Virus record (IMG/VR): IMGVR_UViG_3300042542_001813
Location: 1-34,603 of that record
Source of the DNA: a virus
Strand: one strand, 5' to 3'
Length of the DNA stretch: 34,603 bases
Position 1 is the stretch's first letter. Each line of letters starts with the position of its first letter. This document shows positions 1-34,603 of the stretch, piece by piece. Position numbers and translations under genes: made by a program. The notes under the pieces are model-generated. The model saw only the letters and a program-made list of their open reading frames with translations, was not told the origin of the DNA and did no database searches.

Positions 1-380
1 AACAGAAAGCGAAGAAAGTATTATTGGTAACTTACCTCAATTAGTTGCGATGTTTGTTAAGCCTTATAAACTAAAGTGGTTTAAGTTAAAAGAGGTCGAA
101 ATGGATTATGCAGAAAAAGTCGAACATATTAAGAGTATAAATGTAGGCATAGTTTATCCTTTGTGTGTTTTTTTTTGCAAAGTTATAGAAGGTTTGTATC
201 CTCATATAGAGGATTATTTGGTAAAACAAATGAGCGAAGCGAGGATGACAATGGAGAGCGAATTGAACGAACTGAAGAACAAAAACACTTAGATTATTGG
301 AGTTGGTATGTTACATTGGATAGCTTAAGTGGTAAAGATAGAAGTAAATGGGACTTTTACTTAAATATGAATGTAGTTGC
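1..380. repeat. Left copy of the 380-base contig-end repeat
   Basis: Positions 1-380 match 34224-34603 over the full length with no gap and 8 substitutions, at 127, 130, 133, 136, 226, 244, 258 and 260. Six are silent in the chaperone-like gene that crosses the repeat; the last two change Ser-Glu to Asn-Gln. Such an overlap is expected when a circular or circularly permuted phage genome is assembled past its own start. The mismatches suggest the two ends come from different strains. A genuine diverged terminal repeat is possible but less likely. Confidence 0.93.
2..292 (+). CDS. Tail assembly chaperone-like protein, 3' part (copy at the contig start)
   Basis: This is the C-terminal 96 codons of the gene that is complete at 33901-34515; its beginning is cut off by the contig edge. 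The reading frame is open from base 2 to the TAG at 290-292. It differs from the right-hand copy at only two residues (Ser-Glu for Asn-Gln near the end), although eight bases differ, so the frame is under selection. The end of the gene overlaps a -1 frame ORF that continues to 432, the arrangement used for G/GT tail chaperones in many siphophages. Function is inferred from position and this overlap, since the sequence alone is not diagnostic. Confidence 0.7.
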   Translation, partial: TESEESIIGNLPQLVAMFVKPYKLKWFKLKEVEMDYAEKVEHIKSINVGIVYPLCVFFCKVIEGLYPHIEDYLVKQMSEARMTMESELNELKNKNT

Positions 381-432
381 TTTTTTAAATTATTTGAGTT
401 ACATAAAAGATAGGAATAAATGGCAAAAATAA
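280..432 (+). CDS. -1 frame extension of the tail assembly chaperone (GT-like)
   Basis: A reading frame one base behind the upstream gene stays open to 432 and encodes about 50 residues after the overlap, rich in Trp and Tyr (LDYWSWYVTLDSLSG, then LNMNVVAFLNYLSYIKDR). There is no ATG near the end of the upstream gene in this frame; the only ATG, at 163, would give an implausible Arg/Ser-rich N-terminus. Expression as a frameshift product is the simplest reading. The best-placed slippery site is C-AAA-AAC at 280-286, just before the zero-frame stop at 290-292, but its first slot is not ideal. The coordinates mark the inferred shifted part only. It overlaps the next gene at 420. Confidence 0.5.
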   Translation, partial: QKHLDYWSWYVTLDSLSGKDRSKWDFYLNMNVVAFLNYLSYIKDRNKWQK

Positions 433-932
433 ACCAACAGCAATTTAATGAGTTAGATAACTTTTTATCTGATGTAGAAAGTAAGCTAACAGGTGAACAG
501 GATATTTATTCTCAAAAAGTAAATGACTTTTTAAAAAGAGTTAAAGATAATTTAGAGAAATACAAGTTTAATGCTTCAGAAAATTTATCTCAATCATTAA
601 AGGCATTACCAATTAAAAAAAATCAAAACGGAGTTACAGTAGCCATTCAACTCGAAGATTACTGGGAAGATTTAGAAAAAGGAACACCACCAAAAGGATA
701 TTCAAAAGAAAATAGAAAAAAGCTGCAGCCTAAGATTTTAGAATGGATAAGTTATAAACCTGAATTACAAAGTATAGCAGGAGACAAGAAAGGGCAAAGG
801 TCTTTATCCTACGCAATAGCAACTAACATACTTAAAAAAGGAACTATTAAAAGATTTGGATACAAAGGTAAACCATTCTTAACTGAAGAAATCCCACAAT
901 TAGAAAAAGACATAACACAAGAATTTGAATAA
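420..932 (+). CDS. HK97 gp10-like tail component (minor tail/tail completion)
   Basis: A 170-residue basic protein. The N-terminal half is helical and charged; residues about 55-100 hold a core with DYWEDLEKGTPPKGYS, which resembles the part of gp10-like proteins around the conserved 'E.GT' turn. The C-terminal part (AYAIATNILKKGTIKRFGYKG-like, then PFL.EEIP) also fits this family, in which a C-terminal 'F...A' segment is common. Members sit at the head-tail interface or the tail terminator ring. The gene begins inside the end of the chaperone extension and its stop overlaps the next start (TAATG), so it is translated with the tail operon. The family is inferred from motif and position. Confidence 0.6.
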   Translation: MAKINQQQFNELDNFLSDVESKLTGEQDIYSQKVNDFLKRVKDNLEKYKFNASENLSQSLKALPIKKNQNGVTVAIQLEDYWEDLEKGTPPKGYSKENRKKLQPKILEWISYKPELQSIAGDKKGQRSLSYAIATNILKKGTIKRFGYKGKPFLTEEIPQLEKDITQEFE

Positions 933-2152
933 TGGCACTAACAATATACAATACACCAAACGCATACGCACCCGTTTACAATCAAATGATTTATACTTTG
1001 AGTTCAACAAACGTTGCTCAATCTAATTTTCGTTACATAGCAGATATTTATGTAAATGGTTCAAGTGATTACACTAGATTAGAAGTAGGCAGAAATCCAA
1101 GTAACAACTATGGAACATTTGATGTGGCAGGAATCATTCAAAACTTTTTAACTAGGGATGCAGATGACAATACAACTACATTTAAACAATGTGTAAACTC
1201 AATAGCATCTTATATAGTTCAATTTGGTGAGCAGTATGGGGCCAGTAGTGGAATTACGAACTATCCTAACTTAACAACAAGTTCAGGTTATTGTTTTAAC
1301 GGAGTGTTTAGTCCATTAGACTTTTTAGATTTCCAAACTAACACTTATGTACTTCAAAATAGTTCAAGTCAATTTCTTACTGATAGACCAACTTTTGAAT
1401 CAAGAACAGGTGAAAAACTTATTTTAGGTTTTATGACTGATGCTGCAAATGAGGCAAAGTTTTTAGAGATTATAACTTTTTATGATGAAGGTACAATATT
1501 TAACACAGTTACAGTCGCTAATCCTTTTACATCAATAAGCAATAGGCAAGACCGTTCAATCAATGTACGAGTAGATTATGATTGGCTAACTACATTAGTT
1601 AATGCAGACTTATCAAGTGGATCAACACCTATATTCGTTGTTAATTGGGAATACTATGATGTAAGAATTAAAAACAGCACAGGAACGATAGTAAGTGAAA
1701 CAATCCGTATATATCCTGGTGAAGATATTTGCTCAAAGTACACACCTATTCGTTTTAAGTTTATGAATAACTATGGTAAGTACGATTATTACACTTTTAC
1801 AGGTGCAATGACTAAGAACACCAATATTAAAAGAAATACTTACAAAAGCAATCCTAATCAATGGAGTGGTACTAATTATAGCTACTCAACTACAAGTAGA
1901 GGATTAAGCCAATATGAAACAATATTAGACGATACAATTACAATTAACAGTGATTGGATTACAGAAAATGAATCTATATGGTTAGAACAATTAGTAACAA
2001 GCCCTGATGTTTATATTTACGATGGCAGCAACTTAGTTTCTGTAAACATAACAGATAGCAGTTATCAAACAAAATACGAAGCTAGTCAGCAACTATTTAA
2101 TTTAGTGGTTTCATTTACTTACTCACAAAACAAAAAAAGACAAAGAAGATGA
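932..2152 (+). CDS. Tail structural protein, about 400 residues (unidentified)
   Basis: A 406-residue protein rich in Asn, Ser, Thr and Tyr with no signal peptide or membrane segment, as expected for a beta-rich virion protein. It starts with a TAATG overlap and its stop overlaps the start of the 985-residue protein, so the two are probably made together. Similar pairs of a roughly 400- and a roughly 1000-residue protein next to the tape measure are common in Bacteroidetes siphophages, where they are thought to form distal tail or baseplate parts; this is from memory of gene order. The C-terminus ends in a strongly basic stretch (KKRQRR). I recognise no catalytic motif. A distal tail protein role is possible but unproven. 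Confidence 0.55.
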   Translation: MALTIYNTPNAYAPVYNQMIYTLSSTNVAQSNFRYIADIYVNGSSDYTRLEVGRNPSNNYGTFDVAGIIQNFLTRDADDNTTTFKQCVNSIASYIVQFGEQYGASSGITNYPNLTTSSGYCFNGVFSPLDFLDFQTNTYVLQNSSSQFLTDRPTFESRTGEKLILGFMTDAANEAKFLEIITFYDEGTIFNTVTVANPFTSISNRQDRSINVRVDYDWLTTLVNADLSSGSTPIFVVNWEYYDVRIKNSTGTIVSETIRIYPGEDICSKYTPIRFKFMNNYGKYDYYTFTGAMTKNTNIKRNTYKSNPNQWSGTNYSYSTTSRGLSQYETILDDTITINSDWITENESIWLEQLVTSPDVYIYDGSNLVSVNITDSSYQTKYEASQQLFNLVVSFTYSQNKKRQRR

Positions 2153-5106
2153 TTTTAACTAAAATATACATTAATAACGAGCAGATAGATTTAAAAGAAG
2201 ATGTTTCAATACCTCTTAACTTTAACATTGCTGATATTAGAGAACCTGAAAAACGTTCTACTACATGGAGCAAGACTGTTATACTACCAGGTTCTACTTT
2301 TAACAATGAATTGTTTTCGAATATATGGAATGTTAATGCAGTTATCAATAGTACAGGCACTACTAACTTTACTCCGAATTTTAATCCGAATTTAAAAGCA
2401 ATAGCAGAAATAACTTACAATGAAGCTACACAGTTCAAAGGCATTTGTCAATTGTTAAATGTTAATGTAACTGATAAATATGAGATTGAATATGAAGTAG
2501 CTTTCTTTGGTGAGTTGCAGAATGTATATCAAAATTTCACAAATGGTTATTTACGTGATTTAGATTTAAGTGAATACAATCATACATACAGCAAAGATAA
2601 TCAAGTAACAAGTTGGAGCGCACCAATAGGTATTGGCTATGTTTATCCGATGATAGATTATGGTTTTAGAATAAATACAGAATTTAAAGTAACAGAAATG
2701 TTCCCTTCTATTTATGTAAAAACTATAATTGATAAAATGTTTAGTCAAGCTGGGTTTACATATCAATCAGTATTTTTTAATACAGAATTATTTAAAAGAC
2801 TTATAATACCTTATTCAGGTGGTTCAACTTTACAATTAACAACTGATCAAATAAAAAATAGGACATTTAGAGTTAGTAAAACAAGTTCACAAAGTATAAA
2901 TATAGATGCAAGTTATACTAATGAAGCTGCAAGTCCTTCAATTCCTTATAATGAAATTATTACATTTCAAGATGAAACAACACCACCAAATTATGATACA
3001 GGAAATGTATTTGGATTTAATACAACTTTTCAAGCATCAAAAAGTGGAAATTATAAATTAAAATTTCAATTTCAATTAAATGTAACACATAATTGTAGTA
3101 CAGCAACAGCTTATATTGAACGTTATTATGAATTAGGAACTATTTATATAATATCATATTCTAATGGCATTGCATCTATTCCTGTAATTTTAAAACCAAG
3201 TGATAATTTTCCAAACGTACCTGATTCATTAAATGTTTCTGCAGGTGCAAGTCAAACTGTAACCCAAGGAACTACAACATCAAGCGTAGGTGGTTTATTA
3301 GAAGGTTCATTTTTTTTATTTGAAAATGATACAGCACAGGTAATATTTGCACCAGCATTTGGAAGATGTTATAAAGCTACATCAGGATCATTTACATTTC
3401 AAAATCAAGCTACTTCATATCCAACTGTTAACATATTAAATGATTCAGTATTTTATGCTTTAATGGAAGATACAACTATAAGTGAATCTGACAATATAGT
3501 TATTTCAAATATTTTACCTGATAAAATAAAGCAAAGTGATTTTTTTAACTCTATAATTAAAATGTTTAATTTATTTGTAGAAGTAGATAAAACAAATGCA
3601 AATAAACTTATAATAGAGCCAAGACCAACATTTTATAACACATCAACAATAAAAGATTGGTCTGATAAATTAGATTACTCAAAGGAAACTAAAATAATTC
3701 CAATGGGTGAGTTAAATAATAAAACTTATTTATTCACATACAAACAAGACAATGATTATTTTAATAGTAATTATTTTAATAATTATACAGAAGTTTATGG
3801 ACAAAAGAAATATGATATTGAAAACGATTTTTTAAAAGGTGAAGTAAAAACAGAATTAATATTTAGTCCAACTCCATCTGTAAACACAATAGGACATGAT
3901 AGAGTAATTCCAAAAATTTACCAATTAGATACTAATGGCACTATTAAAACTTGTCAATCTAATATTAGAATACTTTATTACGGTGGATTAAAAGATACAT
4001 CTTACCCATGGAAACACATAACAAGTACAGGTGGTCAATTTATAAATAATCAATATGCTTATTGTGGTCATTTAGATAGTATAGATAATCCAACTATTGA
4101 CTTAAATTTTGAAGTACCAAAACAAGTTTATTACTCATTAGAAAAATATACTTTAAATAATCTTTATAATAAATATTGGAAAGATTACATTGAACAGATA
4201 GCAGATAAAGATTCAAAATTATTTGTAGGTTATTTCTTAATAAACGAATGGGATATTCAAAGTTTAGATTTTAGAAATACATTCTTTTTTAAAAATGAAT
4301 ATTGGAGACTTAACAAAATAATTGATTATGATCGAGTAAATAATCAAGCAACTAAATGTGAGTTTGTAAAATTAAAAACATTGCCACCTTATGAAGATGA
4401 TAATGGATTTGATACAAATGGCGGTGTTTTAGAAGGTGTTGATATTTCACCAACACAAAGAAACTCATTTTACAATGATAATGTAGTAACTGAAGGCGCA
4501 ATAGTAAGCGGTAAAAATAATACTATACTTTCAGGCAATGGAGTTATAATAGCAGGAAATGAAAACTTTGTAGGTAATAATAATCAAAACGTTTCAATAT
4601 TAGCATCTTCAGGAATTACTGTTTATCCAAGTTCAAATAATGTTTCTATAACAACATCAACAGGTGTAACTGTATTAAGTGGAATTTCAAATGTAAGTGT
4701 AACAAATAGTTCAGGAATAACAGTAACAGAATCCAATGTAACTTATCAAAATGGAATTAAGACTTTAAACAATGTATCTTATAAAAAATATGTTGCTTTA
4801 CTTAGTCAGTCAGGAGTTACAGCACCTACAGTAGTAGAGTTAGAAACTACAATGAGTAGTGGCATTACTTCAAGTTATTATTTAGTAGGTGAGTATAAAT
4901 TAATATCAAATGCAGAATTTACAGCAAATAAAACATTTGTAATGATTAATCAAACTGGATTAAGTATGATTGGAACACAGGCTATAATATTAGCAAACAG
5001 AATAGGTAATAGTGAAATATTAATTCAAGTTGCAGACACAATGGGTACTGGTTACATGGATAATGTTTTATTAGATACCCAAATCGAAATACGAGTTTAT
5101 TCATAA
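2149..5106 (+). CDS. Large tail-tip/baseplate protein with repetitive receptor-binding-like C-terminus
   Basis: This is the largest protein in the window, 985 residues. The N-terminus (about 1-120) carries the segment IPLNFNIADIREPEKRS followed by a Thr/Trp stretch and LPGS.FNN.LF, which I know as a recurring start of large tail proteins in Bacteroidetes phages. The middle (about 450-760) is mixed alpha/beta and may form a hub. Residues about 780-880 contain short repeats of the type NVS(I/V)..S(S/T)G(I/V)TV, suggesting a beta-helical shaft, and the last about 100 residues form a separate terminal domain. The probable role is tail tip with receptor contact. The codons are more A/T-rich from about 2800 to 4400 than in the flanking genes. 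Confidence 0.6.
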   Translation: MILTKIYINNEQIDLKEDVSIPLNFNIADIREPEKRSTTWSKTVILPGSTFNNELFSNIWNVNAVINSTGTTNFTPNFNPNLKAIAEITYNEATQFKGICQLLNVNVTDKYEIEYEVAFFGELQNVYQNFTNGYLRDLDLSEYNHTYSKDNQVTSWSAPIGIGYVYPMIDYGFRINTEFKVTEMFPSIYVKTIIDKMFSQAGFTYQSVFFNTELFKRLIIPYSGGSTLQLTTDQIKNRTFRVSKTSSQSINIDASYTNEAASPSIPYNEIITFQDETTPPNYDTGNVFGFNTTFQASKSGNYKLKFQFQLNVTHNCSTATAYIERYYELGTIYIISYSNGIASIPVILKPSDNFPNVPDSLNVSAGASQTVTQGTTTSSVGGLLEGSFFLFENDTAQVIFAPAFGRCYKATSGSFTFQNQATSYPTVNILNDSVFYALMEDTTISESDNIVISNILPDKIKQSDFFNSIIKMFNLFVEVDKTNANKLIIEPRPTFYNTSTIKDWSDKLDYSKETKIIPMGELNNKTYLFTYKQDNDYFNSNYFNNYTEVYGQKKYDIENDFLKGEVKTELIFSPTPSVNTIGHDRVIPKIYQLDTNGTIKTCQSNIRILYYGGLKDTSYPWKHITSTGGQFINNQYAYCGHLDSIDNPTIDLNFEVPKQVYYSLEKYTLNNLYNKYWKDYIEQIADKDSKLFVGYFLINEWDIQSLDFRNTFFFKNEYWRLNKIIDYDRVNNQATKCEFVKLKTLPPYEDDNGFDTNGGVLEGVDISPTQRNSFYNDNVVTEGAIVSGKNNTILSGNGVIIAGNENFVGNNNQNVSILASSGITVYPSSNNVSITTSTGVTVLSGISNVSVTNSSGITVTESNVTYQNGIKTLNNVSYKKYVALLSQSGVTAPTVVELETTMSSGITSSYYLVGEYKLISNAEFTANKTFVMINQTGLSMIGTQAIILANRIGNSEILIQVADTMGTGYMDNVLLDTQIEIRVYS
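4583..4728 (+). repeat. Short in-frame repeats in the large tail protein
   Basis: Three related units encode NVSILASSGITV, NVSITTSTGVTV and NVSVTNSSGITV, spaced by 8-10 residues. The bases are only loosely similar, so the repeat is kept at protein level. Such units typically form rungs of a trimeric beta-helix. They may also vary in copy number between strains. Confidence 0.6.
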
Positions 5107-5108
5107 TT

Positions 5109-5117
5109 GGTACTTAA
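5109..5117 (+). promoter_or_regulatory. GGTACTT motif before the tape measure gene
   Basis: GGTACTTAA begins 15 bases before the ATG at 5124, in the 17-base gap after the previous stop. It belongs to a set of six matching sites upstream of late genes. Candidate late promoter element or mRNA signal. Confidence 0.45.
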
Positions 5118-5123
5118 AAGATA

Positions 5124-6896
5124 ATGGCAAAGACTACAATTGAAATAGATGTAAACACAGGAGATTCGGCAAAGTCTCTAAGTGATTTAAGAAATGAATT
5201 TAAGGATATACAAAAAGAGCTTTCAGGATTAACACCAGGAACTGAACAGTACATTAATGCTTTAAAAAGATTAGGTGCTGTTAAGGATGACATAGGCGAC
5301 CTTAAAGATGAAATCAATGCTTTTGCTGGTGCAGATAAAAAAATAGCTGCTGTTACTAATGTAATGGGTGGATTAGCAAATGGATTCCAAGCTGCTCAAG
5401 GTGCTGCTGCTTTATTTGGTGCTGATAATGAAGCCTTAAATGAAACAATGGTTAAGCTACAAGCAACTATGGCTATAACTCAAGGCATTCAAGGACTTGC
5501 AGGAATGGGAGATAGTTTAAAGGCTGTTGGTAATCTTTTAAAATCAACAACCATTGGAACACAGGTTGCAACTGTTGCTCAAAGGATTTATAATGCTGTA
5601 ATGGCTGCAAACCCAATAGGATTACTTATTGCAGGATTAACAGCTTTAGTTGGTGTTATTGCATTAGTAGTAAATGCAATGGGTGATGAAGATGAAGCGC
5701 AAAAAGAGGTTATTGCCAATAGAGAAAAAGAGTTACAGTTAATGCAGGAAGCCGACAAGGCAATGCAAAAAGAAACTGATTTTAGAAAAAGTTTAGCAGA
5801 GGCACAAGGTAAAAGCGCACAGGAATTAGCAGCATTAAATGAAGAGTTAAGCAAACAAAGAATAAAGAGAATAGATGAAGAGATAAAAACAGCTAACAAA
5901 TTATTTAAAGATAGACTTGTATTGATGAAAAATACAAGTGAAGATGAATATATAGAATTACAAAAAGCTAATTCAGATACTTTAAAGTTGATGAAAGATT
6001 TAGCTAATGAAAGATTAGATATTCAACGAAATTTACAAATACAAAATGCAAAATTAGAAACAGAAGCTAATAAAGCATCAGCTGAAAAATCCAAACAAAG
6101 AGTAATAGAGAAAAAAGAAGAATCAAATAAAGAGTTTGAAGATGCTTTAGCAGAAGCTGAAAGGTTATCTAATATTGAAATTGAAAAAGAAAAAAAATTA
6201 GAAGAACAAAGAGCAGCGAGACTAAAACAAATGCGAGACCAAGAAATCGCAGAGCAAATAAAAGCAGATGAAGAATATGGTAAATTATTAGAAGAAAAAG
6301 CTAAAAAAGAAGAAGAAGAAGAAAAGAAAGCATTAGAAAATAAGAAAAAAGCAAAAGAGCAAGAAGTTGCATTAACATTACAAGGTCTTCAATCAATTCA
6401 ATCTTTAGCAGATGCTTTTGCAGGTAAAAGTGAAGCAAGTCAAAAGAAAGCATTTCAAATTAAAAAGGCTGCAAGTTTAGCACAGGCAACCATTGAAACT
6501 TATCAAGCTGCACAGTCAGCATTTGCAAGTCAAATGGCAATTCCAACACCTGACGCACCAATAAGAGCAAACATAGCAGCAGCCATAGCAATAGCAAGTG
6601 GATTGGCTCGAGTAGCTGTAATTGCTAAAACTAAATTTGAAGGTGGTGGCGGTGGTGGTGCAAGTGGTGGCGGTGGCGGTGGTAACTTAGGAACATTTAG
6701 TCAAGGCGGAGGCGGTGGTCAGCCCCCTCAAGGATTAACAGCACAGAACACAGTAACTCAACTTAATCCTGATGGCACAGTAGCAGGGCAAGGAAATAGA
6801 GAAGCCGCACCAATGAAAGCGTATGTAGTAGAAAGTGAAAGTAGAGCAGTAACAGAAAGAGTAAACAAATTAAGTAATAATTCAAAAATAGGATAA
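5124..6896 (+). CDS. Tail tape measure protein
   Basis: A 590-residue protein with the layout of short tape measures. Residues 1-110 form a helical start with repeated Asp/Lys/Leu heptads and a Gly/Ala-rich stretch (GGLANGFQAAQGAAALFGAD). Residues about 165-188 are hydrophobic (IGLLIAGLTALVGVIALVV) and could be the membrane-inserting segment. Residues about 190-430 are a long, highly charged coiled coil, ending in runs of Glu and Lys. After another Ala-rich helix comes a Gly-rich segment at about 507-540. At the usual 0.15 nm per residue the tail would be near 90 nm, though this is only an estimate. It is preceded by the late motif at 5109 and followed 1 base later by the protease gene. Confidence 0.85.
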   Translation: MAKTTIEIDVNTGDSAKSLSDLRNEFKDIQKELSGLTPGTEQYINALKRLGAVKDDIGDLKDEINAFAGADKKIAAVTNVMGGLANGFQAAQGAAALFGADNEALNETMVKLQATMAITQGIQGLAGMGDSLKAVGNLLKSTTIGTQVATVAQRIYNAVMAANPIGLLIAGLTALVGVIALVVNAMGDEDEAQKEVIANREKELQLMQEADKAMQKETDFRKSLAEAQGKSAQELAALNEELSKQRIKRIDEEIKTANKLFKDRLVLMKNTSEDEYIELQKANSDTLKLMKDLANERLDIQRNLQIQNAKLETEANKASAEKSKQRVIEKKEESNKEFEDALAEAERLSNIEIEKEKKLEEQRAARLKQMRDQEIAEQIKADEEYGKLLEEKAKKEEEEEKKALENKKKAKEQEVALTLQGLQSIQSLADAFAGKSEASQKKAFQIKKAASLAQATIETYQAAQSAFASQMAIPTPDAPIRANIAAAIAIASGLARVAVIAKTKFEGGGGGGASGGGGGGNLGTFSQGGGGGQPPQGLTAQNTVTQLNPDGTVAGQGNREAAPMKAYVVESESRAVTERVNKLSNNSKIG

Positions 6897-6897
6897 C

Positions 6898-7956
6898 ATG
6901 GAAAATTTACCAGTTTATAAATTAGTAATTGATGATAGTGACGAACTTGGTGTAGAATGGGTGGCATTAGTTGACACTCCTGCAATAGAGACCAACTGGC
7001 ATGCTTTTAAAGAACATCAATTTGAAAGTTATACTGATTACCCAAAACAAGCAAGTGAGAATGCTAAAATAGCTTTAAGATATGCAGAAGAAAACGGATG
7101 GGGTGATTGTGGAACTCCCGTTGGAAAAATTAGAGCAAATCAATTAGCAAATGGTGAAGCTATAAGTAGAGATACAATTGCGAGAATGGCAGCATTTGAA
7201 AGGCATAGACAAAACTCACAAAAAGAGTTAGGCGATGGATGTGGCAGGTTAATGTGGTTAGCATGGGGCGGTGATGCAGGAATAGAGTGGGCGCAAAGAA
7301 AGTTAGAGCAAATTGATAGAGAAAAAATGGTTGTTAATCCAAGAGCAGGAGAAAGCAAAGACGAATTTGTATCACGTTGCATTGCAGTTGAAATAAATGC
7401 AGGAAAAGAACAAGAACAGGCTGCTGCTATTTGTTATACTAAATGGGATGGACAAAACATGAAACGTCAGTTTAAATTCTTTGCAGATAAAGAACGTAGA
7501 TTGATTAGCGGAGCATTAATGATTTCAGATTTACCAATTTATAGAGCAGATGAAAGTGGTGAATACTATGTAGTATTTGACAAAGAACAGATTGAAAAAA
7601 TAGCACAAAGATTTTTCAAAAAAGGCTTTACTCATAATGTAAATATGATGCACGATAGCGAAAGACAAGTTGATGGAGTTTACATGGTAGAAAGTTTTAT
7701 TATTGACAAAACAAGAGGCATTAAAACACCCGAAGGCTATCCTACATTAACAGAGGGTTCATGGTTCGGAACTTTTAAAGTAGATAATAACGAGGTTTGG
7801 AATGACTTTATTAGAACAGGAGTGTTTAAAGGTTTTAGTGTTGAGGGTGCTTTTGCTCATAAAAAGCTAAAAGATGCTCCTGTAAACGTTATCGAATCAT
7901 TAGCCGATAGAATACACAACTTGAGAAAAAAAGTGGCAGAGATTGCAACTAAATGA
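6898..7956 (+). CDS. XkdF-type prohead protease with N-terminal helical domain
   Basis: A 352-residue protein with two parts. Residues about 40-165 hold a helical region (ENGWGDCGTPVGKIRANQLA, then CGRLMWLAWGG) and a short GESKDEFVSRCI...AAAICY segment, both familiar from phage head-maturation proteins. Residues about 190-330 match the XkdF putative serine protease family: GEYYVVFDKEQIEKIAQRF, NVNMMHDSE, VDGVYMVESFIID, GSWFGTFKVDN and FKGFSVEG. It would cleave scaffold and capsid N-termini during head maturation. It is followed by a scaffold-like and the capsid gene, the usual neighbours. Unusually, it lies after the tape measure. Confidence 0.8.
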   Translation: MENLPVYKLVIDDSDELGVEWVALVDTPAIETNWHAFKEHQFESYTDYPKQASENAKIALRYAEENGWGDCGTPVGKIRANQLANGEAISRDTIARMAAFERHRQNSQKELGDGCGRLMWLAWGGDAGIEWAQRKLEQIDREKMVVNPRAGESKDEFVSRCIAVEINAGKEQEQAAAICYTKWDGQNMKRQFKFFADKERRLISGALMISDLPIYRADESGEYYVVFDKEQIEKIAQRFFKKGFTHNVNMMHDSERQVDGVYMVESFIIDKTRGIKTPEGYPTLTEGSWFGTFKVDNNEVWNDFIRTGVFKGFSVEGAFAHKKLKDAPVNVIESLADRIHNLRKKVAEIATK

Positions 7957-7963
7957 ATTTAAT

Positions 7964-7972
7964 GTACTTTAT
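7964..7972 (+). promoter_or_regulatory. GTACTTT motif before the scaffold-like gene
   Basis: TGTACTTTATAAAA lies 23 bases before the ATG at 7987, directly after the protease stop. It has T instead of the first G of the GGTACTTT set but otherwise matches. It is a member of the proposed late-gene motif with lower certainty. Confidence 0.35.
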
Positions 7973-7986
7973 AAAAAAACAAGACA

Positions 7987-8589
7987 ATGGAAAATAAAAA
8001 ACAAACATTCAAAGAAGTTTTTTCAGATATGAAAGAATTATTTAAGGATATTTTTCAAGACGAAGTAAAAGACTTAAAATTTGTTGACTACAAAGCAAAA
8101 GACGGTTCTATTGTTCGTACTGATACAGAAGAAATCGCAATTGGTTCTAAACTGCAAGTTATAACTCCTGATGGTGTTATGGATTTACCAGTTGAAGTAA
8201 CTGAAATGGTTATTATGGTAAATGAAATGCCAATGAAAGTTTACGTTGAAAACGGAGTTGTAAAAGGCATTGAACCTGAAGAAGTAATGGAAGAACCTGT
8301 TATGGAAGAAATGGCATCCGATAATAACGAACAATTTGAAGCTAAGTTTGCTGAATTAAACGAGCGTTTATCAAAGTTAGAATCTGCATTAGGTTTATCT
8401 AATCAAGCATTAGAAGCTGCAAACGCTTCTATCTTAGCACAAACAGATTTAAACAGAAAGTTATTTTCATTGATTGAAAAAGTTGCAGATGCTCCAAGTG
8501 TTGAGCCTAAGTCAACTTCAAAAGAAAACTTTAAAAAATCAAACACTACAAGTTTAGAAGAATTTAGAAAAAAAGTATATAACTATTAA
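7987..8589 (+). CDS. Scaffold-like head assembly protein
   Basis: A 200-residue acidic protein between the protease and the major capsid gene, the usual place for a scaffold. The N-terminal about 40 residues are helical and charged. Residues about 40-100 look beta-rich (LQVITPDGVMDLPVEVTEMV, KVYVENGVVKGIEPEE). Residues about 115-165 form a coiled coil (FEAKFAELNERLSKLESALG), and the basic C-terminus ends in EEFRKKVYNY, which might contact the capsid protein. The role is inferred from position, acidity and coiled coil; the sequence is not a family match I can name. It could also be a decoration or protease-substrate protein. A-rich bases fill the 20-base gap to the capsid gene. Confidence 0.6.
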   Translation: MENKKQTFKEVFSDMKELFKDIFQDEVKDLKFVDYKAKDGSIVRTDTEEIAIGSKLQVITPDGVMDLPVEVTEMVIMVNEMPMKVYVENGVVKGIEPEEVMEEPVMEEMASDNNEQFEAKFAELNERLSKLESALGLSNQALEAANASILAQTDLNRKLFSLIEKVADAPSVEPKSTSKENFKKSNTTSLEEFRKKVYNY

Positions 8590-8609
8590 CCAATAAAACA
8601 AAAAACAAA

Positions 8610-9575
8610 ATGGCATTTTCATTTGATTCAATGACTGCTTATGTTGAAGAAAACAGAGCAGACCTCATCACCAAGGCAATACTAGGTGGTGTAACCTTAG
8701 GGAAAGGAGTTGACATCCGTACAGGTATCAAGTCAACAGAAAAAATCCCTGTATTAGAAAGTACAGTTCCATTCCAAGCAGAAGCGTGTTCATTCACAAC
8801 TTCAGGAACTACTACTTTTTCACAGGTATCTATTGCAACTGTAGGTATTAACTTTGCAGAACAATTCTGTTTAAAAGACTTAAATACTTACTATACTCAA
8901 AAGTATTTACCAGCAGGAGCAAACAATGATTCTTTATCAATTGCACAAAACATTATTGATAGAAAATTAGCACAAGTTGCTCGTAACGTTGAGAACATGA
9001 TTTGGGCAGGTAAAACTACTTACACTAACTCAACTGTATTAAAACAAATGAATGGTTGGTTAGCAACAATTGACACAGCAGGAACAGCAGTAGCAGCAAC
9101 AGCATCTACTTTAAATGCAACAAACGTTTTAACTATTTTTGATGACATTTATGCAAAAGTACCTTCTGCTGCAATTGCAAACGAGCCTATCGTTGCTTTC
9201 TGTGGTTATGATACTTTCAGATTATTAGCTGCTAAGATTACTTCAACTTACGGAATTTATGGTTCACAATACACAACTGATAACGTATGGAACAACTGGG
9301 AATTAATGTACCCAGGTACTAATATGAAAGTTGTAGGCGTACCAGGATTAAGTGATGCAGCAGTTGATACAGGTTCAGTACCAACAGCAGTAAAAAATCG
9401 TATTATCGCAACTTACGCTTCAAATTTAGTATTCGGAACTGACTTACAATCAGACTTAGAAAACATAGAAGCATGGTATTCAAAAGACTCGCGCGTATGG
9501 CGTTTATTTGGTGCATTTAAGGCTGGAGTAGCAGTTAAATTCATCGACCACGTTGTTCAATACACTAACGCTTAA
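8610..9575 (+). CDS. Major capsid protein
   Basis: A 321-residue protein immediately after protease and scaffold-like genes and before a strong terminator. It starts with MAFSFDSMTAYVEENRADL, then a central segment with IDRKLAQVARNVENMIWAGK and a C-terminal part containing NRIIATYASNLVFGTDLQSD and WRLFGAFKAGVAVKF, which fits capsid proteins of HK97 fold in Bacteroidetes phages. Its third codon positions are clearly less A/T-biased than in the neighbouring genes (for example repeated aac, ttc and cgt), as expected for a very highly expressed protein. I see no obvious cleavable delta domain; scaffolding is probably supplied by the preceding gene. Confidence 0.88.
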   Translation: MAFSFDSMTAYVEENRADLITKAILGGVTLGKGVDIRTGIKSTEKIPVLESTVPFQAEACSFTTSGTTTFSQVSIATVGINFAEQFCLKDLNTYYTQKYLPAGANNDSLSIAQNIIDRKLAQVARNVENMIWAGKTTYTNSTVLKQMNGWLATIDTAGTAVAATASTLNATNVLTIFDDIYAKVPSAAIANEPIVAFCGYDTFRLLAAKITSTYGIYGSQYTTDNVWNNWELMYPGTNMKVVGVPGLSDAAVDTGSVPTAVKNRIIATYASNLVFGTDLQSDLENIEAWYSKDSRVWRLFGAFKAGVAVKFIDHVVQYTNA

Positions 9576-9583
9576 TATTAACC

Positions 9584-9607
9584 AAGGGAGTGTAACAACT
9601 CCCTTTT
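9584..9607 (+). terminator. Intrinsic terminator after the capsid gene
   Basis: AAGGGAGT and ACTCCCTT form a perfect 8-base-pair stem with a 6-base loop, followed by TT and an A/T tract. It lies 9 bases after the capsid stop and would let capsid mRNA be made in excess of the downstream genes. Confidence 0.85.
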
Positions 9608-9620
9608 AAAATTTTAAAAC

Positions 9621-10130
9621 ATGCCTTGTAATATTATTGAAGGATTAACACTAGACTGTCGCCAAGGTGCGGGAGGTGTAAAGAAAATATATCTTACAGA
9701 GTTTGCCAATGTTACAACAATTACAGCTTCATCAGGTCAAGTTAGTGGAATCACAATGGTAGCAGGAAAAAAATTCTGGACTGTTGAGGTTGAGTTAGAA
9801 GATGCACAATTTGACGAAAATGCAACTGTATCAATTGAAAATGGTACAACTTTTTACGAACAAACATTAGTTTTTTCAGTTTATAAAATGACTGCTAAAA
9901 ATCGTAATATTGTTCGTTTACTAACACAAAACAGATTGATGGTTATTGTTCAAGATGCAGATGATGTTTATCACTTAGCAGGTGAAACAAGAGCAATGCA
10001 CTTAACAGCAGGAACTTCATCAACTGGCAAAGCAATGGGTGATAAAAATGGCTACTCAATTACTTTAACAGGCAAAGAACCTTTACCTGCAAACAAAGTA
10101 AATTCAGGAGTTATTTCAGGCATTATATAA
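9621..10130 (+). CDS. Probable major tail tube protein
   Basis: A 169-residue beta-rich protein with no membrane segment. The N-terminus CNIIEGLTLDCRQGAGGVKK, the central ENGTTFYEQTLVFSVYKM and the C-terminal AMGDKNGYSITLTGKEPLPA resemble tail tube or related structural proteins of Bacteroidetes phages, in which a GD.NGY...TG.E turn recurs. It lies alone between two intrinsic terminators, which suggests a highly expressed product made on its own transcript, as expected for a tail tube protein. The identification is inferred: a head decoration protein is the main alternative. A/T-rich bases (TTTTAAAACATG) precede the start. Confidence 0.55.
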   Translation: MPCNIIEGLTLDCRQGAGGVKKIYLTEFANVTTITASSGQVSGITMVAGKKFWTVEVELEDAQFDENATVSIENGTTFYEQTLVFSVYKMTAKNRNIVRLLTQNRLMVIVQDADDVYHLAGETRAMHLTAGTSSTGKAMGDKNGYSITLTGKEPLPANKVNSGVISGII

Positions 10131-10152
10131 TTTTCCTGTTCGTTTGATTTTC

Positions 10153-10184
10153 GAGAGGTTGCAGAAATGCAACCTTTTGTTTTT
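10153..10184 (+). terminator. Intrinsic terminator after the probable tail tube gene
   Basis: AGGTTGCA and TGCAACCT pair perfectly around a GAAA tetraloop (10156-10175), followed by TTTGTTTTT. The stem may extend by further weak pairs from 10153. It is one of the strongest terminators in the window, 3 bases before the late motif at 10187. Confidence 0.9.
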
Positions 10185-10186
10185 AT

Positions 10187-10200
10187 GGTACTTTTTAAAA
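10187..10200 (+). promoter_or_regulatory. GGTACTTTTTAAAA motif directly after a terminator
   Basis: The motif fills the space between the terminator U-tract (ending 10184) and the ATG at 10202. A gene placed here needs read-through or a new transcription start, so this copy is the best argument that the motif is a promoter element. If the start point lies a few bases downstream, the mRNA would be nearly or fully leaderless. Confidence 0.5.
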
Positions 10201-10201
10201 T

Positions 10202-10600
10202 ATGCAAATAATAAATAAAGGGCAAAATAATTTTCTAGTATTTACACTAACAGAAAAAGTTACTTTAAATAATCCTTACTATTTATTTAGCTTTAAACAT
10301 CAAGTGTTAATGAGTACAGTTAACTTTATTTCAAGTGATGTAAGTGGTTTTCCTACTCGTTACAATAAATTTTTAATAACTGAAACAACAGGAATTACTA
10401 ATTTAACAAGTGGAATTGTATCTTTGCCTGAAACAGGATTTTATGAATATGCTATTTACCAACAAGCAAGTTCAAGTAATTTAAACGTTGCAAATGCTGA
10501 AGGTTTACTTGAAATAGGAATGGTAAAAGTAGAAAGTACATTGCCTGTTGTTAATGCTTACGATAATCAAAATAAAACGATTATAACTTATGGAGAATAA
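10202..10600 (+). CDS. Unknown structural protein between tail tube and portal
   Basis: A 132-residue protein, predicted beta-sandwich-like from alternating hydrophobic strands (FLVFTLTEKVTL, YYLFSFKHQVL, GFYEYAIYQQAS). No catalytic motif, signal or membrane segment is visible. Similar small proteins are common in the head-tail region of Bacteroidetes phages but have no assigned role that I know. Its last bases overlap the portal start by 11 bases. It begins right after the terminator at 10153-10184 and the motif at 10187, and is probably the first gene of a portal-connector transcript. Confidence 0.55.
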   Translation: MQIINKGQNNFLVFTLTEKVTLNNPYYLFSFKHQVLMSTVNFISSDVSGFPTRYNKFLITETTGITNLTSGIVSLPETGFYEYAIYQQASSSNLNVANAEGLLEIGMVKVESTLPVVNAYDNQNKTIITYGE

Positions 10601-12497
10601 TATATACGATGTAATTAATCTTAAACTACAGGCACATAAAACACCTGTATTTAAAGAAGAAAAATCAAAAGAATGGATAATTTATGGAGCAGATAAAGAA
10701 GGTGGTTACTATAATAACTATCCTGGTTACTTACTTTATTTATTCAATCGTAGCTCTAAGCATAATGCTTTTATCAATGGCAAGGTTTTATACATTTGTG
10801 GTGCTGGTGTTGGTTTTGATTCTACTGATTTATCAATTCAAGACATTGCATTAGCTAATGATTTTATAAATAAAGAGAATACTAATTTTGATACTTTAAA
10901 AGATATTGTAAAAAAATGTGTTTTAGATAAAAAATTATTTGGTGGTTATTATTTAGAAGTAATTTGGAATAAAGCAGGAAATAACTTTGAGTTATTACAT
11001 TTTTCTTATAACAATTTACGAAAGGCAAAAGATGCAGATGGCTATTGGTATTCAAAAGACTGGTCCAAACAAAAGCAAAGTCCTGAAGAAACTGATTTAG
11101 AATACATCCCATTGTTTGATCCTGAAAAACCAACATCAAGACAAATATTTGTTTCAAAAGAATACAGACCTGATTTAGATGCTTATCCTTTGCCTGATTA
11201 TGTGGCGAGTGCTGTATATGCAGAAGTTGATGTTGAGCTTTCTAATTATCGTTTAAATGCGATCAAGAGTGGGTTTAATGCAGGGACTATTCTTAACTTC
11301 TCAAATGGCAGACCAACTGAAGAAGAGAAAGAGGAAATTGAAGCAAGACTAAAAGAGAAATTCACTGGAACTGATAGAGCAAACAGCTTACTAATAACAT
11401 TTAGTGGCAATAAAGATTCTGCTCCAACAATTGAACATTTAACACCTCAAAATGTAGATTCTCAACTAACAGAATTGAACGACCAAGTTATTCAAGAACT
11501 AATTATCGGACATCACATTCCTAACCCTATGCTAGTAGGAATAAAAACAGCAGGGGAATTAGGAAATAAAGACCAAATAAATGATTCTTACGAACTTTAT
11601 AAAAATACTTACATCATTCCTAATCAAGCTGAAATTGAGAAAGACTTTAACTACTTACTTAAATTAAAAGGATTTTCAAATCGTATTTATTTAAAAGAGT
11701 TAGATCCTATCGAAGAGCAGTTACCTATTGAAGAAAAGATTAAGGTAATGACTAAAAATGAGGTTCGTGAAATGTACGGATTACCTCCATTAGAAGAAGA
11801 AGTTAAACCAATTGTTTCAAGTGCTATCCATAGATTTGACGACCATGTATGTGAACATTCTTTTACTTCGCAAAGTGAAATTGATGAAGTAATTGAAATA
11901 TTCAAAATGTTTGGAGACGATAGAGAAAATTACGAAGTTATTGAGCAAACCTTTATGAACGAGGATAATCGCTTTGAGTTTGCAGTCGATGTAAGTCCAT
12001 TAAGCAAACAAATTAAAAGAGACATTGTTGGCTTATTAGATAAAGACCCATTAATGGATAATAAGACCATTGCAGATACTTTAAGAATTAAAGAAGATAG
12101 AGTTGCAGACTTAATCAATGACATGGTTAAAGAAGAACTAATTAAGGTTAAAGAAACAAACACAGGCGGACAAAAAAAAGATATTAGAGTACCAACAACC
12201 GAAGCTATTAGAACATCAAACAAAATAGGCACAGATACCGAAGATTACAAAATTATGTACACTTATGAATGGAGAACAGGAGTAAAACCTGACAAACGAA
12301 ATTCAAGAGAGTTCTGTGTTAAGTTATTGGATGCAAATAAAATGTATTCAAGAGCGCAAATAGAACAGATTAGTAAGATAGTAGGTTATGATGTTTGGAA
12401 TTATAGAGGTGGTTGGTGGACTCGCAAAGGTGGTCAAACAAGAACACCATTTTGCAGACATATTTGGAGTGCTAACGTTGTAAAAATTAAAAAATAA
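10590..12497 (+). CDS. Portal protein with C-terminal winged-helix-like and MuF-like extension
   Basis: A 635-residue protein, longer than the usual 400-550. Residues about 40-400 fit a portal: HNAFINGKVLYICGAG, KKCVLDKKLFGGYYLEV, NVDSQLTELNDQVIQELIIG and IPNPMLVGIKTAGELGNKDQI, which resembles the portal crown and stem. Residues about 470-520 (LLDKDPLMDNKTIADTLRIKE, then a recognition-like helix and EELIKV) look like a winged helix-turn-helix. The C-terminus (about 555-635, YEWRTGVKP, RNSREFC, NYRGGWWTRKGG, RTPFCRHIW) resembles the minor head (MuF) fold that is usually a separate gene. The fusion is inferred. The gene ends with TAATG overlapping the connector gene. Confidence 0.8.
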   Translation: MENNIYDVINLKLQAHKTPVFKEEKSKEWIIYGADKEGGYYNNYPGYLLYLFNRSSKHNAFINGKVLYICGAGVGFDSTDLSIQDIALANDFINKENTNFDTLKDIVKKCVLDKKLFGGYYLEVIWNKAGNNFELLHFSYNNLRKAKDADGYWYSKDWSKQKQSPEETDLEYIPLFDPEKPTSRQIFVSKEYRPDLDAYPLPDYVASAVYAEVDVELSNYRLNAIKSGFNAGTILNFSNGRPTEEEKEEIEARLKEKFTGTDRANSLLITFSGNKDSAPTIEHLTPQNVDSQLTELNDQVIQELIIGHHIPNPMLVGIKTAGELGNKDQINDSYELYKNTYIIPNQAEIEKDFNYLLKLKGFSNRIYLKELDPIEEQLPIEEKIKVMTKNEVREMYGLPPLEEEVKPIVSSAIHRFDDHVCEHSFTSQSEIDEVIEIFKMFGDDRENYEVIEQTFMNEDNRFEFAVDVSPLSKQIKRDIVGLLDKDPLMDNKTIADTLRIKEDRVADLINDMVKEELIKVKETNTGGQKKDIRVPTTEAIRTSNKIGTDTEDYKIMYTYEWRTGVKPDKRNSREFCVKLLDANKMYSRAQIEQISKIVGYDVWNYRGGWWTRKGGQTRTPFCRHIWSANVVKIKK

Positions 12498-13060
12498 TGG
12501 CAACAGTATTATTATTAACAGCAACATACATTAAGGATTACACATTTGTTGACCCTAATGTAGATGAAAAATACTTAAGAATTTCTATTGAAGAAGCTCA
12601 AAAAATTCATATTAGAAATTATATTGGTTCAGGTTTATATGATGAAATAATAAACCAAGTAAGTACAAATACATTATCGGCTTTAAACACTACCTTATTA
12701 GATAATTATATTATTCCTGCTCTTAAATGGTGGGTAATGGTTGAGGCTGCGCCCTTTTTAACTTATAAGGTAACTAATAAGAACATTGTAAAAAAGAACA
12801 GTGATAACAGTACAGGAGTTGATTTTAACGAATTAAATTCTTTTATGAACTTAGTTACTGATAAAGCACAGTATCACACTAAAAGATTAATTGATTATTT
12901 ATTTGAGTATTCAGACCAATACCCATTATATGATAATCCTGGCGATGGCTTTGATACTATTTATCCACAAGGTTATTCTTACGAAGAAAGTATTTATTTA
13001 GGTCGTAACCGTTCAATATTTAGTTATGAAGAAAAATTTGAAAAAAGAAAACGTTACTAA
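12497..13060 (+). CDS. Head-tail connector-like protein (DUF6712-like)
   Basis: A 187-residue protein, mostly helical, directly after the portal gene and overlapping its stop. The N-terminus (TATYIKDYTFVDPNVDEKYL, then EEAQKIHIRNYIGSGLY) matches the type of small connector proteins known from Bacteroidetes phages, where 'I...Q...I...lG..l...' is the recurring pattern. Such proteins form the ring under the portal. The end is basic and Tyr-rich. A weak hairpin follows at 13061. The family name is my recollection of this pattern and is not proven here. Confidence 0.6.
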   Translation: MATVLLLTATYIKDYTFVDPNVDEKYLRISIEEAQKIHIRNYIGSGLYDEIINQVSTNTLSALNTTLLDNYIIPALKWWVMVEAAPFLTYKVTNKNIVKKNSDNSTGVDFNELNSFMNLVTDKAQYHTKRLIDYLFEYSDQYPLYDNPGDGFDTIYPQGYSYEESIYLGRNRSIFSYEEKFEKRKRY

Positions 13061-13082
13061 AAAGAGTGGATATAAACTCTTT
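13061..13082 (+). terminator. Weak terminator-like hairpin
   Basis: AAAGAGT and ACTCTTT form a 7-base-pair stem with an 8-base loop directly after the connector stop. Only TTAATAAAATT follows, with no real U-run, so termination would be partial at best. It may instead stabilise the mRNA end. Confidence 0.3.
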
Positions 13083-13113
13083 AATAAAATTGAAATATTA
13101 AAAAAATTTTTGA

Positions 13114-13716
13114 ATGATAACGTTAAACCAAGTAATAAAAAACCTCGATAATATAGCTAACGCACATTATCAAATCAATTCTTTTGGGAATGGTAGTGTT
13201 ATTGAATTTGCGACTAGCGGAATAACTGAATACCCTGCAATGTGGGTAGATTATGAGCCACCTTTATTACAAGGTAATGCCTATACTCATGTTTTAAGAA
13301 TCTATGTAATGGATAGATTGATTAAAGGAAAACAAAATGAGTTAGAGTTATTTAGCGATATTCAGCAAATATGTTTAGATATTATTGCACAGCTTAACTC
13401 TACTATTTATGGTTGGAAATTAGTTAGCGATAATGTTACTTTAAATCCTTTTAGTGAACCTAGATTTGATGATGAAGATGCAGGTTATTACTTTGATGTT
13501 AATATAAAAGTACCTTTTACTTATGATAGATGCCAAATACCATTTGATTCAACTATAACGAATGCAGGAACATCAAACCTAGTTACTATTGTAAATCAAA
13601 ATGGAACTGTTATAACTACTTTAAAAGGCGGTGAGAGTTACACAGTAATACAAGTTAGCGCAATAGATGGAGGGGCTTCAAATACAACTTATACAAATTC
13701 GATAATACAAGCATGA
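13114..13716 (+). CDS. Tail completion-like protein
   Basis: A 200-residue protein located between the connector and the fibre block. It has alternating beta and helix segments (YTHVLRIYVMDRLIKGKQNE, LELFSDIQQICLDIIAQL) and a C-terminal about 45-residue Asn/Thr-rich tail (NAGTSNLVTIVNQNGTVITT) that resembles a fibre-attachment strand. Tail-completion/terminator proteins of siphophages are of similar size and place, and a variant with 'DRL..G..NE..' is frequent in Bacteroidetes phages. The assignment rests on position and this pattern. It starts after an A/T-rich 50-base gap with no clear ribosome site, and its stop overlaps the fibre gene start. Confidence 0.5.
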   Translation: MITLNQVIKNLDNIANAHYQINSFGNGSVIEFATSGITEYPAMWVDYEPPLLQGNAYTHVLRIYVMDRLIKGKQNELELFSDIQQICLDIIAQLNSTIYGWKLVSDNVTLNPFSEPRFDDEDAGYYFDVNIKVPFTYDRCQIPFDSTITNAGTSNLVTIVNQNGTVITTLKGGESYTVIQVSAIDGGASNTTYTNSIIQA

Positions 13717-14912
13717 GTACAATAACAGCACAGATACAACTTAGAAGAGATACATCTGCAAATTGGACTTCTAATAATCCTATTTTATTAGCAGGTGAAA
13801 TGGCTTTGAGTACAGATGTACTTTATTCAGGAACAGACCAACCACGTTATAAGATAGGCAATGGAGTTGATACATGGTTAAACTTAGATTATGTTCCTGA
13901 AGGCGGTGGTGGTACAAGTTATCCTGAAAATCTTTATTTAACAGTTGTAAATAAAACAGGCGATAATTTATTAGCTTCAGGTTACAAAGTTTTAAAAGTA
14001 CAAACAGCGCAAGGTCAAAGGTTAGCAGTTGATTACGCTTTAGCAGATAGCAATGGTAATTCAGTAGATACTATTGGAGTTGTTTCTGAAAATATTAGTA
14101 ATAATCAAACTGGTAAAATAATTGTAATTGGTGAGATTACAGGATTAAATACTACAGGAAGTTTACAAGGTGAAAGTTGGAATGATGGTGATGTGCTTTA
14201 TCTTAGTTCATCAACACCTGGCAATCTAACAAAAGTTCAACCAACAGCACCTAATCATTTAGTTGTAGTTGGATATGTTGTTTATGCCCATGCTAATCAA
14301 GGAAAAATCTATTGTAAGGTACAAAACGGATGGGAAATCGGGGAGCTTCACGATTGTTACTTGCCAAGTCCTTCAAATAATGACGGTATATTTTGGAACT
14401 CAACCACTACACGTTATGAAAATAAAAGCATAGTAACTGTATTAGGTTATACACCAATAAAATATTTATCAAAAACAGAAGATAGCTCAAGTATAACAGG
14501 CACTGTTTCAAATGTATTATTAGATAGTCTTTTAATACCTTCAAATACTTTTAAAGTTGGAATATCAAAATTTACTATAAGAAATAAATATACAGGAACG
14601 GCAGGTGCAAAAACTACAAGAATTTATTTAAACACAAGTAATAGTTTAACAGGAGCTACATTATTAGCAACTTATACGGCTGGTTCTGGTGCTTTATCTG
14701 TTGATATGGGTAGATTGTTAGCAGTAAAATCTTCAACTTCTTTAGAAGTTTATAATTCATCGGCAACAGCATTAACAAGTGAAGTACAATCAACAACTGC
14801 AATTTCTACAATAACAATAGATATTACAAATCAATATTATATAATTGTTGCAATACAATTAACAAATAGTGCAGATTCTGCAATTAACTCATATATATAT
14901 TTTGAAGTATAA
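13713..14912 (+). CDS. Tail fibre/adhesin with Mtd-N/hyaluronidase-type N-terminus
   Basis: A 399-residue protein. Residues 1-60 (AQIQLRRDTSANWTSNNPIL, LLAGEMALSTD, RYKIGNGVDTW) are the well known phage fibre attachment module that binds the fibre to the tail. A Gly-rich linker (EGGGG) follows, then a beta-rich shaft and a C-terminal Thr/Ser-rich domain (from about 250 on) typical of a receptor-binding tip. It is the first of three larger adhesin-type genes each followed by a small acidic gene. It would recognise a host surface glycan or protein; the receptor cannot be told from sequence. Confidence 0.75.
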   Translation: MSTITAQIQLRRDTSANWTSNNPILLAGEMALSTDVLYSGTDQPRYKIGNGVDTWLNLDYVPEGGGGTSYPENLYLTVVNKTGDNLLASGYKVLKVQTAQGQRLAVDYALADSNGNSVDTIGVVSENISNNQTGKIIVIGEITGLNTTGSLQGESWNDGDVLYLSSSTPGNLTKVQPTAPNHLVVVGYVVYAHANQGKIYCKVQNGWEIGELHDCYLPSPSNNDGIFWNSTTTRYENKSIVTVLGYTPIKYLSKTEDSSSITGTVSNVLLDSLLIPSNTFKVGISKFTIRNKYTGTAGAKTTRIYLNTSNSLTGATLLATYTAGSGALSVDMGRLLAVKSSTSLEVYNSSATALTSEVQSTTAISTITIDITNQYYIIVAIQLTNSADSAINSYIYFEV

Positions 14913-15115
14913 TGGAATATTTAATTAAAATAGGAAATAATGTAGAGTTTAGAAATCAACATTTGATTTATGTAAACTCTGAAAAATTAGATGAACAATC
15001 TATACATATAAATTTTGAAACACAAACAAACTTATTCTTTGCATATGATACAGATTTAAATGGTGTAGTATATCTTAATTCGGATGAATTGATTGATGCA
15101 TTAAATAAAAAATAA
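14912..15115 (+). CDS. Small acidic protein after the first adhesin
   Basis: A 67-residue protein starting in a TAATG overlap with the fibre gene. It is acidic (several Asp and Glu, few basic residues apart from the end) and has no membrane segment. It resembles two other small genes of this block (16025 and 17038) in size, charge and place, although I see no clear sequence identity. A fibre chaperone or tip cap is a reasonable guess. No family recognised. Confidence 0.5.
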   Translation: MEYLIKIGNNVEFRNQHLIYVNSEKLDEQSIHINFETQTNLFFAYDTDLNGVVYLNSDELIDALNKK

Positions 15116-15129
15116 GGTACTTTAAAAAA
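15116..15129 (+). promoter_or_regulatory. GGTACTTTAAAAAA motif before the 93-residue gene
   Basis: The motif starts right at the stop codon of the previous gene and lies 23 bases before the ATG at 15139. It would start a transcript for the second half of the adhesin block. Confidence 0.45.
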
Positions 15130-15138
15130 TAAAACAAC

Positions 15139-15420
15139 ATGGCAAACGCATTAAGACTAACAGCAAATGGTGGATGTGAGTATATAGATAATAATACACC
15201 AAGAACAGGTAAAAGATATTACTGTTTTATCGTACAAGCTGATACAGTAGTAGGAACTTTAACAGGTGGCTTTGCACCCGATACAACAACTAATTATTTA
15301 ACATCAATTGGATTAGGTAGTAAAACATTAAAGCAAGGTGCTATTATTTACGCTCCTGGTGATGCTGTTTTTACTAATCTTACTTTAACAAGCGGAACTA
15401 TCATTGCTTACGCAGAGTGA
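15139..15420 (+). CDS. Small beta-rich tail-associated protein
   Basis: A 93-residue protein with alternating strands (GKRYYCFIVQADTVVGTLTG, AIIYAPGDAVFTNLTLTSG) and a Gly/Thr-rich composition. Similar small proteins are found in fibre blocks of Bacteroidetes phages and may form a trimeric cap or collar. I recognise no named family. It has its own upstream late motif at 15116, and its stop overlaps the GTG start of the next gene. The absence of a signal or membrane segment and the position argue for a virion part. Confidence 0.45.
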   Translation: MANALRLTANGGCEYIDNNTPRTGKRYYCFIVQADTVVGTLTGGFAPDTTTNYLTSIGLGSKTLKQGAIIYAPGDAVFTNLTLTSGTIIAYAE

Positions 15421-16025
15421 TACCTTTACATCCATTATCTGTTAAGAACTACGTTAGGTGTTGTTCTGTTAAAAACCTTAATTGGATTACAACAGAAGGC
15501 ACATCTAATGTTAGTGATTACCCAGCTTATGGTCTTTATAACTATTCACATACAATGTTTATTTTAAAACAAAGTGAATTAGGTAGTCAAAAAAACATAA
15601 CAGGATTACAGATACACATGGCAGGTTATTCAGCAGGATATTCTTATAATAATCAAACAATTAGAATTGCACACATAACAGATTCTCAATTTGGGACTAA
15701 TGTTCAAATAACAAACACAAATGGTGATGTTAGTGGAATAGCAGGAATTAAAGACTTGCAAGCTGTTAAGAATTTCAATTGGTCGGTTACTTCAGGGTAT
15801 AATAATATAAATTTTGACAGTAACTTTTGTTATAATGGGATTGATAATCTTTTAATTATTTGGATTAATAAAGATGGAAGTTGGCAAAGTGGATATGGTT
15901 GGGCTGAATGCCATTCAACAAGCGCACAATATTTAAGTTGGTATAAACAAAATGATGCAAGTTATCCAACAGGATTAGGAACTAGAAATTTATCAACAAG
16001 ACCTAATATGAAAATTAATTATTAA
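15417..16025 (+). CDS. Adhesin-like protein, unknown
   Basis: A 202-residue protein starting at a GTG that overlaps the previous TGA (GTGA). It is aromatic and Asn/Ser-rich (GYSAGYSYNNQTIRIAHITD, SGYNNINFDSNF, IIWINKDGSW) like a lectin-type beta-sandwich. No enzyme motif is seen. The place between other adhesin-type genes supports a host-recognition role. The start is uncertain because no ATG lies near the front; the frame is open from just upstream. It ends with TAATG overlapping the next gene. The receptor is unknown. Confidence 0.5.
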   Translation: MIPLHPLSVKNYVRCCSVKNLNWITTEGTSNVSDYPAYGLYNYSHTMFILKQSELGSQKNITGLQIHMAGYSAGYSYNNQTIRIAHITDSQFGTNVQITNTNGDVSGIAGIKDLQAVKNFNWSVTSGYNNINFDSNFCYNGIDNLLIIWINKDGSWQSGYGWAECHSTSAQYLSWYKQNDASYPTGLGTRNLSTRPNMKINY

Positions 16026-16225
16026 TGGATCAATTAAAAATAGAATTAAGCCAATACGGTGAAATAATTAATTGTGAAGATTATCAAAAGTATTTTTTAT
16101 TGGTACTTTATAATTGGACTGAAAGCATTGAAACGTTTAATAGCATAGCAAATAAGTATTTAACAGGGCAAAAAGTTTGTACCTTAGAAAATGGAGTTTT
16201 AAAGTCTGAATATGATTGGAACTAA
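16025..16225 (+). CDS. Small acidic protein after the second adhesin
   Basis: A 66-residue protein with a TAATG start overlap. It is acidic with Tyr and Trp residues (YQKYFLLVLYNWTESIE) and has no membrane segment or signal. It matches the other small genes of the block in place and charge, not in clear identity. A copy of GGTACTTT lies inside the gene at 16102, but it has no gene start nearby. The 3' end overlaps the next gene by 14 bases. Confidence 0.5.
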   Translation: MDQLKIELSQYGEIINCEDYQKYFLLVLYNWTESIETFNSIANKYLTGQKVCTLENGVLKSEYDWN

Positions 16226-17036
16226 TTTAGCAATAACTACTAAAAATTATGCAGTTGCAGGAGGTGTAACTTACGATGCTGATGCTTTAGCTTATTTTAC
16301 TGCTAACACAGCAATAACAAGTGATGCTGATAAAACAGCAATAAATACTTTTTATTTAGGTTTAAAAACAGATGGAATATATACCAAAATAAAGGCAATG
16401 TATTTACCTATTTGGGGAAGCGCTACTTCATCAAAATGGAATTTAGTTAATCCATTAGATACAGATGCTGCATTTAGAGCAACATTTGCAACTGGTTTTA
16501 CTTACAGTAGTGGAGGTATAACAGGAAACGGAACAAGTGCTTATATTGATATATATTTTACTCCAAGCACAGCTGGTGTATCTCAAAATAGTGTTTCGGC
16601 TGGGTTTTATTCAAGAACTTTGAGAAGTGGTAGTAATTCAATTCGCTGTTTTGGTGTTTCACAAACAACACCATCAACAACATTTGAAATGAGACTACGT
16701 AATACATCTGATTTATCTTTTTATTATGCAAATGATAGTAACGGTAATAGTGTAGCTTCAACTACTGATAGTCGAGGATTTTATCAATTAAGTAGAACAA
16801 TCTCAACATCTATGTTAAGAGGAAAAAACACTTATGTTTCAAACACATCTACTTCAACTGGTTTAAATACTATTAAATTGTATGTATTTGCTTTAAATTC
16901 AAATGGTACAATAACTGGTTATGAAACTGTGCAAAGTCCATTTTTTTATATTGGAACAGGTTTAACACTTACCGAAATGAATAATTTTAAAACAAGAGTT
17001 GATACATTAATGACTTACTTTGGAATAAACGTTTAA
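16212..17036 (+). CDS. Lectin-fold adhesin (concanavalin/LamG-like)
   Basis: A 274-residue protein. The core around residues 62-115 (LPIWGSATSSKWNLVNPLD, AAFRATF, GITGNGTSAYIDIYF) belongs to a recurring adhesin pattern in Bacteroidetes phages that I associate with jelly-roll lectin domains. Residues about 120-240 are beta-rich with many Ser/Thr. The C-terminus (LTEMNNFKTRVDTLMTYFGI) is helical. The N-terminal about 50 residues may serve for attachment. It is the third large adhesin-type gene of the block and its start overlaps the small upstream gene. Domain assignment is from memory, not a search. Confidence 0.55.
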   Translation: MIGTNLAITTKNYAVAGGVTYDADALAYFTANTAITSDADKTAINTFYLGLKTDGIYTKIKAMYLPIWGSATSSKWNLVNPLDTDAAFRATFATGFTYSSGGITGNGTSAYIDIYFTPSTAGVSQNSVSAGFYSRTLRSGSNSIRCFGVSQTTPSTTFEMRLRNTSDLSFYYANDSNGNSVASTTDSRGFYQLSRTISTSMLRGKNTYVSNTSTSTGLNTIKLYVFALNSNGTITGYETVQSPFFYIGTGLTLTEMNNFKTRVDTLMTYFGINV

Positions 17037-17037
17037 C

Positions 17038-17262
17038 ATGGAATATTACGGAAGGATAGTAACAAATCAACAAGCAAATGAACTACAAGGTACGTTCATT
17101 GATGCTGACACATTTTTTAATTTTGTTCAAGATATAAATGGAGTTTATTTTTTATTTTTAAGTGAACAAGATGAACAAGATGTATTAAATACGGAATACG
17201 CTTATTTATTAGATATTCCATTAAGTCCTTATACACCACCACCAACACCACCAATACCATGA
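17038..17262 (+). CDS. Small acidic protein with proline tail after the third adhesin
   Basis: A 74-residue acidic protein (FIDADTFFNFVQDINGVYF, LSEQDEQDVLNTEYA) that ends in a proline-rich tail (PPPTPPIP). It fits the pattern of small acidic genes after each adhesin. No family recognised. It ends in an ATGA overlap with the holin-like gene. Confidence 0.5.
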   Translation: MEYYGRIVTNQQANELQGTFIDADTFFNFVQDINGVYFLFLSEQDEQDVLNTEYAYLLDIPLSPYTPPPTPPIP

Positions 17263-17465
17263 AAGAAGCATTAGAATTAATAAAAAAATACGGTGCTACA
17301 GCTGTTTTAGTAGCATGGTTATTTCACACTAACATGAGAGTTGCATCGTTAGAATCTAAACTTTATAAGTGTTTAGAATCAGAAAAATTTGAAAGACAAG
17401 AGCAACAAAGAATGAGTGAAGCTATCTTATCAAAAGAAATAAATTATGAAGCTAAAAGTAGTTAG
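17259..17465 (+). CDS. Holin-like single-span membrane protein (BhlA-like)
   Basis: A 68-residue protein with one hydrophobic segment at about 11-26 (YGATAVLVAWLFHTNM) followed by a charged, coiled-coil-like tail (ESEKFERQEQQRMSEAI). This layout fits the BhlA/UviB-type holin-like proteins and would place the tail in the cytoplasm. It lies immediately before a lysin candidate and overlaps it by 20 bases, the arrangement of a lysis cassette. Function is inferred from layout; a spanin-like or tail membrane role is not excluded. Confidence 0.5.
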   Translation: MKEALELIKKYGATAVLVAWLFHTNMRVASLESKLYKCLESEKFERQEQQRMSEAILSKEINYEAKSS

Positions 17466-17871
17466 GGAAACTAAAAATGACATTTGTACAATTGGCTCAT
17501 TATTTATTAATGATGTTTTCTTTTGTTATACCTTAGAAGATAAAGATAGAGGATTGAAACAAAGTGATTCTCTTTTATTTATTCAGACAAAAAAGATTTT
17601 CGGGCTTACTGCAATACCTTTAGGATTCTATAAGCTAACAGTTAATCAATCGCCAAAGTTCAAAAGAATGTTACCAAGAATACTTAATATAAAAGGTTTT
17701 GACGGTGTTCTCATGCACAGAGGGAACTCAGCAGACCATTCGCTCGGCTGTATTTTAGTAGGCTATCAAAAAGGCGATAATGCTATATTCGATAGCACTA
17801 AGGCTGAGAATGATTTGGTTAACTTACTATTGTTGCATAAAGATGAAAAACATTCTTTAGAAATTCTATAA
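17446..17871 (+). CDS. DUF5675-like protein, lysin candidate
   Basis: A 141-residue protein. The core is GVLMHRGNSADHSLGCILVG at residues 87-106, with His91, His98, Ser99 and Cys102, an HxGN...SxGCI pattern seen in DUF5675 proteins and loosely similar to the H...S.GC catalytic part of L,D-transpeptidases. This suggests a cell-wall-active enzyme. It starts inside the holin-like gene and is followed by a hairpin, a position where an endolysin is expected, and no other lysin is visible in the genome. The family is my recollection and the activity is inferred. Confidence 0.55.
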   Translation: MKLKVVRETKNDICTIGSLFINDVFFCYTLEDKDRGLKQSDSLLFIQTKKIFGLTAIPLGFYKLTVNQSPKFKRMLPRILNIKGFDGVLMHRGNSADHSLGCILVGYQKGDNAIFDSTKAENDLVNLLLLHKDEKHSLEIL

Positions 17872-17876
17872 AACAA

Positions 17877-17900
17877 AAAAGCACCCCGAAGAATGCTTTT
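17877..17900 (+). terminator. Terminator-like hairpin after the lysin candidate
   Basis: AAAAGCA and TGCTTTT pair over 7 bases around a 10-base loop. The U-run is part of the stem's 3' arm, so it is a weak terminator or attenuator lying just after the stop at 17871. Confidence 0.5.
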
Positions 17901-17970
17901 AAGAGTTGAAATTTTTATGAAAAACACAAAGAACGAAGAGCAAATTTAAACAATTTAAAACAATATACAA

Positions 17971-18180
17971 ATGTTATTACAATTAGTAAATGATACACTA
18001 ACAACAGTAGTTAGTGAAGTAGTTAATACAGCTGTGGCTGTACATGAGGTTACAGGTGGCGGAGCTTTCATTAATGGAGTTGATAATTCAGTAGTCGGAT
18101 CAATAGTTACTTTATTAGTAGCTGCTATCATTCGCCATTGGGAAAAGAAAAAGATAAAAAAGAGAGCAAATAAAGAATAA
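17971..18180 (+). CDS. Small membrane protein, second holin candidate
   Basis: A 69-residue protein with one clear membrane segment at about 39-56 (SVVGSIVTLLVAAIIRHW) followed by a short, very basic C-terminus (EKKKIKKRANKE). The N-terminal half is amphipathic and uncharged apart from a few residues. Small size, one span and a basic end after a lysin are typical of holins. It is the last gene of the late region and is followed by a strong terminator. Either this or the 17259 protein could be the holin, or one could be an antiholin. Confidence 0.5.
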   Translation: MLLQLVNDTLTTVVSEVVNTAVAVHEVTGGGAFINGVDNSVVGSIVTLLVAAIIRHWEKKKIKKRANKE

Positions 18181-18207
18181 AATTTTCTTATTGATTATCA
18201 ATTAGTT

Positions 18208-18241
18208 AGCAATTATTATAAAAAATAGTTGCTTTTTTTTT
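18208..18241 (+). terminator. Strong intrinsic terminator ending the late region
   Basis: AGCAATTAT and ATAGTTGCT pair over 9 positions with one G-U pair and an 8-base loop (18217-18224), followed by a run of T from 18234 to 18241. It separates late genes from the early promoter region. Confidence 0.88.
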
Positions 18242-18274
18242 ATATGCTAATGTTAAAGTGATTAATAAATAGTT

Positions 18275-18282
18275 TAAATTTG
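18275..18282 (+). promoter_or_regulatory. Early promoter candidate (TAAATTTG)
   Basis: TAAATTTG fits the Bacteroidetes -7 element TAnnTTTG, 24 bases before the ATG at 18306 and right after the late terminator. The -33 box is poor (GTTA at 18252-18255 instead of TTTG). Position makes a promoter here very likely, the exact site less so. Confidence 0.55.
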
Positions 18283-18305
18283 CTTTATATTTAAAAACAA
18301 AGAAC

Positions 18306-18506
18306 ATGAAAACAACTAAAGAACAAATCAGACAAAAGTATTCAATTTTAACTTCACAGCTTATTTATAACATTTATGAGCCAGTAGGTGGTTATGATGC
18401 TGAATGGAAAAAGTATTTAGCCAACTTAAACAAAGTAACTAAGCAAACTAAAAAAAATAACTTAGAATATACTTTACAAGAAATGTATCTTAATTATACA
18501 CGTTAA
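18306..18506 (+). CDS. Small early protein, unknown
   Basis: A 66-residue, basic, helical protein beginning MKTTKEQIRQKYSILTSQL. It is the first gene after the late terminator, so probably transcribed early. The first codons are extremely A-rich, shared with the starts at 18521, 20852 and 21391, which favours ribosome loading without a Shine-Dalgarno sequence. No family recognised. Early small proteins at this position often act against host defences or take over the host, but nothing in the sequence shows this. Confidence 0.5.
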   Translation: MKTTKEQIRQKYSILTSQLIYNIYEPVGGYDAEWKKYLANLNKVTKQTKKNNLEYTLQEMYLNYTR

Positions 18507-18520
18507 AAAAACACAAAGTT

Positions 18521-18715
18521 ATGAAAACTACTAAAAAAACAAACGACCAATGGGATGAAATAAATTATCCTGAATTGACAAAAGAAGAAAATCAAACAAT
18601 AAGAAAGGCAAGAAGATTAGGATTTGCAGATTTTTATCCTGCTTTTCCTAATGCAGAAACTCAATCTAAAAGAACATTAAACGGAGCAGTAGAATATATT
18701 AATAAAGTAAAATAA
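18521..18715 (+). CDS. Small early protein, unknown
   Basis: A 64-residue protein with an A-rich start (MKTTKKTNDQWDE) and a mixed helical body containing ARRLGFADFYPAFPNAETQS. No signal, membrane segment or known motif. It lies 15 bases after the previous gene and 9 bases before the next one, so it is part of an early operon. The Tyr/Pro-rich centre might bind a partner, but this is only a guess. Confidence 0.45.
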   Translation: MKTTKKTNDQWDEINYPELTKEENQTIRKARRLGFADFYPAFPNAETQSKRTLNGAVEYINKVK

Positions 18716-18723
18716 TTAAAAAC

Positions 18724-18969
18724 ATGAAAATCACAATCGAAAGAAAAGAAAAAGTACAAATGGAAGTACAACTTCCGTTATTTACTAAACAATACTATCA
18801 TTATTACATGGTAGAAGAAACAAGAACAACCGTTTTATTTTTAGGAGAGTTTGAACATTCAATACAAGTTACTCAACTCATGATGCAATACCCATGCAGC
18901 TATGAACAGATAACAGAAAAAGAATATAACGAAGTATATAACACAATTAAAAAACGAATTTATGAATAA
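18724..18969 (+). CDS. Small early protein, unknown
   Basis: An 81-residue protein (MKITIERKEKVQMEVQLPLF) with a beta-rich first half and helices after about residue 45. The alternating pattern EVQLPLFTKQYYHYYMV and the acidic C-terminal part could be a small beta-barrel or an Arc-like fold, but I recognise neither. It overlaps the next gene by 8 bases, which suggests coupled translation. Confidence 0.45.
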   Translation: MKITIERKEKVQMEVQLPLFTKQYYHYYMVEETRTTVLFLGEFEHSIQVTQLMMQYPCSYEQITEKEYNEVYNTIKKRIYE

Positions 18970-19273
18970 CTCTAATCAAATAGAACTTAACAATAACCTT
19001 GAGTACTGGTATGGTTATATAGATGCTAACTTAGTTAACTATAATCGAATCAACATCAGTAGTGTAAGTTTAGATAATACAACAATGGAAATGTTTATAA
19101 CAGATACTGAAACTCACTTTTGTTTTGACTTCTATAAAAAAGGTCAGGTAGTTGGTAAGCATAAAATCTTTATTGGAAATAATCAATTAGAATTTGATTG
19201 GAACTTACAGTTTAGTCAGGAATTAATTAAAATGTTTAAAAGCATAGATATTAAAAACCAAGTTATATTATAA
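18962..19273 (+). CDS. Small early protein, unknown
   Basis: A 103-residue protein with acidic, aromatic composition (LEYWYGYIDANLVNYNRINI), probably beta-rich. No motif or membrane segment is seen. It starts inside the previous gene. Its stop codon at 19271-19273 overlaps the left end of the palindromic attC-like element, so an insertion of the cassette at this point would have preserved or replaced its last codons; the end of the protein may therefore not be original. Confidence 0.45.
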   Translation: MNNSNQIELNNNLEYWYGYIDANLVNYNRINISSVSLDNTTMEMFITDTETHFCFDFYKKGQVVGKHKIFIGNNQLEFDWNLQFSQELIKMFKSIDIKNQVIL

Positions 19274-19400
19274 CTTATGGTGGCTTTGCGTTCGTTGGGG
19301 ATTTCCAGCACTAAAGCCGATTGATAGTACAAATTTTAATTTAAGCACAAATGATTATAGATAGCACAAAAGCCCCAATGAAGCAAAGCCACTGTTATAC
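19269..19400. other. attC-like integron recombination site (candidate)
   Basis: TATAAC (19269-19274) pairs with GTTATA (19394-19399). Inside it, GTGGCTTTGC (19280-19289) pairs with GCAAAGCCAC (19383-19392), then TTCGTTGGGG (19291-19300) pairs with CCCCAATGAA (19373-19382) with one G-U pair. G19290 stays unpaired. A long imperfect palindrome of about 130 bases with outer core-like boxes, an extrahelical base and a variable centre is the layout of an integron attC site. The spacers next to the outer boxes are uneven (5 and 1 bases) and the core GTTATAC differs from GTTRRRY at one position, so this is a candidate and not proof. Confidence 0.5.
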
Positions 19401-20082
19401 GCAGCCTTTTATCGAGCTGTTTAACGAGGATTGCTTACAAACACTTTCAAGATTTGAAGATAATAGTATTGATTGTGTGATTACAGACCCGCCTTATTCA
19501 GGACTTACAAGCAAGTCAAAAGGAACAGGAAGATTTGCAAATGACGATAACCATATTGAATTTGACGATATGAGTGAAAGAGCCTTTTTGCTTTTTGTAA
19601 AACCTATATTTAGGGAACTTTACAGAACTATGAAATTAGGTTCGCATTTATATTGCTTTACTGATTGGAAACAATTACGAAATATGGCAGATTGTTTAGA
19701 ATTAGCAAGTTTTAAAATAGTAAATATAGTTTGCTGGAATAAAGGGCATTTTGGAACTGGTGCAGGATATAGAAGCCAAGCAGAATATATTTTAGTGTTT
19801 AGTAAAGGATTGCCGAATACATTTAATTTAAAGAATGTAGGTAATGTGATAACTGTATCAAGAGCAAAAGAAGCAATACACCCACATCAAAAACCTACTG
19901 AACTATTAAAATTATTAGTTGAAAACTCAACAAAAGAAGGTGATACTATTTATGACCCTTTTGCTGGAAGTTGCTCAACTTTAAAAACTGCGAAAGCATT
20001 AAATCGAAATTGCAAAGGAAGTGAACTATCAAAAGAATACTGTCAAATGTATGCTGATTTTGAAAACGGACTGCTTCTTTAA
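19351..20082 (+). CDS. DNA adenine-type (N6/N4) methyltransferase, cassette-borne
   Basis: A 243-residue enzyme of the beta type: the catalytic DPPY motif comes first (residues 46-49) and the SAM-binding DPFAGS motif follows at 202-207. It would methylate adenine or N4-cytosine in DNA, probably to protect phage DNA from host restriction. No restriction partner is seen. The listed ATG lies within the attC-like element; a second in-frame ATG at 19378 is also inside it. The conserved part starts only at about residue 21 (IELFNEDCLQTL), just past the GTTATAC core. The gene is therefore probably a recently gained cassette whose start was supplied by the recombination site. Confidence 0.82.
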   Translation: MIIDSTKAPMKQSHCYTQPFIELFNEDCLQTLSRFEDNSIDCVITDPPYSGLTSKSKGTGRFANDDNHIEFDDMSERAFLLFVKPIFRELYRTMKLGSHLYCFTDWKQLRNMADCLELASFKIVNIVCWNKGHFGTGAGYRSQAEYILVFSKGLPNTFNLKNVGNVITVSRAKEAIHPHQKPTELLKLLVENSTKEGDTIYDPFAGSCSTLKTAKALNRNCKGSELSKEYCQMYADFENGLLL

Positions 20083-20117
20083 GGTTGCGTATAACTTACA
20101 TCTTTGCGCAACTTTAT
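20083..20117. other. Right boundary of the methyltransferase cassette
   Basis: GGTTGCGTATAAC at 20083-20095 is the reverse complement of GTTATACGCAGCC at 19394-19406 with one difference. What follows (TTACATCTTTGCGC) resembles the left arm of the first element (TTATGGTGGCTTTGCG), but no matching right arm is found nearby, so this copy looks truncated. AAGGTTGCG and CGCAACTTT can also pair over 9 positions as a local hairpin right after the stop codon. Confidence 0.45.
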
Positions 20118-20150
20118 AGCGACTTATTTAAAATTAAATTAAAAACAAAT

Positions 20151-20414
20151 ATGAATTACACAAAAGGGGAATGGATTAAATCCGAAGGAAATACATCAAC
20201 TTCAGTAGTAAATGTAAAACAATACAATGGTGAAGATGTTTACTATACTTCTGTTTTTACAGCAGTAGAAAGAGAAGCAAATGCTAAATTAATAGCAGCA
20301 GCTCCTGAAATGTTAGAATGTTTATTAAAGTTAACCAGTGATGAACATATTGAACAATCAACTTATAATTATTTTATAAAACAAGCAAAACAAATAATAG
20401 AAAAAACAAAATGA
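20151..20414 (+). CDS. Small phage protein with AKLIAAAPEML motif
   Basis: An 87-residue protein with MNYTKGEWIKSEG at the start and EANAKLIAAAPEMLECLLKL in the middle, a pattern that occurs in many phage early proteins of unknown function. The longer frame from 20085 includes the cassette boundary and reads as non-coding filler (RITYIFAQLYSDLF), so I chose the ATG at 20151, preceded by AAAAACAAAT. It overlaps the next gene by 4 bases. Confidence 0.6.
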   Translation: MNYTKGEWIKSEGNTSTSVVNVKQYNGEDVYYTSVFTAVEREANAKLIAAAPEMLECLLKLTSDEHIEQSTYNYFIKQAKQIIEKTK

Positions 20415-20620
20415 AAATACCAGAAACAATTAAAACAAAAATGACAGAGTATTATACTCATGGAGACCACACAAAGTTAAAGCGTTATGGAATAACAAAG
20501 AAAAAGTATTTCAGCTTAGTTACAATCGGAAAGGCGTTTAAAGAAGGCGAATGTAAAGACGAACTGTTGGATGTAATAGACGAATTTTATAACTTAAAAA
20601 TTAAAAAGTATGGAAAATAA
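20411..20620 (+). CDS. Small basic protein, unknown
   Basis: A 69-residue basic protein (EYYTHGDHTKLKRYGITKKK) with a helical C-terminus (ECKDELLDVIDEFYNLKI). The first half resembles the short DNA-contact segments of phage replication helpers, without a recognisable fold. It shares an ATGA overlap with the previous gene and overlaps the next gene by 11 bases, so the three small genes form one translation unit. No family recognised. Confidence 0.45.
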   Translation: MKIPETIKTKMTEYYTHGDHTKLKRYGITKKKYFSLVTIGKAFKEGECKDELLDVIDEFYNLKIKKYGK

Positions 20621-20834
20621 ATTTTATATAGAAGGATTAACAAAAAGAAGTTTATACACCTTAAATGATATTCAACGAAAAGAAAGTGAACTTTATGATA
20701 CTGCTGAAAAATTAGCAGAATTAAAAAGATTAGAACTTTATGATCAAAATTTAACAGAAAAATACTATATACTTCAAAATCAGATAGAAACAATTACGGA
20801 TAATTTTTTAAATTATAATTCAGTTAAAAATTAA
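20610..20834 (+). CDS. Small coiled-coil protein, unknown
   Basis: A 74-residue acidic protein. Residues about 15-60 form a likely coiled coil (NDIQRKESELYDTAEKLAEL, then Tyr/Leu heptads). It has no membrane segment or known motif. It may bind the product of a neighbouring gene. The 17 bases between its stop and the next ATG contain a TAAATTTG promoter-like element. Confidence 0.45.
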   Translation: MENKFYIEGLTKRSLYTLNDIQRKESELYDTAEKLAELKRLELYDQNLTEKYYILQNQIETITDNFLNYNSVKN

Positions 20835-20838
20835 TTAT

Positions 20839-20851
20839 TAAATTTGTAACC
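20839..20851 (+). promoter_or_regulatory. Promoter/operator-like site TAAATTTGTAACC before the HTH gene
   Basis: TAAATTTG fits the -7 element of Bacteroidetes promoters, ending 6 bases before the ATG, so the RNA would start at or next to the start codon (leaderless). No good -33 box is present. AATTTGTAACC (20841-20851) is the same 11 bases as one half of the palindrome at 21964-21980, which suggests an operator half-site overlapping the promoter. Confidence 0.4.
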
Positions 20852-21097
20852 ATGAAAACACAAGAACAAGCAATCCTAGATGCCTTATTAGGTGGGCAAG
20901 TTATTACAGGCTCAAATGCCTATCAAATAACTAAAAAAGAATGTGCATGTGGCACTCTTAACCTTCACAAAGTATTAGCTAAAATTAGAAAAAAAGGTTA
21001 CACTATTAATGAGCAATGGTGCATCAACTCTAAATCTAATACACGCTTCAAAGAATTTACAATAACCAATAAAAAACAAAAGAAAAATGGAAACTAA
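20852..21097 (+). CDS. Helix-turn-helix protein, candidate regulator
   Basis: An 81-residue basic protein with a likely winged helix-turn-helix in residues about 5-55: AILDALLGGQVITGSNAYQI followed by GTLNLHKVLAKIRKKGYTI. This pattern (a short 'A...I...LL.G..IT...A' start and a 'R.SA-like L...GY.I' recognition part) occurs in small phage HTH proteins. It may regulate early genes: its start overlaps a half-site of the nearby palindrome. Target binding is not shown. It overlaps the SSB-like gene by 11 bases. Confidence 0.6.
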   Translation: MKTQEQAILDALLGGQVITGSNAYQITKKECACGTLNLHKVLAKIRKKGYTINEQWCINSKSNTRFKEFTITNKKQKKNGN

Positions 21098-21341
21098 AAA
21101 CAACTCAGGCGCAATCTTTAAAAACAACAAGACAAAAGAAACGCAACCCGATTATCGTGGTAAGGTAAAAGTAAACAATGTAGAAATGGAAATATCTTTA
21201 TGGTTTAAAGAAAGTCAAAGCGGCAAAAAGTATTTCAGCGCATCATTTCAAGAACCATTTAAAAAAGATAATGAAACAAAGACTTATTCAAATGAAACAA
21301 AGTATACACCTAAAATAGAAGATGATGGGCTACCATTTTAA
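21087..21341 (+). CDS. Small single-stranded-DNA-binding-like protein
   Basis: An 84-residue protein: a basic N-terminus, a beta-rich centre (GKVKVNNVEMEISLWFKESQ, then GKKYFSASFQEPF) and an acidic tip ending DDGLPF at 79-84. An acidic tip closing in Leu/Ile-Pro-Phe is the protein-interaction hallmark of SSB proteins, and a beta-rich core fits an OB-like fold. It precedes an ERF annealase and an exonuclease, the usual partners. The core is not a standard SSB sequence, so the fold is inferred. Its gene is followed by a 49-base A-rich gap. Confidence 0.55.
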   Translation: METKNNSGAIFKNNKTKETQPDYRGKVKVNNVEMEISLWFKESQSGKKYFSASFQEPFKKDNETKTYSNETKYTPKIEDDGLPF

Positions 21342-21390
21342 TCTATTCAGTACAAAAAAGTAAAAATAAAAAGAATTAAATCAATCTATT

Positions 21391-21960
21391 ATGAAAACTA
21401 AAGAACAAACACAGGAAAAAGAATTAACTAACATTGAAAAGTTTATTGCAATTCAAAACGAATTAAAAGTACCAAAAGGTAATATAAATAAATTCGGTAA
21501 TTATAGATACAGAAGTGCTGAAGATATACTTGAAGCCTTAAAACCTATTCTTTTTAAATATAAAGCAGTTTTTAAATTAAGCGACAAATTAGTTCAAATA
21601 GGTAATAAAATATTTGTAAAAGCAATTGCAAGAATAAAAATAGGGGATTTTAAAGAATTTGCTTGCGGATATGCAGAACTTTCAGAACACAAAGGAATGA
21701 GCGCAGAACAGGCAACAGGTACAGCTTCAAGTTACGCTCGTAAATACGCTTTAAATGGTTTATTCTTAATTGATGAAACAGAAAGCGATGCTGACCATGA
21801 TAATAAAAAAGAGGTTGCCCGTAAACCTGTTTTAAATGCAGATACAGAGGCTTTCGGTAAGGCAGTTGAGTATTTAATGAAAGGTGGTTCAATAGATGCT
21901 ATAAAGGCAAAATACGAGGTTAGTCAGGAAGTTGAGGTTAAACTTTTAAAATCAATTTAA
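21391..21960 (+). CDS. erf: ERF-family single-strand annealing protein
   Basis: A 189-residue protein with the core of ERF recombinases: GNYRYRSAEDILEALKPIL (residues about 32-50), KIFVKAIARIKIG, and ATGTASSYARKYALNGLFLI (residues about 109-128). ERF proteins anneal complementary single strands and are used for recombination-based repair and circularisation of phage DNA. It lies between an SSB-like and an exonuclease gene, the expected module. It starts with an A-rich leader (MKTKEQTQ) like other early genes. The symbol is given for the family only. Confidence 0.85.
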   Translation: MKTKEQTQEKELTNIEKFIAIQNELKVPKGNINKFGNYRYRSAEDILEALKPILFKYKAVFKLSDKLVQIGNKIFVKAIARIKIGDFKEFACGYAELSEHKGMSAEQATGTASSYARKYALNGLFLIDETESDADHDNKKEVARKPVLNADTEAFGKAVEYLMKGGSIDAIKAKYEVSQEVEVKLLKSI

Positions 21961-21963
21961 AAA

Positions 21964-21980
21964 GGTTACAATTTGTAACC
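21964..21980. promoter_or_regulatory. 17-base palindrome GGTTACAA-T-TTGTAACC
   Basis: A perfect palindrome with 8-base arms, 3 bases after the ERF stop and 32 bases before the exonuclease gene. No T-run follows, so it is not a terminator. Its right half, AATTTGTAACC, recurs just before the HTH gene at 20841-20851. Candidate operator for a phage repressor, perhaps that HTH protein. Confidence 0.5.
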
Positions 21981-22011
21981 AGTTCAAAAAAAAATAAATT
22001 AAAAATAAATT

Positions 22012-22665
22012 ATGGAAAGTACAATTGAAATATACAGCCCTGAATGGTTTATTAACCGACAAGGTAATTTCACTGGAAGTGAGATTTGGAAGTTAATGAC
22101 TGAAGCACGTTCTAAAAAGGACGTGCTATCTAAAACAGCAGAAACTTATATTCTTGAAAAGGTTTGGGAAAAATTAAGTGGTGAAGTTAAACAAGGCATT
22201 AATAACTTTGCAACTGAATGGGGAAACGATAACGAGCCTATTGCTAAGAAATTCTACACATCCGTAACAGGAAATGAAATAGTAGAAAGTAAATTGCTTT
22301 ATTCAAATGAAATACAAGGCTTAACAGGCAGTCCTGATGGCTTAGTAGGCGAAGATGGCTTAATAGAAATAAAATGCCCTTACAATGGCGCAAATCATTT
22401 AAAACATTGCTTTATTACAAACGATGAAACTTTTTTGAGTGAACAGCCTGAATACTATTATCAGATGCAATGCTATATGTTATTATCAGGCAGAAAGTGG
22501 TGTGATTTCGTTTCTTTTGATCCTCGCATTATTTCTGACTTAGGATTGTTTATTTACAGGGTAAATGCTAATGAAGAAATAATTGAAAAGATGACTGAAA
22601 AAGTAAAGTTAGCAAGGGAATTATTTAATCAATATTTTGAATCATTTAATGGAAAGAAATTATGA
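22012..22665 (+). CDS. YqaJ-type viral recombinase/exonuclease
   Basis: A 217-residue nuclease of the lambda-exonuclease/YqaJ type. Visible motifs: GSPDG at 106-110 (catalytic Asp109), EIKCP at 119-123 (Glu119, Lys121) and a Gln-containing helix YYYQMQCYML near 148-157. These are the conserved residues of PD-(D/E)xK exonucleases that resect double-stranded ends and work with an annealing protein. The ERF gene lies just upstream. The starting Ile-rich stretch before IYSPEWFINRQGNFTGSEI is typical of the family. It overlaps the next gene by 4 bases. Confidence 0.85.
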   Translation: MESTIEIYSPEWFINRQGNFTGSEIWKLMTEARSKKDVLSKTAETYILEKVWEKLSGEVKQGINNFATEWGNDNEPIAKKFYTSVTGNEIVESKLLYSNEIQGLTGSPDGLVGEDGLIEIKCPYNGANHLKHCFITNDETFLSEQPEYYYQMQCYMLLSGRKWCDFVSFDPRIISDLGLFIYRVNANEEIIEKMTEKVKLARELFNQYFESFNGKKL

Positions 22666-23057
22666 ATATAAAAGAATTAAGATACGGTAATTTAGTAATT
22701 GATAATATTGGAATAGTTGAAATTGGCAAAAACGCAAAATTAGAATTTTGTGATATTTATAATCCAATATTAATTAATGAAGAGTGGCTATTGAAATTTG
22801 GTTTTGAATTTGATAATTATCATGTTAGTCCTGATTTTGAAACAGAAAGTGATTATAATCCAATTCAATATTATAAATTAAAAATTAATAAATATTGTAA
22901 TTACTTTTTTGGTTTAATGCCTGATAATTATAATGAATTTGGAATAAAAGCTGCAGACAATGAAATAGTTATAAAATTTGGAATTAAATATGTTCATCAA
23001 TTACAAAATTTATATTATACATTAACTGAAAAGGAATTAATCTGTGAAGAAAATTAA
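22662..23057 (+). CDS. Unknown protein, Bacteroidetes phage family
   Basis: A 131-residue protein. It begins with MNIKELRYGNLVIDNIGIVE and ends with KYVHQLQNLYYTLTEKEL, both of which I have seen at the same places in many Bacteroidetes and their phages, although no function is known to me. The middle contains ILINEEWLLKFGFEFDN, also typical. It is likely a small mixed alpha/beta protein. ATGA overlap with the exonuclease gene; its last bases overlap the NinG gene. Confidence 0.6.
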   Translation: MNIKELRYGNLVIDNIGIVEIGKNAKLEFCDIYNPILINEEWLLKFGFEFDNYHVSPDFETESDYNPIQYYKLKINKYCNYFFGLMPDNYNEFGIKAADNEIVIKFGIKYVHQLQNLYYTLTEKELICEEN

Positions 23058-23583
23058 AGATAAAAAATGCAAGGAGTGTGGTGGAAACTTCACTCCTTTT
23101 AAAACCACTCAAGTTGTTTGCGGTGCTAAATGTGCAGCTAAATTAGCAGAAACTAAAGTATGGAAGGAAAAGAAAAAGGTAATGATTGAAAACACCCGTA
23201 CTCGCACAGAATGGCTTAGTTTACTTCAAATAGTCTTTAATAAGTATATTCGATTAAGAGATGCTAATAAACCATGTATTTCATGTGAAAGACCATTAAC
23301 AAGTAAATTTGATGCTGGACATTTTCTTAGTGTTGGCAGTTATCCAAACTTAAGGTTTAATGAAGATAACGTACATGGGCAATGTGTTTACTGTAATCAA
23401 CATCAGCATGGCAATCAAATTGAATACGGGTTAAGATTACCTTTAAGAATAGGCAATGATGCTTACAATAGACTAATGAATAAAAGAGGGGATGCGCTTA
23501 AACTAACCTTAGATGAAATTAAAGAACTAATTAAAATTTACAAATTAAAAATCAAAGAACATGGAAAAAGCACTAACAATTGA
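23044..23583 (+). CDS. ninG: NinG-like recombination protein
   Basis: A 179-residue protein. Residues 9-31 have four Cys (CKECGG, then CGAKC), a likely zinc site. The centre, PCISCERPLTSKFDAGHFLSV and then NVHGQCVYCNQHQ, is an HNH-like arrangement characteristic of lambda NinG (Rap), a junction-processing endonuclease. It starts at a GTG that overlaps the previous gene. Together with ERF and YqaJ it completes a recombination module. No other start in frame fits better. The C-terminus is basic and overlaps the next gene by 23 bases. Confidence 0.8.
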   Translation: MKKIKDKKCKECGGNFTPFKTTQVVCGAKCAAKLAETKVWKEKKKVMIENTRTRTEWLSLLQIVFNKYIRLRDANKPCISCERPLTSKFDAGHFLSVGSYPNLRFNEDNVHGQCVYCNQHQHGNQIEYGLRLPLRIGNDAYNRLMNKRGDALKLTLDEIKELIKIYKLKIKEHGKSTNN

Positions 23584-23845
23584 ACAGGCAAAAGTAGAAT
23601 TTGAATCACATCTTCTAATTGGTTTATTCAAATCAACAGTTGAGCAATCAACACAATTAACTGGTAAATTCAAACATAAAATGAAAGCTGATTTTAATCT
23701 ATGGCAAAAACAAGGCTTTAAAATAGTTGAAGAACTTGAAAAAAGAAACATAACAGACGTTGAGTACTTAGATAAAATTGGCGATATTTACCATACTATG
23801 AACTCAAATATGCGTGATGAATTTTACAAAGGTTTGGAAAGTTAA
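23561..23845 (+). CDS. Unknown small protein before the structured leader
   Basis: A 94-residue helical protein (QAKVEFESHLLIGLFKSTVE, then KADFNLWQKQGFKIVEELEK) with no known motif. It overlaps the NinG gene start-to-end by 23 bases. The promoter -33 box for the following RNA lies within its last codons, so its end partly overlaps regulatory DNA. Confidence 0.5.
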   Translation: MEKALTIEQAKVEFESHLLIGLFKSTVEQSTQLTGKFKHKMKADFNLWQKQGFKIVEELEKRNITDVEYLDKIGDIYHTMNSNMRDEFYKGLES

Positions 23846-23863
23846 ATAATTTTTGTATATTTG
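23833..23863 (+). promoter_or_regulatory. Consensus Bacteroidetes promoter (TTTG-N19-TATATTTG)
   Basis: TTTG at 23833-23836 and TATATTTG at 23856-23863 are separated by exactly 19 bases, an exact match to the housekeeping sigma consensus of Bacteroidetes. Transcription should start near 23868-23870, directly at a segment that can form RNA structure. Confidence 0.85.
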
Positions 23864-23866
23864 TAC

Positions 23867-23952
23867 CCGATGAGTAACGGCATCAGTAATAATTATATTT
23901 TAATCCCATTGGTGAGTAGAGCCCGTTACCTCGAAAGCCGATGGGTTTTTTA
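23867..23952 (+). ncRNA. Structured leader RNA or small RNA before the replication genes
   Basis: The RNA starting near 23868 contains two long-range pairings. Stem A pairs GAG-TAACGG (23872-23880) with CCGTTA-C-CTC (23923-23932), 9 pairs and one bulge. Stem B pairs CCCATTGG (23905-23912) with CCGATGGG (23938-23945), followed by TTTTTT: a terminator-like end. Their order is A-B-A'-B', a pseudoknot if both form. In addition CCGATG at 23867-23872 can pair with CATTGG (23907-23912), competing with stem B. This fits a transcription attenuator or riboswitch-like leader for the gene at 23963, or a stand-alone small RNA of about 85 bases. I do not recognise it as a known family. Confidence 0.6.
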
Positions 23953-23962
23953 TTTTATATAA

Positions 23963-24664
23963 ATGGCAAAAAATTTTCCATATTTTAAATTTACTGCTAC
24001 TGAATGGTTAACTGGAGATATAGTTTATGAATCATTAGAGCTTCAAGGTTTATTTATTAATGTTTGTGCTTTATATTGGCAAAGAGATGGTAAATTAACA
24101 ATTGAAGATTTAATTAGAAGATATAAAAATCAATCATTAATTAACGAGTTAATTGATAGATATATTTGGAATGAGCAAGGAAATATATTAATTAAGTTTT
24201 TAGATGAACAGTTAATAGAAGCTAATCATATATCAAAAGTTAATTCAGAGAATGGCAAAAAAGGTGCGGAAGCTAAACGAAATAAAGCGAACGCTAAGCG
24301 ACCGCTTAACGATAGTAAAGCGATTTTAAGCAAAGAAGAAAAAGAAGAAGAAATAAATAAGAATAAGAATAAGAATAAAATAAAAGAATTTGTTTTTCTT
24401 TCTGAATCTGAAATTAATAAATTAAATGAAGAGTTTGCATCACATGAAGTAGAATGGATCCTAAATAAGTTAAATGATTATAAAGCAAGTACAGGAAAGA
24501 AATACAAGTCAGATTATGCTGCAATTAATATGTGGGTTAAAGATGCTTTTAGAAAAGCAAAAGTTGATTTTATTAAAGATAATAATACAAGCGAAGTAAG
24601 AATAGCAACAGCAATGAAAGCAATTGAAAACATTAACTGGGACGATTATACAAACCAACTATGA
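23963..24664 (+). CDS. Replication initiation-like protein (phage O/DnaD-type)
   Basis: A 233-residue protein. The N-terminus (YFKFTATEWLTGDI, LELQGLFINVCALYWQRDG) is the winged-helix-like start common to phage replication initiators. A low-complexity, Lys/Asn-rich linker (about 120-145, NKNKNKNKI) is followed by a C-terminal domain with YKSDYAAINMWVKDAFRKA, which is a typical end for this family and may bind the host helicase or its loader. The middle of the gene contains repeated AAGCGA sites (24284-24323) that may be the origin. It starts just after the attenuator-like leader and overlaps the next gene by 4 bases. Confidence 0.65.
   Translation: MAKNFPYFKFTATEWLTGDIVYESLELQGLFINVCALYWQRDGKLTIEDLIRRYKNQSLINELIDRYIWNEQGNILIKFLDEQLIEANHISKVNSENGKKGAEAKRNKANAKRPLNDSKAILSKEEKEEEINKNKNKNKIKEFVFLSESEINKLNEEFASHEVEWILNKLNDYKASTGKKYKSDYAAINMWVKDAFRKAKVDFIKDNNTSEVRIATAMKAIENINWDDYTNQL
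24284..24323. other. Iteron-like sites, candidate replication origin
   Basis: AAAGCGA (24284-24290), TAAGCGA (24295-24301), its inverted form CCGCTTA (24302-24308) and AAAGCGA (24317-24323) lie inside the initiator gene, at 11-, about 11- and about 11-base steps, close to one helical turn. TAAGCG-AC-CGCTTA is a perfect palindrome. The step is not a multiple of three, so it is not simply a peptide repeat. Lambdoid phages also carry origin iterons inside the initiator gene. Confidence 0.4.
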
Positions 24665-25509
24665 ATCAAATAACAACAACAAATGGATTTTCACCTTTAG
24701 AAGTTGAAGCCATGCAGAAACTAAATGATTATTTAAAAACATTCATTGAAGTAAAAAATGAAGTTAAAATAATTCATAAAGACAAACAGGAAGTATTAAC
24801 TCAACTTTATGCAATCGTAATTAAGACAATTGAATTAAGCGGTGAAAACAAAAAATACAACTTAGATAATCAAACTATTAAAAACGTAGCTGGTTTTGTT
24901 TATGAGTATGTTTTAGAAAATTATAAGGGTGCAACACTATCCGAGCTAAAAAAAGCGTTTAAAATGGGAATAAGTGGTGAATTTGGTGAATTTGTAGGGT
25001 TTGGTACTGTAACATTCACTAAGTTTATTAAAAGTTACATGAGCTATTCAAAAAGAGAACAAGCTATTAAAGAATGGTTTAAATACCAAACACCTACAAC
25101 TGAAAAGCCAATAACTAAGTTTTTTGAGCAAAATTTACAGATAGCTAATTACTTTTTTAATATATGTGAAGAAAAAAACTCAGAAAGATTCCATACAATT
25201 TTAAACCATGAAGACAATGTAATGCACTTACCTTCTATATATGAGTTCCTATATGCTAATTATCAAATATCATTTTCAGATGAAAGCAAAGAAATAATAA
25301 AGAAAAAAGCGAAGATTAAATACAATAATTATATTAAAAAGTCAGGATTAAAAGATGCTGATGCAAAAGGTTATCAAAACATAATTACTTCAGTAATAGA
25401 TAATCAAAACAAAACATTTGATAATTATGTTAAAACACAGGCTTTAATCTTCTTAACTTTAAAACTAAAGCAACAAGGTAAAACATTTGATAATTTAAAA
25501 AGAATATGA
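24661..25509 (+). CDS. Replication-associated protein, unknown
   Basis: A 282-residue basic, helical protein. The centre, NYKGATLSELKKAFKMGISG followed by FGEFVGFGTVTFTKFIKSYM, resembles a region that recurs in the second replication gene of many Bacteroidetes phages and prophages. The order (initiator, then this) suggests a helicase loader or similar partner. No Walker motif is visible, so it is not an ATPase like DnaC. It starts in an ATGA overlap and ends in another one with the methyltransferase gene. The function is inferred from position only. Confidence 0.5.
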   Translation: MNQITTTNGFSPLEVEAMQKLNDYLKTFIEVKNEVKIIHKDKQEVLTQLYAIVIKTIELSGENKKYNLDNQTIKNVAGFVYEYVLENYKGATLSELKKAFKMGISGEFGEFVGFGTVTFTKFIKSYMSYSKREQAIKEWFKYQTPTTEKPITKFFEQNLQIANYFFNICEEKNSERFHTILNHEDNVMHLPSIYEFLYANYQISFSDESKEIIKKKAKIKYNNYIKKSGLKDADAKGYQNIITSVIDNQNKTFDNYVKTQALIFLTLKLKQQGKTFDNLKRI

Positions 25510-26162
25510 AAATACTAAACTTATATGCCTGTTTAGGCGGAAATCGTTATAAATGGAACGAAGTAAAAGAAGATATTGAAGTTACTGCTGTTGAGTTAGA
25601 CTATGAAGCTGCACGATTATATCAAGAGCGTTTTCCTAATGATACAGTAATAGTTGCGGATGCTCATCAATATTTATTAGACCACTTCAAAGAGTTTGAT
25701 TTTATATGGAGTTCGCCACCTTGCCCAAGCCATAGCAAAGTAAGAATAAGCCAAAAAAATAGAGAAACTTTTAAATTTATTTACCCAGATATGAAATTGT
25801 ATGAGGAAGTTATTTTTTTAGATAATTTTTTTGAAGGAAAGTATGTAGTTGAAAATGTTACTCCGTACTATGAACCATTAATAGCAGCTAAAAAAAGAGG
25901 CAGACATTTATATTGGACTAATTTCAATTTACCTACCGACTTAAAAGAACGCAAACTTGATGGCACTTTAACTAATATGATTGATGAAATTGGTGTTTTA
26001 TCTAAATTTCATGATTACGATTTTTATAAATATAAAGGAAATCAAAGAGTTGATAAAATGGCGAGAAATTTAGTTGACTATGAAGTTGGTAAAACAATAT
26101 TTGAAAATGCATTAGGAATAATTAATAAATCAAAAACAAAACAAGTAACCTTAGAACTATGA
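25506..26162 (+). CDS. DNA (cytosine-5) methyltransferase, compact
   Basis: A 218-residue enzyme, shorter than the usual 300-400. It has NLYACLGGNRYKW at residues 5-17 (motif I-like SAM site), the catalytic PPCPSHS at 71-77 (Cys73), the ENV motif at 116-118, and GRHLYWTNF at about 131-140. This is the C5-cytosine pattern. The target-recognition region appears very small and the usual QRR segment is replaced by QRVDKMA. Similar compact phage enzymes exist. It would protect phage DNA or prepare cytosine for later modification. It shares ATGA overlaps with both neighbours. Confidence 0.78.
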   Translation: MKILNLYACLGGNRYKWNEVKEDIEVTAVELDYEAARLYQERFPNDTVIVADAHQYLLDHFKEFDFIWSSPPCPSHSKVRISQKNRETFKFIYPDMKLYEEVIFLDNFFEGKYVVENVTPYYEPLIAAKKRGRHLYWTNFNLPTDLKERKLDGTLTNMIDEIGVLSKFHDYDFYKYKGNQRVDKMARNLVDYEVGKTIFENALGIINKSKTKQVTLEL

Positions 26163-26311
26163 AAACAAACAATCAAACAAATCTTTCACTAATTTCGAAA
26201 ACAGAATGGTGGGTAAAAAAATTAGATGTAAACTCTATTCGTGGAACTTTCGACTGGAATCAATACATGAAATATTTAAAGGCTTTGGCAAATGAAAATA
26301 AAAAAAACTGA
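26159..26311 (+). CDS. Small ORF, 50 residues
   Basis: The ATG overlaps the TGA of the cytosine methyltransferase gene. The product is 50 residues, with KTEWWVKKLDVNSIRGTF in the middle and a Lys/Asn-rich end. No motif recognised. The A-rich start and the tight overlap on the upstream side support expression. It overlaps the next tiny ORF by 20 bases. Confidence 0.45.
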   Translation: MKTNNQTNLSLISKTEWWVKKLDVNSIRGTFDWNQYMKYLKALANENKKN

Positions 26312-26369
26312 TATTCAATTTATTTTAATTGCTGTTTTCTTATTAGTTTCTTTAATTTTGTGTAAGTGA
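26292..26369 (+). CDS. Tiny membrane peptide, 25 residues
   Basis: An ORF of 25 codons, overlapping the ORFs on both sides, encodes a basic start (MKIKKTD) followed by one hydrophobic helix (FILIAVFLLVSLIL) and a final Cys-Lys. The stop overlaps the GTG of the sigma-like gene as GTGA, typical of coupled translation in this genome. It might be a membrane peptide or a mere translational coupler. Confidence 0.35.
   Translation: MKIKKTDIQFILIAVFLLVSLILCK
26329..26360 (+). promoter_or_regulatory. Promoter candidate before the sigma-like gene
   Basis: TAATTTTG at 26353-26360 fits TAnnTTTG and ends 6 bases before the GTG at 26366, the same distance as at the HTH gene. A TTG lies at 26329-26331, 21 bases upstream, in place of TTTG at 19. 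It lies within the tiny membrane ORF, so chance is a real alternative. Confidence 0.4.
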
Positions 26370-26863
26370 TTAGTGAACTTGTAAATAACAAAATCTACAA
26401 ACAAATTACTCGGAATGTATGCCACAATCACGAACTACAAGACGACCTTCATTTTGAAGCTGTTTTAATTATTATTGAAAAGAAATTTGACTTAACAGAA
26501 ATTAGAAACCTTAAGCACTTTTTTTCAGCAGTAGTTTGGAGAACGTGGCATTCAAATAAATTTAGAAAAAAGTATTTTGTAGATCATGTTAAGTTTTTAG
26601 ACAATTTAAACGAGATTATAGAAGAAAAAGAAAATATTGATTATTCAGTATTGATAAACTTTCTCGAAAGTTCACCACAAAATGAAACAGAATTTTATGA
26701 AGTCAATTTATTAAGATTGTATATTTTACATGGCGATGCAAAGAAATTAAGCAATAAAACAAAGATACCTTACAGAACAGTAGCAAACGATATTAAATTA
26801 ATCAAAGACAAACTCAAAAGACAGCACAATGAAAAAAATTCTGATAAAGGCGAATATGAATAA
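26366..26863 (+). CDS. Sigma-70-like phage factor (region 2 and 4-like)
   Basis: A 165-residue protein. Residues about 1-75 are helical and resemble sigma region 2 (an early NHELQDDLHFEAVL helix, then FFSAVVWRTWHSNKFRKKY), and residues about 120-160 resemble sigma region 4 with a helix-turn-helix (LHGDAKKLSNKTKIPYRTVANDIKLIKDKLK). A product of this layout could direct host RNA polymerase to phage late promoters, and the GGTACTTT sites are candidate targets. The resemblance is by layout and not by strong identity; a plain HTH regulator is the alternative. GTG start, coupled to the ORF before it. Overlap with the next gene is 35 bases. Confidence 0.6.
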   Translation: MISELVNNKIYKQITRNVCHNHELQDDLHFEAVLIIIEKKFDLTEIRNLKHFFSAVVWRTWHSNKFRKKYFVDHVKFLDNLNEIIEEKENIDYSVLINFLESSPQNETEFYEVNLLRLYILHGDAKKLSNKTKIPYRTVANDIKLIKDKLKRQHNEKNSDKGEYE

Positions 26864-27869
26864 CCTTAACGGGTTATCTTTTCACCGATTAATAGTTCCA
26901 TTCTCAAAAGTCTCCGACATGATAGACTTTCAATGTGATGTATTTCCAGACTTAGATGTAGCAACTGATGAACAGCTTAAACAGTATTCAGCAGTTGTTT
27001 ATCAAAGAGAAATAGATACAAACGGAAAATCACTAGATATAATTAAAAAATATCATTCATTAGGTATTAAAGTGATATTTGACATTGACGATATTTGGAC
27101 ATTACCTAAAAGCCATTATTTAAGTCGACTTTACGAAATCCATAATATACCAGCTCAAACAGTTGAAATTCTTAAAAATGTAGATTTAGTAATTACGACT
27201 ACCAAACATTTAGCATCTAAGATTAAAAAGTACAATAAGAATGTTGAGGTAATTCCTAACTGTTTAGATCACGAAGACGAACAATGGAAATCAAACAAAA
27301 CTAAAAGCGACAAAGTTAGATTTGGCTACATTGCAGGAATTTTTCACAAAGAAGATATTTCAATCTTAGAAATGCCAATTCGTAAAATATTAAGGCATGA
27401 TATAAACGCTCAATTTGTTTTAGGTGGTTACAATGATAATGCAGATTATAACTATTATGAAAAGGTAATGAGTGGTGGAACTTTAACTGACAAATATCAA
27501 AGAGTTTACAGTTTACCAGTACATGATTACGGTAAGGCTTATGATGAAACTGATGTTAGCTTAATACCATTGCAATCTAACTCATTTACTGAATGCAAAA
27601 GCGAAATAAAGTTACTTGAAGCTGGTTTACATGGCAATCCTGCAATCGTTAGTGATGTACTACCTTATAACATATTCCCAAAAGAAACTGCAATATTTTT
27701 AAATAATAGTGACATTAATGGCTGGTACAAGGCAATAAGAAACCTAAGCAAAGATGAATCAATGAGAAAGGAATATGCAGAAAGTTTACAAAAATATATT
27801 GAAAAACATTATAACATAAACAAATGGACTCAAATAAGAAAACAGATTTTACAATCGGTATTGGCGTAA
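26829..27869 (+). CDS. Glycosyltransferase, GT4-like
   Basis: A 346-residue protein of GT-B type. Segments include NLNGLSFHRLIVPF near the start, VIFDIDDIWTLP, VEVIPNCLD, then FGYIAGIFHKED, and the C-terminal ECKSEIKLLEAGLHGNPAIV (residues about 258-277), which is the nucleotide-sugar binding loop of GT4 enzymes in a modified form. It would transfer a sugar from a nucleotide-activated donor. It begins the glycan block and starts within the sigma-like gene. Acceptor unknown. Similar phage enzymes modify virion proteins, DNA or the host surface. Confidence 0.72.
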   Translation: MKKILIKANMNNLNGLSFHRLIVPFSKVSDMIDFQCDVFPDLDVATDEQLKQYSAVVYQREIDTNGKSLDIIKKYHSLGIKVIFDIDDIWTLPKSHYLSRLYEIHNIPAQTVEILKNVDLVITTTKHLASKIKKYNKNVEVIPNCLDHEDEQWKSNKTKSDKVRFGYIAGIFHKEDISILEMPIRKILRHDINAQFVLGGYNDNADYNYYEKVMSGGTLTDKYQRVYSLPVHDYGKAYDETDVSLIPLQSNSFTECKSEIKLLEAGLHGNPAIVSDVLPYNIFPKETAIFLNNSDINGWYKAIRNLSKDESMRKEYAESLQKYIEKHYNINKWTQIRKQILQSVLA

Positions 27870-28480
27870 CAACAACACCAAATCGTAAAGAATACGTTGA
27901 TAGGTGGTTAGAATACTTTGAGAAGTTTAAACCTTCTAATTACCATCTGCACATTCACGAAGATGTACATTACAAAGGAGTTGCGTACTCAAAGAATCAA
28001 AATTTATACACTTTAAGGGACTGCGACTTTATTTTCTTATTTGACGATGACTGCTATCCATTTGAAAATAATTGGGCTGAATATTTTATTAACTCAGGAT
28101 ATAATCACTTACTATACTTAGAGCCTAGTCATAATTTAAAAGCTAAAATAAACGATTTAGAGATATATCGAGATTGTGGAGGTGTGTTTATATACCTAAC
28201 AAAAGAAGTATTAAATAAAGTAGGTTATTTTAATTCAGAATATGGTCAGTATGGATTTGAACACGCTGGTTATTCAAACAGAATTTACAAAGCAGGATTA
28301 ACCAATGCTCCTTACCAACAATTATCGAATACTGATAAATACATTTGCGCCTTAGATTATATTATTGAACACAAATCAAGTATTCCTGAATATAAAAAAG
28401 GAAAGTTAATAGAAGAAAATCGAAAAGTATTTATAAAGGAATTGCAAAGCGAAACTATTTTTTATAACTTTGAAGAGTGA
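27824..28480 (+). CDS. Glycosyltransferase, GT-A (GT2-like)
   Basis: A 218-residue protein with the N-terminal IGIGVTTTPNRKEYVDRWLE, a DDDCYPF box (residues about 74-80), which corresponds to the DXD metal site, and GFEHAGYSNRIYKAG further on. No membrane segment. This is a family A glycosyltransferase with short C-terminal part. It starts within the previous gene by 46 bases, so translation is tightly linked. Neighbouring genes belong to the same fold class. The sugar is not predictable from the sequence. Confidence 0.65.
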   Translation: MDSNKKTDFTIGIGVTTTPNRKEYVDRWLEYFEKFKPSNYHLHIHEDVHYKGVAYSKNQNLYTLRDCDFIFLFDDDCYPFENNWAEYFINSGYNHLLYLEPSHNLKAKINDLEIYRDCGGVFIYLTKEVLNKVGYFNSEYGQYGFEHAGYSNRIYKAGLTNAPYQQLSNTDKYICALDYIIEHKSSIPEYKKGKLIEENRKVFIKELQSETIFYNFEE

Positions 28481-29160
28481 ACGAACACATACTTTTTAAA
28501 CTAGCAACTCGCAGCAGACCACAAAAGGCAAAAAAAGCAATTGATAATATCATAATGCTTTGTAATTCAATGAATTATACAATCTTAGTTAGCATTGATG
28601 AAGATGACGAAAGTATGTTAGGTTTTAGTTATCCTAATGACAATGTATTCATATCAAGAGGAACTTCAAAAAATAAAATTGATGCTATAAATAGAGACAT
28701 GGATATTTTTGAAGGTTGGGACATTTTAATCAATACTTCAGATGACATGGTATTTGAAATTAAAGGATTTGACAATATAATTAGGCAAGATTTTAAAGGA
28801 AACTTTGATCAAGTTATTCATTATTCAGATGGCTATCAAAAAGGAAATTTAATGACAATGAGTATAATGGGAGTTAATTATTATAAGCGTTTTGGCTATA
28901 TTTATCATCCTGACTATCTTTCTTTATGGTGCGACATGGAAGCTACCGAAGTAGCTAAAATGTTATCTAAATACGAATACAAAGGAGATCAAAAAGTATT
29001 ATTTACTCACAGGCATCCTGCATGGGGTTTATCTGAATTTGATGCACAGTACCAAAAAACAGAAGCACAGCATGTTAATCAAAAAGACTACGAAACTTAC
29101 TTAAAAAGAAAAGCAAAACTATTCAATTTACCCGAACATTTAATATTAAACAAAATTTGA
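28477..29160 (+). CDS. Glycosyltransferase-like protein, GT-A fold
   Basis: A 227-residue protein starting with ILFKLATRSRPQKAKKAIDN and carrying SIDEDDESML and an INTSDDMVF segment (residues about 88-96) in the place of the metal site. WCDMEATEVAKML and FTHRHPAWG occur in the second half. The layout fits a small GT2-like enzyme, though the acceptor part is not recognised. GTG start overlapping the previous stop (GTGA). It ends with a TTGA overlap with the following gene. Confidence 0.58.
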   Translation: MNEHILFKLATRSRPQKAKKAIDNIIMLCNSMNYTILVSIDEDDESMLGFSYPNDNVFISRGTSKNKIDAINRDMDIFEGWDILINTSDDMVFEIKGFDNIIRQDFKGNFDQVIHYSDGYQKGNLMTMSIMGVNYYKRFGYIYHPDYLSLWCDMEATEVAKMLSKYEYKGDQKVLFTHRHPAWGLSEFDAQYQKTEAQHVNQKDYETYLKRKAKLFNLPEHLILNKI

Positions 29161-29723
29161 TACTTTCTATTTTAATACCAACACTACCTGAAAGAATTGA
29201 AAAGTTTAATAAACTATTCTTTGATATTAATTTTCAATTAGAAATGCAGAATGTTTTTGGAATAGTTGAAGTATTAATTGACGAAGCACCAAAAGGAAAA
29301 AGCATCGGGCAAAAGAGAAATGAATTATTACAAAAAGCAACTGGTGAGTATATTTGTTTTATAGATGATGATGATAAAATTTCAGATGAATATTTACGTT
29401 TAGTATTAAAAGCATTAAAAAGTAAGCCTGACTGTTTATCTTTAAGAGGCGTAATTACTTTTGATGGGCATGAGCCAAAGATATTTGAACATTCAATCAA
29501 ATATTCTGAATACAGAACAACTGCAAATGTCATAACTTACGAACGTTATCCTAATCACTTAAACGTTATAAAAAGTAGTATTGCAAAACAATTTACATTC
29601 CCTGAAATTAACTTTGGCGAAGATACCGACTGGGCAACTCAAATAAATAAAAGTGGACTTTTAAAAAAAGAAGTTTACATTGAAGAAATAATTTACTATT
29701 ATAAATACGTTTCAAACAAATGA
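29157..29723 (+). CDS. Glycosyltransferase family 2 protein
   Basis: A 188-residue protein with the classical GT2 layout: ILSILIPTLPERIEKFNKLF, GKSIGQKRNELLQKATGEYI, then FIDDDDKISDEYL (residues about 70-82) as the DXD site and FGEDTDWATQI (residues about 160-170) as the catalytic ED motif. It starts at a TTG that overlaps the previous TGA. Short compared with bacterial family members, but all core motifs are present. Probably cytosolic, using a nucleotide sugar. Confidence 0.75.
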   Translation: MILSILIPTLPERIEKFNKLFFDINFQLEMQNVFGIVEVLIDEAPKGKSIGQKRNELLQKATGEYICFIDDDDKISDEYLRLVLKALKSKPDCLSLRGVITFDGHEPKIFEHSIKYSEYRTTANVITYERYPNHLNVIKSSIAKQFTFPEINFGEDTDWATQINKSGLLKKEVYIEEIIYYYKYVSNK

Positions 29724-30538
29724 AATATATTAGTTATTCACTTTTTGGTTATGGTAAAAGAGAACATAATTGCTTTGATTTTAGCTCCTATCTTCGTGGG
29801 ATGTGGATTAATATTCGTCTTGCTCGTTGCATTTATCCTGACTGGCGAATACACATTTGTGTTGATGAAAAAACTTTTAACAATTTTGAAAGTTTATTTA
29901 ATAGGTGGAAACAGTACAATGTAGTATTTAAAGTATTACCTACTGAACCATTATGTAAGGCAATGTTATGGCGATTATTACCTATTTTTGAATATAATGT
30001 TGAAAGAATTATATGCAGAGATACAGATAGTCCATTAACATATCGTGAGGCTCAAATGGTAAAAGAATGGGAAAACTCACCTAAGGTACTTCATGCAATT
30101 ACAGATTCAGTTTCTCATAACATACCTTTGATGGGTGGGATGATAGGATTAACTAAACATGTTAAAGATAAATTTCCAAATTTTGAAAGTATTTTAGATT
30201 ATAGAGATTACAATAATAAAGGAACAGACCAGGAAACATTGAATGCTAAATTATATCCTATTTACGCTGCTCATGGAACTGAAAGCATATTACAACACTA
30301 TATTTTAGGAATGCCAAATACTTTTTTAAGTGGTTACAGAAATACTTATATTGATGAACCATTGGAAAATGTAAATGAGGTTTACAGACAAACAAACGAT
30401 ACTTGCGGACATATTGGAGCTGCTGGTTGGTATGAAGCACCAACAGTTAAATTTTTAAATGGTTATGACGCATATAAAGATGAATATAAAGAACTAGAAA
30501 AAGAATATAAACATATATTTTACTGGGCAAATGAATAA
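29720..30538 (+). CDS. Glycosyltransferase-like protein, family unclear
   Basis: A 272-residue protein. CRDTDSPL near residues 98-105 looks like a DXD metal site, and the start (YSLFGYGKREHNCFDFSSYL) is similar to a set of phage and giant-virus proteins I have seen called glycosyltransferases. The C-terminal half includes MGGMIGLT and GTDQETLNAKLYPIYAAHG; the DQ dyad is common to GT8-like enzymes. It is probably a GT-A enzyme. ATGA overlap with the upstream gene and an 8-base overlap with the downstream gene. Confidence 0.58.
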   Translation: MKYISYSLFGYGKREHNCFDFSSYLRGMWINIRLARCIYPDWRIHICVDEKTFNNFESLFNRWKQYNVVFKVLPTEPLCKAMLWRLLPIFEYNVERIICRDTDSPLTYREAQMVKEWENSPKVLHAITDSVSHNIPLMGGMIGLTKHVKDKFPNFESILDYRDYNNKGTDQETLNAKLYPIYAAHGTESILQHYILGMPNTFLSGYRNTYIDEPLENVNEVYRQTNDTCGHIGAAGWYEAPTVKFLNGYDAYKDEYKELEKEYKHIFYWANE

Positions 30539-31235
30539 ATACGTTGTAGTAAGCGCAAACGATAATCCTGATTATTATCAATACATTCCTTTTGTTTGTA
30601 AAGCATGGAATAATTTAGGATGGAAGGTAATTTGTTTTTTAAGAGGTAATCCAAAAACATTTGAATCTATATTTGATGATAAAAATTACTTTTTCTTTTT
30701 AGAAGGCAAAAGTAAATATAGAGATGAAACATTGGTCCAGGTATCACGTTTATTTGGTGCTTATTGTTTTGAAGGACTTATTATGACTGCTGATGGGGAT
30801 ATGATGCCATGTTCAAATTATTGGCAACCAAAAGAAAATGAAATAACTTGTTATGGGCATGACTTAACTGGTTACGGACATTATCCTATTTGTTATATAG
30901 CTATGAATAGTAATGAATGGAGTCGAGTAATGAATATTACAGACGGTGAACTAATGCCACAAATAGAAAGCCTATTGGATAAATATGAACAGGCAAGTAG
31001 TGATAATTGGGAACAATGGTGGCAAGTAGATCAAGACATAATCACAGAAAAACTAAAAAAAGAAAACGTTAACTCTATTTTAAGAGGTCGTGAAAACAGA
31101 TTTGGGCTTGCACTCGGAAGAATAGATAGATATAATTGGGCAGAAACAATAAACACAGAAAATCCAATTGATGCTCACATGGTAAGACCTTTTAATTTAG
31201 ATGCAGCAATTAACATATTAACCAAAACAGAATGA
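30531..31235 (+). CDS. Glycosyltransferase-like protein
   Basis: A 234-residue protein. It begins NKYVVVSANDNPDYYQYIPF and carries a MTADGDMMPCSNYW segment (residues about 84-97) in which DGD is the likely DXD site; the pair WQVDQDIITEKL follows at residues about 163-174, again GT8-like. It appears to be related in layout to the preceding gene. It is the sixth consecutive glycosyltransferase-like gene. Overlap with the next gene is 4 bases. Confidence 0.58.
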   Translation: MNKYVVVSANDNPDYYQYIPFVCKAWNNLGWKVICFLRGNPKTFESIFDDKNYFFFLEGKSKYRDETLVQVSRLFGAYCFEGLIMTADGDMMPCSNYWQPKENEITCYGHDLTGYGHYPICYIAMNSNEWSRVMNITDGELMPQIESLLDKYEQASSDNWEQWWQVDQDIITEKLKKENVNSILRGRENRFGLALGRIDRYNWAETINTENPIDAHMVRPFNLDAAINILTKTE

Positions 31236-31732
31236 GTAAATTTATTGAAAACGTACAAAATTGGGATAATCACAGACCATTACTTTGGTGGGCTTTAAAA
31301 CAAACTAAAAGACAAACAGAACCTGTTTTAGAGATGGGATGTGGCGAAGGCTCAACACCTTACCTTCAACAATACCTTAAAACAGATAAACGTAAATTAA
31401 TAAGTTACGATTACTCAAAAGAATGGGCAGATAAATATAAAGCTAATCATGTAACAGATTGGGATTCAATTAACCATGAACAATACTCTGTAATCTTAAT
31501 CGACCACTCACCAGGAGAAAGAAGATACATTGATATTCAAAAGTTAAAAGATAATTGTGATTACATGATTATTCACGATAGCGAACCTTCAGCATACGGA
31601 TATATGTTAGATAAGATTTGGCATTTATTCCCTTATAGAAGAAACTTAATAACTGATGGAGCATGGGCAACTATTGTAAGTACAAAGCATGAAATACCTG
31701 AAATAAACATAAAAGGTTTTAACATTCAATGA
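31232..31732 (+). CDS. SAM-dependent methyltransferase (class I-like)
   Basis: A 166-residue protein with the SAM motif VLEMGCGEGSTPYLQQYL (residues about 32-49) and SYDYSKEWADKYKANHVTDW as the following acidic loop, then VILIDHSPGERRYIDI. This is the Rossmann-like layout of small class I methyltransferases. It follows six glycosyltransferase-like genes and may methylate a sugar, or be a separate nucleic acid or protein enzyme. The substrate is unknown. Confidence 0.68.
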   Translation: MSKFIENVQNWDNHRPLLWWALKQTKRQTEPVLEMGCGEGSTPYLQQYLKTDKRKLISYDYSKEWADKYKANHVTDWDSINHEQYSVILIDHSPGERRYIDIQKLKDNCDYMIIHDSEPSAYGYMLDKIWHLFPYRRNLITDGAWATIVSTKHEIPEINIKGFNIQ

Positions 31733-31950
31733 TACAACTACTAGCAACTACATACATAATAGCAAAGTTTATTCCTAAACCTTTATGGTTACACAGAAAA
31801 CCATTTACCTGTCCTCTTTGCTTAACTTATTGGAGTTTCTTAATTTATCAAATAATTAACTTTACTACTTATTTTGATTTATTGACTATTCCTTTTACCT
31901 TTGCATTAATAGCTTCACTCTTTGAACGAATTAACGATAGGTATTTATGA
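31729..31950 (+). CDS. Small membrane protein with CPLC motif (DUF1360-like)
   Basis: A 73-residue protein with two hydrophobic segments (ITTYIIAKF-like start, then about 36-65) and FTCPLCLTYWSFLIYQII between them. The CPxC...W pattern is typical of DUF1360-like membrane proteins in phages and bacteria of unknown role. It lies after the glycan genes. ATGA overlaps on both sides. Confidence 0.55.
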   Translation: MIQLLATTYIIAKFIPKPLWLHRKPFTCPLCLTYWSFLIYQIINFTTYFDLLTIPFTFALIASLFERINDRYL

Positions 31951-32150
31951 CTGAAGAAATAAAACAATCTTTGTTAAATTGGGAATCAATGGGAAAGAAC
32001 TATTCACCTACATTTAACTGGACTGAATTAAACGAAATAGCAATTAACTCAGGAAACAAACCTTTTAACTTAGGTTGCAGCGAATGTAGAAGACAATTAC
32101 TTGAATTTTTACTAGCAACAATCAAAGATGGAACAAGTAAACAATCCTGA
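31947..32150 (+). CDS. Small protein with CSECRR motif, unknown
   Basis: A 67-residue protein. GCSECRRQLLEFLLATIK (residues about 43-60) is a short Cys-containing helix that occurs in proteins of phage replication or packaging regions of Bacteroidetes phages. No other motif. It overlaps the upstream gene by 4 bases and the following DUF3310-like gene by 23 bases. Confidence 0.48.
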   Translation: MTEEIKQSLLNWESMGKNYSPTFNWTELNEIAINSGNKPFNLGCSECRRQLLEFLLATIKDGTSKQS

Positions 32151-32334
32151 ACACTACGGAGGTAAACAAAACACCTACGAAGCTATAAAAGTAATTGAAG
32201 CATGGGAACTTAACTTTCATTTAGGCAATGTAATCAAATACATAAGCAGAGCAGGTAAGAAAGAAAAAACTAAACTAAAAGAAGACCTCGAAAAAGCTAA
32301 ATGGTATTTAGATAGATTTATTGGTACTTTATAA
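32128..32334 (+). CDS. DUF3310-like small phage protein
   Basis: A 68-residue protein with the classical DUF3310 pattern: NPEHYGGKQNTYEAIKVIEA followed by FHLGNVIKYISRAGKKEKT and a final LEKAKWYLDRFI. The family is common in phages (often called a nucleotide kinase-like protein), with no proven enzyme activity. It is a helical protein that may act in nucleotide or packaging processes. Its stop codon overlaps the late motif at 32323 that stands before the terminase genes. Confidence 0.72.
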   Translation: MEQVNNPEHYGGKQNTYEAIKVIEAWELNFHLGNVIKYISRAGKKEKTKLKEDLEKAKWYLDRFIGTL

Positions 32335-32336
32335 GT
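32323..32336 (+). promoter_or_regulatory. GGTACTTTATAAGT motif before the terminase genes
   Basis: The motif overlaps the end of the DUF3310-like gene and lies 28 bases before the ATG at 32351. It shares 17 bases with the copy inside the gene at 16102. It would mark the start of the late transcript. Confidence 0.45.
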
Positions 32337-32350
32337 AAAAAATAAAGAAA

Positions 32351-32728
32351 ATGGCATCAAATTCCGACATATTAAAAAAACAGATGCTTATAGCCTTAGA
32401 AAAGCATTTAAACGTTGTTTCTACAGCTTGTAAGGAAGTTGGTATAAATCGTGATACACATTATGATTGGTTAAAGAAAGATAAAAACTATAAGAAAGCT
32501 GTAAAAGAGATTGACAATGTAGCTTTGGACTTTGCAGAATCAGCTTTGCACCAGCAAATAAAAAAAGGCAATCCACTATCCACTATGTTCTATTTAAAAT
32601 GTAAAGCAAAGAAAAGAGGTTACATAGAGCAGCAGGATGTGAAGATAACAGGAAATATGAAATTTAAAGCTGACTTTGGCGAAAGCAATACTATACAACC
32701 CACATCAGAATCAGAGGAAAATTCATAA
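32351..32728 (+). CDS. terS: Terminase small subunit
   Basis: A 125-residue protein. The N-terminus contains a helix-turn-helix (residues about 8-40: MLIALEKHLNVVSTACKEVG, then NRDTHYDWLKKD), followed by a helical oligomerisation part (NVALDFAESALHQQIKKGNP) and an acidic disordered tail. This is the layout of small terminases, which select viral DNA for packaging. Its end overlaps the large-subunit start. It is the first gene after the late motif at 32323. Confidence 0.78.
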   Translation: MASNSDILKKQMLIALEKHLNVVSTACKEVGINRDTHYDWLKKDKNYKKAVKEIDNVALDFAESALHQQIKKGNPLSTMFYLKCKAKKRGYIEQQDVKITGNMKFKADFGESNTIQPTSESEENS

Positions 32729-33881
32729 TGCAATAAACAACGGAACTGAAAAATACTATGTTATCAATATAGGTAGGCAGTTCGGTAAAACTTTATTGGC
32801 ATTGAATCAAATGTTATTTTGGGCTTTAAATAATAAAGGCTGTAAAATAGCATGGGTATCACCAGTCTATAAACAATCAAAGAAAGTATTTGAAGAAACG
32901 TTTAAGGCATTTGCTAAGCGAATGGAAATATACCGAAAGGTTAATCAATCAGAGTTAATAATCGAATACATTACAGGCTCAACAATTCAATTCTTTTCAG
33001 CGGAGCGATACGATAATATTCGTGGCTTCACATTCGATTACTTAGTATGTGATGAGTTTGCATTTATGGATGAAAAAGCATGGACTGAAGTTTTAAGAGC
33101 GACTGTACTCGTAAAAGGTAAAAAGGTGCTTTTAATTTCAACTCCAAAAGGCAAAAACCACTTTTATAAGATGCATCAATTAGATGGCACTAATGAGCAG
33201 TACAAATCATTCACAATGACTTCGTATGACAATCCAATGATTAATCCATCCGAGATAGACGATGCAAAGTTAACACTACCTGAAATGATATTCAGGCAGG
33301 AATACTTAGCTGAGTTTATTGATGGTTCTGCAATGTTATTCAATAATCGACAATTAACAGATAACAAATCTTACGGCAAAGCATTTGCAGGTATTGACTT
33401 AGGAAGGGCAGATGATTATTCTGTGCTATCTATATTTAACGAAAAAGGCGAACAGTTCTACATTGAAAGGTGGAGACATAGCGATTGGGCAACAATAGTA
33501 AAGAATATCGCAAACGGCTTGAGGACAAATAATGTCCAAACTGCATTGGTTGAGGTTAACTCTATTGGAGATGTAATCTTTGAAATGTTACAAAAGGAAT
33601 GTTCAAGCTATTGCACAATAGAACCATTTGTTACTACTAATCAAAGTAAAAAGGAAATAGTTGAATCTTTGATAGTGGCCAATCAAAACAAAGAGGTTAA
33701 ATTTTTAAATGTGGACTGGCTAGATAAAGAACTTGAAATGTTTACTTACGAATATAATCCAAAAAGCAGAGTAATTAAATATTCAGCAACAAGTGGATTT
33801 CACGATGACGGGGTAATGGCATCATGTTTAAGTTTCCATGCTTACTCAAAATACAAAACAGGTAGATACACAATAATATAA
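32676..33881 (+). CDS. terL: Terminase large subunit
   Basis: A 401-residue protein. Motifs in order: adenine-binding NPHQNQRKIH near residue 8; Walker A GRQFGKT at 33-39; Walker B YLVCDEF at 122-128; a coupling motif LISTPKG at 153-159; the nuclease domain with AGIDLGRADDYS at about 238-249 (Asp241) and VEVNSIGD at about 292-299, then HDDGVMA at 376-382. Both the ATPase motor and the headful- or cos-cutting nuclease appear intact. The start is a TTG within the small-subunit gene; the Q motif right after it supports this choice. Confidence 0.9.
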   Translation: MAKAILYNPHQNQRKIHNAINNGTEKYYVINIGRQFGKTLLALNQMLFWALNNKGCKIAWVSPVYKQSKKVFEETFKAFAKRMEIYRKVNQSELIIEYITGSTIQFFSAERYDNIRGFTFDYLVCDEFAFMDEKAWTEVLRATVLVKGKKVLLISTPKGKNHFYKMHQLDGTNEQYKSFTMTSYDNPMINPSEIDDAKLTLPEMIFRQEYLAEFIDGSAMLFNNRQLTDNKSYGKAFAGIDLGRADDYSVLSIFNEKGEQFYIERWRHSDWATIVKNIANGLRTNNVQTALVEVNSIGDVIFEMLQKECSSYCTIEPFVTTNQSKKEIVESLIVANQNKEVKFLNVDWLDKELEMFTYEYNPKSRVIKYSATSGFHDDGVMASCLSFHAYSKYKTGRYTII

Positions 33882-33887
33882 TTAAAA

Positions 33888-33900
33888 GGTACTTTTTAAA
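33888..33900 (+). promoter_or_regulatory. GGTACTTTTTAAA motif before the tail chaperone-like gene
   Basis: The motif fills the gap between the large terminase stop and the ATG at 33901, 13 bases upstream of it. It is nearly identical to the copy at 10187. Confidence 0.45.
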
Positions 33901-34515
33901 ATGATGACAATTGAATTACCAAATAGCTGGCATGATATATCAATAGAGAAATTTCCTTTAATCTATGATATTACAAGAGATAAAGACATTGATCCTATTG
34001 ATAGAGAAATTAGAGTTATTTCTATTTTAACAGGAATTACAGTTGCTGAAGTTGAGAAAATAAGAATCGACCAACTAAAAGAACTGATTAAGAATGTAAA
34101 CTTTATTTTTAAAATGGAGTTTCCTAATTCAGTTGAAATGTTTAAGCACAATGGCTACAGATGGGTAGTAAATTATGACATCACTAAACTAAGCGCAGGA
34201 GATTTTATAAGTTTAAGCAAATTAACAGAAAGCGAAGAAAGTATTATTGGTAACTTACCTCAATTAGTTGCGATGTTTGTTAAGCCTTATAAACTAAAGT
34301 GGTTTAAGTTAAAAGAGGTCGAAATGGATTATGCAGAAAAAGTCGAACACATAAAAAGCATAAATGTAGGCATAGTTTATCCTTTGTGTGTTTTTTTTTG
34401 CAAAGTTATAGAAGGTTTGTATCCTCATATAGAGGATTATTTGGTAAAGCAAATGAGCGAAGCGAGAATGACAATGGAGAACCAATTGAACGAACTGAAG
34501 AACAAAAACACTTAG
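33901..34515 (+). CDS. Tail assembly chaperone-like protein, complete
   Basis: A 204-residue protein beginning MMTIELPNSWHDISIEKFPL, a pattern (TIELPNSW.DI) frequent in Bacteroidetes tail-gene clusters. It is helical, acidic and has no motif for enzyme activity. Residues about 155-185 contain a Cys/Phe-rich stretch coded by a T9 run. The end overlaps a -1 frame ORF (continuing beyond the contig end and complete at 280-432 in the left copy), as in the G/GT chaperones that assist tape measure assembly. The last part of the gene lies in the repeated contig end. A second ATG at 33904 is an alternative start. Confidence 0.6.
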   Translation: MMTIELPNSWHDISIEKFPLIYDITRDKDIDPIDREIRVISILTGITVAEVEKIRIDQLKELIKNVNFIFKMEFPNSVEMFKHNGYRWVVNYDITKLSAGDFISLSKLTESEESIIGNLPQLVAMFVKPYKLKWFKLKEVEMDYAEKVEHIKSINVGIVYPLCVFFCKVIEGLYPHIEDYLVKQMSEARMTMENQLNELKNKNT

Positions 34516-34603
34516 ATTATTGGAGTTGGTATGTTACATTGGATAGCTTAAGTGGTAAAGATAGAAGTAAATGGGACTTTTACTTAAATATGAATGTAGT
34601 TGC
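34224..34603. repeat. Right copy of the 380-base contig-end repeat
   Basis: Matches positions 1-380 with 8 substitutions. Joining the two copies gives a circular map of about 34,223 bases. The region after 34515 is the first part of the -1 frame extension. Confidence 0.93.

Follow-up and report, generated by a model that had tools for sequence, protein, structure and literature searches.

In the window, by which we mean the whole stretch of DNA that was analysed (a viral record of 34,603 bases), a short segment separates a promoter-like sequence from a gene resembling replisome organisers, and the question is whether this segment encodes a structured RNA and, if so, whether that RNA controls the gene behind it. 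An earlier note had claimed a structured RNA with its own promoter and a terminator before the replication gene. This claim is supported, and its coordinates for promoter, stem A, stem B, T6 run and replication open reading frame all proved correct on re-checking. By comparison with relatives the layout is that of a promoter-like box, a 5′ hairpin (P1), an AU-rich linker and a terminator with a 7-bp apical kiss. The parts in the window are as follows, the counts of pairs with two-sided changes and of paired cells referring to an alignment of 48 elements:

23833..23863, plus strand: promoter-like TTTG-N19-TATATTTG, by sequence pattern (−33 TTTG at 23833–23836, TATATTTG at 23856–23863)
23869..23884, plus strand: 5′ hairpin P1, GATG-AGTAACGG-CATC, with the stem GATG (23869–23872)/CATC (23881–23884) (two-sided changes in 4/4 pairs, 98.9% of cells paired)
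23874..23880, plus strand: kissing strand GTAACGG in the P1 loop (7/7 pairs, 95.3% of cells)
23905..23912, plus strand: 5′ arm of the terminator stem P2, CCCATTGG (7/8 pairs, 97.3% of cells)
23913..23918, plus strand: 5′ side of the conserved internal loop, TGAGTA (invariant in 35/35 aligned sequences, partly by way of the search pattern, which demanded most of these letters)
23919..23921, plus strand: 5′ side of the inner stem, GAG, with its partner CTC at 23930–23932 (3/3 pairs)
23923..23929, plus strand: partner strand of the kiss, CCGTTAC, in the terminator apical loop (covariation)
23933..23937, plus strand: 3′ side of the conserved internal loop, GAAAG (35-sequence alignment, partly imposed by the search pattern)
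23938..23951, plus strand: intrinsic terminator, P2 3′ arm CCGATGGG (23938–23945) and T6 (23946–23951) (sequence and covariation)
23963..24664, plus strand: P0001, the replisome-organiser-like gene presumed to be controlled (phrog matches)

Thus, in the element proper (23869–23951) seven bases of the P1 loop pair with the apical loop of a terminator hairpin that ends in T6. The earlier note had described an A-B-A′-B′ pseudoknot. An interaction of the pseudoknot type is indeed there, but not a plain pseudoknot: since A lies in the loop of a small hairpin of its own and A′ within the terminator apical loop, which is closed by GAG/CTC (23919–23921/23930–23932), A–A′ is a loop–loop kiss.

Judged from the window alone, the promoter and the fold energy are unconvincing, and it is the covariation among relatives that decides. 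The promoter had been called perfect, and its letters are exact in the window with respect to what we take to be the Bacteroidota-type consensus (TTTG-N19-TATATTTG), but the pattern, with 4 matches in the window where 2.58 are expected by chance, was dropped as stand-alone evidence; in relatives the −33 TTTG is not strictly conserved. The single-sequence fold is unremarkable (z −2.0, 7/200 shuffles equally good). When folding is nested, so that the kiss is not counted, the terminator stem is part of the minimum-energy structure in 31 of the 48 elements, and the window is among the 17 that lose it. The alternative then found, a nested GTAACGG/CCGTTAC together with CATCA/TGGTG, was rejected by eye as lacking generality: P1 3′ strands, CTAC for instance, cannot pair with GGUG. 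A hammerhead or other ribozyme, considered for a slight similarity by eye (CCGATGAG...CTCGAAA), was dropped because the Rfam scan was empty.

Relatives came from two sources. A protein search with P0001 led to 61 loci, the close ones of which have an upstream segment with compensated changes, and pattern scans of IMG/VR returned 58 stretches with the conserved core, 63 with a shorter core and 81 with the inner stem left free. After removal by eye of chance matches (L074, L086 and L091 of the 58; L131 of 8 new stretches; L144, L145, L148, L150, L155, L159, L161 and L167 of 29 new ones) the pattern scans of viral contigs gave 82 related stretches, many of them near-duplicates. L158, which has the core but no kiss, was dropped from this tally yet kept in the larger of two alignments. 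The smaller (A1) contains 35 sequences and leaves out the truncated L092. The larger (A2) started from 48 sources chosen by eye, of which 47 matched, L135 twice, giving 48 rows, 47 of them distinct. The model to which it was fitted included P1, P2 and the inner stem but left out the kiss, which makes the kiss the least biased of the four helices; covariation of the inner stem was measured after the search pattern had stopped fixing it.

The 35 distinct elements form 97.9% of the pair cells, with two-sided changes in 16 of 22 pairs; in the kissing helix all seven pairs show double changes and none a one-sided change. For the 48 elements the corresponding values are 97.3% and 21 of 22. Shuffled alignments reached four of five measures in 0/500 cases and the fifth in 4/500 with the smaller set, and none of the five in 500 with the larger. 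When the helices were slid out of register, 28–41% of the cells paired versus 97–98% in the true register; for the larger set by itself the slid values are 28–40%. The 7-nt kiss with its flanking hairpin occurs in 35/35 distinct exact-core elements that have enough upstream DNA, in the form of 11 different kissing sequences. One further stretch that looks genuine by eye (L163) gave no match in any of the model searches covering it. Instead of breaking both stems without compensation, which the earlier note had regarded as fatal, the relatives compensate; as to loss of the region, named there as well, some P0001 relatives are without the window's RNA family, but the close ones keep it. We therefore take the paired structure to be as certain as comparative sequence analysis allows. 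This bears directly on the simplest explanation, an ordinary terminator and an ordinary promoter between transcription units, with the pairing a coincidence. Adjoining terminators and promoters are frequent in compact phage genomes; here, however, the promoter comes before the terminator, and coincidence is excluded by the compensated changes found in all four helices. As the covariation of the 48 elements (0/500 shuffles) refutes coincidental pairing for the structure, this explanation has almost no probability left.

A three-way switch, in which CCGATG would act as antiterminator by pairing with CATTGG, had also been proposed and must be abandoned. The pairing is present in the window, but it is not conserved and shows no covariation: in the 35 sequences 67.6% of its cells pair, compared with a shuffle mean of 68.3%, and 401/500 shuffles are as high. 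From the alignment it is to be regarded as coincidental and local to the subgroup that includes the window. The covariation test, which covered the CCGATG/CATTGG pairing, revealed no antiterminator strand that is conserved, and a classical switch is therefore not visible.

The conserved letters, GGUGAGUA/GAAARCC, form an internal loop that flanks the inner stem and lies between the two terminator stems; their conservation is partly imposed by the search patterns. Among elements found by a model without imposed letters, L185 and L186 retain most of them and L187 lacks most. Letter comparison suggests an internal loop resembling a bulged-G (loop E) module: AGUA opposite GAA, which we take to be the consensus of such modules (loop E/sarcin-ricin), fits, and the flanking helices covary.

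In the collections searched, the family was met with in viral sequence only. A model match was obtained in 17/17 whole viral records, as expected from their having been chosen for the element. In a second set, 28 of 38 viral records matched model R2 at E 0.05; nine of the ten without a match are P0001 relatives with other leaders or none, and the tenth is the record of L163. A pattern scan of cellular contigs gave two stretches, neither of them real: by eye L129 and L130 are without P1, terminator arms and T-run, and L130 also failed the computed kiss test. Among 395 genomes of the phylum to which the Xylanibacter record belongs, model R2 found none at E 0.001, a result of little weight given the strict filters and the lack of a positive control. 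Cultured phages were reached via the neighbouring genes of Cellulophaga phage phi19:1. The element is carried by Olleya phage Harreka_1 (42.0 bits, E 5.8e-7) and by the Flavobacterium phages elemoF and elemoE (40.7 bits, E 3.5e-7), in all three followed by small genes and a replication protein. Here the model aligns the terminator half, and P1 and the kisses (GTGGTGG/CCACCAC and GTGGAGG/CCTCCAC) were read by eye. A blastn search of cultured phages with the window element and two others returned chance matches, nothing, or matches to coding parts only; a weak R2 match in phi19:1 itself (E 0.09, L188) turned out by eye to be a plain terminator. In agreement with the earlier note, which knew of no matching family, no Rfam 15 family matched the window or 14 further loci at the gathering threshold, and 19 loci with leaders of the window type or similar gave one tRNA and no other match; at E up to 10 the window element had seven Rfam matches, all below the gathering scores. 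What emerges is a family of structured RNAs that has strong support and no counterpart in Rfam, confined to viral sequence in the collections searched.

The box TAnnTTTG stands just 5′ of P1 in 28 of the 48 elements, TATTTATA in 13 others (L067, L102, L134, L136, L139, L142 and L147 among them) and neither in seven, so that the position of the −7 box is kept across most of the family, while the exact −33 TTTG is not conserved. Many of the elements with TATTTATA precede endonuclease-type genes, and the box is perhaps a different promoter type of those phages. The position directly behind promoter-like boxes would suit antitermination of the put kind, in which the nascent RNA modifies the polymerase and so enables it to pass terminators further along the operon. 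The conserved structure is, however, itself a terminator with a T-run and three invariant T columns, which makes such a function very improbable.

Closely 3′ of the element, all 48 cases have a same-strand ATG frame of at least 40 codons (that of L117 is cut by the contig end). The distance from the last T-run to the ATG is 0–17 nt in 42/48 elements and 37–42 nt in 6/48, and a separate promoter for the next gene is hardly possible where it is 0–17 nt. P0001 matches phrog_13246, replisome organizer (E 6.1e-16), and phrog_9327, primosomal protein (E 3.4e-5); its best match is phrog_29280, function unassigned (E 3.4e-26), and there is no Pfam match. Behind 41 elements 40 downstream frames were read, and 30 proteins, chosen by eye, were tested. 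Thirteen of the 30, all from a subset of 20 tested for domains, are of homing-endonuclease type (GIY-YIG, HNH, NUMOD, I-HmuI-like or T5orf172 domains, E 0.001 or better; the match of L186 lies just at the curated cut-off), and four of the ten tested against PHROGs belong to replication families (those of L070, L059, L133 and L121). DUF6291 is found in the proteins behind L143 and L070, a KilA-N protein follows L113, and the kiss-less L158 precedes a lysozyme-like protein. No telling match at E 0.001 was obtained for the proteins of L083, L102, L104, L120, L134, L136, L139, L140, L149 and L154; that of L102 has weak HNH matches, that of L134 DUF723 and a treble-clef domain, and those of L139 and L140 are by eye similar to those of L147 and L186. 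L068 is followed first by a small gene and then by one resembling, by eye, the organisers of L070 and L089. From these matches the next genes appear to be non-homologous and largely of two kinds, replication and homing endonuclease. The same architecture thus precedes two unrelated gene groups.

Several other features of these loci were observed. In L023–L027 and L044–L059 the match to P0001 is limited to the C-terminal part (residues ~125–141 to 229–233), and the gene that follows the leader in L023 and L025 starts with MRKAINFF; in these two the front part of the P0001-like gene seems to have been exchanged and the leader retained. A small hairpin (TGGTTATCTTAAAACCA-like) precedes by eye the small gene that follows the leader in L065, L068, L081 and L095, and is also present in filifjonk, hemulen, morran, Harreka_1 and phi19:1 (Flavobacterium to Cellulophaga phages). 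About 100 nt before the P0001 homologue of L039 and L043, ACTCACTA occurs twice with the complementary AGTAGTGAG between, the second copy directly abutting the start codon; the arrangement is a possible translational switch. At 25506–26162 and 26829–29160 of the window, a C5-cytosine methylase match covering profile positions 1–83 of 324 only (a fragment?) is followed by three glycosyltransferase-like genes.

An element with its own promoter-like box, a compact closed fold, a terminator and a conserved internal loop suited to be a protein-binding site might also be a free-standing terminated small RNA of ~85 nt that acts in trans as decoy, sponge or regulator, the next gene being incidental. 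Several findings speak against this. The element is kept directly before same-strand start codons of genes that fall mostly into two functional groups, and little space remains for another promoter ahead of the next gene; the AU-rich linker varies, so that by eye no conserved seed is visible; and relatives carry structured leaders of other sequence at the same place. We consider a trans-acting RNA of this kind unlikely, though it is the most serious of the rival explanations.

The leaders of other sequence deserve closer description. Terminators within 600 nt of the gene were sought in 24 P0001 relatives (the window and 23 of the 35 loci in which the gene start was read; 12 near-duplicate or short loci were left out by eye, and L033 and L034 are near-identical), and complementarity to their loops was sought in the 90 nt before the terminator. 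In 13 of the 24 the terminator loop has at least 7 nt of upstream complement, versus 0.15 expected from shuffles. Six of these 13 belong to the window's RNA family and seven do not; the other 11 relatives fail the strict scan, several having shorter or hairpin-less pairings by eye. That the layout is kept without the conserved internal loop argues for a kinetic or physical function of the kiss, in addition to that of any ligand. The Flavobacterium LMO6/LMO9 phages carry another leader, which precedes an early small gene and has three kiss variants read by eye (hemulen GTGAGACG/CGTCTCAC, morran GTGAGAAG/CTTCTCAC, mumin GTGGAACG/CGTTCCAC), and Cellulophaga phages phi19:1 and phi10:1 have yet another of similar layout. 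Of the 74 distinct matches with kisses of at least 7 nt that a topology scanner gave in 1.37 Mb of loci, some of them overlapping, 42 have the core, and shuffled sequence gave 14 matches in 1.03 Mb; many of the non-core matches are therefore due to chance, and they were used only as leads and only if they lie before genes.

Further variants were noted on the way. A second subfamily (L003:2903–2994, L037:2906–2994, L041:2907–2994, L125 and L126) has 6-nt kisses, e.g., CGCACA/TGTGCG and CCCGAA/TTCGGG, and a longer first hairpin ending TTAACTAAC; three members occupy the same position ahead of a P0001 homologue, and model R1, in a scan covering 68 loci, sees the subfamily weakly (E 0.009–0.061). 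Another class of kissing terminators lies 5′ of the P0001 homologue in L029, L030, L035 and L036:2752, with kisses of 8–10 nt that covary by eye (GCGTGAGAAA, GCATCGGAA, GCGTGAGA, GCGTCGGA). Terminators that are branched by eye, and whose two inner hairpin loops both have a complement further upstream, are found in L225 (Cellulophaga phage Nekkels_1, ~1040–1180), L003:560–648 and L057:2209, and represent possible double kissing.

How might the element work? The attenuator suggested in the earlier note is also what we infer from the sequence, and we would give a cis-acting transcription attenuator a probability of about 0.6. An intrinsic terminator lies, by sequence, between promoter and gene, as it should in an attenuator; an alternative antiterminator fold is not provided by CCGATG/CATTGG, which is not conserved. 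RNA polymerase would start just 5′ of P1, which would fold first, and the apical loop would kiss P1 as it emerges. Most transcripts would then end at the U-run (~23951), and the downstream gene would be made only by read-through, the extent of which would be set either by timely completion of the kissed hairpin or by remodelling through a binder of the internal loop, candidates being a metabolite or a protein of either host or phage. In effect, replication-initiator and homing-endonuclease genes would be kept low or timed. The kiss may either help or hinder termination. In a rough rod model of 47 of the 48 rows (four with an under-called P2) the linker suffices for the kiss and the full terminator together in 40/47, often barely, and seems too short for both in 7/47. 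With a long enough linker in 40/47, the kiss may coexist with the terminator. Against an attenuator it can be said that transcription coming from upstream genes could also pass a terminator in front of a replication gene. A brake fits with the RNA structures known to restrain T4-type homing endonucleases (PMC2988022).

Genomes with more than one element are instructive with regard to a further alternative. G006 (47.5 kb) has three copies and G003 (167 kb) two, and each copy keeps a matching kiss of its own (3/3 and 2/2), which counts in favour of the cis-acting attenuator. All three downstream genes of G006 and one of G003 are of endonuclease type by domain; the start of the other G003 gene resembles the L147 gene. 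Such differing copies, together with the zero one-sided changes in the kissing helix of the 35 aligned sequences, could be expected of copy control in trans of the RNAI/RNAII kind, in which leaders that have terminated kiss nascent ones of their own sequence group and raise their termination, the rapidly changing kiss being a private address. The cis self-complementarity of each RNA should, however, out-compete pairing in trans; several different copies are found only in G006 and in G003 with its near-twin G429, i.e., in genomes of two kinds; and the two copies of G421, one at each contig end, are identical. We regard copy control in trans as improbable.

The element is best classed among the transcription attenuators, as one that has a kissing loop for its basis, and for which no published description was found, most subscription papers lying outside the literature coverage. 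If it is an attenuator, these phages would have an RNA brake on the start of replication, and homing endonucleases would possess their own portable leader; an internal loop that binds some molecule would serve the phage as a sensor of the state of infection. It is tempting, though doubtful, to go further and see here a large undescribed class of kissing-loop terminators that guards replication and homing-endonuclease genes of Bacteroidota phages. In one family of this class, that of the window, the internal loop would sense a host or phage ligand or protein indicative of the stage of infection, and the ever-changing kiss would be a private address that prevents cross-talk, whether among copies or among phages infecting the same cell. 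Direct testing is possible since members occur in the cultured Harreka_1 and elemo phages, and similar layouts in the LMO6/LMO9 phages and phi19:1.

Of the systems that invite comparison, ColE1 uses loop–loop pairing of ~7 nt between RNAI and RNAII in the control of replication; these are two RNAs acting in trans, whereas here both loops are in one RNA. The put antiterminator RNA of phage HK022 is a leader at the start of early transcription units that is not known to have an internal terminator, whereas the element contains one. The T4-type homing endonucleases are alike in that RNA structure limits their expression: this is described for I-TevI, segB and mobE, and seg43(25) of Aeromonas phage 25 has a very stable hairpin, with no function assigned, directly 5′ of the ribosome site (PMC2988022). 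As far as described there, they differ in lying inside the coding region, as lone hairpins or terminators that lack a kissing partner, and in belonging to a different group of phages (PMC2988022). In the guanidine-IV riboswitch (GGAM-1 motif) two hairpins, one of them being the terminator, form a kissing loop that turns termination off; as the stem elongates, it reportedly shortens the linker and strains the kiss (PMC11611296 and PMC7736828). As in the element, a 5′ hairpin kisses the hairpin of an intrinsic terminator. From what these sources report, the guanidine-IV kiss hinders completion of the terminator, and conserved loop nucleotides are needed for the ligand, whereas in the element the kiss covaries freely and the internal loop is conserved. 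No guanidine-related genes (sugE etc.) are among the 30 tested downstream proteins. Alike in layout, the two are set apart by the conserved part and the genes, and guanidine-IV is the nearest mechanism found in print.
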